64,000 nt of DNA, from positions 223,913 to 287,912 of the forward strand of contig MU270046.1 in the NCBI GenBank assembly GCA_021432635.1, in the 5' to 3' direction. This DNA is from Thozetella sp. PMI_491. Taxonomy: Eukaryota; Ascomycota; Sordariomycetes; Chaetosphaeriales; Chaetosphaeriaceae. A program made the position numbers and the translations under genes. This document shows, in pieces, positions 1 through 64,000 of this stretch (the first letter of the stretch is position 1; the number at the start of each line of letters is the position of its first letter). Below the pieces are notes generated by a model. That model was not told where the DNA came from. It saw only the letters and a program-made list of their open reading frames with translations, and did not search any database.

Positions 1-24
1 ACTTTTTACTGACCTTGTCTCCAG

Positions 25-351
25 AACCTCGCTCAGTTCCCCGGTCTGATTATTTACGACCGCTGGACCAACGGCGCGCTTCAGCAGAAACCGGAGCTAC
101 CTGGCATCGGCCATCAGTTACAGAAAGTAGCCGACCAGGGCGACTGGAGCAGCCAGTACGGTGGTCGTGTACTAGATCCTTTTACAAGCAGCCTGACGTG
201 TACGCGCCGCTGGGCCCTGTCTCCCCACGTCAACCCCTCAACCGGTGCCGTTTCAAGCATCGTCTCTGTCATGGGCACTATCTCCAACATCTTGGTCGTC
301 CCTGAGCCCGTGGGTGTGACGTACACGGCTACCAACTGCTCCATCGTCTAA
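25..351 (+). CDS. 3' terminal exon of an unidentified gene
   Basis: Open frame from a likely splice acceptor (CCAG ending at 24) to TAA at 349-351, giving the last 108 residues of a protein whose start lies left of the window. The frame has a TGA at 10-12, which supports an intron ending at 24. The visible part contains phrases such as LIIYDRWTNGAL and ends ILVVPEPVGVTYTATNCSIV. I do not recognise a family. Polar residues and the Asn-Cys near the end would fit a secreted or wall protein, but this is weak. Confidence 0.45.
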   Translation, partial: NLAQFPGLIIYDRWTNGALQQKPELPGIGHQLQKVADQGDWSSQYGGRVLDPFTSSLTCTRRWALSPHVNPSTGAVSSIVSVMGTISNILVVPEPVGVTYTATNCSIV

Positions 352-624
352 GCTAAGGTCGTCTCCAAGAATAATACGCATAGTGTAGATATTCTAGAAT
401 ATAGTCCATCAATATGTTACGTAATGTTAATTTATCTTTAGTGATGCGCACTCCAACTCTTTTGAGTCGGATTTTGTAAAAGAATAGTGATCGATCTGTA
501 AAAGCTCATTTGTAATAATGCGACGACAAGTGTCGCCTAAATATAAGTGAGGTGTTATTAAATCGAATTCGCTGTTGCCTATCGGACTCAAAGTGCCCAT
601 ATGTAAGAGAAAGATATTCTCTGG

Positions 625-2490
625 CTACTCAAACCACCCGTAAATACCCTGGATTGATCCTGTTGGTGTCGCGATGGATTCGGAGCATCTTCCTTCGCCC
701 TCGAGGCTAGGCCGCTGAATCACTTTCACTTTGACAATATCCCGATCGCCCAGCCTCTTACAGGCAACAGTAACCTTGAAAGTCTTGAATAGTTTGGACG
801 CCCTGTCCTGTTCCGTGCTAGGCTCTTTGAGTGACCATTTCGCCAAGAACAAAGCCTCGTTATCCCAGCCCTTATTCGATTCATCGCTCCCATACAAGCT
901 CCCCGCGACGCCAACGATGATTGGGTCCGAGCAGGGTATTATTCCGCAGAATTTGGGAAAGAATATGACAATAAACGGGTCCTTTTCATGGTAACGACAC
1001 CTGATGAGCCGTGGATAGCTTAACCCGAGGGATTTACTTTCGTGCGAGTCCGAGTCCCGGGATGATTCCCACCCGCAGTAATACTCCAGACCTGGGGCAT
1101 CAACGACCACCGGAGTTCTTTGTCCGGCTAGGGCACCCGGCACAGAAGTCGGAACTGGTACGCTCTCCAGGTACATGAGCTGCGGCGTGAATGAAGCTAG
1201 GCTATCTTCCGGAAGGAGGAAGTACCCTCGATCCGACGGCAGGCTCCGCTGATACGCGCTCGAGAACGTCGATCGTCGGAAGCTCGCACAGACAAGGCGG
1301 GACTGAAATCTGCATCTGAGGTACGCGAGAACCCAATACTTGGAGCACTCGTATATGGGCAAGCAGACACGTAGGCCTCTGCTCGTGCTCAGGGGCGGTC
1401 CGTTATCCAGCGAGGCCTCTGCCTGCTTGAGGAGATTCCAGTCGGCCTTGAAATCGGAATAACTGACGGTATTCGGACCGTGGCCCTTGCGTTTTCCCAC
1501 CGCGAATTGGGCCGGGCTAGTGGCCAGCGGTCCGCTCAATGTAGCCCGGTGGTACTCTCCTCCGCGCATGTGGAGCTGCCGTTTTGCTTCTTCAAAAGAC
1601 ATATGCATAGATTTGGCGCTCTTGATCGGAGTTGCGCCTTTGAAGGGGAGGATGAGCCCCCAGGCAAACATAGTGTAATCTTCTGCTCCCTTCATGATCT
1701 CCTCTTGGAGTCGGAGGAAGGCGCGGTCCCCCTCGCCATATATCATAGGCATATTGACGCCGAATATGCCAAGTAAGCAGTAGGCGCGGTCTTCCGGCCT
1801 CGTCGTCCTTCTCGAGCCAGCCCAGGAGAGCCGCGCTGCGACCGTGTACGACTGCAGCGGTTGCCCGGCCAAGGCGCCATTATCGATGCCTGTTATGGCG
1901 ACAAGGACGTTGAGGAGGCTGATCTTTGTGCCAATCTCGGTCCAGTCCGCGGCATAGAATTCGACGATGCCCGGGGCTATGAGCTCTTGTAGAGTCCATC
2001 CCCGCGTGAACCACCGACTGTTCTGAAACTGCTGCTTTTCGTCGAAGGGAGCCTCCTCAAACTCGCTCACGACGTCTGACGCTGTGGGTACGTCCTCGAG
2101 ATACGCGTAGCATATTCGTGCTCCTTGATACCACGAGTACATAGAATTGATCGCCTCGGACAACTCAGCAGAGCTCGTCTTGTCAATGCTTCCTTTGTGT
2201 TAGCTCCACTGTAAGGATTCAGCTTGCCGATGGCAGAATTGAAGCGCAACTGACCAGCAAGTGTCAATCCACACGTATTTGAATTGATCCTCTCGCGCTC
2301 TCTTGCAACACTGATCGATTTTGGCAAACCCTGGCTTCTTCACAGCCTCCTCTCGGCAGTGTGTCATTTCCTGGAATGTGACCTCATCGCCAACTTTACC
2401 CCATGTGTGCGACAGAGCCACGTACGGCGGATATGGGGCAGCTTGAAATTCCACAATCTCTTTACTCTCATCGGTGCGAATGAGCCTCAT
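625..2490 (-). CDS. HET-domain (heterokaryon incompatibility-type) protein
   Basis: Two exons, 2490-2255 and 2188-625, join across a 66-nt intron (GTCAGT...GAAG) to give 599 residues. The join restores the signature WIDTCCIDK, which settles the splice sites. The N-terminus has the HET block YVALSHTWG, then the Cys-Cys-Ile-Asp-Lys motif, then MYSWYQGARICYAYLEDV, GWTLQELIAPGIVEFY and the C-terminal part of the module with RPEDRAYCLLGIFGVNMP and MIYGEGDRAF. HET proteins control allorecognition and programmed cell death in ascomycetes. The region beyond about residue 260 is variable and matches no repeat domain I recognise. There is no signal peptide or membrane segment. It stands alone, with no partner gene recognisable beside it. 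Confidence 0.9.
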
Positions 2491-4124
2491 CGCGCTCCGT
2501 AATTACATGAAATTCTATCGAAAGATGGGAGTTGGACGTTATGGATTGCAGAAAATTGCGCAAAAGCCGCCGTGCGGCTGAACCTCAGACACGCCTGAGA
2601 CTGTAGATAGCTGTGCGTATTTTGCCCAGACTCTTTGAGGCGTCGCAATATCACGTGCCAACGGACAAAATGATGAGGAGCGCCCGGTCCTGCCAAGCCG
2701 CATATGATCACGCAAACAGACACACACCTTCGCTCGTCATGACTGATCGTTGTGACCGTGAATCAATACGCCACTGATCACTCTCAGTTTGGGCTAGGGC
2801 CCAGTAGGCAGCTTAGTCTATTGGGAGACATGTACACAACGAGAGAACGGAGGAGGTCTAGGGCCTGCTAGTATTGAGAGAAAAGATTGGGCGAAGGCTC
2901 ATGATAATCAATGGTCTTCTAAGTAAAAGAGAAAGAAAAAGGGCGTGTCTGCTCGCTGCCCTTTTGGGTCCTTCTCCCCGAGATCAGGCTTCCTCTGAAG
3001 TGCTAAGCCATTAGACTGTTGTTTGGCCTTGATCTCGAGGATATTGTGACCAGGAAGTTGGGGTTTAGAGGGCCCCTTTTCCTGGTCATCCTACCCTAAT
3101 ATAAGAAGAATTGTACATAACAGAATATTATGAGCAAAAGGCTTTATGCTTCCAGGGCTAAAGTATTAATAAGGTATATTTTAATATCTAGTATTAATGA
3201 ATGTGGCTCAGTAAAGTGTATAGTAGTATTGATTTGGTACAAACTGTACATGACGAGTTGGTTTAAGAGTTGTGCTTGAACCTTAAAATATTGGAAAGGC
3301 ATCTCGTCGGGTTTATGCCGGTTAGACGAGAGAACTGTAGCATGTAGATTTATATTATTTAGATATTAACACCGATTGGAGACCTAATCGTGGCCAAAAA
3401 TAAAATGCAGGTTAGAATGAGGCTAGAAAAGGTGTTGAATGATCACGAATGACAGGCTGAAACAACTTTACCAAGTTTGCACGACGATTCGCCCCTATTG
3501 TAGTTTATATAGCAAGGCGTTCTGCTTAGCCATGTGGTTACACAAATCTGCTTATGTAGACACTCGATAAACCATCCGCTTTCTACTGCAGCAGAGGTTT
3601 AGTGGTTATTAGTTCTCATCGTCGCATCGGATCAGCTTAGCTCATTTCCAGATTTGGGTCTGCGGCTGAGGCATCGGGCAGCATCACAAGGCAGTAATGG
3701 TACAAGCGCGGGTCCTGACTCTCTCCAAAAATGGCGCATCTCAGTAGCCACTTCAAAGGGATATAAGATGCGGATAGCAGAAGAAGCGGCATTGTGGTAT
3801 ATGTCAGGGAAGGGAAAGATCGGGAAGAGACCGGCGATCGGCCGATGAATTGGCTGCGCGGCGGCGAATGAGGAGGCTCTCGCAGCACTTTCTCTCATTC
3901 TAATTGGAGGTTGCATCTCATAAAGTGGACCAGCGCTTTACGGTCTGTGCTTGTGCTCTCACGCTTACGATCGCTCCTAACCTAAACTTGGATGTTAAAG
4001 TTGACGCTGACGCTGACGGTAGCCGTTCAATTTAATCCCCGCACAAGCCCACTAAGAAGATCCCCTATCCCAGCCATCGAAAGCAGCCACGCAATCGGTG
4101 GTCAAGAGATTCTAAAATTCGAAA
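2491..4124. other. intergenic, AT-rich, no gene seen
   Basis: About 1.6 kb upstream of both flanking genes, which diverge. It becomes AT-rich after about 3090. It holds a perfect 10-bp inverted repeat at 3047-3088. Short open frames on the minus strand near 3632-3916 have no coding character. No tRNA-like sequence was seen. Confidence 0.5.
3047..3088. repeat. short inverted repeat (hairpin)
   Basis: TGACCAGGAA at 3047-3056 is matched exactly by its reverse complement TTCCTGGTCA at 3079-3088. The 22-nt loop contains GGGG and CCCC runs that can pair further. It could be a hairpin in a non-coding RNA, a MITE end or chance. Confidence 0.5.
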
Positions 4125-5473
4125 ATGTCCACGGCCGAGTCAGTCGTAGCCAGAATATCTCGCGGTCGAGACCTCGACCTGGCTCGTGCTATCTGCGATC
4201 TTCGTCCCATCACTTCCAACAGCATCACCAGACCCGAGTTCAATGCAGCCACGGTTCAGAAGGATGCTGAGCAGACACGCATTGTCGTGCACTACCACTA
4301 CATTGGCCTCGTCGAGGCATTCTTAACGCATAAGCGTCAATTTGGCAGCAGTATCGAGAAAGATTTGTATAGAAGCGACGGCTGGACCTGGAAAAGACAA
4401 GTCGCTCGGCTTGGTGGGCTTCAGCATCTCGCAGTCTATCCCACCCATCACAACTAACAGGCTCCCTAGTGGCGAAACGGCCATTGGTGTTCATGACCGG
4501 TGCCGATTTGACTGTGCTGCGTGACGGGCGGAACATTGGCAACGCAGTGGTCGAGTGGGATCGAGTGGGCACGAAGAATGAGCCTCTCAACAAGTATCTC
4601 AAGTTTTCTGACTACTTGAGTTACGATGAAATCATGTTGAGCTCATTGCTGGGTGTCAGCTCACCAAGCTACTTCATCAACGACGGTGACCGCTACAACG
4701 AGGGTAGACCGGGAAAACCCGGCGAATTCGAACGCCGAGGTGTCATCATCGGCCTGGTCGGAGCTCGCTTTGAGCGTCGTGACCGCATGGATAGTAACTA
4801 TATGGGGTCACCTGCTTCAAATTCTCACCAGCACCATGAGTTGAACCATATATTCCGCAACTTCTTCAGGAAAGTACGAGGAGATTGGTGGACGAGCAAA
4901 GGTGGCTCTCTCACTAACATATATCCGAGCTTCGATGTTGAGATGTACAAGGCACGTATGCGCACAACTGTCGATATTCTCTTGATCGAGGCAAATTCAC
5001 GGGGTCAGGATGCTGGCCAGAAGGCATACATCCATGTGTCTGGACTAGGACTGGGAGTTTGGCAAATTCATGCCGAACAAGCCACTTACTACGTGGAGAC
5101 ATTTGCCGAGGCCCTGAACAATCTGAGGAGGTTCAGGATTAAGAATCTTGGCACAATTGACTTTTCCTGGATTCAAGTCCCGGTCACAACACAGGAGCAG
5201 GTTAAGGAAGCAGCCGCATTTCACTACATTGATGTCATCTTCTCAAAGCGCAATCCTGCCGCCAAATTGCACGGGGAGAAAAGCCAGCAGGTTCTTGTGG
5301 TGACATATGCATGGGATGGAAACGCATTCCCGGGCAATGAGTATTGGATGGGTTCGTTGAGTGCCAGCGGCGACCCTGCTGCGGCTTGCATGAGTCAGAT
5401 CTCTGAGCTACACAATCCGGTTCTCAATCCTGGCCTTCTTCAAAGAGTGCATACCGCCAAGGTTGAGACGTAG
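4125..5473 (+). CDS. uncharacterised protein with C-terminal GNEYW motif (DUF4804-like?)
   Basis: Exons 4125-4413 and 4470-5473 join over a 56-nt intron (GTGGGC...CTAG, with CTAAC branch) to give 430 residues. The second exon has no ATG near its start, so the intron is needed to link it to the obvious start at 4125. The protein has no signal peptide and no membrane segment. Noticeable blocks are LVFMTGADL, RRGVIIGLVGARFERRDRMD, LLIEANSRGQ, YIHVSGLGLGVWQI and PGNEYWMGSLSASGDPAAA near the C-terminus, followed by ISELHNP. From memory these recall the DUF4804 family, whose members occur in fungi and in some intracellular bacteria; function there is not established. The assignment is tentative. 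Confidence 0.75.
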
Positions 5474-6028
5474 CACAGAGGCAATTAGAGAGAGCTGGCA
5501 GGCCGAGAAACATTTTTGAACGTAGTGATCATTTAAATGAAAACCATTAACTAAGGCGAGAGAGATGTAAATACCAATTTTGACGCATGCAAGCCCGACA
5601 GGCTAGCCAAGCTGACGCAAAACGGAAAGCAGAGAGGGAGAGAAAGAAGGTGAAGAAGGAGAAAAAATAACTATAAAACCATGTATCCTTCTTGGACCTT
5701 TAGAGCTTTCTGCCTATTTCCTTTCATCATTATTCTTAATTTTAACGTAATCTCCAAGCGAGTAGGCCACTTGAGTAAGCTGTAATGCCGAAGTATGTCG
5801 AATTTTATCAAAGCCCTCCTACGTTCTTACGTCCTGTCCCCTGATTGCTAGTCGCCGAAGTCCCGGATCCTAGGCGTTGAAATCCGCACAAAAAAGATCA
5901 CTGAAGCTAGAAGTTGCTCGGAAAGGAGTGCTTTATTTGGCAGTATTTCTTCTATAGACTTCTGCTTCTGAGAGGCTTGCTTGCCGCTTATTTCTCTCAT
6001 TACCTAGTTTCCTAGTATTGCTCCCCTG
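5474..6028. other. intergenic between convergent genes
   Basis: 3' flanks of the plus-strand gene ending at 5473 and of the minus-strand MFS gene ending at 6029. Purine-rich GAGAGA/GAAGGAG tracts lie at about 5633-5670. No gene was seen. Confidence 0.5.
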
Positions 6029-7533
6029 TCAAAACGCGGTGAAGACGCTCCGGTTCCCAGACACTCGTGCGCATCCCACGATTGCGGCACCGGCCACCAG
6101 GGTCGCACCGGTCCATACTGATAGTGCTGCATAACCAGAATGGGTCAGAATCTGGCCACTAATTGGCGCCCCAACAAGCGCGCTACCGTTGCATAACTTG
6201 TTAGCAAGTATTCGTTTCCTTCATCGTAGCTGGGGTTACGGGTATACCTTAGCGATAAACACCCCATCAGAAACCCGACGGCGGTCCCTTGGCTTCCGTG
6301 AGAAGCCACCTTTCCGGCGCAAGCTCCCTGCAAACTGATGACGGCCTATACGGACATCAATAAATTAGTAGCTCGTTCCATTCTGTCACGAAATAGTTGG
6401 CATTGACATACTCCGGAAGCAAACCCGTAAGCCAGAGTCCAAACCACGAGACCCGCTAGCGTTGTTACAGCCGTCCAGCAGAAGCCAACAACCCCCGAAA
6501 GTAATATCATAACGACGAGAAGATTGTAATGGCCATAATTGTCAGCAAGGTGGCCCGGAACAACCCTGCCAAAGAATGACGACGCGTTTAGAGCGGACAC
6601 GAGATAAAATGCTGTGGACGAAGATTGGCCCTTGGCGATGGCGTACGCAGAGATGTAGAAAATAGGAGTAAACCAGCCGAGAAACGCAATTGCCAAGCCT
6701 ACGCAGAGAAGGATATACGTGCGGTCTTTCAAAACCGAGAAGTCCACTTTGTGCACAACTTTCACGTCGTCCTTGCCCGGTGTGTTCTGCTTTGAGCTGT
6801 TGGACTGGGCCGGTGACAGGTCTGGGGTCGTCGCTGCGGCGATCTGCGGCGGGGGCGTTGACGGGGATGGTGGCTCGACAACAGTCACGCAGACAAAAAC
6901 CAGGAGCGGAATCGATGTGAAACCGATAGCACGCATTGTCCAGGAAAAGCTGACGTCGTCCTTCACTAGAAGCTGCTGGAGCATGATCGGCCAGATCACG
7001 CCTCCAATGGAAGCCCCTCCAATCGTCAAGCCCATCGCAAGGCCACGGCGATGTGGCATGTGTCTCATGACCACTCCCAAAGGCGTGCAGAAGACCAGTG
7101 ACATGCCTGCCCCCAGCAGGACGCCCTGGGCCAGAAAGAGCTGCCAGTATTGCTCACACAATGAAGTCATGAATATTGCAATCAGGACGCCGGTGCTGCC
7201 TGTCCAAAGGAGAACACTGGGGCCGAATTTGTCGACGAGGGGCCCCGTAAATCCGGCTCCCAAGTACAGGAGAAAGATTGAGACGGACCCAATCCATGCT
7301 ATGTCGGATGCCGAGCGTTCGGAGAGGAAATGGGTCTGGTAGTATGCTTGGAAGACTCCATAGGCGTTAAGGAAACCGACCGTATTGAAGAGAGCGAACG
7401 ATGCGCCGAGAACGGCGAGCCACGATTGAAGGCTATGATTGGGTTAGTGAAATGCAATCCAACCTTCAGAGGTTCAGTTTACATGCCTTATAGGGGACCG
7501 TATCAGCTTTTCGTCCGACCTTGTTGGCGACAT
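6029..7533 (-). CDS. MFS transporter, monocarboxylate-porter type
   Basis: Four exons: 7533-7487, 7432-6412, 6345-6248 and 6182-6029, giving 439 residues with every phase consistent. The core reads LQSWLAVLGASFALFN, typical of fungal monocarboxylate-type porters. It is followed by DKFGPSVLLW, GAGMSLVFCTPLGVV, RRGLAMGLTIGGASIGGVIW (helix 4-5 motif) and a Pro/Ser-rich central loop. The last helices contain SALVGAPISG, the usual C-terminal MCT motif. About 12 membrane segments are expected. The first intron fits best with a GC donor (AAG|GCATGT) and the normal acceptor ATAG after a CTAAC branch, because the GT donor four bases on would break the frame. The usual PDGG motif before the first helix is absent. 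Substrate is unknown. Confidence 0.85.
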
Positions 7534-8241
7534 GGTGACCTGGTCGAGCTCTGGATCGAAGAAACTGTGCCCAGATGATGCCGGTTTCTCATTGAAAACT
7601 TATTTCGCACGGGAGAGTTGATCCCATTCGTCGGATTTTCCTTCCGTGTGTGATATTGAATGCAGCAAGGATCATCGGGTGCAGTCTGTGCGAGCGGGAG
7701 AATGAACCCGACCTCGAGGGGTGTTATTAGCACTCGACTTGGGGGCTTGACAAGGTCCTACGGATGGACCAACGATTGTAAAATTAGCTCGTATGCTTTC
7801 GGATTACAAGTGGTGCCCGGAAGAGGCCGTCGACTGGCGGTTATTATCGACGCACAGTCGAGGTGATAGCGACTCGATGCAACTGGCAACAGGCGAGTGT
7901 AGAAAGGCCACCGGAGGAAGGAGCGGAGTAAGTTTGCCCAATAGCTTCCTCGTCTCGATTCATAAGCAGCAATACGGCATTCCGGCAGTTTTCCTGATCG
8001 CCGTCTTCGATCGTCGCCTTAGAGGCTGCGTGCAATTCAACATGGCAGCCATTGCATCGACGTGGGCGGAGAAAATCTTACAGGCTCCATGCTTTGAGCA
8101 TGCTACAATTTTACAATTGGCTCGGCGACACGCGGACCACTGATTATTTTATCTAGCCTACGTACATTCCTGTTTGGGGTGGCTGTCTGGTCCTCCGTAT
8201 TCACTAATCTCTCTCTGTTTCTTCAGTGACATACTTTCTCT
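7534..8241. other. intergenic, no gene seen
   Basis: Promoter side of the MFS gene and 3' flank of the acyl-CoA dehydrogenase gene. Only short overlapping frames on both strands, none with family motifs or splice-linked extensions. Confidence 0.5.
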
Positions 8242-9617
8242 TTATTGCTTCTCCGATGGGCCGAACGTTGCCGCCCAAGCGTCATAGCTCGGCGACAGCA
8301 TGAGCTGCTGCATGTGGCGTCTCCGGATTCCGACATTGCCGCCATCAAAGATCGGCAGGACCATGGCATTGTTCAGAAGTTCAGCGAACGGCTGATTCGT
8401 GTCATATGCAGTGCTAGAATACCCACATTAGTATCTGGGTATGACATTTTAAACTACGAGTAAAGGCACGAGACACGTAGATGGGGAGTCTGAGCTTACA
8501 TTCCGACTGCATTGATGGCATCCGTGACTGCCTTGACGGCCACGTCACTGCAGTAGATTTTAGCGGACAAGGCAAGCTCGCGGCGTGCGTTGTAGTCGCC
8601 CGGGCCTTTTTCCATGGCATGGGCAGCCTTCCAGGTCAGCGCCCTGGACGCTTCTGTCTGCATCTTGATGCCGGACAACAGGTCGGCAAATGCCTGGCGT
8701 TCCAGCAGCGGTACAGCACCATTTCGGGAGTCGCGCTTAGCGAAGGCCAGTGCAGCGTCGAAGGCCGCTCGCATAAGGCCAACGCCCATAGCACCAACCA
8801 AAACGGCGCTCGCATCAAATGAGCCAAATGCCACCTGTGCACCTTGTCCAGGCGGGCAAAGGACGTTCTTTGCGGGCACACGGACGTTGGTGTACTTCAC
8901 GTGGGGTCCAGAAACAGAAGTGTGCCCCGGCATCTCGATCTGACGGAGAACCTCGAAGGCGCCAGGACCGCAGCGGTCGAGATCGGCACGGGTCACCAAG
9001 ATGATCATCACATCATCCTTGGGATCTGGCTTCGGGGCCTCAGTGACATCGCGGCAGACAACGCAGGCCAGGTCGCAGCCCTTGAAATCCCAGCCCGCAC
9101 AGTTGGTTGCCCACATTTTCTCGCCATTGATGACCCACTCGTCGCCCTCGCGTCGTGCCGTGGTCTGGAAGCCAGGCGCACCTTTCTCCAGGGCATTGGC
9201 AACACCACCAGGCTCGCTAAACACCAGCGAAGCCATGGGGGCGCCCTGGCCGCTGATGAAAGGGGCAATGAACTCAGCGTGCTCGGGCTTGCCGGCAATA
9301 TTGAGCGGGGTGAGGCCGAGGCCGGTTGCGAAGATAGTCAGAGCGGCAGACGGCTCGACTGAGTAGCATTCTTCCACCATGATAGCTGCCTCAACAAGGG
9401 TACCACCGCTGCCGCCGTGAGCGGGCGAGACCTGCCCTTTGAGGAGACCCCCCTGGACGGCAGCGGCATACGCGGGCTGAGTAGCCTGGAAGCGCTTGGT
9501 GTGCTCGGTGTGCTTGAGGTACTCGGAGCGTGCCGGCTTGAGCACCTGCTGGGCGAAACCTGCAGCGGCAGCGCGAGTGCCAGCCTCGGTTGGGCCGAGA
9601 TGAAAATCTACCGGCAT
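8242..9617 (-). CDS. acyl-CoA dehydrogenase family flavoprotein
   Basis: Exons 9617-8500 and 8413-8242 with an 86-nt intron (GTAAGC, TACTAAT branch, CTAG) give 429 residues. The ACAD fold is clear: an N-terminal helical domain, then the FAD-side block LVFSEPGG, the middle beta domain with WVINGEKMWATNCAG, and a C-terminal helical domain ending in INAVGITAYDTNQPFAELL and PIFDGGNVGIRRRHMQQLML. The start MPVDFHLGPTE fits the usual N-terminus; the same frame extends upstream but without domain character. Family members use FAD to oxidise acyl-CoA, and a related branch oxidises nitroalkanes, so the substrate is open. There is no clear mitochondrial or peroxisomal targeting signal. It follows the MFS gene on the same strand. 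Confidence 0.88.
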
Positions 9618-11642
9618 GCTGGGTGAGCGGGAAAGGGTGTGAAATGGGGGTCTTGGCTGGTTCAACGTGCGGAAGAGGTAGAAACCGCACGGAGATGGCA
9701 GGTCAACGACAGAAGAAAGCAGAGAAATAGCGAGTTGGCAAGCTAACCGATCAAATGATATATCTCGGCGGTATCTGTTGAATTTGTACCAGTAATGTGG
9801 TTCGGGCAGTGGGGATGGCCCCACGGACCGCTTCTTTTCGCTAAGAGACAAACTGCACGACCCCTGACGCCCAACACTTGGCTCGCACCGTAGACCTTGG
9901 CTTTTTGGGGAGAGCCGCCCCTGAGAAATCCAGCCCCTGGACAAGGGGATTTGGGGGCTATCTGTTGGGGCTCCAGGCTTGCCTGTCCGGGGCCCCAGGC
10001 TCCCCATAACCAAGACTGATTGTCCGAGTAAGTTACCGAAGATGCGGCCGAATACAGGCAGTGGAGTTGCCTCCCTTGTACTGTCGCATTCGATACCCCT
10101 TGTTGTCGTTGGGTTGCAGATCTTCGCCGTTTCTCACCTAGGTGGATTACCCAGAACAAGTATACTAGTAACAAAGGGGCGCCCCGGCCCGCCGGCTGAA
10201 TATTCCGCGGCGGGCTTCTACGAAGGCTTACACCTGCACGACCTGCTAGGGTACCTGTGCAGTTGCGCCTCCCCGTTGGTGCCGATTTGATCAGCTTTCC
10301 GGCTCGACCCACAGCGGCACTTAGCGGATTGCTTCAGGGAAGGATCGGCATTTCTTCATGCAAAGCAAAACTCAGTAAAATAGCAAAGGGTTCGATCTGC
10401 AATTAAGAGAGAAAGAGAAAATAAGAAGAATAAACGAGTAAGAAAACTAACGCACAGAGAATCCTCCGCTTAGATTCGACGGCGATCAAAAGTGGACGCT
10501 TGCAGTTTTACTGCTAATACGATAATTACGAAGTAATGTTTAGCTTGCTAACCCTGGGCTGATAATCGTGGGCAGTGAACCCGATAGCGATGAGTATCGC
10601 ATTTTCAACCTAGCACCTGGATTGGGGAGGGTAATATCCAGGAACATGTGTGCTCGCCGTTCCACCGATCACAGTAACACGGCCTGCTTTCTACCAACAG
10701 CGAGGAGGACTTTCCAGGACATTCACCAATGGAAACGGAGAAGGAGGGGTTTAGGAAGGGTGCGGGGCATTGGTCATAGATTCAAAATAAGCAGCCACCG
10801 CCAAGACTCAACCAGGGTCTGCACTGGTTCGTCAACAAAGCCCCCCTGCAGGTGGCTTCGGCACAGGGTCGACAACGGCGGGGGAAATGCACCGCCGTTA
10901 AGGCGGCCCCCATGGGCACAGACAACTTCCCCCGTGCGAGCCTCTGGAATCTCGTGCTTTTTCGAGCAACTCTGATCTCGTGAAAGTTTCGCGAAAACCG
11001 CAGAGGCCTCTCTAGTTATAGATCCGTTCTTTGTCTGTGCACTTAGCTGTAACCAGCTGAGAACAATGTCCATATGTTGCTGCGGGGATGACGAAGATGG
11101 CGCTCCCCGGTGGTTGTGAAATGCCGGTTATCCACAGAATATTGGGCCAAGGAGCTGAAAGCGCCACGGGCTGCACTGGTCAGGAGTCATGGCTGTTAGT
11201 TGTTCGTTGACCTGGGACAGCTGCCAGGGGCAAGTCTACCATGTCGTGCTGGTAAGACGGCGGCGACCATTCCGTGCACAGCAAGGATGGTCATATCAGC
11301 GGGCCAGAACCGGACAGACCCCCATTCACCTGTGCCGATCCGAGACGAATGTGGATGTTGCTTTCGTGGATATGTGAAAATTTCGAGCCTGGTCCCTTGC
11401 ATGCTGCGCAATGCTACAGGGGATGTCAAAGTAGACGAGAGACCCGGTCTCATATGCTCCGGCCTGGGCAACTTCGAGCCACCGCGCGCGATTGTTGTGT
11501 TCAGCTCAGCCTATGAAGCATTGATTAAGGTCACGGTCCCGCTCTCATCGTCCAGCTCCCTGTAGATGGATACATTCTCTTCATGAACAAGGCGACCTCT
11601 GCAGTAGGCGTCATTACATTCCCTTATTGAACCAGTTTTACA
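9618..11642. other. intergenic, 2 kb, no gene supported
   Basis: Divergent promoter region between the acyl-CoA dehydrogenase (minus) and the rhodopsin-like gene (plus). Several open frames of 90-190 codons exist on both strands, but they lack motifs, plausible splice partners or signal peptides. A purine-rich tract (GAGAGAAAGAGAAAAT) lies near 10405. Confidence 0.45.
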
Positions 11643-12919
11643 ATGTCAAACTCCACTTCGGCCGTGCCCGACTATGTAGTCGGTGAGTCACGGAGCGCAG
11701 ACCTGATTGCTATCGTCGCCTGCATGACGGCCCTATCAACCATCGTGCTTGTTCTGCGCATTTGGACGAGAGCCGCAGTTCAGGGCATGCCTCTTGGGTC
11801 AGACGATTGGACCATCCTAGTCTCGTGGCTGTTTAGCCTGGCCTTCACGGTCAATGTTTGCACACGTCAGTACTCTTCTCGTGGCAGCAGCCGCGCCGCT
11901 CGCTGACGTGGATGGTTTGCACAGAAACGCAGTATGGTTTGGGTAAACATGTCATGGACCTGCCCCCAACGACAAACTTTCCTGCCTCTCTAGAACTCTT
12001 CTATTTTGGCGAGGCAACTTACTACGTCACCGTCAGCCTCACTAAGGTGTCTATCTTGTTCCTCTATCTCAAACTCATACCCCAGAGAGGTTACCAATAC
12101 ATCTGTTGGGGCATGATGGCTTTCGTCGCCTTGACAGGCTTGACTTGTGTGATAGCGGGCATCTTCCAGTGTAACCCCATCCACAAGGCTTGGGACACGG
12201 ATGTGCCTGGCACATGTTTCAACCAAGTCGCGCTTTACCTGAGCAACGCCGGTCTCAACATCCTTCAGGACTTCATCATTTACATCTTGCCGGTCAAGAG
12301 GCTCTGGGAAATCCAGCTTCCCAGAAAGCAACGTATCGCTTTAATCATCGTTTTCGTCATCGGTGGTTTTGTTTGCCTCACAGGCATTCTTCGACTGCAG
12401 TCACTCACCATGGCCTCTGTATCCAAGGATCCTACCTGTAAGCTGTCTCCCACTGCCGTCCTGGGTCACCTTTAATAACCTTTGACTCTTGCAATAGGGG
12501 ATAACTACGGGGCCGCAATTTGGTCTTCTATCGAGTCCAACATAGGCATAGTTTGTGCCTCTCTTGTCCATTTCAAGCCCCTTATCGCGCGATATGCACC
12601 ACAAATGCTCAGTATTCAGCGCACCACGAGACTGGCTGACGAACGGTCGGGGGGCACAAACAACAGCAGCCATCTCCGTAGCCTCGGACGGTCGACGCCC
12701 GGCAGCCGCAAGCCGTTTGGCATTCTCACAGAAATGGAATTGGAGGATCATGATGAGTCTAGCATTGTTCGTGCAGCGGCACAAAAGGCTGTGAGCGATA
12801 ACTCGAGTGACAATAGCGATATCTATGCCACTTCTACACGGGACACGGACCGACAATCTTCCGCTATTCACAAGACGACTCGGGTTACCATATCATATGC
12901 AGATGCTAGAGGCTTCTGA
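11643..12919 (+). CDS. fungal rhodopsin-like integral membrane protein (PTH11/SAT4 type)
   Basis: Three exons, 11643-11865, 11925-12437 and 12498-12919, give 385 residues; both introns are about 60 nt and all phases agree. The splices produce the family hallmarks TQYGLGKH and KDPTWDNYGAAIWSSIE. Seven membrane segments can be drawn, with SLTKVSILFLYLKL and NAGLNILQDFIIYILPV as typical inner blocks. The C-terminal tail of about 100 residues is polar and Ser/Asp-rich. Members resemble G-protein-coupled receptors without proven ligands, and many sit near secondary-metabolism genes. There is no CFEM domain at the N-terminus. Confidence 0.9.
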
Positions 12920-14607
12920 GGCCAAACAGTGTCAGAGGAACGAACATACGGGTGAAATACCCTCTGTACCATGTAATTATTGCCATGTATTTGTTATTAG
13001 CACGAAAGGGCTTGGTGTATCATAGCAAATTCTTAGCAGTTTCGGTCACTCTCGTCACTTGCTCTAATACGATCTCTATCGCGAAAGTAAACGTTGGAAC
13101 TCTCACCAAAAGCTAGATTCAATTTGCGTGCCATGTATTTCGGGAAGACCCTCCTAGAAGCGCTTGGCTAGGCAAACACACGGCTCGGCCCCCAAGGATC
13201 GGCATTCCTCAGATCCTAGCAATCTCAGACGCAAAAGTTCAACTGGTCACTAAAAATACCGCTAGCATTGTCTCATGCTGGGTATAGATACGGGGCCTTA
13301 GGTTCCGAATTCACAACCATGTCTGTCAAAATGTTGGGCCTTGAGGTGTCGGACTTCGCTTTCGGCAGAATCCTCCACAGAGTACGCAGTGGCGGGCAAC
13401 TGGTGCCTCCTGCTTGCCCTAAACCGTTAGGCTAGTGCCGATCACCGGCTTAGTCTGCAGGGGCGCTGCCACGTACCCGGCTGCACAACCCGAGCATGGT
13501 AGCGAGCCAAGAGTTCATGGGGCAGTGTTCTATTCTGTAAGCAGGAACGAGGCGCTCCATCCCCGCTGCCGTTGCATCCTACCACTTTCGATATGGTGCT
13601 GTTGTCTCGGTTCCAGCTTCACAGAGGAGCCAAGTTGAAAACGGTACATGCAGCTGATGTGCGTGAGGATCAATATTGTCGGTAGAGCACTCAACACGGC
13701 ACAAAACAGGCCGCTTGTGAATTCATCGAGGTTGCTAAGCAGAGAGAATTGCCAGCAAGGGCAGGGCATGATGACACTGACCATGTCATCTATTGGTTAG
13801 ATCCCGTACGAGTAGTCTTCGTAGCCAAGGGGTTCTAGACTTGGCGTATTCGGTGAAGATCAGCAACCACGGTATATTTTACCATGAATGAATTGTGTGC
13901 TAAACGAATAAAACTTATCTCTCGTTATCCTGAAACCTGACTAGACAGGGAGTTTGATATTTATCATCAGTTCGTAGCCCCCCCGGCATCGGACGAGGGC
14001 CGGGGGGCGATGCTGCCCAGGAGTATCACAAACGCCCTCACCGTGTCTTTATGAGCGTCTACACGTCCGATGAGCAGGGGTTGGAAATTCACTCAGCCAG
14101 CACCGCGAACTATGCCATCCTTGTGCCTAGTAGGACTTGTGACATGCCCCTCTGGTACCCAGGGGGACTCTTGGAGCTGACAGGCTGTGAACCTTTATCC
14201 GCCTCTGTCGCAGACGAAACGACGCGATCAAGGGTCCCTCTACGCTAGCCCCAACAGTTCGCTGGTTCAATGTCAGTGCTCGAATCCATCACCAGTGAAC
14301 CCATCCCATCAGTCGGGACCTGTCAGACGATACCGAATCCACAGACCTGGGTCGATTGCCCAACACCGGCACGCTGGGCCGACATGAAGGCTGCAAAGGT
14401 GCCCATAATGGCCATAGCTTCTCTTGGCCCGGTGTCGCATGCAGCGAGTTCGGGACGGAACAGCTAGGTCTCTCCGCAACCAGAAAATGTATTAAATAGA
14501 GCCATGAGAGATCCCGTCTGGTGCGTAGGAGCGGCACCAGCTTCTTCCTCTGTTTTCAATCTACTTCATCAGTCTCTCCCTCATTCTTTGTCGTCCTTTT
14601 GTTTACC
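12920..14607. other. intergenic, no gene supported
   Basis: 1.7 kb between the rhodopsin-like gene and the P450. It contains a GC-rich potential hairpin at 13977-14013: a C7 run with GGC and GCATCG is matched downstream by GCCGGGGGGC and CGATGC. Open frames at about 13435-13784 and 14051-14537 have no recognisable product. A weak TATA-like TATTAAATA lies near 14489. Confidence 0.45.
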
Positions 14608-16571
14608 ATGCTTTCCTCCTCATTCGAGGACTTGTTCCTCGCCTATCGACTGCTACCGCAGCTCTTCAGCGGCAACATTGACTTTGTCAGCGTAGCCAGA
14701 TCGACAGGCACACTCGTTAGTTATGCTAAATGCGACCTGTCACTGCATGCTTTGTGCTCTAACCCCACCTTTTTGCAGGTTCTTGCCTATCTTGTCTACC
14801 TGTTGGTGTACCGTTACTTTTTCCATCCTCTGGCAGGGTTCCCGGGTCCCAAGCTCGCGCCATTTAGTAATGTAACCGCGCATATACTTTTCTCTGTGTT
14901 GGGTAGCAAACACCTGACCAATATTATAGGCACTATGGTACTGGACGTTGCTTAAAGGCAGGGCCCCGTGGGTCAATCACTCATGGCACAAAAAATACGG
15001 TATGATGGCTCAACTTGACTTGAGGGGTGCCTCGGAAGAGCTTACAATTGTATAACTAACTCATCGAAAGGCCCGGTGGTGCGAATCGGAGTGAACCATC
15101 TCAGTTTCTCCACCCATGCCGCCCAGAAAACCATCTATGGCTTCGGCACCAAAGAGGTTCCATCTTTCGCAAAAGATCCGGAGTTCTCTACTCCCGAGGT
15201 CGATGGCACCGTCAACATCATTGTCGAGATCGACAAGAAAGAGCACGCCCGCATGCGACGCATGCTAAGCCACGCCTTCACCAACACGAATCTGTTCACA
15301 CATCAAGATGTCATCACGCGGCGCACCGATGAGATGTTAGACAATATGCATGGCCTCCTGGAGGAAGAGGGGAAGAAAGGCATAAACTTTGTGAAATGGT
15401 CGTACTACGTCACATATGATATCATGGGTACGTTCCCTCGACTCGCATCGCGATTTTCTGCAAACTGACTGGATTCATTACCAGGGGAGATGTCCTTTGG
15501 CGACCTGTGGGAAATTCAGACAGCGAAGCAGCCAGAAGGAAAGTTCCACTGGGCAGATGTCATCACCGCTACAACCAATGTAAACGACATGCTCCGTGCC
15601 ATCTGCGTCATTCCAGGACTATTCAGTCTGGTGACCTGGTACATGCCAAAGGTCCTCCAAGACACCATCGTTCGCCATGCCGAATATGCACATGAATACA
15701 CGCAGGCGTACGTGTTTCCTACTAAAATATCCTGTGTTGTCACCATCCACCCTCTGTTTTGCTGACATTATCCAAGGCGACTCGCGATGAAGACCGATCG
15801 AAAAGACTTCCTATACCACATGCTCAATGACAAGAGCTCGCCTCGTCCCGCGGACAGCGAGCTCGCTTCACACTTCCAAGCTATGATGCTTGCCGGAAGT
15901 ATCACAACTGCTACGTTTCTTCCTGGGACGTTGTACTATTTATGCAAGGAGCCAGTTAAACGTGCCCGCCTCATCGATGAGATCCGCAGCAAGTTCCCCC
16001 GAGCAGAAGATATCAACGGCAGGACATTGGTGGAAGACTGCCCGTATCTCAACGCGGTGTGTGACGAAAGTCTGCGGATATACCCGCCTGCCGGTGCCGC
16101 ACATCTAACGAGGATCGTCCCCGATGGTGGATGCGATATAGCGGGTCATTGGGTCCCCGGAGGTGTAGGTTCATCCCCCGAAAATCCGCGACATCATAAT
16201 CCAACCTGGGTGGCGCTAACTCTCTGTTCCTGCAGACGCGCGTTTCCGTTCATCCTTGGTCTATACTCCGAGACGAGACCAACTTCACCGAGCCTGAAAA
16301 GTTCATTCCGGAGCGCTGGATGCACACGGAGCCGGAGGGTCAGCGGGGCGACAAGCTAGAGACCAACCTCCCCTTTTCGTCCGGCCCGAGAGGTTGCCTT
16401 GGAAAGAATTTGGCATACCTCGAGATGCGTATGATCCTCGCCAAGTTTTTCTGGCGATACGATGTCGACTGGTTTGACGCAAGTATCGACTGGGAGCGTG
16501 ACGGCATGGGATACACTGTATGGAAGAAGCCAGACTTCCGAGTCCTTCTAAAGGAGCGCGAAGATATTTGA
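14608..16571 (+). CDS. cytochrome P450 monooxygenase (Tri11-like class)
   Basis: Seven exons: 14608-14715, 14779-14871, 14930-14999, 15071-15427, 15485-15707, 15777-16164 and 16236-16571, giving 524 residues with all phases correct. The third exon (70 nt) supplies WHKKYG, joined to PVVRIG of the next exon. It has an N-terminal membrane anchor, the proline hinge FPGPK, the K-helix ESLR near 381 and the heme loop FSSGPRGCLG with Cys about 467. The I-helix reads AGSITTAT near 323-330, so the usual acidic residue before Thr-Thr is Ile. The family resembles isotrichodermin 15-hydroxylase-type enzymes that tailor secondary metabolites at the ER. It lies next to DUF3328 genes and may belong to the same pathway. 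It converges with the first UstYa-like gene. Confidence 0.92.
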
Positions 16572-16867
16572 GCAAGCTCACTGCGCAAGGCAATTTGTCC
16601 GTTCGCTCCTCTCCTATCCATAGGATTGGAAAGCGGAGCGAGAAAAAGAAGATTAAAAGAAGGCACGGGGTGAAGAATGGTACGCTCGCAAGGGCCATCA
16701 AAAGGGTTTACAGGTGTATTGTATTTAAACTTGACAGCTAGACATTTTCCTCTACACAGATCAGCATGGCTTTTTATAAAGCTGTTGTTATCTTTCCTTT
16801 AAGACACGCAAGAGTGCCAGAGAATGCATTTTGACAATATCGCCTTCCCAAACAATAACATCTATCT

Positions 16868-17843
16868 TTAGTTCAAACTTGGCATCTCAATGGCATCAGG
16901 TGGCTTTCTAATGGTATGGGTGATAGGAGCCTCATTCTTACGTGCCCACTGTAAAACTTCTTCGGGGTCTCGACACTGGTGCCAAGTACTGAAGTCCGGC
17001 GTAGCGGCCGCTTTGCCTATCACCCAATGAAAGAGGACAAGACCTGTGTCGGCATTGCACATCAACACTTGGCGGAGTATCTCAATGCAGTGATCTATAA
17101 AACGACAGTCAGTGGAGCTCCGCTAGAGGCATGGGAGACTAAAGCTGACCAACATGGGCTCGCCAGTTCTTCGCTGTGCGCTGGTAGTGCTCGGGATATG
17201 TCGCGCGGCGCACCTCATCCTTCATCGCGTCAATAGAGTATTAACCACCTAGTCTTCCTAGTAAACGCGCGAAATGGGTTGGAAGTTAACTCACCAGACA
17301 ATGTAACTGATGGAACATCTCCAAAGTCGCCATATAGCTGCCCCCATTCGTCTCGTCCAACACAACCGTGGAGTTGAACCACTCATCGTCACTAGCCTTT
17401 CGCGACCGGCGGATGTCGTCTTCGGTCGCCGCCAGCAGCACAGCTCCGCCACTAAACCACGGACTCTCTGTGAAGCGCGCCCAAGCGTCATCGACGGCCT
17501 GGCTCGGAGGGCCTCGATATGGGCTGGATTCCAAGAGTCCGCCCTTGAAACGTGTCCATTCGAGGCTCCAGTCAATGTCGGGACGCCAGGACAGCTCATG
17601 GGGTATCCTCTGCGTCTCATATAGGCGGATATTGTTGGCCAAGGAAATGGCCATTCCGAAGATGAAAGACAGCAAAGAGGTGATAGCAATGCTCCCTAAG
17701 ATGGCCATTCGTTCGCGCCGGCTAGTCTTTTGTGGAGGGTCTGCAGGAGACGCAGTTTTGGCCGTGGGGGCTTCTTCCTGATGGACTGGCCCATAGCCCG
17801 GCTGCTTGAAAAGATAGGAGACTCCAGAAAGCAACGATTCCAT
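16868..17843 (-). CDS. UstYa-like oxidase (DUF3328), first copy
   Basis: Exons 17843-17295, 17219-17150 and 17094-16868 give 281 residues. A cytosolic N-terminus of about 45 residues is followed by one membrane segment (about 46-69) and a lumenal domain. Both family motifs are present: HQLHC at the end of exon 1 and HVDHC made by the exon 2-3 join, followed by LRQVLMCNADT and HQCRDPEEVLQWA. Exon 2 begins after an AAG acceptor, giving DEVRRATYPEHY, the usual spacing after the first motif. A nearer CTAG acceptor would bring an in-frame stop. UstYa-type proteins catalyse oxidative cyclisation or related steps in fungal peptide pathways, the HxxHC residues probably binding metal. Confidence 0.9.
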
Positions 17844-19439
17844 TTCTTGATACTAGATTTGCTTGGGACGAGTACTTTTTGCCTCAGAAACCGGTCTGGT
17901 GGATCCCCTTCTCTAGAAGCTCTCTGAACACCTCTTTGGATTGCAAGCTGCGTAGGCTACACACTGGTGATGTCTTAATCATCCGTGCTTCCTCGGATAT
18001 CAGGACTCGACGCAAGCAAGCGAAACCTAGAAGCGATAGGTTGGAAGCCAGCCGGATTGCGTAATTTTTCGGCGTTCACACGATAAGGCTGGAGGGTGCT
18101 ACGTGAGAAGGATGAGCTGTTACTAAGTGTCAGAGCCGGTCAGAAATGAGTACGTATACGGAAATACGCATACGGGGCCGACTTATGCTGACGGATTAAC
18201 ATGCAGAGGCTAAGCCTTTTTGTCTATTGGATACTGTCGGCCAATTGGACAAGACCGTGTTACAGCATATGTGGTTGTATAGAGGCGGGGTGATATGGCT
18301 TCGGGACTACCCACCCTTGCAGGATGCCCGCAATACCTCTTGGCTGCGATTCGATGCGTCCGCGGTAAGCGACCGCAAACGATCAACTTTTATAGGAAGT
18401 CGGGGCCAGTGATGACGATGCGGCAGTGGACTAGGAGTGGCCTAGCTGGAAAAATGAAGCTAGATACAGCTAGACAGTCCGGAAGCGGGGGTGGTTCGAA
18501 GCGGAAGAACGCAGTGGCGGATCAGTGGCAATACGACTAACGCAAGTACATACCTTATCTTGCCTTCGAGGCTATGGATATCGCTCAAATGCCTTAACTT
18601 ATGTGGTGCATCGATGGTGCCTCGTTTACAATGCACGCTTCGTTTGCAATGCACTTCAAGGTTTCTTTGGCTAGACTCCTGCAGTAGTCGGCACGAGGCG
18701 TTTGACATCCAACCAGATGGGAGCAGACTCTGATGCCGTATGATCGTAGAGGATACATCAGATCAGTGAACATTATGGCAATACCTAAACCTGGCATAGT
18801 CTATGATGCCGTGGCTGCCACGGATTGCGCGTCGCATATAGACCACAGGGAGTATACAATCGACTAGCCGGCAAAGGAGGAAAGAGAACTTCTACACTGT
18901 ACTTGGCATAACAAGTGCGAAATTACTAAATCGGGAAATATTAAGTATGTGTGCGCCTTTGGCAAACGTATACAGATCGGCCCGCGCTCCCCGGGCTGGG
19001 GAATGTGCATGCCGCACGCACAACCCGCTCCCGAGCAGATGCATTACTCCGCAACGTGCATATGCGCCGCTTTACTAGCCTTGCTCATGGTGTATCACTC
19101 GGATATACTCCAGCGGAGTTATATTCTTGGGTACAATCTACTAGCTGAGCATCGAGCCACAACCCATGCATGGCGTTGTTCAGCGGAGGGGTTAGGCTAC
19201 TTATCATGCAATGCAGCTTTGCTCAGTTATTGGTCAAGCAGTTTATGGTGTCTAGAGACTACCAATCACATCTGAACGGTCGAAACCAGTGGCAAGGAGC
19301 AAATCGGGCTGCCGACAGTCCTGCAAACATCAAGTAGGCTGCTTCAAATCCTTCCACCTCATCCCTTCCCCCCGGCCTAGAATCCTCGACGCCCGAAATC
19401 GGAAGTCATTTCTCCTTTCTAAGTTTCCTGCCCAGAACA
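17844..19439. other. intergenic, no gene supported
   Basis: 1.6 kb upstream of the first UstYa-like gene and downstream of the second. Open frames at about 18227-18797 and 18949-19275 lack motifs and a credible signal peptide. I looked here for a second precursor peptide and found none. Confidence 0.4.
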
Positions 19440-20527
19440 CTACTGTGGTGCTGGAGTAAGCCTCCCAGGGTCATACGGGGTCCAGTCGAGCTCGTCAGTG
19501 CCAAACGCTCTCCCCCACATGAGGATGGTGTAGTAGTTTCTGCACGTGTGTGCGGTTTCCATGCCGACCTGCCACCTCTGAAGTCTCTCATGCCATCGCC
19601 AATAGTTCACTCCCGTGTTGGCATGGCACATAGCGTTCTGCCGAATCCTGTCGATGCAGTGCACTGAAACATAGCATCATGCTTAGCCCAACGAAACTAG
19701 TCGTTCGAAGTTTAGAGAACTCACTTTGATGAGCCGTTACGACATCGTTGCGCGTTCCGTTCGGGAAAAACATTTCCCATTGTGGATATCGCTCCGGGAA
19801 TAGTCCCTGACGCAAGGAGTTGAGGCAGTGCAAGAGATGGAATACCTGCCTTGGTTAGCAATGGAGTGCCAGCTTTTGGCATGAATGCTGCGCTATACCT
19901 CTAGAGTGATCATGCCATCACCCTCTGTGCCGGGGTAGATCAATGTCTGGTTTGGAAGCTTGCTGACGTCTTTCGCTGGGACAGGTATGTACGTGGTGCC
20001 TTGGTGCGTGTTTGCAGTCAGACTTATTATCCTACCCAGATATAGTCACTGGTATTATCGTCTCACCGCTGTAGAGGTCTTTCCAGAGTTCATCAACATG
20101 ATCATCCGGAGGCATCTGGTAGGGCGAGAAGTGATCAAGGCCGTCGTAGAAAACCACATCTTCGTACTCAACAGCAACATTACCGGGTGCTAATTTGACG
20201 GAAGAGTATCAGCTAAAGCGTCCGTGTGAACTTACCAAGGGCATTCAATAGGCATTCAGCTATAGTGAGGGAATAAGACTTACACCAGGTGCGCAATGTT
20301 GGGTCCACAAATTGGTCCACAACTTTGATGTGCGTCACAGACCAAGCCAAACCAGCGAGCAGCCCAACAATGATCAAGAAATTCGCGAGGAGAAGACGCT
20401 TCAGCCACTTGATGGCTTGTCTTAACTTCTCTTCTTTCCGAGCGAACTCGGCCTGCCCTTTTTCAATCTCGAAAGACCTGTCGTCTTGGAGGAAGCCCTG
20501 CTGCTCATCAAGTAGTTCGTTGTCCAT
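19440..20527 (-). CDS. UstYa-like oxidase (DUF3328), second copy
   Basis: Five exons: 20527-20284, 20189-20067, 19999-19899, 19845-19725 and 19663-19440, giving 270 residues. The N-terminal cytosolic part (MDNELLDEQQ...) is charged and helical, followed by one membrane segment near LLLANFLIIVGLLAGLAW. The lumenal domain has WSPGNVAVEYEDV at the first splice, LDHFSPYQMPPDD, the first motif HLLHC after FPNQ-type linkers, and the second, HQMHC, created at the exon 4-5 junction, then IRQNAMCHANTG. Family members are type II membrane proteins acting on peptide or cyclic intermediates. It shows only family-level likeness to the other two copies here, so they are not recent duplicates. Same strand as the first copy, divergent from the precursor-like gene. 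Confidence 0.9.
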
Positions 20528-21097
20528 GTTGCTCGGGCACTCCCTGAAGTAGAGATCGAAGATGATTGTATGAACTATCTTAGAGACGAGAAGATTTGAG
20601 TGATATAGAGTCGTGGGAGAGTTGTGCGGTAGAGGATACGATAAGAAACGCAAAACAAGCACGGTCCGTCTTTGATATTGTGGGTGCTCGAGGATGTGAC
20701 CTGGGTCAGTTATCTTTGGGCCCACACCTACCTCGGTACCGCCCATGATATACTTTATGGCACTGATTAAGTATGCAGCAAGACAATAGTTGGACTATAA
20801 AGGTAATATAACCGAAGAAGGTCATATCCTCGTGGGTACACGCACAATCGTACTCGCTCGTCATATTTGCCAAGATGATCCTATGACCGAAAGCGACATC
20901 ATCAAGCGCAGGTCTTAGAGCACGGTTACATGGCGAACATGAGAAAACCAGTATTTGATTGATAGTCGAAATACAAGGGCAAAGGAGTAGGGGAGTTGGT
21001 TCTCTTGGAATGATTACACCCCTTGCCAGGTACTCTCTACCCTCTCACAACACTGCTCTTCGTACCCACAAGCCAAAGGTACGTATAGTTTAAGATC

Positions 21098-21105
21098 TAT
21101 AAAAG
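21098..21105 (+). promoter_or_regulatory. TATA box of the precursor-like gene
   Basis: TATAAAAG, 165 nt before the ATG at 21270, followed by a pyrimidine-rich stretch (CTTCTCTTTCACGC) typical of transcription starts in highly expressed fungal genes. Confidence 0.5.
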
Positions 21106-21182
21106 GGATATCGAGACCATATCACAATCCTTCTCTTTCACGCTATCTACTCGCTCAACTCCTTCAAGCAGCTCAAGTTTTT

Positions 21183-21199
21183 ACCGCCCAAAACCAGGC
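21183..21199 (+). promoter_or_regulatory. leader motif shared with the Cys-rich peptide gene
   Basis: ACCGCCCAAAACCAGGC, 71 nt before the ATG. It matches 16 of 17 bases at 25551-25567. TCAAGTTTTT directly precedes it; a TCAAGTTTT also lies in the leader of the second gene. It could be a regulator site or common ancestry of the leaders. Confidence 0.45.
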
Positions 21200-21269
21200 C
21201 AGCTTTTGAAGGCTCAGAGTCGTTATACGAAGTTCTTAGATTCTCATATATCCCCAGACTCTCCTCACA

Positions 21270-21751
21270 ATGAAGATCACAGCCATTGAAGCCATCCTCA
21301 CAGTGGTTCTGGCCGCATATCCGACCACCGTTGCTGCGTTCCCGCCTCCATCACTGGTAGGTGACCCTCTCCCTTCGTTCTCAACCACCATCGCCGATCA
21401 GGCGTTCATGAAAATCCTCGAATGAAAAAGGTCATTGAACCGTATTATTACCGCCGATTTGGCCGTGTCACATACGAGCAGCGGCGCACCTCATATCTTA
21501 ACAATGTCCGTTGCTGACCTCGTCTGCCTTTATTCCTTCATGTGACACTTTACCACCTGTCCGAGACTATTAACAACTGACCTTATCTTTCCATGTAGGG
21601 CAATGTGGCCGCCCGGGCTCCGGCAGATGATGCTCTTCCCAAGGCTATCCCTGAGAACGCTGATCCAACGCTTCAGTGGTGGCATCCGGATTACTGGGAC
21701 CGTTCCGTGCACAAAGATGCCCGGGCTCCTGAGCAAATTGAGGCTGTCTAG
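21270..21751 (+). CDS. small secreted peptide, candidate RiPP precursor with a WWHPDYW core
   Basis: Exons 21270-21356 and 21599-21751 (intron 242 nt, GTAGGT...CTGAC...TGTAG) give 79 residues. Residues 1-23 form a clear signal peptide (MKITAIEAILTVVLAA... cleaved after TTVAA). The mature part is acidic and Pro/Ala-rich and carries one aromatic cluster, LQWWHPDYWDRS, bracketed by two ARAP tetrapeptides (in VAARAPADD and KDARAPEQ). Signal peptide, spacer and Trp/Tyr/His-rich segment beside three UstYa-like genes match the logic of dikaritin-type precursors. Against this, those precursors usually carry several KR-flanked repeats, absent here. Reading through the intron would give a 51-residue variant. 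It could instead be a plain secreted effector. Confidence 0.7.
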
Positions 21752-23322
21752 GCTCCCCTCAAACGCGGATCCCAACCCACCTTGGAGCCATGGCTGTAAA
21801 TCTAGCGAGTTCTTTCAGAGGCAGAAAGACTCGCTCCAAGACATTATGGGGGCCGCGGGAAAGGACGGGAGAGTAGATAGTGCATCTCTACGCGTGGGCA
21901 GGTGGCCATCTCAAATGACCAGTTGAGCGTGTTCTTAGCTTTCGCAGCCTCTAGGATGCGAAGAGAGTCTTCCTTTAGCAGTCGCTTGCTTGTAACCCCT
22001 TCGAAGGCGCCTCGAAGTGTGGATATACCACCACTCCTTTACTACAAATCTAAACATAGTTTTGCGCAAAGACGCTGAATAATGTGACATCCGTTTATTT
22101 ACACGCACCCGATAAAGTACCCAAGAAGGGTTCAATCCTTACCCCTTTACGTACAAGAAGTTAACTGATGTGCATGTGCGGTGCAAGTCGGGGTTATGAA
22201 CTCACCCTGTCGGCTCAGCTAGCTCCTTGGGGTTGAGAAAAGTAAGCAAGATTCTGTCTACTTGAAATTCCTTGGACCCATTGTTAGAACGAGTCCTATT
22301 CTTCAGCTCGCTAGACTTGGACATATTTAGCATTAATGGTCGCAAAGGGAAGGTGATCACTAACTACAGTCGGGGTAGAGATAAGGCAACACAATGTGTC
22401 AAGAGTACAACAAGTTATTTACGGGCCAATGTATGCTGCAAGCATCTGCATGCTTTGAAGGAGTTCACACCGAAAACATGGCTTGGTTTGGATCGGCATA
22501 TCTTGTCGAAGGAGATGCACCCAATCCAATGCACCTCGTATGTACCGCTTTCAAATCTGGCCGACGACCCTAGCAAGTGGAGTGCACACCAGTATGATAC
22601 GTGCATACGCTGTGCAACTCTACGACCCTATCAAGCTGAAAGCCGAGCTCAAGGGAAACTAAGTTACCCCAAAAGAATGAAGCTCAATTCTAATGGTGCA
22701 TCCTTTATCCGTTACACTAGCAAACTGCATTAAGCAGGATACTTCGGACTATTGGGATGCTAGCCCTTGCATCATTCGTTCCGCCTCCATTGGGCGTTGC
22801 CACCGCAGCGTATCAATGCAAACTCGCTATTCCTCCAATCTCGTGCGTCTCCTGTGCCGATATCCGCCGGGAAAAGGACAAGTCGCGATAAAGAACCGAA
22901 GGAGCACAACAGTTTCCCGTGTCGCAAGCCTCACTGAGCCGATGAAGAATACATGTTAACAATGACATCTTCAGAAGTATATTGTCTAACCGTACTAGGA
23001 AATATAGCGGAACCAGGAAATCGCCGAAACAGAAGCCATCGGGGGCGATCGATAGATGTCCACTGAGGCAGTCACCCCATATCCTTGCAAGTATTCGTGA
23101 GTCATGGTTTACCCTCGATAGTAATTCCCGCGGGAACTTCAATGAAGCTCTCCTCCTCCTTACACGAGGCTAGGACATATGTAATAGATGAACAGTGGTG
23201 CAGAAGAAACAGTCAGCCCTCGAGTCTCGCGGGCACACATTTCTTATTCTATCACAACAAATTCTTGGTCCCTAATCTCTCTCCAATTGCTTTCATTTTC
23301 TAGCTTTAATATCAAGCTGAAC
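21752..23322. other. intergenic, no gene supported
   Basis: 1.57 kb between the precursor-like gene and the third UstYa-like gene. A 153-codon open frame at 22272-22733 and others around 22813-23142 show no family motif, signal peptide or splice partner. Confidence 0.4.
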
Positions 23323-24198
23323 ATGGATGAGCCGAAATTCCATCGCCTACAATCAGATGACAACAGCGATGACGATCAAACCATAACTTCATACTTTCCC
23401 CTTCCCGCTAGACCAATATCTACACATTGGCACAGGCTATTTCGATATGCTCCTTCGATGACCTTTCTCCTCGCATATTGCGTACTCTCCACTACTTCGA
23501 TAGTCGCCTTGACAGCCGCGGTTCTTTACAAGCTGGGTACGGGTGACGATCTAATCCGGCACGACTGCCGGAATGGACGATATTTCGAAGGTGTATTTGG
23601 CGGAGATGAAATCTACATGTCCGTAGATCACAAGTTCGATAATCTCTGGGAGAATCTCGGAGGCAAAGCTTTGATTATCCAACTCCCGGACGAAAGCTAC
23701 GATGGACAGGCTACTCCTGCTTCTATTTCCATGTGAGCGACTCTCTTGTAGCAAGCCACTGGCAATTGGGCACTCCCTGACATGACCTCAGGTTTCATCA
23801 GCTTCACTGCCTCTCTTCACTACGACACGCGATCCAACAAGCTCGCGAAGGGCATGATCCGGGGATAGATGCCTATGATGACCCTCATTGGCCTCATTGC
23901 ATGGATTATCTTCGAAAGGTACGCTTATAGATTGCTTGTGTTGCTGCCAGTCGTGCTGCTTCCCTAATTCATCGTGCCCGTCCCGGTCGATCACCCTCGT
24001 ACCATCGCTCTAACTCAATCAAAGACAATTCTATGTTGGGCTGACGATACTATTGAACGACGTAATATATTTCCAAACGGTACGGTTTCGTCGGTTATTG
24101 ACGGTTCACACGATCTGAGGCAATGTGGCGACAACCGGCGCCTCATCCGACTGATGCGTGATCACGGGAAGGATATCTCCACTCAACCCTTCCCCTAA
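23323..24198 (+). CDS. UstYa-like oxidase (DUF3328), third copy
   Basis: Exons 23323-23732, 23792-23918 and 24025-24198 give 236 residues. An acidic cytosolic N-terminus (SDDNSDDDQT) precedes one membrane segment (FLLAYCVLSTTSIVALTAAV). The lumenal domain carries FHQLHC, completed at the first splice, and HWPHC 34 residues later, then LRKTILCWADDTIE and QCGDNRRLIRLM. Both HxxHC motifs are therefore intact. The stretch between the membrane segment and the first motif is shorter than in the other copies. It is transcribed away from the precursor-like gene and probably acts in the same ER/Golgi pathway. Confidence 0.9.
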
Positions 24199-25586
24199 CC
24201 ACACTCTTGACAAGAATTGGAATACGAGTATCTCTGAGACAGCAGTAAAGATAACAGAGCTTCCATGGCGACTTTTATTGCAGAATTCACCCGAATATAT
24301 GAACGTACAGCTGCTGAAGGCAGGAGTCATAGGGGTAAAGGCAAAGCTGCCGGCACCCGTGACACCCCTAAGAACTCTGTGGCTCCGTGGCTATTATTTA
24401 CAGCGCTGGACAAGAATTTCCTTAAAAGAAAATGGTCAATACCATAGGGCAATACCAGAGATGCGACTGTACCAACGTAAAGCTTGCATTATAAAGAACG
24501 TGGCAATCTTGAGCCCGATTTGCAGTTCAGTCGACTCTAAAGAATCAAGCGCAAGATGATGTGGAACAATAATATATCGGTCCCTACCCCGAAGTTTGTT
24601 GTAATGCCGCCGCAATATGACCTTTTGATGTATCAGGAAGGACAGCTGCGCAGCTAGGATAAGAGGAGGCGTCAATCGGTAGGTACTTTTGTTAGCATAA
24701 GAGAGCCGAGAGGCAGGACAGACCCTTTGTCCGGGTGAAAATGCATTGAGGCATTGGGCATCCCGCTTAATTGACGCGTTTGTGAGGACTTTGTATACAA
24801 TAAGCCTCTCGAGGCGCGGAAAGCGGCGCAGTTCGCCATTCTTAATGGGAAGAGGCGCAGGTAGGCTTAGCAGGTAGCAACCGGTAATTCCCAGAGAGAG
24901 CAACAGTTCAGAGACTGTCTTATAGGACATTTGGAATAGAATATTATCCAAATTATAGCACAGGAGTATGGCGTGGCCATGAATGGTACAATGTGCCGAT
25001 GGAAGGTAGTCGAGGGATTCCATAGCCTCATCTCTTCGTTGATATACACCACGTAAATTAATCTAGAACTGCTCGGACGCTTCAAAAAACCAGGCATCAT
25101 GAATTATGGCCATTACTCCTTCTATTATACAATGTTTGATCCCAGAGGAGGCTGCTTCATCTTCCAAGTTTCCTTAAAGGTGCATAGCAGATGGGCTTAG
25201 AATCTGCCCAAGCCTAAGAGCAGTTGGAGGAGTCAATATGATGCATCCGGTGCATATAGGGCATGCATTTTCCAGGAAGACCGTGTGCGGCCAGCCCTTT
25301 GAGCCACCACCGTGCCACCTGCATTAAATCAGGCAGGCTTTGGGAACTGGAAACGCCGAAAACGCCCCGCGATCATCATTACGGCGCATTGAAATGCAGC
25401 GGTGGGAAAAGTATGACACCAATATAATTATTAGTGATAGGTAAATATAGAGAGAGCGAGAAAAAAGAACATAAAAAGCAGAATAACTCCCTCAACAAAG
25501 TCAAGTTTTCCACCAGCAAACAGTTCGTTCAACGCTGACCCCAAACATTCACCGCCCAAAGCCAGGCTTATCTCAACACATCAACT
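24199..25586. other. intergenic with one unexplained minus-strand open frame
   Basis: 1.4 kb. A 195-codon frame on the minus strand (25023-24436) is long for chance but shows no motif, signal peptide or good splice sites, so it is not called. The leader of the next gene (25490-25586) is A- and pyrimidine-rich and carries the shared 17-nt motif. Confidence 0.4.
25551..25567 (+). promoter_or_regulatory. leader motif shared with the precursor-like gene
   Basis: ACCGCCCAAAGCCAGGC, ending 19 nt before the ATG at 25587, one mismatch to the copy at 21183-21199. A TCAAGTTTT lies further upstream at about 25501. Confidence 0.45.
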
Positions 25587-25805
25587 ATGCTTTTCTCGAG
25601 TATCTACGTCGTTCTCCTTACCGGAGTCAACCTTGTCCTAGCGGCAGGCCCACTCGCAGCTCGTAGCACCTGTGGAGGTGTCCCTTGCACCTGCCTTCCC
25701 CAAGGAACTTGCGCAGGAACGCCAACTGGTGCAACTTGGTGTGCAGATGGCCTTCGTCTTTTCTGCCTCAATGGTGCCACGTGCCAGCTGGGTAACCCGT
25801 GCTGA
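25587..25805 (+). CDS. small secreted 8-cysteine protein
   Basis: A single exon encodes 72 residues. Residues 1-20 form a signal peptide (MLFSSIYVVLL...VLAA). A short propeptide-like stretch ends in PLAAR, followed by a mature part of about 46 residues with eight cysteines spaced C-x4-C-x-C-x5-C-x9-C-x7-C-x5-C-x5-C, ending on the last Cys. Such even-numbered cysteine patterns point to a disulphide-folded secreted peptide such as an effector or antimicrobial. No named family was recognised. The AAR site and the leader motif are shared with the precursor-like gene 4 kb upstream. The reading frame is intact with a clear stop. Confidence 0.75.
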   Translation: MLFSSIYVVLLTGVNLVLAAGPLAARSTCGGVPCTCLPQGTCAGTPTGATWCADGLRLFCLNGATCQLGNPC

Positions 25806-26263
25806 CCAAGGTTACGAGTACGCTTACGCCTTTGATGCTCGATTTGCTTCATGAAGTAACATAGTTCTTAGGCTACGGGCATTAACAATACCGTAGGAAA
25901 GGCTCTTCGTGAGGGAAGGGAAAGTATAAGCCGGGAAGACAAACACAAGGATGTCGAGCAAGAATAGAGCTTAGAATATACAAAAGACACGTCTATCTAT
26001 CTCGGGCTAACTGTCATGGGAGCGAATACTCGTTCATCTCAGAACACCCACCGTTTACACATTTCAAGCCTTTGATTGTTTGTGATGTATATTTTTGTTT
26101 TCTTGCCGCAGGCGCAGAAGCGAAAGAAGAGTCTTTGATCAGCCTTGCCAGACTAATCAAGGTAGAGCACTACTGACCGTGTATTACTGCCTAGAACATT
26201 ATATGCTGTCAGTATATCTACCGCTCGTCAGCATCATTATACGCCGCGCTAGTCGTTGCGATT
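25806..26263. other. intergenic, no gene seen
   Basis: 3' flank of the Cys-rich peptide gene. Nothing recognised besides short frames. Confidence 0.4.
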
Positions 26264-26541
26264 TTACATAAACCTCTGCAGCACCATAACTTTGGTCATA
26301 GTCGCATCTTTCACCGCGATGACGTAGCCACGTAGTGGGCCCCTCTCCTCTACGGGAATCCGATCTAGCCGGCGGGCTTCTGTCAGAACGTAGTCTGGGT
26401 GTAGATATGCCCATGCCTTCACGGCATCGTCTTGCTGTTCAATGCGCCCCAGCAGAGATCTGGCATATTCCTCAAGGGTGAGTCCTTCGTTTTGATCTTG
26501 GACTGAATCTCACTTGCGCTGAGCTTCCACAATTCAAGCAT
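26264..26541 (-). pseudogene. relic of an amidase-family gene (N-terminal fragment)
   Basis: Reading from 26541, MLELWKLSASEIQSKI matches the start of amidase-signature enzymes. The frame is then lost near 26493, and a shifted frame continues as LTLEEYARSLLGRIEQQDDA, KAWAYLHPDYVLTEARRLD and ERGPLRGYVIAVKDAT, the usual lead-in to the catalytic Lys of the Ser-Ser-Lys triad. After this the sequence diverges and stops at 26266-26264. No catalytic serines remain. The shift could be read as a missing intron, but no GT-AG pair of workable length fits. I infer a truncated, frameshifted relic. Confidence 0.6.
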
Positions 26542-27231
26542 GCTCCGATTTAGCAGCACGAGATAAGTGCCAAGAATGTCGTATCGACCGATGGTTAGTT
26601 TGTTTTTCAGGTAGACCAGTGGCTCGGCTTCAATGCGACGTCGCTCACCTATATGAACCCGTATCTTAGCTATCCGTGATCCATCAAGGACCAAGGGAGC
26701 TATGACGAGATCAATAGTGATACGACGAGACAGCAAAATGGCAGCACTCATAATAACCCGGTGGAGGAATGCCCGGCGCTCCCAACCGGCACACCACTGG
26801 ACTGTATGTCCTCCTTCCACAGGGTAGTGGGACAGCTCTTGAACTAAGGCAGTTAGCTTGCGCTAGCGGCCATCGCGAGAGGGGGGATGTCGGGGTTGTG
26901 GGGAGGGATGGGGGGTGATAGCTTAGCCAAAAAGGGAGTGGATATAGTGATTTTACGGGGAACCAGCGCGTCTAAAACACCAGCCACTGCCAACCGATTC
27001 TGGCAGATAAATCCCCGCCAACCTCCCGGAGTACGCTTGCGCCTGCGAGGAATCGCGCAAAGTGTTCCTAAAACTAGCATCACCCCGCTATCAGCCCCTA
27101 CCCCTACTTCTACTGAGCGTTATCCCCCAAGGCCCTGATTATTATCCTGCCGGTGAGCTGTCCATTCGGTTACGTAATGCCCCTCGCCTTCACCTCGGTC
27201 CGTCGGTCTAGTCGGTTGCTGGCACATTGGA
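26542..27231. other. intergenic upstream of the double zinc-cluster regulator
   Basis: 690 nt with a G-rich stretch at about 26880-26920 and GC-rich sequence up to the regulator's start. A minus-strand open frame runs through from the amidase relic to about 26820 without recognisable content. Confidence 0.4.
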
Positions 27232-30002
27232 ATGGATGCGCCATCGCCTGACGGCGATCACGAAAGCAGCCACCCAACAGCGTCCTCAAGAAAAGGTACG
27301 TCTACCCCTGTGCCCTTCTCTAGTTGAGCACTCGACGTGAAGGTCAGCTGCTGAAGCACAGTGCCCTGCTCCTTGCACAGGTTGCCTGGTCTGCAGATCT
27401 AGAAAGGTGAGTATGCTGGTTGCCGGCTACGCCAGATCTTCAGCGGCCCAATCTGACGGCTTCTCATCCTAGATAAAATGTGATCAGAGTCAGCCACGAT
27501 GCCGCGCCTGCGTCCGGTTGGGTGTTCACTGTCCCGGATATGGCTCCGGCGCGATTTCAGACAGTGCTGGTGGTTCGGAATCGGCCATCGATGACATCTT
27601 CAAGGCCTCCGGGGTCGAGAAAAGGAAGATAGGATCATGTGAGGCGTGTAGGAGATCAAAAATTGCATGCTCGAAGCACCGACCGACGTGTCGCCGCTGC
27701 TCTAAGCGCCATATCGACTGCATTTATCCTGGTAGGCGCAAGGCGGCTGGCGGAGAAGGCCAAAGTGAACCTCAGCCGTCGCGATTGGAGAGTTCCGTGG
27801 AAGCGACTTCCGACGTTGGCCGGGGACTATCGACGCCAGCAGCGAATTCTAACCTAGACATGAGCGTTCAATGGTCTGTCGTGATGCGTGTTTTACTGTT
27901 GATCACCCTTTGGGCGATGCACAGGCTAACTCAATGCGAGGTAGGCTTTACTGTGAAACTCTTCCCGAGGATCCCAGCATGACTCGGAAGTTGATTGAGG
28001 CCTATTTCACTCACATTCATCCCTTGAGATGCCTGGGCTTTATTCACAAACCAGCCTTTATGCAGTCTCTTGATCGAGGCAACGTGGTTAAAGAATATGG
28101 GGAGGCACTGGTCTATATCATGTGTGCATTTGGGGCGAGGTATGTTACCGGTATCAGCTTGCGTCGAATAGTATGTCCTCTCTAATGACATCAGATGCTT
28201 GTGTGCAGATGGGCAGTTGCCTTCGGGTCGCTCCGGTCCCGACACGCCCGGCCAGAAGTGGGCCGAGAAAGCAGCCGAGCTGGTCCTCCAAGGCATGTGG
28301 ACGCCCTCAGCTCTGAATCTGATGGTATAATCCTGTCTCCTAAAACTCCTTTGTCTATGGACTGATTTGATGCGCAGGCGATGTTGTTATTCTGTGAATA
28401 TGGCGTTGGGACAGATCATCTCCACGCAATGGTCTTTCAACTTCTCGGCTGTTGTCATCGGTTAACCCGCCTTCTAATGCTTGAGCAACGGACTACTCGA
28501 CCAGGGCACTCTAGCCCCGAGGAAACATCCCAGATGGAATCCTTGAGGCGGCTCTTTTGGTCTTGTTACATTCTCGATACCATCGTCGGTGCAGGAGTAG
28601 AAGGGAACGCTTCGTGGAGGGAATGGCCCCAGGTCCCGCTGCCGGCATCAGAGAGTGATTTCATATCACAAATATCCCCAAGTGCGCTATTTTTGCCATC
28701 AAACGAGAGATTTAGTGATCCCAAGACTCTTGAGGAAATGAGTATCCAGGCCCATGCCGTGTACATCGTAACTCTTCGGTCTCGAGTGCTTCGGTAGGCA
28801 CCTCCGCTCTCTGTCAGTCAAACCGTCACCTGGTCTAACATGATTTTGGTTACAGACTTATTAGGCAAAGCAGCCTGGAAGGAAGCATCAATGACCCGGA
28901 TTCGCTTTTCCTTCAACTGGTTCGTACCCTCGACCTTTGGTATGAGCAGCTCCCCGAACGATTCTCGTTGAGCCCACTCAAGATCTACATTCATAAAGAC
29001 CAGAACACCCTTGGAGCTATCTTTTATCTCCATCTGGCGTATCATGGAGCGATTGCCGACCTAACTAGGGTGTCTCTCCCGGGTTTTTCCTTCCCCATGG
29101 CCTCAGCATTCCGGGATGCCCCGCAAGACTTCCAAAGCTGGTGCCAGCAACGCTGCAGGTATCACTCAGACAAAGTTTCGGAATGCATTCAAATGGGTCT
29201 TCCGCACGGCGCTCAGCCATTTCACGATCCATTTTGCCATATCGCTGCCTTCGAGGCAAGCAAAGTGCAGATTATCCACACGGTAATTGCGACAAGCAAT
29301 AGCCTAGATGAACGGAGGAAAGCGGGCAGCAGCATAAGGGCGAATATTAAGCTCATGGAAATGAGAAGTTCTGATGTCTCGGGGATACATGTAAGTCACC
29401 TACTCGAGACGCGCTCGGTGAGAACCGAGGCTAACTATTATTTCAAGCGCCGGACAATCTTACCTTTGCTCAGACGATTTGGTTTTCATGATATCGTAGA
29501 CGAATGGAAAGAGCACACAACAGATGGGTAAGTCCACATGGCCGCTTTGGTTATATTCTCTATTCTAACGTGAAGTAGTCTCGGAGAAGAAGACGATGCT
29601 GCCGACATAACAGGCCCCGCTGATGCTGCTTACTTGACAAGTCTAAGCACTTTTCGTCGCGCTCAGGCCAAGATACTACCTAGCAATATCGCAACCAGTC
29701 CTTATAGCTGGTCGGCTGCAGGCGAAAGTAGTCCTAGGGAGACTGTCAGGCGAGGAGAACAAAGAGGACTGTTCAACAGTTTCAATCCGGCAGAAGAACA
29801 TCATCCGGGAGAAGGTTCTATGCAATTATCCCAACCGGTGGAGGGATCTTCGACAGAGACCACCGAGATGCTTTTCCCAACTGTTGAGTCCATGGAGCCA
29901 GGACTGTCGTCCGAAGAATTCGGCCGCCTTGCGCACGAATGGTCCGATTATCTCACCTGGGACTTCAATTGGTGGCAGGATTTCAACGGAGACGGCTTTT
30001 GA
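27232..30002 (+). CDS. transcription factor with two tandem Zn2Cys6 clusters and fungal TF domain
   Basis: Nine exons: 27232-27295, 27357-27406, 27473-27873, 27945-28139, 28195-28324, 28378-28793, 28856-29390, 29448-29527 and 29579-30002, giving 764 residues, all phases consistent. Two full zinc clusters follow each other: CLVCRSRKIKC...CRAC...C (31-58) and CEACRRSKIAC...CRRC...C (94-121), each C-x2-C-x6-C-x6-C-x2-C-x6-C, about 35 residues apart. The regulatory domain starts at LIEAYFTHIHPL and includes LRRLFWSCYILDTIV and the SLQLVRTLDLWYEQLP helix region. The C-terminal 140 residues are acidic and Ser/Pro-rich, a likely activation region. One intron, 29391-29447, is a multiple of three and open, so its removal is inferred from GTAAGT, GCTAAC and AAG. 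Its place at the edge of the DUF3328 block suggests a pathway regulator. Confidence 0.88.
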
Positions 30003-31135
30003 AGAAGAGAGGCATGCAATATTACAACCCAATATACAAGACGAATCTCGTCATTGATGTTTCCAATTTCGTGGGTAGGCTGGTGCTGCTGCCGCTTTAA
30101 TCTATGGTTGTGGTGTACTTGGGATGTGCTTGGGGTGTGCCAGGTGTGTTGATTATGGCATAGTTGGAAACACTATTTTGCTAACGTGATTGATGTGCTG
30201 CAAAGCTAAATATAGAGCAAGTTCATAGGGGTACTTTTTCAGACCCTATAAACTAAACCTAGTTTCTGCCTTTAAATGTATGTACTCCTGTCTTTTGTGT
30301 TAATTTCTTATCTTAAGAACTGTTTTTTAAGCCTTTCTAACTGCCTTTTGATAAATTTCCTTGCATAATATTTTCACAGCCTCCTAAATTCCAACAACCA
30401 ACTCATGGTATTAAGCATACTTTAGGCGAAATGTAACTGTTCCGCAAGCTACGCAGTAGAAGGGGAGAGAAGAGGCGGGAGTATATCCTTTTAAAACATC
30501 TCACGTTTCTATAAGGCCCACAATGTTTACATACAGAGCCATATGATTGTTGCATCATCAAATGCTAGGAAGTAGCACAAAGTATGTTCACGGATATCCC
30601 TCCGCCCCCTTGGCAGAATCTCACGCCCTAGATCTCACCACCACTCCACCCCCCGACCAAATACTCCAACACCGAACGCAGAGGCCCCACGATCACTTAT
30701 AGCTCAATACTTCACTTGGCCAGTGTGTACGTAGCCAGTTCAACCGGCCAGTGTTCACCGCACTAGCTCTTTATTCCACTCCTGACCTCGCCACCGTCAA
30801 GCCTTCTTATCTAATCCGCTATAAACTCCCGTCGGCACCTACTATACTAGATTTACAAAGGAAGGGTTAAAGCTTGGCCTTCGGGAAGTCTGTCGATAGC
30901 AGCGAGCCGTGGCTTTAGGCACGGGCGCCTAGTTCTAGCAGCGACTGATAGAAACTCTGACTACGCACGGGCCATGTACACGCCAATCAATCTGTCATCG
31001 CGTTACCTCGTCTATCGCCATGTCAAGGGCCAGTAGCAAAAGACGGGCCGTCCTTAGACACCCTGCGCACTCCTCAAAACCAGCGGTCCAGTAACCGACC
31101 TGGACGCCGGGATACTATTTCCATGCTCGCTCTGG
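30003..31135. other. intergenic, no gene seen
   Basis: 1.1 kb between convergent ends of the regulator and the oxidoreductase gene. T-rich stretches at 30225-30400 could hold 3' end signals. No open frame of note. Confidence 0.5.
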
Positions 31136-32340
31136 TCACGATGCCTCATCCATGTCCCCAATTCGGACCACTACTGTGCCGCGAGTCGTTCTGCCAGCAC
31201 TATATTCATATGCCTAGTGTGTTGTGTGAGATGCAAGGCTCCATACAACCAAGAAAACGAAGACACGGGGAAGCGAATTTCCGCACGCTACGTACCTCTA
31301 GGACGTCTTCGAGTGCGAATGCAGAGTCGAGAAAGATTCTCAATTTGTTCTCCTCGACGTAGTTGGCGAGTTCTTCGGCGTTCCTCCCACTTAGGGGAGC
31401 GCTGAACATGACATACTTTCTCGGGACTCCACCCAGGGCAACTGGTAAGGTTGCGTTCTTTGCCCATCGTCAGGCGCTACTCAACTGGCTCTTGGCTTCG
31501 ACTGAGCCGACGTTGACAAACAGCCCGTCGGCTTTCAAGAACCTGGGCGACGCCTTGTACAACGACTGGGATCCGACCGTGTCGAAGACTGCGTCGAAGG
31601 GCTGACTTGCGAAAATCTCAGCAATATGGCTTGGCAACGATGCAAAATGAGTGTAGTCGATGACCTGGTCCGGCTATTAGCATCACCCGTCGACGACGGC
31701 TCATGGAAATCACGGATCGAGAGGGTTTTACCTCATCCACCGCGCCGAGGTTCTTGACAAACTCGAGACTCGTTCCAGAGCAGGTCGCCACAACATATCC
31801 CCCCAGTGCCTTCACCAGTTGTACCGCAACGGACCCCACACCACCGCTACCGCCGTGGACCAAAACTCGGTCCCCTTCTCTAACACCCCCTCGTCTCACC
31901 ATTTCCAGTGCGGTCTGGCCCAGGCAGCCCAGGCCCGCAGCCTCTGCAAAGCGCATCGCAGCCGGTTTTACTGCCACGCAGTCGGCCTCGATCAAGATGT
32001 ACTCGGCAAGGACTCCCGACCCGGACAGCACGCTGCCGCTCTTGGAGACGGTGCCAAAGACCGGCGTCCCGGGGGCGAACTTGGCCGGGGCTGACGGCCC
32101 TACGGCCACGACGCGGCCGGAGAAGTCGATCTCGGGAATCGCATTGCGACGGAAAGGAGACGGGACGGTGTGCATCAAGTTGAGGCCGGCCGAGGAAAGA
32201 GCTGCGTGGGATATTTGCACGAGAAGCTGCGAGTTTGCCGGGGACGAGGGGGGGGGAAACGAGGTACGGAACGCCAGGACTGACGAAGGTGGACCTGCCG
32301 CGCTAAAGGTCCAAGCACGCATCGTCGAAGGGACAGCCAT
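31136..32340 (-). pseudogene. quinone oxidoreductase (MDR family) with an in-frame stop
   Basis: Exons 32340-31732, 31664-31296 and 31213-31136 would encode about 351 residues of a zeta-crystallin-like, zinc-free MDR enzyme. The start MRAWTFSAAG, the ACAD-free GroES-like domain with PEIDFSGRVVAVG, the NADPH loop VLVHGGSGGVGSVAVQLVKA and the C-terminus LEDVLEAYEYSAGRTTRGTVVV are all intact. The last is made by a good splice. Codon 268 (31472-31470) is TGA, followed directly by a normal continuation (RWAKNATLPVALGGVPR). No intron can remove it: the nearest GT-AG would span only 24 nt. The rest shows no decay, so it is either a very recent mutation, a sequencing error or a read-through site. The enzyme would reduce quinones or enones with NADPH. 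Confidence 0.8.
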
Positions 32341-33001
32341 GGCTTCGGGGTCCGTGATGAGAGGGAACGTAGCGTGGTGCGGTTCCGTGGTAGGCTCGAC
32401 TCGCTGTGCGTCTTATTGACGTCGATTTTATCGCGAAGGCAATCTTGGGTGGAGGCAGGCGTTTTGCTTAGGCACTTGATAACAAATACCGGCAAGAATT
32501 TGGCGAGGTGGCCATGCGCTCGGGCTGTGGGATGTCCTGTGATGTGTAATCAAGCCGTGAGAAGCAACTGCCTCCCCGTCATGGCGTTTAAGTTCCTTCG
32601 GGGGCCTTTCCACAGCGTCTCCCTGTGGCTTGGGCCATCGGCGGAGCTTGCGTCAGGCTGCCGTAGCGCCGTAAGCCATCATGGTTGGATACACGGCGTA
32701 CTGGTTTGGTGTGCAAAGGTGCGCACCTTCCCAATGTGGAAAAAAAAAGATACTACCCTGACTCACTCGTTCGGCCACGGCGGAGAGGTCAGCCAGTCTA
32801 CTTCAACTTCGAGGCTGAGTCCAGGACACTGAGGAATCCTATCGCCTTCACAGGCTGGGCATGGACATACAGTGGCCTAAGGATACTCGTTACCACCTAT
32901 CTCGCCGGTAGGGCACCAGAGCCTGACTTCTGACTACAGTTCCCCCAAGAAAGGAAGGACACATGCATCAGGACATCCGATCTTGCACCCCTCTGCGCCC
33001 T
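32341..33001. other. intergenic, no gene seen
   Basis: Upstream of the MDR gene and downstream of the fungal_trans_2 gene. Short frames only. Confidence 0.45.
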
Positions 33002-34095
33002 TCAATTACCGCCGACCTCTTTGGCCAATCCTGGGTTGTAAACGCACCATGAGACCATGCGCTTCAAAAATTCACCAATTCCGGGGTCCATCAGCCCCCC
33101 CTTCAACAAGACCATGCGCACGATAGCGTCTGCGTGAACGCCACAGACGTCGAGATTGCCGCGGAGATACTATCGGGGTAGTTAGTCGGCCGGTTAGGAA
33201 GAAGTTTCCACGTCCAAGAGCACAATTTGTCCGGTGGACCGAGCAGGCAACTGACCTCATCAGCACACATGACGAGGACCTTCGCGATGGTGGCATTGCT
33301 GATGGACGCGCCTTCGGCGGTGACGGCGGCGTTGGTGGATCGGATGCAGTTGACTCTGTATCGCAGCGCCATCTGCGCGTAGTCGCCACCGGCAGCCTCG
33401 GTGGGTGCACACTGCATCAGGCTGCGGCATGCCGTGAGGAAGATGCCACAGAGCAGACCGGGATCTGAGAATGAAAGCGGAAGCCAATGCGACTTCATGC
33501 CGGCGAGATAGACGTGCTCCTCGTTGCCATGGTCGCAGAAGGAACTCGAATTGGGAACGACAAAGGTGACATCTAACGCGTGGTAACAGATCAGTTCCTA
33601 GAAAGATGAACCCCAGGGTTGGTGCAATGTGCAATGCTCGAGTCGTGCCCTACAGTGGTCGATGAGGAAGTGCTCCGTCTCCGTCACTGGTCTTGCGAAG
33701 CTCTGAAAGGGATCCTTGCGTGCCGAGCTCAGCCAGCTAGCCGGCCCGACGGCCATCGCCGCTGCTATAGCTCCTGCTCGTGTCTCAAGCGACCCAGACG
33801 CAGAATGAGTGGCCGAGCTGCTACTACGGAGTAGCGTAGCTGTCTCGTGGCTGGAAGAAGCGCGGTCTCTGGACAGGGCTGCGCGGCGGCTTGCTTGGAC
33901 GTCCTTGGCGGCATGAGAGCGAATGCGCTTGACGGCTTCCGCAGAGTGGGCGTCGCGTGGATGTGAGGCATTGATGAAGCGCAAGGCTACTCTCTTTCCT
34001 GGCAGGGATCTTCTGGCTTCGACCGCCGAAGTAGAGACGGACTCCGCACTCGACGGCGCCTTCACCCGAGCCTGTTTCCAGCGACGGATTTGCAT
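33002..34095 (-). CDS. fungal_trans_2 (DUF3468) regulator-like protein without zinc cluster
   Basis: Exons 34095-33654, 33572-33256 and 33169-33002 give 308 residues. The first splice produces DHYVTFVVPNSSSFC, the second continues at YLRGNLDVCGVHADAIVRM. Characteristic blocks are ALRFINASHPRDAH and RIRSHAAKDVQ near the N-terminus and PLSFSDPGLLCGIFLTACRS, with MALRYRVNCIRSTN in the middle. It ends in a helical tail WCVYNPGLAKEVGGN. No Cys-rich DNA-binding cluster occurs in the chosen start or in the upstream in-frame extension to 34224, so it likely acts through partners or as a truncated regulator. It sits between the MDR gene and two SDR genes. Confidence 0.8.
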
Positions 34096-34865
34096 GTTCG
34101 GCTGTAGACGGGTTGTTCGCAACGATGGAAGAAGGATCCGGACTAGGAAGGTGTAGTTGCATGGACTCAAGATTGGTTCGGAATGATTTTCTGTGTTTCG
34201 AGTACTTGCCCGCTCCTCGGCCATTTGTCATCATCAGCCGCAGTGCCACGGCATAGAAGTACACATACCCAAAGAGGAAATTTTGGGAGCCTCCTTGCCA
34301 GAGTTTATTCTAAGCGCAGTTCAACCTATCGCATCACATGGCTGGCCCTGTCCGAGTTTTGCAAGGCCTCGTTACCGGCGGCGCCGGCACCCTAGCCAGC
34401 GTCGGATGAAATCTTGTCCCGCGTCCTCTGCCTGTCGTGCCCGCAGAAGGTAATCTCGACCATTCGCCCTGCTTACCGAGTGAGATAGGGATTGGTGAAG
34501 TACCGCGGGCTGTGGTCTATCTGATGAGAAATCCCCGCCAAGAGGGACAGCTTCCAAACCGGGCAGAGTCGTTGGGTGCCGACCCATGGCCGCTCTCCTG
34601 CACCTAGATGGCTCAAGACCCGGAGGTATCGCAACGACGCCGGCCGCATTGCAACCACCCGGTGGAACGGAAGTCTATCCGTGACAAATCTCTCACCGTT
34701 TGAACTTTGAATGACTCTTCTCCCCTCTCCTGGCCATGGCTGCCTACGCTGGTCTTCGTATGAAAAGGGAGCCCAGTCCACGAGCTCAGTTGCCAGCGGT
34801 GGGTTTAAGATTTATTCAGGCAACCTGCTACCTTCCCAGCACTACAGCTATCCATCCGATCAAAC
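34096..34865. other. divergent promoter region
   Basis: 770 nt between the fungal_trans_2 gene (minus) and the first SDR (plus). No additional gene is supported. Confidence 0.45.
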
Positions 34866-36146
34866 ATGAGAATCTTCTCGTCGGCGAAGCAATGGGATGC
34901 CGCCACCGACATGCCCGATCTTCCTGGAAGAGTGGCGCTCGTCACTGGCGGGAAGTATGCCACGCACCCCGACTTGTCATGACCTCCGTTTGGTATCTCT
35001 CTGGAGCATTGCCTGACTTCGACCCAAGCACAGGAATCGGTCGTGCCACAGTCGCTGCGCTGGCCGTCCGCGGCGCCAAAGTCTATCTCGCGGCTCGCTC
35101 CCAGGCCAAGGCGATGAAAGCCATCAGTGACCTCCAAGCGAAGCACGTGGAGATTAAGAATGACCAAGTGACGTGGCTGCCTCTGGACCTGGCAGACCTG
35201 GCCAGCGTTGTCCGGGCCGTGGGTATCATTAAGGAAAAAGAAGATGCGCTAGACATTCTGGGTCAGTTTAGCGCCAATCCCACGCCTGTCGGCCATGTTT
35301 TGTTCTTCATTCGGCGCTGCCCGACAGACCTTTCCATTGACATGCTTCCGTGCTAGTCAACAACGCAGGCGTGTTACCCGACACTTTCCAGACGTCAGAT
35401 GCGGGTTTCGAGATGACCATGGCGGTATGGTAGGTCGTGCCCCCGGCGTCCTCCCTCTTCGTCCCCAGCCCACTCCGTCTCGCGGCGAGCACGCCCCGCA
35501 AAAGCTGACCCAACCGAGCCATGTCGGCCACTTCCTCCTCACACAAGGCCTCTTGCCCCTCCTCCGAGCCGCGGCCTCCCGCCCCGGTTCCGATGTTCGC
35601 GTCGTCACCGTGTCCTCGTCTGCGCAGACCGTCTTCGTCCCATACGCATACCCTGTCGCCTTCGACACGCCCGCCAGACTCGCCGATCCCGCCACCGACG
35701 ATCCCTCGCGGCACGACTCCTATAGCACGAGGATGCGGCGCTACGGCCTGGCCAAGTTGGCCAATACGCTGTTCGCGGCGGAGCTGCAATCGCGGTGCGA
35801 CGCCGCCGGCATCGACCTCGTGTCCACATCGATACACCCCGGGACGGTACACACCGACGGTGCAGCGACCGCGATGCCGGCGGCGTGGGTGTTTATGCTC
35901 TTGAAGCTTGTGGCCATGAGTCCGGAGAAGGGGGCGACGAGCTCACTGTTCGCCGCCGCCGCGCCAGAGGTGCGACGGGACAAGGAGGCTTACAAGGGCA
36001 AGTATCTAGACGAGAAGGGAAGAGTGAAGAAGCCGCATCCAATGGCAGAGAGCCCGTCAGTGGCGAGGGATCTATGGGAGACAACGAGAGCAGCGATCGA
36101 GGAGTATCTCAGCAAGAAAAATCTCAGAAGAGTAGAGATGTTATAA
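34866..36146 (+). CDS. short-chain dehydrogenase/reductase (retinol dehydrogenase-like)
   Basis: Four exons, 34866-34954, 35029-35261, 35357-35429 and 35519-36146, give 340 residues. The splices yield the cofactor loop ALVTGGNTGIGRATVAALA, the NNAG motif, and MAVCHVGHFLLTQGLLPLL. The catalytic residues are Ser in VTVSSSA, and Tyr and Lys in YGLAK. The first intron uses an AAG acceptor because it alone gives TGGNTGIG. The C-terminal extension is rich in Lys and Pro (GKYLDEKGRVKKPHP), as in fungal light-induced or retinol-type SDRs. It lacks a signal peptide. Substrate unknown. Confidence 0.88.
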
Positions 36147-37274
36147 GCAGTAAAGTGTAAGCTGCGATAGTCCCTTCCCAGCGACTTCTGTTCCACGGCC
36201 CATGCCAAAGCAGAGTGCTATGGATTCAACCATCGGAGCCAGTGACGCCATAGAAAAGGAAAGGGAGACGAAGAAGATCATGGAAGTGCCTGGTACATTG
36301 ATCCTGGAGCATGTCTCGCTAGCCCTGTATACGCCGTCCCATTAAACTACACTCAGCTGAGGTTTTCCCTTTCCCTTGTGCCTCCTATCTCCACGTCGTC
36401 TGCTGCCGGTCTCTGGCGTCCCGGATCGTGCATGCTATCGCGGTACCTTAGACATACAACCTTTAGCCACGCCAGCCCGGGCTCCTAGTGTACGCAAGGC
36501 CTTCATCTAGAGAGTACCAGGACAGTACAAATCACCAAAAGTAAAAACAGTAGTACGTAGACAGATTTTCTTGGAGGCCACTTGTTCTCAAGATATTGGA
36601 ATCCGTAGCGCGAGCGGGGCCAGGAGCATTCTTCCCAGGGCGGTCTCCCTTAGACGGTTTGTAACTACGGCATGGTGTTCCATGCGAGGGCCGAGATCGA
36701 AGCCCTGGCAGACGTGGCCGGACGAGATGCAACGCTGACACTGGAGACGTTTCCTCTCGACGGAGGCCGGCCAGACATTCCCATATATCCTCTCTGAAGG
36801 AGATCACCAATCCAAGCTTCGAAATAGCCCTCCCCCCTGGGGCGAAGCGGTGGTTCTGTGAGCTTCTAAGGCTGTCTGACCCCAGTCCGATTCCATAACA
36901 GCATTTATCAGCGGTGAAACAGCGCTAGCAGATGCAGTGCGTCCAGTCCGATAACCCAAATGAGAAGTATTTTCGGATGCACCGGACTGGATGGCCAGAG
37001 TGCCTCGCGGCGTTGAAGAGCGTGAAAGTATATAAAGGCTTGATTGTCTACCAAGTATCAAAGCAGTCTGCACGGCCAATTTGAGATTTGCCGTTGAACT
37101 GGGACCATATAGCCTCTTCAAGCCAAACCAATCTCCCGCCATCTCAGTCGAAGGGCTTCTGAGTCCCAGCCTTGCCAACGATGGAGCAACTCCCAAAAGA
37201 CCATTTTGTCACAAGGCATGTACTCTCACGGCAGTTGCAATCCTCGCGATGGAGTTTACTAACCTCGCAACAGC
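36147..37274. other. intergenic between the two SDR genes
   Basis: 1.1 kb upstream of the second SDR on the same strand. A minus-strand open frame at 36804-37196 has no recognisable content. Confidence 0.45.
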
Positions 37275-38195
37275 ATGCAGTTTACCAAAAACACCCACCA
37301 GGCGCTGTATAAGTCCGTCGACCCCGCCAACCCCGAGAACTCCCTCCACGGCAAGATCGTCGTGATTACCGGCGCATCCCGCGGCATCGGCGCCGAAGGT
37401 GTCGTGCCGGCGTTTGCCAAGGCCGGCGTCAAAGCCATTGTCCTCGTCGCCACTAACGCCGAGAAACTCAAGGCAGTAGCCGAGTCCGTGCACCAGATCT
37501 ACCCAAACATCGAGACTCTGGAGGTGGCGATGGATATTTCGAGTCCAGACTCGGTTGCTGACTTATTTGAGCGAGTTCGGGACAAGTTTGGACATGCCGA
37601 TATCTTAGTGAACAACGCCGGGTCTCTGGCCGGCGGCGGAAACATACACGAGGAAGACCCGGCTCAGTGGTGGACCAACTTTGTACGTCTCCCGTCCGTC
37701 CCTCGGAGCCGATGAGCTGTGCTGACATCTGCGAAGGAGGTCAACCTGAAGGGGGCTTTTCTCCTCTCCAGCAGTTTCATCAAGGCGCTCCCGTCTCCCC
37801 AAACCCCGGCCACCATCCTCAATGTCGTCACAGGCGCTTGGTACGTCTTGCCGTTCCTATCGGGCTACCTCATCAGCAAGCTAGCCGCCATACAACTGAT
37901 GACCCATCTCGCCGCAGCTTATCCGAATCTCACGACTGTGGCTGTACACCCCGGCCTGGTAAAGACCGACATGATGCTGGAGCAGTTCAAGGGCTTCAAC
38001 CTCGATACGCCCGAGCTTTCAGGCTCGGTCATGGCGTGGCTGGCCACAGACAAAGCCCGCTTTCTAAGTGGCAGGTTCATCTCGGTGAACTGGGATGTCG
38101 ACGACCTCGTCGCTCGTAAGGATGAGATCGTCAGCGAGGAATTGTTGCAGCTTAAGCTCGGGGCAATCCTCGGGATGGAGCAATTTAGAGCATAA
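37275..38195 (+). CDS. short-chain dehydrogenase/reductase with atypical active site
   Basis: Exons 37275-37682 and 37737-38195 (54-nt intron, GCTGAC branch, GAAG) give 288 residues. The Rossmann loop VVITGASRGIGAEGV, the DILVNNAGSLAGGG motif and the helix NLKGAFLLSSSFI are normal. The active-site Tyr and Lys are in GYLISK. The usual catalytic Ser position (VSS in most members) reads NVVTGAWYV, so Thr or Gly replaces it. It is followed by AVHPGLVKTDMML and the C-terminal FLSGRFISVNWDVDDL. Activity could be retained with Thr or changed. It lies 1.1 kb after the first SDR and both are plus-strand. Confidence 0.87.
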
Positions 38196-38416
38196 GCAGA
38201 GCGTTGTAACATCCAAGACACTTTTACAGCTTAACATGACAGCATCTTTCTATCCGCAAGTTTACGACGAGCCATAATAGAGCTCGTGGAAATGTGGCCT
38301 GTACCACCTTAAAAGTGGACCCTATAAGCCTCGGTTAGAAGGACACCTACTTATCTGGTCCCAGAGCACGAGTGTGGTCATTTGATATCGTAAGTTTATA
38401 GCCTCTGGCTTATAGG

Positions 38417-38593
38417 ATGTGCGGTCTTAGGGTTTATCACCTGGAATCTGCTTGGCGGGCCTGGCATCAAGTTGCATTAGACTTCGAAGATATCTGCAAC
38501 CGCTGCCGCTGGGATGAATCGTACTGGAAAGAGAGGACGTCTAGGACCGATTTGGCGAAGCACAATTTGGTGGATGAAGAAGACGAGGCTTAG
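38417..38593 (+). CDS. possible 58-codon frame or gene relic
   Basis: ATG to TAG frame whose product has a natural-looking composition: MCGLRVYHLESAWRAW, then FEDICNRCRWDESYWKER and a very acidic end VDEEDEA. No family was recognised. It may be the last exon of a degraded gene, since the surrounding DNA is stop-rich. Confidence 0.2.
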   Translation: MCGLRVYHLESAWRAWHQVALDFEDICNRCRWDESYWKERTSRTDLAKHNLVDEEDEA

Positions 38594-38685
38594 CTTAGTG
38601 AATTGATGGGGTCGACACAGGGGAATGGGAGCGGCGTGGGCACAACGGAGGAACCCGCTTGGCCGGCCTGTTATATATAATGTAT

Positions 38686-38767
38686 TACAACAGATCAGTT
38701 AATATTAGAGCTTTTATAAGACAATTAGTTATTAGCTTATATATTTTATAAGTAAAGATCTGTTGTA
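38686..38767. repeat. AT-rich inverted-repeat element
   Basis: TACAACAGATC at 38686-38696 is matched by GATCTGTTGTA at 38757-38767. The 60-nt interior is almost pure A/T and has its own partial symmetry (CTTTTATAAG and TTTTATAAG). This resembles a small MITE or hairpin in decayed DNA. Confidence 0.5.
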
Positions 38768-41658
38768 TAACTTTTTGCTCTTTAGCTAGGACTTTTTTTA
38801 ATTGGGTAAAGGTCGATTATTAACCGGTCTAAGAGTCTATTTAATAAGGCAGTCTCGATCACTTTATTATGATCAGGGCCTTTCCTTCCGCTAGCCTTTT
38901 CTCTATAGATTTGCTTGGCAACGCCTATAATGTGTAAATTTAGTCTTAAGGGAATGGCAAATGAGAGGCGCAGATATATTCAGCGCCTTTGGCGGTAGAC
39001 GAAAATAGATGTCTGAAGAGAAGTTGGGAAGAAACCTATAGGTATTTAAGGTGAGGACGCTATATTAATAGAAATCTACAAGAGTAATAGCAAGGCAGGC
39101 TAATAAATAACTGTTAAATTATACTGTGTTACAATTGCAGGGGATCCTTTGCAAGCCCCATAGGTCGCTGTTTTACACTCCCTCAGTCACAGTTAAAGTT
39201 ATTTACACCTTGCTGAGGCACAGCAGGTTAGTGCCAGTGCGGGGTGTTTTAGCGCTAGTGCCAGGATGTGCGGCACTGGTGCTAGGGGGGTGTGCAGCGT
39301 CGGCGCTTGGCCCCCAAAAGCGGCGACGGTTCACTAGGAGGCAGAATGACGAGAATCGTCTTTTATAACACATACTGCCCCAGTTCCAATACGATACATC
39401 GTTCGACCCTCACACCAACCTAGTCATTGCGGCAAAGTGCGGCCAACTAAAATATACGTACCGGTATGATAAATGTAAGGAGACGGGTGAAAAGCACATG
39501 TGTGATGGTGTGGACTACCCCTTTGAAGAGATGTGTGACCATAAGAAAGCCAGCACCACTTCGTGACATGTTCGTGAACTTAGACCGGCTTAGTACGAGC
39601 GCCAGTCCATTTACGCCGGAGGCGGCGTGCCATGTTGTCCACCACAGTAGCGAAGACTACGCCGGGGTGCTATCATCCATTGATGCCATATACCTTGCGG
39701 ACATACGCGTTACTCTGGTCTAGAAGGTGCCTCCGGCATAATGTCTATCCCGGACACCGCCAACAATGTGGTGTCTCTCAAGCTATCGGTGGCTTGCCAT
39801 AATGGCCTAGTTGTAGGCAATAACGAGCAGACGGAGCTGCGGCGGGTCGACGTATGGTTTTAAGAGCCAAAGAACCAAGCGACTATGATGAAGTTTATTA
39901 TCGTGTCTGTTGTTGAGAAAGAGAGTCTTGATATGCTGGAATTAAATATTATTACGAACTAGTAACTAGCCACCATTTGCGCTGTTGCGAAAAATGGCAG
40001 TTACGGAATGTAACGACAGGGGCGATTCTTACCTCGCAGTTCCCGGCGCATATCTATTGATTTTCTCCGGATAGACGATTGTTGGAGCATCTTTTTAGTG
40101 GACTATCTTGCCACGATTGCCTAGCCCCAACTAGTTTATGGGGACTTGTAAACGGGGTACTTAATGTTCTTTGTCAATATCTTTGCACCTATAATGCCTT
40201 CACGCAGGCCCTAACATGGAACACTGAAGCCAAGTGGGAAAGCTTAATCTCAGCCATAAATAGTCCCTCCTATGGCTTATGGCCAGTTTCGCTGGTTCAG
40301 CCCACATTTGCAGCTTGACTCTGAGGTGAAACCAAATTCTGCCTTGTCAGCGACCTTCGATTGGTCAAAATGCTAGCATCGCTAAAATTCCGTACCAATT
40401 TGGCATATGTCAATATGCCTAACTCACCATCTAGTAGCCCTCAGTAGATAATTGGTCGAAATACAAGGTTGCTCATTGGAATTTGTTTACACAGCCCAGT
40501 GCCGCTTCTCAAGAATGAATGCTGGAAGCGTGTTCGTCCAAAATAAAATCTTAGCTTCACACGAATGTTGGAGTGCATGCCTTTCGAGGGTTCGCTTCAA
40601 TGGCCTATTTTGTCAACAATTTTAACCCTGCCAAGACATCACTTCACATGTTAGTAAAATTGCAGAAATACCAGTATACCGTAAAACACAGTAACCCCCG
40701 TTAATCACCTGTGCTCTCTGATACTTCAATAATAACCACATTTACTTATTTTTATTTGGTTTAATTTAATCCCTCGGGGTAAAATACGACATAGCTTCAG
40801 TCTTAGACATAATACTGTCCCTAGCAACTCAACGGAAAGAACGGTTTCTTCAGCTCAGATTCTTTTCAGCGCATCAGCAAGCACTGGTAGCCTGTGGAAT
40901 CGTGGCACCGAGTACAGAGTTCGCATCCTAGACGCATTTTACGCCAAAGTCTTCGCTGAATAGCGCAATGCTGAGGAAGAGGGGTTGGGGCAGAAAAACA
41001 GCTACCTTGCTGGCGCGCGTGGAGAAAAAAATCGGTCTGGAACCTATCAGCATCTATCCTACGTTCCATGCGATGATCGTACGCCTTTAACTTGTTGTCA
41101 CATGCCGAGCCGAGATTCTATATAGGGGTATTTATAAAGAGACATTACATCCAGCTCTAATGTAGGTTTCATTAGTGAATATAGGTCTCCGATGTGGCCT
41201 AACTCTAGAGAGCAAGTGTAGCTCGGGCCTCAGACATGGCAAATAGTGCGTTCCGGAGAGGCGCACGCTTAGATACACTTACTAATTGCCCGATATCTCC
41301 AACCTCAGTCTTTATTTCAAGGGAGTCCTCACCAAGTAGGCGAACTCATAGCTTCCGTCCTTTGGCAATCCACCCTGCAGAGGCTTTGACTCCAACACAA
41401 AGCGAACTTAGGTACGCCTTGAAACCAATCTCTGCCTTAGGCCAATTTAATTTCTGGAGCATATGTTGACATTTCGGATGCAATCCAGGAATGGCCCATT
41501 ATCCGTGTCTACACCGTCTGGGGCATTACACGCAATCCCGGGTTGGCTGACTGTGAGTGTAGTTCGCATCCAGCCAAGTGAGCAGCTCGTGACATTATAA
41601 CATTAACTTTACAGATATTTTCCTTCCTGCATGGGTGGGTTTGTTCTCCCCAGACGCA

Positions 41659-44600
41659 TCAATCCGAACCGAGGAAGCGTGAATACCGAAATGTCCGTCG
41701 TTCCGCCGAATGCAAGTTGGTGGATCTCATGCTTGATTGAAATACTGCCCATGATAGTCCCGCTAGTTGGGAGTTTCCTGGAACAGCACCACTTCTGTAG
41801 TGGTCAGCCCAAAACCTCAAGGCATAGCCGCGGAATGCAAACTCCTCATCGCCCTCAAGGTTGGTTTTACTCTCAGCAAATCTTCTCGCTGTGTCCTTTT
41901 CAAGCCTAATATATAGGAGTTTCCCGTACCACACACAGATTTGGGCCAAGATAAAGTTTGCTTCTTGGAGGGTAAAAGTCCCGGCCCAGCGCACTTCTGG
42001 AGCAAGACTGTTCTCATCAACTGAATTCCGCTCTGTATTATTAGTCCTCGTTGGTTCACAAGGCGAGGCTGAGTTGGTGGTCAAGATTAGAAATTCTTTT
42101 GCTGTCAAGTGGATGAGGTGAATCTCCGATCTCATCACAACAACAAATAGGCCACACAAATTGCGAATTTCTGTTTTCAGCTCTTCCTCAGTCATCTGAA
42201 AGTCAAGGTCATCAAAAGATTGACAGCACTCGCCAATGTTCAACGCTATGTTCATTTCGCGTAGCGTCAAAGGCCTTTTTGCCGCGATAACGATATTCAA
42301 CAGTCTCCTCGCTTTTGGGATATCTAAATTTTTAGCCAATATAGACTCATATGCTTTTTCAACGGTGTTTGGCAGAGTGGAAAGCAGGTTGGGTAGATTT
42401 TTCTCCGTGATCTTCGTGGTTTCGAATATGACGTCGAATACGAGGGTGACCCAAAGGTATGTCCGATTTTCAACCTTGATGAGCTCTCGGTGCAGTAAGC
42501 ACCGGACTTCCTCCCTTAGCCATGTGAGCTGCTGGACCCTCACAGAAATGACGTGGTCAACTTCTTGTTTAATAGACTCCAAATCATCCTCACCAGAGAT
42601 TCGGGTAAAGGGTGCTTGGTTAAGCAGCAATAGGAACCGACGTTCAATATCGACATATGGCCGACAGGTGATGAAGAACTTGATAGATGGTACCAGCGTG
42701 CCTTCATTTCGATAGTAAAGATGTTGCAGAGATTGGATCAGCTGTGCTCTCCCAACCTTTTCGCACTCATCCAATGCGTCCAAGACGCATACAACAATGC
42801 CGTCTCTCCAGTTGGAAGCCGCCTTTAGAAGAATGTCCCATAACATTGGGAAATTCTCCTCCCCTTTTCGAATCGGTTCCAAGGTGGATGTTGCGTATCT
42901 CAACAAGGATCGCTGTTGTGTGAAAAGCTGATGCAAGAGGGCCTTGATGGCGTTAAGAACGCTTCTACGGCCCACATCGTCGTCTTTGAAAAAGAAAAAG
43001 CAAGTTGCACTTGCTTTGGAACTTTTCAGCTCATTATCGATGAGGGACTTTGCGAGCACCGATTTTCCACTTCCTGGATCACCAGATACCCATAGAACTC
43101 TAGGCGACACTGCTTCCTGGATATTGACCTTACACCAGGCTTGAAAATAAGGATGCCGGAGGACCCAGTTACAAGTCCCTTGCACCCGATCCGAAATCCA
43201 AGCTTTGTGTTCGAGGTATGTGGCGGGTCCAAGCCTCCGCAATGCCTCAAGCTCCTGCTTTTCTGTGCGTTGATTAGAAAATCAAGCAATAAATGTTCGG
43301 GAAGTGCACCAACCCTGGGCCTGCGTAATGTCATGCATTACTGGTTCCACTGAGTCATCCTGGCAAGTCAGCTCTGTTCGCCGCAGTTAATTGATAAGTT
43401 AACCCCAGTCTAAAGAAAAGCCATATGTAAGTTAAAACGATGCTATGTTATAGTCCCTTGGCCGAGAACAAGAATCCGCGCTCAACATTTTTAGTCGGCA
43501 CAGGGACTGTTGGCTCAAGGACCTGACTCCAACCACTGACCAAAGAACCAGGACAGCGTCCAATACATGAGCGGAAAGGAGAGGAGTTGTAAAATATAAC
43601 AAGTGGATTCTTAGATACCAAATCCTTACTCTCTGAATAGGCGTCTCAATCCCTTACCCTGTCACCGTTCCATTCCCACGGTAATCTGCGAACGCTATGA
43701 CTCACCTGAAGTCAGCGGAAGGTCCTCCAGTTCCAACCGTCCTAGAAGCACCTTCGCACACGCTGCAGCGCTCACCGCCGCGTAGTCTTGGAACACTTTG
43801 TTCTTGTGGCTGTCTGCATAGTCACTCACACCCTTAACGACCACTGTTGGAATATTGTCCCACACACCAGCTCCCTCCATCTCGAAGCCGATCACTTTGG
43901 ATTTGTCGATGAGTTCCTTTCGATAGGAGCTTGATCTGATAAGCTGATCCGCGGAAGCAATTCTACCAAAGTGAAGGCGCAGCCCAGGGGGGGGGGATGG
44001 AGAGGGCGGGGTCGAGTGAGGCGGTGCAAGCGAGTTGGTCGACCCAGTTGAGAATGCCGTTTGAGATGGGTTCTTGTCACTGCTAGGGTCAGCCCGTTTA
44101 TCAGTGGGAAGTTTCAGCCGTTCACGGCATTCCAGATAAGCATCGTCGCAGCCCAGCTTTGCGCAAGAGGCTTCTTGCGCTGCCTGACATGATGCTGGAT
44201 CTTCCTGGCATTGTTTACACTTGGATGTTTCGGAATGCCGGTGTTGGTTCTCAAGCAGCTTGTCCTTCTCTCTACCCGGGTACGTAGAATCCTGGGGGCA
44301 ATCCTGGAGGAGAGTTTCAACAGACTTTTCAACATCTTCTTGAATTGTGCCTATTTCTGCCAAGCACGCTTTCAAAAAGCTTCTGATCGGTTTAGGCGCA
44401 CGTCCGAGAACCTCCTCCACGTTTTCATATGGTTTCATCCCGCTGTCATGTATTCGTGCGTGATCCGTTTGGAAAACGTGAGTGCTGATTAAAACATCCC
44501 CAAGTATGATGTCCTCGCCCTTGAAATCCTTCGGTGCGCCAGCGCATACACCGACAACAAATGCTAACTTGATGTTCGGATAGCTCACGCGGGCCAGGGC

Positions 44601-44843
44601 CGATGCAGTGGCAGCTGATTCTTTCCCAGAACCAGGCAGTTGAATTATCACCACGTCGTGGTCCCCAATTCGGCCGGGTTTATAGGTGTTTGAGTCGCCT
44701 TCCACTTTACCGAAACGTTTGCGATAGGCTCTTTTCGTGAAATCCATGTCGAGCGCAGCAGCCATGGCTCTGAACTCTAGGGAAAGTGCGCATAGAACTG
44801 CAACTCGAAAGGACGAGCGGTCGTTGGGTATTGAGTCGGCCAT
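41659..44843 (-). CDS. PNP-NACHT NLR-like protein without C-terminal repeats
   Basis: Exons 44843-43706, 43373-43314 and 43262-41659 give 933 residues in phase. The N-terminal 379 residues are a nucleoside phosphorylase-like domain: VAVLCALSLEFRAM, VGVCAGAP, LHFGRIASADQ, GFEMEGAGVWD and VVVKGVSDYADSHKNK. It has the usual Cys-rich insert (CKQCQEDPASC). After a linker comes the NACHT module, with HPYFQAW, Walker A GDPGSGKS (about 460) and Walker B VVCVLDALDE. These receptors act in fungal allorecognition and immunity. The protein stops shortly after the winged-helix part, with no ankyrin, WD or TPR array. The first intron is long (332 nt) and its acceptor uncertain. Two separate genes would be the alternative. 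MADS start chosen over an upstream ATG at 44903. Confidence 0.78.
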
Positions 44844-45783
44844 GGTGTGGTTATTGGACGTATGACTGTGGGGCAAGTACTTGGCAAACAACAATATTCG
44901 CAACGTTTGAGGATTAGAAGCGAGAGTAATTCATTTGGCGGGAATTGGGTAGAAGGAGACAACGTGAACGGGATGAAGTACCCGTGCCGCTCCCCACGGA
45001 ATTAGTGCACATGTATCCAATGAAGTGGGGTGTGGCACACAATTCGTTCCAATAAAAATTTCGCTGGGGACCACGTGTTCGCGCAGTTAACAAGACATGG
45101 ACTTCTGGACGACTGATAAATGCGCACCCGGGTGCCCATGTATCAGTCTCCCCATGTCGCCTCCGGAGTAATACTCCGAGCCCTACAGTACTGCGGCAAC
45201 TTCCGAATCTCAATCCAATCTGCCTCATGTTCAGTCTAGATGAAAAATTCCAGCACTTTAAGAACTGCTATCTCCAGCTTCGTTCCTCAGGGCTTTGGCG
45301 AACCGCTTGCAGTTTGCGTCTCCTGTTGCGATGCCCAAAGAATGCACCTTTAGAGGTCTGGTAGGCGTCGCTGTACGTTAGACAAATTAATAAACATCAT
45401 CTGCTTCAGGTTTGATAGAATGTCCCTTTCATGTGCTACCGTAGTTTATATGGGATACCTTCCCGTTTGCGAGACTCTACACGAGGTGTCCATTAGATCT
45501 TACTACCAGAAAGATACTGTTTAATTTCTCCGGCCAGTCAAAGGCCATATTGAAGACGTCTGGGTCTTCACAGCTGAGACAGTTGTCCTGGGGCCAGACA
45601 CTTCCGTTGTAGAAAACCAGAACCTTCCATTATCTTATGAGGGGACGGGAACCCAGCTAAATACGGTAGCCTCTGGGCTTAGAACATGGGCGCCTTCAAT
45701 TCCCCCTTCAAGATCCGCACCGTTTATTCGTTAGCTCCGGCTGTGCCACGCTTTCTTGGATGCTGCAGTTGCCAGGCCATCTA
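44844..45783. other. intergenic, no gene seen
   Basis: Upstream of the PNP-NACHT gene and downstream of the small secreted protein gene, both minus-strand. Only short frames. Confidence 0.5.
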
Positions 45784-46548
45784 TCACCAACCCTCATCAC
45801 CCTCCAACCATTGCGTCAGCGTCAGGGCGAATAAACAAGTCCCTTCTTTTCCCTCTCCCCCCAGTGAAGCCTCAATCTCAAACGTCCAGATGCCCGTCTG
45901 AACAAACGGTCCCGGGATCCAGTAGTCGGTCAGGATATCGGAACGGCCTTCAAGCGCCATGTGGTCGACGTATGCGCCCGTGGCGTCGCGGATCCCAAGA
46001 TGTGCTCCCTCGGCCAGCTCCGCAGTACGAAGGGGAAATGTAAAAGTGTGGGGTTTTATATCTTCGCCCTTTTTCTTCTCGAGGACGGCCGAGAGGGTAA
46101 TTGAGAGGGTTGCGCCTGAGAGATGGGCGGGTTCTAGGTGCAGCTTTTGTCGTGTAGAGGGTGGGATCTCGCCACGGAGAAGGATAAAAAAGTATTTGCT
46201 CCTGATACTATCAGATTTCTTTTGAAAACGCCGATTTTATTCTTTTGAAGTTGGTCTAGGTAGGTAGTATTGGCAAAAGAAAACTTACACTGGGATGGGT
46301 GATGGGGCGATCTCGAGAAACTCAATGTCAAATATTTGCTCGGCTTTGGGGACCGGCCCGTAAAAGGCGTCGTTATGCCCCGGGACGCCCTGTTTGGACG
46401 ACTCGGCCCCCGGCATGGTGATGGGTTTGTTTTTTGTGAGCGGATGTTGGATGTCGTTGTGCGAGGCGGAAGCGGCCGCGGCCGCAGTAAGGCTCAGCGC
46501 GCTCAAGGAAAAGATCGAGCCGAGTTGTAGAATGATTTTCGTTTTCAT
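45784..46548 (-). CDS. secreted beta-rich protein, unknown function
   Basis: Exons 46548-46289 and 46201-45784 (81-nt intron) give 225 residues. A signal peptide of about 26 residues ends in the alanine stretch TAAAAASAS. The mature protein alternates hydrophobic and polar residues: FDIEFLEIAPSPIPVSKYFF, ATLSITLSAVL, THTF-like strands and TGIWTFEIEA, with one Cys near the end (GTCLFALTLTQWLEG). This suggests a beta sandwich. It vaguely resembles lipid-binding ML-like secreted fungal proteins, but the usual cysteine pairs are absent, so I leave it unnamed. It diverges from the GDSL gene. Confidence 0.75.
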
Positions 46549-47553
46549 GATGTGGCGGGAAGTAAAATGGCGGTAACCAGTGGACTCTATTGCGGACGCA
46601 CCTAGAGGTTACTTTGTGGTTTTGAGAGCATGAAAAGTCATGGGATGGAGTTTTCGCAAGGATCGACTTGAAGTGGGCTCATGAGGTAAGTCAGGCTTCA
46701 TTTAAGCGCCGGACCATGTACGACTCTACGAGTGTGCCCCGCGCCAAGGACCACCGCCACCAACAGAACGGACCTGAAACAACAAGGGCGGCCTACAATA
46801 TAAATAGATGCTCAAGCATACCAGGTAATGATAATCCCACAATTCGCCAATACGTATAGAATCGAACATCCCACTGTTGGTCGTATAGAATCAGCCACGC
46901 CTCGTTCAGCTAGGCCTCTTCCTTATCTAATCACATGGGTGAGGCTGAGGCGGGCGTTGGTCGTGTTCTTGTTTGTTGGTTCTGAATGAGGCATAAGCGT
47001 GGCCCTGACGATGCGTCGTGCACCAGACTTTTGGAGTTTTTATATACAACTCGTACCCCATACCGGAGTAGTATTCTTGGCGCTGTTGCGCCATTAGGCA
47101 GACCCAGACCCAAGGAATAACTACCTGCTCGGCGCAGTGGTTATTGGGGATGCTTCACTCGTATACACAGCTATGAAAAGCAGGTTGGCATGTATGGTGG
47201 TGAGGCTGATCCCATGTCAAAAGTTCAGAGCGCGGTCGCCAAGCCAGCAACCATAAGGCGCCTTAGTTAGCTATTCGCACCAGCGTAGCCGCTAGGAGGA
47301 AGAAGACGCCACCAGGCTTCATCCTTGGATCTCATACCAGAAGCTTGATCAATACTGAGTATTGGTGGAGATTCTGGGACGAAGTATTTAAAACGCCTAC
47401 CTCTTCTTCTTTCAAACTATAGTGACCGATCACCTCCTGTAGAGTCTTACATTTCTTTGGGTTTTCTTATCCGTATCTTATTTCAACCCGTCACTCTTGT
47501 ATATCTCATTATCGTCTCTAAAAGCCTCTCTATCTCCCACTCCGTCGCCCCTT
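46549..47553. other. divergent promoter region
   Basis: 1 kb between the secreted protein gene (minus) and the GDSL gene (plus). A TATA-like TATTTAAAAC lies near 47383. It holds no supported gene. Confidence 0.45.
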
Positions 47554-49464
47554 ATGATCTTAGCCAAGGCCGTTGGGCTACTAGCGCTAGGCGTCGGTGC
47601 CCTCGCGCAACGGGAGGAGATTGACACCTACCGGAACGATCCCAACTTTGTCCGCTACGAGAAGCCAACACAAAAAGTCGAGGAATGGATCGCCCTAGGA
47701 GACTCGTACACTGCAGGTACAGGATCCAACGGCGACAAGGAGAAAGCCGGTGTTGATGCGGTCCGTGGCCTGCACAGCTGGGCCCATCAAATGAGTGAAG
47801 ACGCGGGCAAATGGCAAGAGATCAACGGTGAGGGTGATCTCCCCCGTTTCACCTGGTCTGCGTATACTGGCGACAGGACAAAGGAACTCCGTGATCAGCA
47901 ACTTAAAGAAGGCGTCTTTGAGGATCGCGCTTGGGCGAATCGCGGCCGAGGAATCCCGTTTGGCAAGCCTCAGTTGGCTGCCATGACTATTGGCGGCAAC
48001 GACGCACTTCTCTCCAAGTAAGCCTTGTCCTCCTACCTGGCATAATGTGTTAGCAAAGTGACATATATTAACCCTCTTTCTCTTTTACTAGACTCCTTAA
48101 CGACTGCATTTACCGTGCCTGGCTCCCCAGCGACTGCCAAAAGACAATCACATTCGTCAAAGACCTCGTCACCAGCTCCGGCTTTGCCGACACCATGGCC
48201 GAGGCCATGTTCAAGGTCGTCCGCTTTGGCCGAGACCACGGCGGAGCCGAGCCCCCCCAGTCTTTTCAGCTCTACGTCCTTCCCTATATTGACTTTTTCA
48301 ACGCCGACGAGGGCAATATAAAAAGTGCGACACAATCGACTGGCGCTACTGGTCCCTGGGTGACGCCTGCCCGCTGACCCTCGCCCTCCGCAAGCAGCTC
48401 AACGAGCTATCGCGGCTCGTAAATAGCGTCATCAAGAAGGAGGCCGAAAACCTAGTCGATATGGGCGTCATCTATGTTGGCGACCCCAACCCAAAGTACG
48501 ACACCCACCGCTTCTGCGAGCCCGACCGCACCACCCAAGAGATGGCCGACGCCCAGACATGGTTCTGGTCCCGGTACAGCAAGACCGACACTGACGACGA
48601 GGGGTCAGTGGCCACGGTCGACGAGCAGGCCCAAAAGCTTCTTGACTTTGTCCTGCCCGGCAAAGGACTCCAGGCCAGCGAGCTGCAGCGACTGCCCTGG
48701 GAGGAGCCAGAGGCGGTGAAGAACTTTCCCGACTTTGACAGCCTGCTAATGGCGTCCGAAGAGGTCAACGCGACCGAGACGCCTTTTAACATCTTGCGAT
48801 CATTTCACCCCAAGGGCACGGCCTACACCGTTCACAAGGACATGTTTCTAGATGCTATTCGTGGCAATAGAAACGCTGGCAATGGCAGTGGGGCCGGGGC
48901 TAAAATGTCGAACTGCCAAGACGTATGTATTATCTACCCCAGCATTCCATTTTCATTGGTCCCTACAATGCTAACCGCTCTTCTTTTTTACAACTGCACA
49001 GGCCCAGATGCTCCCACAAGGCACCGCGGACCCCGAAGCGAGATATCGTCATCATGTAGGCGCCTCCTGCCGGGCGGCGGACGGTTCACTAGTCAAATCA
49101 ACGCAGGACTTGAATCTCTGCGTAGGTTGGAGCAAGGAGGAGCGAAAAATGGTTCCCCACGACGAGTAAGTGTTTTTTTTTCCTTTCTTTTCTCTCTCCG
49201 CTCTACAACACTTTCTATCCACCTCTGCCCAACACTTAGGTTATAGAAAGCGTCGTCTAATAACTAAAATTCAACAGAGGCTTGATGGGAGGCGATTGTA
49301 CCGACTGCAAAATAGAAAATAACGGGCTTCTGTGCGCATGTCGGGATCCGTCCGATCCCACTGGCGATTTGATCGACGGTTCCATCAACTTGGACGATTT
49401 CATGACCGTGCGCGACGACGGGCTTATGGAGTGTTTTAGCCATCTTGCTACTAAGGACGAGTGA
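47554..49464 (+). pseudogene. secreted GDSL esterase fused to a cyanovirin-N-like domain, with one frameshift
   Basis: Exons 47554-48017, 48092-48922, 49002-49165 and 49278-49464. A signal peptide (MILAKAVGLLALGVGALA) precedes the SGNH hydrolase domain: IALGDSYTAG (Ser 51), IGGNDALL and the late FHPKG histidine. In exon 2 the frame is lost in the A5 run at 48320-48324. One missing A explains it, because the next frame continues at once with KCDTIDWRYWSLGDACPL. After the hydrolase a Ser/Gly linker leads to about 105 residues with the CVNH pattern: GASCRAADGSL, DLNLCVGW, GGDCTDCKI, LLCACRDP and SINLDDFMTV...GLMECF. CVNH modules bind mannose-type glycans. Whether the frameshift is a sequencing error or true inactivation cannot be told. 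All else is intact. Confidence 0.75.
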
Positions 49465-49904
49465 TCCCGGCCAATATAATACTGTCGGGTCTTCTCGTGT
49501 TTTTTTCGGTAACTGTATTTTTCTCAACGTCTTAGACATTTCTCCATTGTCATCAATCCACTCGAAAGTCAGCTCGGCCTCGCCGTCCCATATGCATGGA
49601 GTTATCCGAAGTGACGAAGGCGGTGCTGCTGGAGGTACGCTTCAGGAAACAGTGCGACAAAGCCCATGCGTGTTGCCTGTGGAACATTGGACATCCATCA
49701 AGAGCGCTTTCGCGTACAAAGCTCCGAGGGAACTCATGTGGAGAACCGACGTATTCCCCCATTTGCGCATCGAGTGGGGTCAATCGAGGAATCAGAAATC
49801 GGAACCCCCAACATCAACACGGAAATTGCACCTACACATCCCGGGGCATTATATTCTGCTGTTGCAGCTACAACAGACTTGGATGCGGTCATATCTGTAG
49901 ACGT
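49465..49904. other. intergenic between convergent genes
   Basis: 3' flanks of the GDSL and sulfatase genes. No gene seen. Confidence 0.5.
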
Positions 49905-52720
<2,816 letters not shown>

Positions 52721-54932
52721 ATGACCACAACCTTTAGCAGCATATTTCGGGGTCGCTTCCGAGACTTCAACGGGACGATCGTGTTCATCATGCTGTAGGT
52801 GCTCGCCACGCTACCACAAACCAGGGCAGAGCAGCAGTTAACCATTTGCATCCCCTAACTTAGGTATATGAGCGCTTGTTCCTTCAACTTCGGTTATGAT
52901 GTCGGAAACTTCAGCGGCGTGCAAGGGATGCAAAGTCAGTTCGAACTCCATTTACAGTGCTGCGATACGTTGGAGAGCCTTTACTAAGACATCCGTTCTT
53001 CGCCTGAATAGGCTTCGCAAAGAAGTTTGGTGAATACAGTCCATCTACCAACACCTGGGACCTGCCAGGATGGCTATCTTCGTTAATGACATCGATACCG
53101 TTCCTCGGGAAAGCCCTCGTATGTGCCGAGCAATCGATCCTCCTGTTGCGAAATTGCGTGTTTTACAAATATGGGAAACGCAATAGTATTAACGTCTCGC
53201 TAGGGCGCCGTGGCATGCGGTCCTATTGCTGAGAAATGGGGCCGGAAGACTGCCATCTTGATCTTGATCGTCTTATCGTTCATGTTAGTACCGTGCCTAT
53301 CCATCTTGCTCTATCGATCAAATTCTTTCTTCTCTTTGTTTCCCATCATGCCTTTTTCTTCTACTAACACCGATCCTGCTCTCAATAGTGGCGTTTTGCT
53401 CCAAACGACTGCGACCACGGCAGCTCAGTTTACTCTCGGCCGTGTGGTTTCCTTCGGCATGACAGGCTTCACAATCGTCATTGTGCCGATCTATCAAAGT
53501 GAGACGGCACCCAAGTCGGTCCGTGGCATGTTGAACTCCATGCTTCAAATGATGATCATCTTCGGCCATGTCTTCGCTGCCCTCATCATTCTCGGTACAA
53601 AAGGGATGGAGAGCGATGCAGGCTGGAGGATCCCCGTGTCCATCCAGTTCATCCCACCGGCCATTATCCTTGCTTTCTATCCACTGGTGCCCGAGTCTCC
53701 TAGATGGTGAGAACATCTTTCCTCCCACTAATATCCTGGAGACCAAGTATCGTTGACACTAGGATCCTTCACATAGGCTTCTCGCGACGGACAGGATCGA
53801 GGACGCAAAGAAGTCGCTACGGCGTATTAACAAAGCTTTGACGAATGAGGAACTTGACTTCGAGATCGAGGCACTCCGCCATGCCAACTCCAACGAGTCC
53901 AAGGGTCCTTGGCCAGAGGTTTTTGATAGCAATAATAGGGTAAGCTGCATCCTTCCCCTCTGCGACCTACCCGATGCCCTAGCAAGACATCACCTGCCGA
54001 CTTAAGATATTAACCATCTCTCCCCTAGATCCGCACCATCGTTGCTATCCTGGCCATGCTGGGAAGCCAGATCACAGGGCAGGCCTTCATTAGCCAGTAC
54101 AATGTCATCTTTTACCAGCAACAGGGCTTCCGCAGTCAGGCCTTTGCTTTCAACCTCATCAGTCCCTGTCTCGGCATATTCTGCCTAATCTTGACATGGT
54201 TCCTAGTCGATGCGGTCGGCCGCAGGTGAGTGCGCACTTGTCCAAGATATTAGTGGTCCATTCATAGGCATAGTCACTCGCCCAGGCTAACTTGAGACAA
54301 TCAATTCTTTAGGCCATTGCTGTATATCGGAGGGACTCTGATGGCTGCTTTCCTCTTTATTGTTGGTGGCATCTCTGCCGTTCCGCAGCCCACCTACGAA
54401 GCCAGACAAGCGATGGTACGAGATCATCCGTAGAAAACGCCACTCCTTATGAGGGCGAGATTTTGGCTAACTGATGGCCCAGGTCGCATGCTTCATCATG
54501 TTTGGCGCTGCCTACAACCTATCTTGGGGCCCGATATCCTTCGTCGTCGTGGCCGAGGCTGCCGCTTCCCGCGTGAAGGAGAAGACCAACCTCTTGGCCT
54601 GCGCCATCTCCGTTCTTTTCGCATTCATAACCTCGTTCACAATTCCCTACCTCATGAACGCCAATTACGCCGGTCTGGGTGGGAAAATCGGCTTCATCTA
54701 CGGTAGCATCAACGTTCTCATGGTAATTGCCACATACTTTTACATTCCAGAACTCAAAGGGCGCAGTCTTGAAGAAGTGGATCAGCTCTTTGCAAGTGGG
54801 GCACCCCTTCGCAAGTTTAAAAGCATTGAGATAACCCCCCTGCAAGAATCGTATGTAGAAAAGAAGGGAGAGGATGGGACTGAGTCGATGGAGGAGAATG
54901 CCACTATTAGCAAGGATAATCACGTGCACTAA
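52721..54932 (+). CDS. MFS sugar porter family transporter
   Basis: Nine exons: 52721-52794, 52864-52934, 53012-53118, 53204-53283, 53389-53706, 53777-53939, 54029-54225, 54313-54415 and 54483-54932, giving 520 residues, all phases consistent. Sugar-porter hallmarks are present: FNFGYDVGNFSGVQGM in helix 1, GPIAEKWGRKTA, LGRVVSFGMTG, PIYQSETAPKSVRG, PESPRWLLATDR, and DAVGRRPLLYIGG. Twelve helices are expected. The C-terminal PELKGRSLEEVDQLF is the usual end motif. The helix 7 region has ITGQAFISQYNVIFYQQQGF instead of the classic QQ..G..Y pattern, so a non-hexose substrate is possible. Start ATG at 52721 gives the short cytosolic N-terminus usual here. Confidence 0.93.
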
Positions 54933-55217
54933 GCGGGTCGTCGGCCGAGGTGGACCGATGCCTAAGGTAGGTAGACTATGCCGCCCGGGGTTGAGGACCT
55001 GCGCAGTTTCTGTCTGAGCTACTAGCGCTCAGCCACAGCTCCTGGAGGCAACCCAATAGTTGCTGCTGGATGTAGATGTAAAACTACTCCCCAACTACGC
55101 CCCAATAATCCACAGGACAATCCCATTTCCGCTATCCTCAAATAGAAGTTGTTCGAGCGAATTTTGCTATTCCGCTACCACAGAACTCATGAGCCTACCA
55201 TATGCCAATTTAACGCC

Positions 55218-57260
55218 ATGGCATCTCTACCTACTGAGGTGCTAGAATACAAGCCCTTGATCGGCACGGAAATTAGGCTCTTGAGCATCAAGCCGAACAA
55301 TGGCGCGGGTCCTCTCGAGTGCCGCCTTGCTCATTACGGGTTCGAACCTGACAAGGGCGATGCAACAGAGGAATCGCACGTTCCAACGCCTGAGCAACCG
55401 TTCCCCCCTGAGTACAAGCCGAGATACCATGCTCTTTCATATGTATGGGGGGACTCAACAGAAAAAGTGCCCATCATCGTGAACGGCCGCCGCCTCGACA
55501 TCGGCAAGAGCCTCCACGCCGCGCTCTTCCGTATCCAAAAGATATTTCGGTCGGGAAACTATCAAAGGATCGGACCTCGCTACCTCGACTTGGCTAATTC
55601 ATCCCGTCTCATCTGGGCGGATGCGATCTGCATCAACCAGGCAGACATTGACGAAAAGTCACGCCAAGTGCCCAGAATGGGGGACATTTACAGAGAAGCC
55701 GCGGATGTCATTGCTTGGCTTGGCTCGCCCGATGAGAAAGACTTGCCCGCACTCGAAAGGTGGGTCCGGGCAGTCCCGATATTCTTCGAGCTGGAAGACA
55801 TCAAGCTCGATTCGGCCAATGTGTTTCAACGGCTTCAGTTCTTGTGCGCGATATCTCAAAGCGAAAAAAGCGAATCTTTGGCGAAAATTGTCCCAGTTTT
55901 GGGCCACGTTTTACCCCCAGCCATCTACGAGGCATACCTAAACGGAACGCTGGAAGAGGTCTTGATCGAGGGCGATGCTCAAGAGTGCTGCAAGGCCTTG
56001 CATGAGGGCATAGCCAAGTTCATGTCAAATGAATGGTTTTCTAGGATTTGGACCGTCCAAGAAGCTCTGCTTGCTAGAGGAGGGGGCCTGTGCAATTTCC
56101 TCATCGGTGACCTGAGGACTTCCTTCACCGCCGTTGTTGCCGTCAAGGTGTTCATGGATGCACTGAGCGACCGAATGCAAAACACGATGTTCAGCACATA
56201 CCCTTCTTTCATGAGTCTCACCAACCTCTACGGTTGGTTCGATGTCGACAACTACCGTTCCGAGACAGACCACACAGCCGTCGCTCACAGACTCAACGAT
56301 GTCATTCGACTGACCAAGCACCGGAAAGCGAAGAGTCCCCACGATCATATTTACGGATTGCTAGGCTTGCTGGACGCATCCAAGCTTCCCCAGCACCTAA
56401 AGCCGAACTATTCCCGTCCGTTTGAGCAAGTCTGGCACGAATACATGGTGTTTGTTGTAGAGGAGACGGGAGACCTCAATCGACTCTGCTGCTCCGGCCG
56501 CACGCTGGACGGAGTTCCAGACTGGGTCCCCGACCTTCGCCTCACGGGAAAGACGCTAAAGACACCCCTAGAGGATTCTTTCGTTTCGTTCTCGGCAGAC
56601 CGCCAAAAGCTTTATGCGCAAGGCATCCGGCTTGGCAATATAGTTGGTGTATTTGTGATCGAGACGGACAGAACGTGGGATTTTGAGGACTCTCGATACT
56701 GGAGCGCTGAAACGACAACGAGCTACGAGGCATGCTCAAAACAGCTAGAAGATTTCGGTGAAGCTATCCTTAGTCGCGCAAAAGAATTGCGAGGTTGCAC
56801 GGATGAGGAGATATTTGGATCCGTCGCTTACGGCAGCTGGTACAGCGAGTGGGATATCCGCGATCGTTATTCCACCTTGGGAGACCTGTTACAGCCGCGC
56901 CTATCAGCTGGTGGCAACGAGAGCGAAGAAGAGCAACAGCGAAGGACGGATTGCATAGCGCTCGCCAAACGACTGAGCGATGGGCCGATTCTCCTAGTCG
57001 ACACGGGCTTGCTCGTGCAAGACAGACACGATGGCGAGCGAGGGTTTGCCTACGAAGATGGGCCGGGAGGAAAATTGACCGCAGGCACGGAAATACTGTG
57101 CATGCTAAAGGGGTCGAACTGGCCGTGGCGACTCCGAAAGGCAGGAGATGAGTATGAGTTGATTGGTGACAGTTGCATCATCATCGAGGAAGGAGAGCGG
57201 CCGACGTATGATACCGAGTATTATGAAAACAAAGAGATAGAAAAGTTTGTCATTATGTAG
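55218..57260 (+). CDS. HET-domain protein, second copy
   Basis: A single uninterrupted exon of 680 residues, starting MASLPTEVLEYKPL; an upstream in-frame ATG at 55149 is less likely. The HET module has RYHALSYVWGDSTE, RLIWADAICINQADIDEKS, MGDIYREAADVIAWLG and the last block NEWFSRIWTVQEALLARGG. It differs in type from the first copy: CINQ rather than CIDK, the longer class found in most ascomycete HET proteins. The C-terminal half, including DHIYGLLGLLD, is conserved in the family, and a final region near GDSCIIIEEGERPTYD completes it. Intronless, in contrast to its neighbours. Confidence 0.93.
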   Translation: MASLPTEVLEYKPLIGTEIRLLSIKPNNGAGPLECRLAHYGFEPDKGDATEESHVPTPEQPFPPEYKPRYHALSYVWGDSTEKVPIIVNGRRLDIGKSLHAALFRIQKIFRSGNYQRIGPRYLDLANSSRLIWADAICINQADIDEKSRQVPRMGDIYREAADVIAWLGSPDEKDLPALERWVRAVPIFFELEDIKLDSANVFQRLQFLCAISQSEKSESLAKIVPVLGHVLPPAIYEAYLNGTLEEVLIEGDAQECCKALHEGIAKFMSNEWFSRIWTVQEALLARGGGLCNFLIGDLRTSFTAVVAVKVFMDALSDRMQNTMFSTYPSFMSLTNLYGWFDVDNYRSETDHTAVAHRLNDVIRLTKHRKAKSPHDHIYGLLGLLDASKLPQHLKPNYSRPFEQVWHEYMVFVVEETGDLNRLCCSGRTLDGVPDWVPDLRLTGKTLKTPLEDSFVSFSADRQKLYAQGIRLGNIVGVFVIETDRTWDFEDSRYWSAETTTSYEACSKQLEDFGEAILSRAKELRGCTDEEIFGSVAYGSWYSEWDIRDRYSTLGDLLQPRLSAGGNESEEEQQRRTDCIALAKRLSDGPILLVDTGLLVQDRHDGERGFAYEDGPGGKLTAGTEILCMLKGSNWPWRLRKAGDEYELIGDSCIIIEEGERPTYDTEYYENKEIEKFVIM

Positions 57261-57412
57261 TCCTCTACGTTTTAGCAATTTACTATCCAGGACGAATGGT
57301 CAGCTGTTTGCACTTCGCATCCCATGCTCAGTACTTGACGTCAAAGATACACTGTCCAGCTTGGTTAACTTCAGTAGTTTCGATCGAGAAGTGGCCAAAA
57401 TGTTAGTCTACT

Positions 57413-58323
57413 TTAGCATCCTCTTGATTTCCCATTCTCGGCCGAGACTACTAAAGTCAAGCTAGGGGCAGTCTGGCTCCATCTGGCTGGGTGCCAAGCC
57501 AAAAATACCACCATAGTAAGAAACATCAAAGTAGCGTCAAACACAAGGGCCGGCCACTCTGTCCGGAGAAGATATCCTGCGCGGCCTTGGATAAACTCAA
57601 CAAGGCGAAATATAGAGCGGACCACGATGAGAAGCGACACTCCGTAGAGCATGAAGAACCCTTGTTCCCAGTGCGAGCCTTTGAGGTCGATTTGCGCAGC
57701 GATAGACCGACGAAGCCGTGTTTGCGTCACCATAGCAGTTATTCCAAAGAGTCCGAACATGATGATTTGGATGGCCAGGCCCGCTACCACGACTTTTTCT
57801 CCGATCTGAACAAGCCTGAGATCTCTCATAACCATCAGGCCGCAGCCACCGCCTTGTACTAGGAACGATGCAACGTCTCCAGACACAAAAAGCCCGGTGA
57901 GCCATTTCTCGGGGATTATGAGCAACGACTGGGCCCTGACGGCGCACACCAGCCGTCCCAACGTCATGTATATCGAGGCGGCGAATAAGGCTGGGGCTAG
58001 GAGGGTGGCCATAGCATAGAAGGCATACGGCATAATCTTCCCGGTGTTGTTGTAGGCGTTCGCTCGCAGGGCGTAACCAAGAAGTTCGACTAGACTGATT
58101 AGTATATGAACGAGGGCACTTTCTTGAACGCAATCATGAGTTACTTACAAATTCCGCCCACGAGGAAGGGAATGCAAAACCAAGTGCGGGTCTTCGCCAT
58201 GCGCCAGGCATGTAAGGCACTAAGCACCGTGAAGAAGACGAGGAAGAGCAGACTGGCCCATAGCTGGGGCACGTAGAACCATAGGTAATAGGAAGTGCCT
58301 TCCAGGGGTTGTAATGAGGGCAT
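57413..58323 (-). CDS. RTA1-like seven-helix membrane protein
   Basis: Exons 58323-58149 and 58089-57413 (59-nt intron with TACTAATC branch) give 283 residues. An in-frame ATG at 58341 would add six. Family blocks: YLWFYVPQLWASLLFLVFF, FELLGYALRANA (made by the splice), LLAPALFAASIYMTLGR, SGDVASFLVQGGGCGL, and GLAIQIIMFGLFGI. Seven membrane helices are expected. RTA1-type proteins are linked to lipid translocation and resistance to lipophilic drugs in yeasts. The C-terminus is short and basic. Confidence 0.92.
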
Positions 58324-58731
58324 TTTGATCGAAATAGCCACAAAACTTCCGAGTCTTGGGAAAAGGTGTCGCCGCTATAGCATGGAATAGAATATCAGCA
58401 AGTGCGTCCTTGGAAAGGGAGCTCTATATACTGAAGCGCACTCGACCGCTAAGCGGTTCGTCACCAGCCTAACCCTGGCCGCACCCCTGCCACTCGAGAA
58501 GGTGCTAAAATTACAAGGCAGAAGACATGGAGCGGAAGTTGCCGAATGCGCGCGTTCGAGCCTTGGCATCCCTTGCGCTAACCTTCTATTGGCTGGCCGT
58601 ACTGTAGTGCGGAGTATGGGAACCGACTTGAAGAATGGCCTTTCTTCCTTTCACGGGTTTCCTCATAAGCCCGGCCAGTGAATGCGCGCGTCCGCTCAGC
58701 AACGCGCGCATTGTCCCGTGGGAACCCCGAT
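58324..58731. other. divergent promoter region
   Basis: 408 nt between the RTA1-like gene (minus) and the Zn2Cys6 regulator (plus). No gene seen. Confidence 0.5.
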
Positions 58732-59992
58732 ATGATGCTGAAACCATCCCACCGAAAGACTAGGAAGGGCGCAAAGTGCGCTGAGTGCAGGCGGCGCCAT
58801 ATCCGAGTAGGCATAATCCGGGACGCGCTTCCATCGAACCAGTGTCGCTTACTCGAACGGCTAGTGTGATCTCCGGCGGCCAGGATGCACCAATTGTGCA
58901 CAGGCAGACCTTGTCTGTTCATTTAGGGGAGCCGCCGCCTCTCTGGACAGCTCTGGGGCTAGGACGAACTGTTTCCAGTCGTCCGGCAGAGTTGTTCGAG
59001 GTAGTGCTAGTCACTGCGGCCAGGTCCAGCAGCCAGTGCAACCGTATGAGCTCTTCGGCGACCCTTCGGCCCCTCTTGGGCTCGCCTTGGGTGGTTCGCT
59101 GATCAATATGGCACATCTTGAGTTGTTCCATTATTTTACAACCATGCCATCCCCCTTCTTGGCCGGGGGAGAGGCTACTCCGGGGATTCAAAAGCGGATT
59201 GCGGTGCACGCGGCATTCTCTACACCTTATTTAATGTACGAGACCCTAGCTTTCGCAGCTAGGCGTCGCAGTCTCGAGCACCCCTCAGACCGCGCTCAGT
59301 TCTATGAAGAGCAAGCCACGCTTCTTCAAACGCGGGCCCTGAGTCTCTTCCGCTCTGCAAGACCAGAGCCAAACCAGCACAACTGTATCGCCATGTTTGT
59401 CTTCTCGGGTATGCTGGGGATTCATTTGCTCGCGGATACGCTGAGTAATCGAGGACAAGACTTGGAATCTATCCTAGCACCGTTCGTCAGGTATCTGGCC
59501 ATGCACCGAAGCTTGGTCTCTCTAGTAACTGGACAGTGGCCAATGCTTATGAATACCGAGCTGCGGTCGATTCTCTCGTGGGGTAAACAACCAGGCTTCG
59601 ACCTCCCAGCACAAAAGCCGAACTTTTTATACCAGCTAATATGCGAAGCGAACAATCTTTCCCCAAAGTCGGCGGAGGCATGCCATGAAGCGATCAAATA
59701 TCTCCAGTGGGCCATGGACGATGAGTGTGGGCCACATCAACGGCAGCAGCGGCAAATGCAGATGGTATTCACTTGGCCGCTTATTCTCTCTCAGCCCTAT
59801 ACTGGATTGTTAATAGCTCGCCGGCCCGAGGCATTAATCATACTTGCCCATTACGGAGTTCTACTCCATCGTTGCAGACCTCTTTGGGTGGTTGGCGACT
59901 CAGGCAGTTATCTGGTTCGCGTCATCTCAGCAAGTATAGAACCGAAGTGGATGCCGTATCTTTTGCAAGCCATAGAGGTAGTTGACTCATGA
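58732..59992 (+). CDS. Zn2Cys6 transcription factor (sterol-uptake/UPC2-like size class)
   Basis: Exons 58732-58806 and 58865-59992 (58-nt intron) give 400 residues. The intron falls inside the zinc cluster and its removal gives CAECRRRHIRCDLRRPGCTN with CAQADLVCSF following, a complete C-x2-C-x6-C pattern. After a polar linker the regulatory region starts at AHLELFHYFTTMPSPF, characteristic of regulators with a helical C-terminal domain of the UPC2-type arrangement. The start could be at 58678 instead. It diverges from the RTA1-like gene, which it might control. Confidence 0.88.
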
Positions 59993-60591
59993 CAGTCGTC
60001 TGTCTACAGCTAGAGGGTGCAAGCCGCATTTATTTATTGGCATCTGACTACAGTAGTTGTAGCTGTGGTGGGTCGCTAGCCTCCGAATAGACACCTCAAA
60101 ACTTACCCTATTTCCGTAAATCACGAATGTGTCATGATTTGCATTGCCTAAATTACCTGGCGTAGAGAGGTGGGATTCCGTGGTTCAGGCGATCTTGCTA
60201 AAGATATATTGGTCGGAATGAATAGACCTACTTCTTGGTGGCCACGATACCCGCTCGGTACGGCCACTAGATAGGCCGCAGCTAGAACTTAAGCTACCCA
60301 TAAGAGCGTATATAGCCATACCTCAGCTAGTACTTGGGCCACTGGCAAAGAAAGTCTTGCTACCTCCCCCGCACTTTAAGCCTTTGATAATTCTTTATGC
60401 TTACTCTGCATCGTATCACATATAGAGCTGAGTAGAAAGTGGTCTACTCGCTGTTTTAATTTATGTACTATCCAGATACGTTACCTCGCCTTGTATACCC
60501 TTCATAATATATATGCTGATGTCAAGCATCCAATTCCTCCACTCCCTACAAGTACTCCACCGCGTCCTCCAGACACTCACCAACACGCGGC
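59993..60591. other. intergenic between convergent genes
   Basis: 600 nt, AT-rich, between the regulator and the ATPase stop. No gene seen. Confidence 0.5.
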
Positions 60592-63500
60592 TCACCATGC
60601 TATCCTGGCGAGGAACCCTTTGGGGCAGAGTCTGACGAGCAACTTCCGGATTTCGTCTATGCACAAGATGGCCAGGCCAAGAGGAATAGGAATAAACCAG
60701 AACTCAATCGGCACAGATGCCGTTCCAAACAGAGACTGTATGCCTGGTGCTTCGGTGACGAGGATGGCAATGCCCAGGCTGATTACCATGCCAAGGAGAA
60801 GCCACGGGTTGCGATGCTTTTTGGTGAACGGATCTGCTTGAACGATGCTCATACGCCGGTTGCGAACGGCCAGAATGTTCCCCCACTGGAGCATCACAAG
60901 GCAGACAAAATAAACGCACTGGCCAGTCGCATTGAAGTAGGTTAGCTCGTCCTGGGAATAGCCGTAGAAGCCGTCATTATAGCCCTCGAAGAGGAAGAAG
61001 AGATCCTTGATGGGAATGCCAGCATACTTCCACATATAGAGGAAGAACATAGCGTGCGCCACTGTCGTCTCCATGAAGCCCGTCATCAGATACGCTTGTA
61101 TGTAAATCTTTAGCGTGATCAAATGGTCGCGTTTGTGATTGCGCGGCGGCAACGACAACAGGTCGAACTCCTCCTTCTCCATGATCAAAGACATGGAGAG
61201 AAACAGGTCGGTGAAGACACAGATGATGATCATGAGAAAGGAACTGAGCGGCAGCGGAACCCCGAAGAAGACGTTGACAATCACCGGCCAGATCTCGGAC
61301 CAGCTGCCGGCGGGCAGCAGGTAGGAGATAACCTTTTGCAGGTTCTGGAACACCAGCCTGCCGTGGCGGATGGCGTCGATGATAGAGTCGAACTTATCAA
61401 GCAGTACCAGGTCGGATGCCTCGATGGCTACATCGCTACCCGTCACCACAGCCACCCCAACGTCGGCCGCTCGTAAGGCAGGCGCGTCATTGACGCCATC
61501 GCCTGTAACCGCGACAACGTTATCGCGCGCCCGGAACTCCTCGACGATGCGTAGCTTCTGCTCCGGCGTCGTGCGTGCGAATACAATCTCCTGATATTCG
61601 CAAACCAGATCCCACTCCTCGGCCGCCAGCTTACCTACAGCTTCCCCGCTGAGGAGTAGACTGCGGCTCTCCCCACCCAGGCGAGCACTGCGGAGGGCTT
61701 CTGTCGAGAGGTCGACCGAAGTGTGGATCGTGTCGAATGTGTCAGGGTCTCGGCTCCCGGTGAAGATGCCCACGTTCCGGGCGACGGCTGCGGCAGTCAG
61801 GCTGTAATCGCCTGTAACCATAAAGAATCGGGCACCGGCGCGACGACAATCAGCCACAGTTCTTGCCGTCTCGGGGCGGGGCGGGTCCGTAATGCCAAAA
61901 ATGCCAATGACGGTTAGGTCGCAGATGGCGCTTTGAGCTATCTCGTCACCGAACGCGTTTGTTCCGAGCGTATTCACAGGACGTATGGTTTTCTCGCAGA
62001 GCACGATAACCCGTTCTGCGTTTCTTGAGAGCCTGTTCTGGTATTCTTCGAAGAAAGAAAGGCCCGCGGCATCTAGGGGCACCACTGAGCCCGACTTGGC
62101 AGACCAGTAAGCTGTGCAGGCGGGTAGCAGCACATCAGGAGCACCTTTGACGAAGATTCTGAAGGTTCCATTTTTCTCGTCTTCGCGGCTGATGGCGTGC
62201 ATCGTGAGCATCCATTTTCTAGTGGAATTGAAAGGAATTTGGAACGCCTTGGGGTGCGCTGCCATCAGACCTTCGGCGCTCTTGCCAGCCGCCGCAATGC
62301 GCAGGACAGCCGCATCTGTGGCATTTCCCAGGATCTTTCTCTGCTCTATTGGGAGAGAAAGCGTCGTGGGATCAAAAACGGCGTCGTTGCAGAGAATTGC
62401 TGCTTGCTGCAGCCGACGAAGGTGCTCCCCGGCTACATTGTCGTTTGCCATAGAATCAAGGTCCTGGGACGACAGAGTGTGGTCCAGGAATGCCGCTGAT
62501 GTGACACTCATCTTGTTTTGAGTCAGGGTTCCTGTCTTGTCAGAGCAGATGACATTAACGCAGCCGAGAGTTTCGACCGTTGTCAACCCTTTGGGGAGAA
62601 TGTTGGAAGCTTTCATCCTATTCGCTACTAGCATCAGGGTCAAGGCGACGCCTACTGGCATGCCCTCGGGAATGAATGCGACGACGCAGCCCATGACGTC
62701 GTTGAGCATAGCGACCGTGTCCATATAGTTCGGGTGTTGCACTCGAAGCCATCCAACCCAAGTCAAAAGAATTAGGAGGGCGAGACAGATAGTAAGGCAG
62801 ACAATGATATAGACAAAGCGCCATATCTCTTTCTGGATTAGAGGCACGCGCTGTTTTGCAGAGGCAGTGGCGCTAGCGATACGTCCCATAACGGAGCGAG
62901 GACCGGTGAGAACAACGACACCGACGCCGCTACCGTTGACAACCATGGTGCCCATGAGCGCGATGTTTCGGCTCTCTAGAAAGCTCCCGTCCGTGGAGTC
63001 AACCGCCCCGTCAATCTCGTCAGGCTCTCCTGTGAGCACGGAGCGGTCGAAGCGGACATCACCCGAGTGGCTTAGGATACGAAGGTCGGCGGGAACTCGG
63101 TTGCCGATACTCAGATGGACGATGTCGCCGCTGACGAGGCCGGAGGTGGGGAGTTTCTGCAGCTTGCCCTCTCGGAGGACCAGGGTGTCGGAAGGCAGAA
63201 GGCCCAAGATTGATTTCATGGTCCTCTGTGTCGACCAATCCTGAAAACCAGAGAAACCGGCCTGGAGGATGATGACGAGGATGACGAGGATAGCGAGCGC
63301 GAGATTCGTAGGCGAAGGGGGGTTACTGAGTGGCTTCCAGCAGACAAAGAAGATGACGACGCCGACCCAAAGAACGGAACAGAAGCCGCCAAACAGATAC
63401 ATGAGGATTTTCTTCAGATATTGAGTAGCGGGCTCGGGCAGCGTGTTGTTTCCATCACGTTGAAGGCGTGTCGTCGCGGCTGCCTCGGAGAGTCCTACGT

Positions 63501-63963
63501 CCGGCGCAACATTAAGTTGCTGGCAGATCTGAGCGGCATCGAGCTCATGGAAGGTCAGTCCGGCGAAGTAATCACGTTGATCGCTCAGATTGGCCGTCTT
63601 TTTAATGTCCATAGATCCTCCTTCGTCTGCCTTGCGAGTCTCAGATACGTGAATAGAGAGTGACCGGTACTCGATCTGGATGCCCGAGTTCGGTGAAGTG
63701 GGAAGGCGACTTCGAGAGCTGTCACGACTCATCGAGCGCCTGCTACGGCTCATGGAACGCCTTCCGCGGCTGATAGAGCGCCTGCGGGGCGTTGGCCTGG
63801 ATGGCCCCTCCGTCGTCTGGCGATGCTGCTGCTGCCCGTCATTGACATTGGGATTGAAGGTAATGCGGCCCAGTCCTTCGGCCGCGGCAGGCAAGGCGTC
63901 TGTCGCGGTATGTTCCGGCATTGTCGACACAGCAGGATCTTGAGTAGGCGACAGAGTCAACAA
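60592..63963 (-). CDS. P-type ATPase, Na+/K+-ATPase-like (type IIC)
   Basis: A single uninterrupted exon of 1123 residues. The N-terminal 100 residues are disordered and Arg/Ser-rich (RRRSISRGRRSMSRSRRSMS), a likely phosphorylation region. Then come a cation-ATPase N domain (GLTFHELDAAQICQQLNV), the actuator with RSVLTGEPDE, helix 4 with VVAFIPEGMPVGVALTLML, the phosphorylation site CSDKTGTLTQNKM (Asp about 474), the hinge with MVTGDYSLTAAAVARNVG and VAVTGDGVNDAPALRAADVG, and six C-terminal helices. The PEGMPVG and MSDKT-adjacent sequence is closest to Na/K-ATPase-type pumps rather than to fungal ENA or PMA pumps. It would export cations at the plasma membrane. No beta-subunit gene is visible here. 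Confidence 0.93.
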   Translation of the reverse strand: MLTLSPTQDPAVSTMPEHTATDALPAAAEGLGRITFNPNVNDGQQQHRQTTEGPSRPTPRRRSISRGRRSMSRSRRSMSRDSSRSRLPTSPNSGIQIEYRSLSIHVSETRKADEGGSMDIKKTANLSDQRDYFAGLTFHELDAAQICQQLNVAPDVGLSEAAATTRLQRDGNNTLPEPATQYLKKILMYLFGGFCSVLWVGVVIFFVCWKPLSNPPSPTNLALAILVILVIILQAGFSGFQDWSTQRTMKSILGLLPSDTLVLREGKLQKLPTSGLVSGDIVHLSIGNRVPADLRILSHSGDVRFDRSVLTGEPDEIDGAVDSTDGSFLESRNIALMGTMVVNGSGVGVVVLTGPRSVMGRIASATASAKQRVPLIQKEIWRFVYIIVCLTICLALLILLTWVGWLRVQHPNYMDTVAMLNDVMGCVVAFIPEGMPVGVALTLMLVANRMKASNILPKGLTTVETLGCVNVICSDKTGTLTQNKMSVTSAAFLDHTLSSQDLDSMANDNVAGEHLRRLQQAAILCNDAVFDPTTLSLPIEQRKILGNATDAAVLRIAAAGKSAEGLMAAHPKAFQIPFNSTRKWMLTMHAISREDEKNGTFRIFVKGAPDVLLPACTAYWSAKSGSVVPLDAAGLSFFEEYQNRLSRNAERVIVLCEKTIRPVNTLGTNAFGDEIAQSAICDLTVIGIFGITDPPRPETARTVADCRRAGARFFMVTGDYSLTAAAVARNVGIFTGSRDPDTFDTIHTSVDLSTEALRSARLGGESRSLLLSGEAVGKLAAEEWDLVCEYQEIVFARTTPEQKLRIVEEFRARDNVVAVTGDGVNDAPALRAADVGVAVVTGSDVAIEASDLVLLDKFDSIIDAIRHGRLVFQNLQKVISYLLPAGSWSEIWPVIVNVFFGVPLPLSSFLMIIICVFTDLFLSMSLIMEKEEFDLLSLPPRNHKRDHLITLKIYIQAYLMTGFMETTVAHAMFFLYMWKYAGIPIKDLFFLFEGYNDGFYGYSQDELTYFNATGQCVYFVCLVMLQWGNILAVRNRRMSIVQADPFTKKHRNPWLLLGMVISLGIAILVTEAPGIQSLFGTASVPIEFWFIPIPLGLAILCIDEIRKLLVRLCPKGFLARIAW

Positions 63964-64000
63964 ATAAAGGTATGGGAATCTTAAAGATGGAAGCTGGAGA

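Follow-up and report, generated by a model that had tools for sequence, protein, structure and literature searches.

The most likely reading of the small gene at positions 21270 to 21751 of the window, the stretch of 64,000 nucleotides that we analysed from contig C32 of the 72-Mb assembly of Thozetella sp. PMI_491 (Chaetosphaeriales), is that it encodes a dikaritin-like precursor that has diverged, has one core and contains a conserved leader-like exon. We consider it probable that its product is a ribosomal UstYa-modified peptide precursor and the diverged third member of a small precursor family, represented in this genome at C32, C67 and C77, that accompanies a pair of UstYa genes, here named A and B.

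The precursor gene and its neighbours

The features of the precursor gene, excluding a proposed middle exon that is described below, are as follows.

21098..21105, forward strand: TATA-type box TATAAAAG upstream of the precursor, read by eye from the sequence
21270..21356, forward strand: precursor exon 1, signal-peptide-like, MKITAIEAILTVVLAAYPTTVAAFPPPSL, part of GQ53DRAFT_825743
21599..21751, forward strand: last exon of the precursor, GNVAARAPADDALPKAIPENADPTLQWWHPDYWDRSVHKDARAPEQIEAV, in GQ53DRAFT_825743
21611..21622, forward strand: first ARAP, read from the sequence
21677..21697, forward strand: aromatic core WWHPDYW, read from the sequence, followed by DR where most C67 and C77 cores have RR
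21719..21730, forward strand: second ARAP, read from the sequence

Translation of the joined exons 21270-21356 and 21599-21751 gives a 79-aa protein, as predicted by a first-pass annotation made from the sequence alone, and this matches GQ53DRAFT_825743 (Thozetella sp. PMI_491) in the protein database at 100% over its whole length. The splice of the record is taken to be the modelled one, for this gene and for UstYa B, because the proteins are identical; it was read from the protein and not from exon coordinates. The hydrophobic N-terminus, the two ARAP tetrapeptides and the WWHPDYW segment were all present in this product as described. The proposed signal peptide held up in part, being listed by the looser of two crude signal-peptide scans and missed by the stricter one. 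The start context, by eye, is CACAATG. A search of 5.8 billion proteins, which relied on shared 5-residue words, returned the 79-aa protein itself as the sole candidate. Three weak genome matches besides the window (E 0.016-0.22) were considered as whole-protein paralogues and judged to be noise: two of them (L011 and L012) had neither a signal peptide nor a core around the match, and the third (L013) lay inside a long frame of another kind.

The genes around the precursor are arranged in the order P450 (forward), UstYa A and UstYa B (both reverse), precursor (forward), UstYa C (forward) and Zn2Cys6 regulator.

14500..16571, forward strand: cytochrome P450, with Pfam matches at 16200-16568 (E 8.7e-21) and 15019-15465 (E 5.9e-4, below the cut-off)
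16868..17843, reverse strand: UstYa A, predicted model of 3 exons, 281 aa, HQLHC and HVDHC, PF11807 E 4.5e-50
19440..20527, reverse strand: UstYa B, 5 exons, 270 aa, HLLHC and HQMHC, PF11807 E 4.6e-39
23323..24198, forward strand: UstYa C, predicted model of 3 exons, 236 aa, HQLHC and HWPHC, PF11807 E 1.7e-16
27473..30002, forward strand: Zn2Cys6 regulator region, its extent taken from adjoining open frames, PF00172 E 4.8e-12 on 27473-27979

The precursor had been placed near UstYa (DUF3328) genes, and this was confirmed by the three genes with PF11807 that surround it, the nearest 0.74 kb away. Each of the three models contains two HxxHC motifs, and the protein of the five-exon UstYa B model is identical to GQ53DRAFT_825742. 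In the sections of the literature consulted, DUF3328/UstY enzymes are described as linking side chains via a dicopper site (PMC12186524). Pfam scans of ten proteins or fragments from the window brought up no tyrosinase or methyltransferase family. No Pfam family matched 28839-29528 of the regulator region, and the regulator is possibly part of the cluster, judging by its proximity.

Beyond this genome, UstYa C has six relatives that match the whole query at 51-60% identity and come from Xylaria, Durotheca, Stachybotrys and Rhypophila; for UstYa B only two proteins were found outside the Thozetella sp. PMI_491 genome, both at 33%. Set side by side, these relatives raise the possibility that the cluster has a mixed origin.

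A conserved segment within the supposed intron

Among the best 9 of 44 rows for the fetched loci, the best-scoring relatives of UstYa A were those of C67 (46% and 73%) and C77 (45% and 67%), followed by L005 at 33%. The highest genome identities of UstYa B, exon by exon, were likewise at C67 (46-61%) and C77 (42-60%); single matches at C7, C18 and C28 (32-34%) had better E-values than the split C67 and C77 exons because those matching stretches are longer. The best non-self protein on record for UstYa B is the C77 relative, at 48% over 66%. No match to the window P450 was seen at E 1e-3 in the fetched C67 and C77 pieces.

Both C67 and C77 harbour a repeat-type precursor about 1.6-1.8 kb from the UstYa B relative. 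The predicted three-exon models encode a signal peptide, a segment of the form AYYYRxNGxVxFxxGQVxY and then cores ending in YWR, and their introns are all of phase 0 and 61-89 nt long. The predicted C77 precursor reads MGATLRSIALLGLAACSIVCAAPVDSAV / ADGPVVDKAYYYRRNGRVVFRQGQVTY / six cores HVDVLFGPAHYWR, and that of C67 reads MSLTLRSVLLVALAAVSAIAAPTAAPR / DDGSVAREAYYYRQNGKVTFQHGQVSY / seven cores VDAAFG[AS]PKYWR.

The intron implied by the two-exon model of the window precursor (21357-21598) is 242 nt long, exceeding those of the C67 and C77 models, and it contains a segment that resembles their second exon.

21431..21505, forward strand: proposed middle exon, unannotated, 75 nt, phase 0, VIEPYYYRRFGRVTYEQRRTSYLNN, by similarity to C67/C77 exon 2

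This segment is open, is preceded by AAG and followed by GTCCGT, a weak donor, with AG and GT at its ends; the introns on either side would be 74 and 93 nt. In a six-frame search of the window with a profile built from exon 2 of C77 and C67 only, it was the top-ranked segment, with 18.9 bits and an E-value of 1.2e-4. The runner-up had an E-value of 0.23, and 20 shuffled windows, in which dinucleotides were kept within 2-kb blocks, gave at most 9.6 bits. Pairwise scores of 59 with C77 and 60 with C67 were each reached by 0 of 5000 shuffles, and the DNA-level score against C77 was 12, against a maximum of 11 among 200 shuffles. The two flanking introns scored 7 and 6 against C77, as shuffled sequence does. 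The fourfold-degenerate sites of UstYa A and its C77 relative were identical at 13 of 40 positions, which is near saturation; this comparison and that of the introns are based upon C77 alone. At such a distance neutral sequence should be unrecognizable, and the similarity of the middle segment therefore argues for long selection. Taken together, this is good evidence that 21431-21505 encoded protein through most of its past. The YYYR middle exon, a feature of the C67/C77 precursor family, has a match in the window sequence.

The first-pass annotation had proposed a two-exon gene of a separate and unusual precursor class. Its exons and protein stand, and the plain intron between them does not, as it holds a coding-like segment of 75 nt; that segment matches the repeat precursors of C67 and C77, so that placing the gene in their small family, as a member that has diverged, is preferable to a class of its own. 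The C77 middle exon, used as a single-sequence genome query, returned two candidates, C77 and C67, with the window absent, and the middle-exon profile reached at best an E-value of 1.1 across the other fetched loci.

The 79-aa form may instead be the sole real product, the middle segment being a dead exon that lost its donor and the gene, with its two exons, encoding a precursor that has one core and is cleaved at single Arg residues. The recorded protein GQ53DRAFT_825743 has that form and skips the segment, and the donor at the family position TAT|GT, which is GTGACT or GTAACT in the C67 and C77 models, is changed in the window, where the segment is followed by GTCCGT. Third-position bias is also weaker in the segment: over 20 codons, differences by codon position were 9/6/12 to C77 and 8/7/12 to C67, compared with 3/5/15 between the C67 and C77 exons, and constraint on the segment may be relaxed. 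The sections of a Kex2 study consulted report that the protease tolerates other P2 residues and prefers an aliphatic P4 (PMC8528282), which fits cleavage at VAAR|AP. Against this, the segment is still recognizable (E 1.2e-4) despite near saturation of the UstYa A pair at fourfold-degenerate positions, and it has remained open, in phase 0 and bounded by AG and GT. We regard this alternative as unlikely.

A second alternative, that the gene product is small, secreted and has nothing to do with the UstYa enzymes, being effector-like or pheromone-like and there by chance, is suggested by the signal-peptide-like start, the short Pro/Ala-rich mature part, the Trp-rich peptide and some X-A/X-P dipeptides in the spacer, among those listed. 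It is difficult to reconcile with UstYa genes on both sides, with a middle segment common to precursors beside UstYa A/B relatives and with the KR-repeat alpha-pheromone gene that already exists on C21, and in the portion of one survey consulted, pheromone-type repeat genes almost never adjoin DUF3328 genes (PMC7329392). We consider it very improbable. These and the other rival readings overlap, and the likelihoods attached to them are not meant to sum to one.

Fungal alpha-pheromone precursors carry WC..GQ.CW-type repeats with KR. Such a gene is present on C21 (L038/L039), where WCQIRGQSCW occurs at least four times along with KR sites, and alpha-pheromone identity was rejected for the 79-aa protein, from which these repeats are absent.

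The aromatic core and its putative cleavage sites

An aromatic scan of 468,647 translated residues (16 rows from 13 sources, with L038 and L039 overlapping) found WWHPDYW once. The claim of a single aromatic core without repeats was upheld, as no direct repeat family was found in 21100-23400 and no window frame passed the repeat-plus-dibasic filter. All W and Y residues of exon 3, as the last exon is numbered when the middle exon is counted, fall within 7 residues, a clustering that 0.4% of composition shuffles also showed. The ARAP pair in its exact form arose in 4.5e-5 of composition shuffles, and some repeated 4-mer in 2.9%; at that latter frequency the ARAP bracket is weak as a processing signature and was set aside.

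The core was also compared with those of the relatives. In a three-sequence MAFFT alignment YWDR was aligned with YWRR, and the residues invariant in the last exon were E, D, Y, W and R. The pattern P-x(1,2)-YW-x-R is present in the window core and in 0.1% of composition shuffles, the pattern having been chosen after it was seen. In tests with 5000 shuffles each, 2091 scored at least as high as the core alignment with C77 and 166 at least as high as that with C67. The six best window matches to a core profile exclude WWHPDYW, and the C77 cores, used as a genome query, returned C77 and C67 only and not the window core. Homology to the relatives' cores is thus plausible from position and, apart from the weak C67 alignment, not significant by profile, genome search or shuffles. 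The first-pass annotation had named stronger conservation of the aromatic segment than of its flanks as a test; such conservation was not supported, the significant similarity lying in the supposed intron.

There are no Kex2 dibasic sites around the core in exon 3. VAAR|AP fits the Kex2 preference (aliphatic P4, variable P2), and YWDR and KDAR fit it less well. The 79-aa form is devoid of KR, RR and KK, in keeping with the earlier remark that KR is absent; with the middle exon included, the precursor would be 104 aa long and would have two RR sites, both in that exon. Cleavage at single Arg residues alone, as first proposed, is therefore doubtful.

The single core, against six to seven in the relatives, the DR that replaces RR and the changed donor could also be signs of decay, the gene being a former repeat precursor from which the repeats and dibasic sites have gone and which has ceased to yield a product. 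Its open frame, a TATA box and start context that are present (by eye), three open UstYa gene models and the concentration of aromatic residues in the core speak against such decay, and we find this reading improbable.

Proposed pathway, other precursors and known systems

In the preferred reading, that of a diverged family member, the ancestral form would have been as in C67 and C77, with a signal-peptide exon, a single-copy AYYYRxNG exon and a repeated-core exon ending in PKYWR or PAHYWR. The window member would have one core, WWHPDYWDR, and would have retained the middle exon, although it is missing from the annotated protein. The precursor would enter the secretory pathway, where the conserved YYYR segment may serve as a leader or recognition element for UstYa A and B, and these enzymes would join aromatic side chains of the core by oxidation. 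Further modification may come from UstYa C and perhaps from the P450, and Kex2-type cleavage (at RR in the middle exon, at VAAR|AP and possibly at other Arg sites) together with trimming would release the product. The gene, its neighbours and the resemblance of the middle segment to the C67 and C77 precursors are established; we infer the use of the middle exon in the mRNA, the leader role, the cross-linking, the processing and the product. A leader role is suggested because the middle segment is conserved and the cores vary, the pattern expected of a leader. A bolder version, which we hold to be speculative and unlikely as a whole, is that UstYa enzymes recognize a separate, exon-encoded, single-copy leader (YYYRxxGxVxF/Y) and not motifs that recur with each core, letting the core shrink to the one new aromatic sequence WWHPDYW, and that inclusion or skipping of the phase-0 75-nt exon could turn modification on or off within a single gene.

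The genome contains a large UstYa set, with at least 149 exon-level matches to PF11807 (150 of 203 candidates scored) grouped into about 91 places. Thirteen of the planned stretches among these 91 groups were covered whole and half of a 14th, followed by parts of C36, C30, C8, C77, C67 and C20; short pieces around eight matches were also taken, and the repeat precursors found are examples and not a survey. The following frames near other UstYa genes, with repeats and dibasic sites, resemble repeat-type precursors.

L024:3159-3704, reverse strand: repeat-type frame, units DYIKEGKR
L023:2491-3282, forward strand: repeat-type frame, units KRWSDDFGAADGPASGYGQDK
L025:6791-7543, forward strand: repeat-type frame, units SVNTPGDRTGIYWGKVDSEKR
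L033:3435-3635, reverse strand: repeat-type frame, units FGGHKNGYEGESKR

The contrast that had been drawn between the window gene and multi-core precursors is supported by these frames and by the literature. At C20 (L046:7100-8150, reverse strand), a precursor beside a UstYa C relative seems to be made up of several short exons, every one of which carries a unit similar to GYATGPNEDAVGKR; with its GYATGPNEDAVGKR units it differs from the window precursor, and the YATG of the units is reminiscent of the YAIG of ustiloxin. A 2142-aa open frame (L041:1576-8001, reverse strand), which reaches the end of the fetched piece, was observed near the C77 cluster.

Because the search for UstYa peptides depends largely on repeats and Kex2 sites, it can overlook precursors with one core as well as short internal exons. 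The window locus and its two repeat-bearing relatives in the same genome offer a concrete test of leader use by UstYa enzymes, and the C32, C67 and C77 set also tests how a repeat precursor becomes a single-core one. The three precursors have in common the middle exon, the exon phases, the partner UstYa A and B and a YW near the end of the core. The C67 and C77 precursors, unlike that of the window, carry repeats and dibasic sites, and their cores are not significantly similar to WWHPDYW.

Precursors of dikaritins are described, in the portions of the literature consulted, as starting with a signal peptide and carrying several cores set apart by Kex2 sites (PMC7329392, PMC10512285, PMC9233826, PMC12048977), and the corresponding portion of a Venturia study took repeats as a hallmark (PMC9632046). 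The repeats of DUF3328-linked precursors are reported, in the sections available, to be enriched in Tyr (65.6% vs 38.2%), which we counted for the reading as a UstYa precursor, and not in Trp (20.5% vs 24.5%), which we counted against it (PMC7329392). No single-core UstYa precursor or YYYR-like exon was described in the excerpts of open-licence literature examined. Lichen UstYa clusters without repeated cores resemble the window in having UstYa genes without a repeat precursor; in the sections seen, their authors named no single-core precursor and could go no further than suggesting that there might be just one core peptide (PMC12048977). A putative Trichoderma RiPP precursor (PMC7099791) is also fungal and has one predicted core, there after a single basic pair. 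Unlike the window gene, it was predicted by software and adjoins a sulfatase gene, with no UstYa partner mentioned in the part of the report consulted (PMC7099791). The window precursor resembles the dikaritins (ustiloxin, phomopsin and asperipin-2a, and their relatives victorin and epichloecyclin) in its signal-peptide-like start, its small size beside UstYa/DUF3328 genes and its aromatic core, and differs from them in having one core, no KR or RR around it, a Trp-rich composition of that core and a separate conserved YYYR segment.
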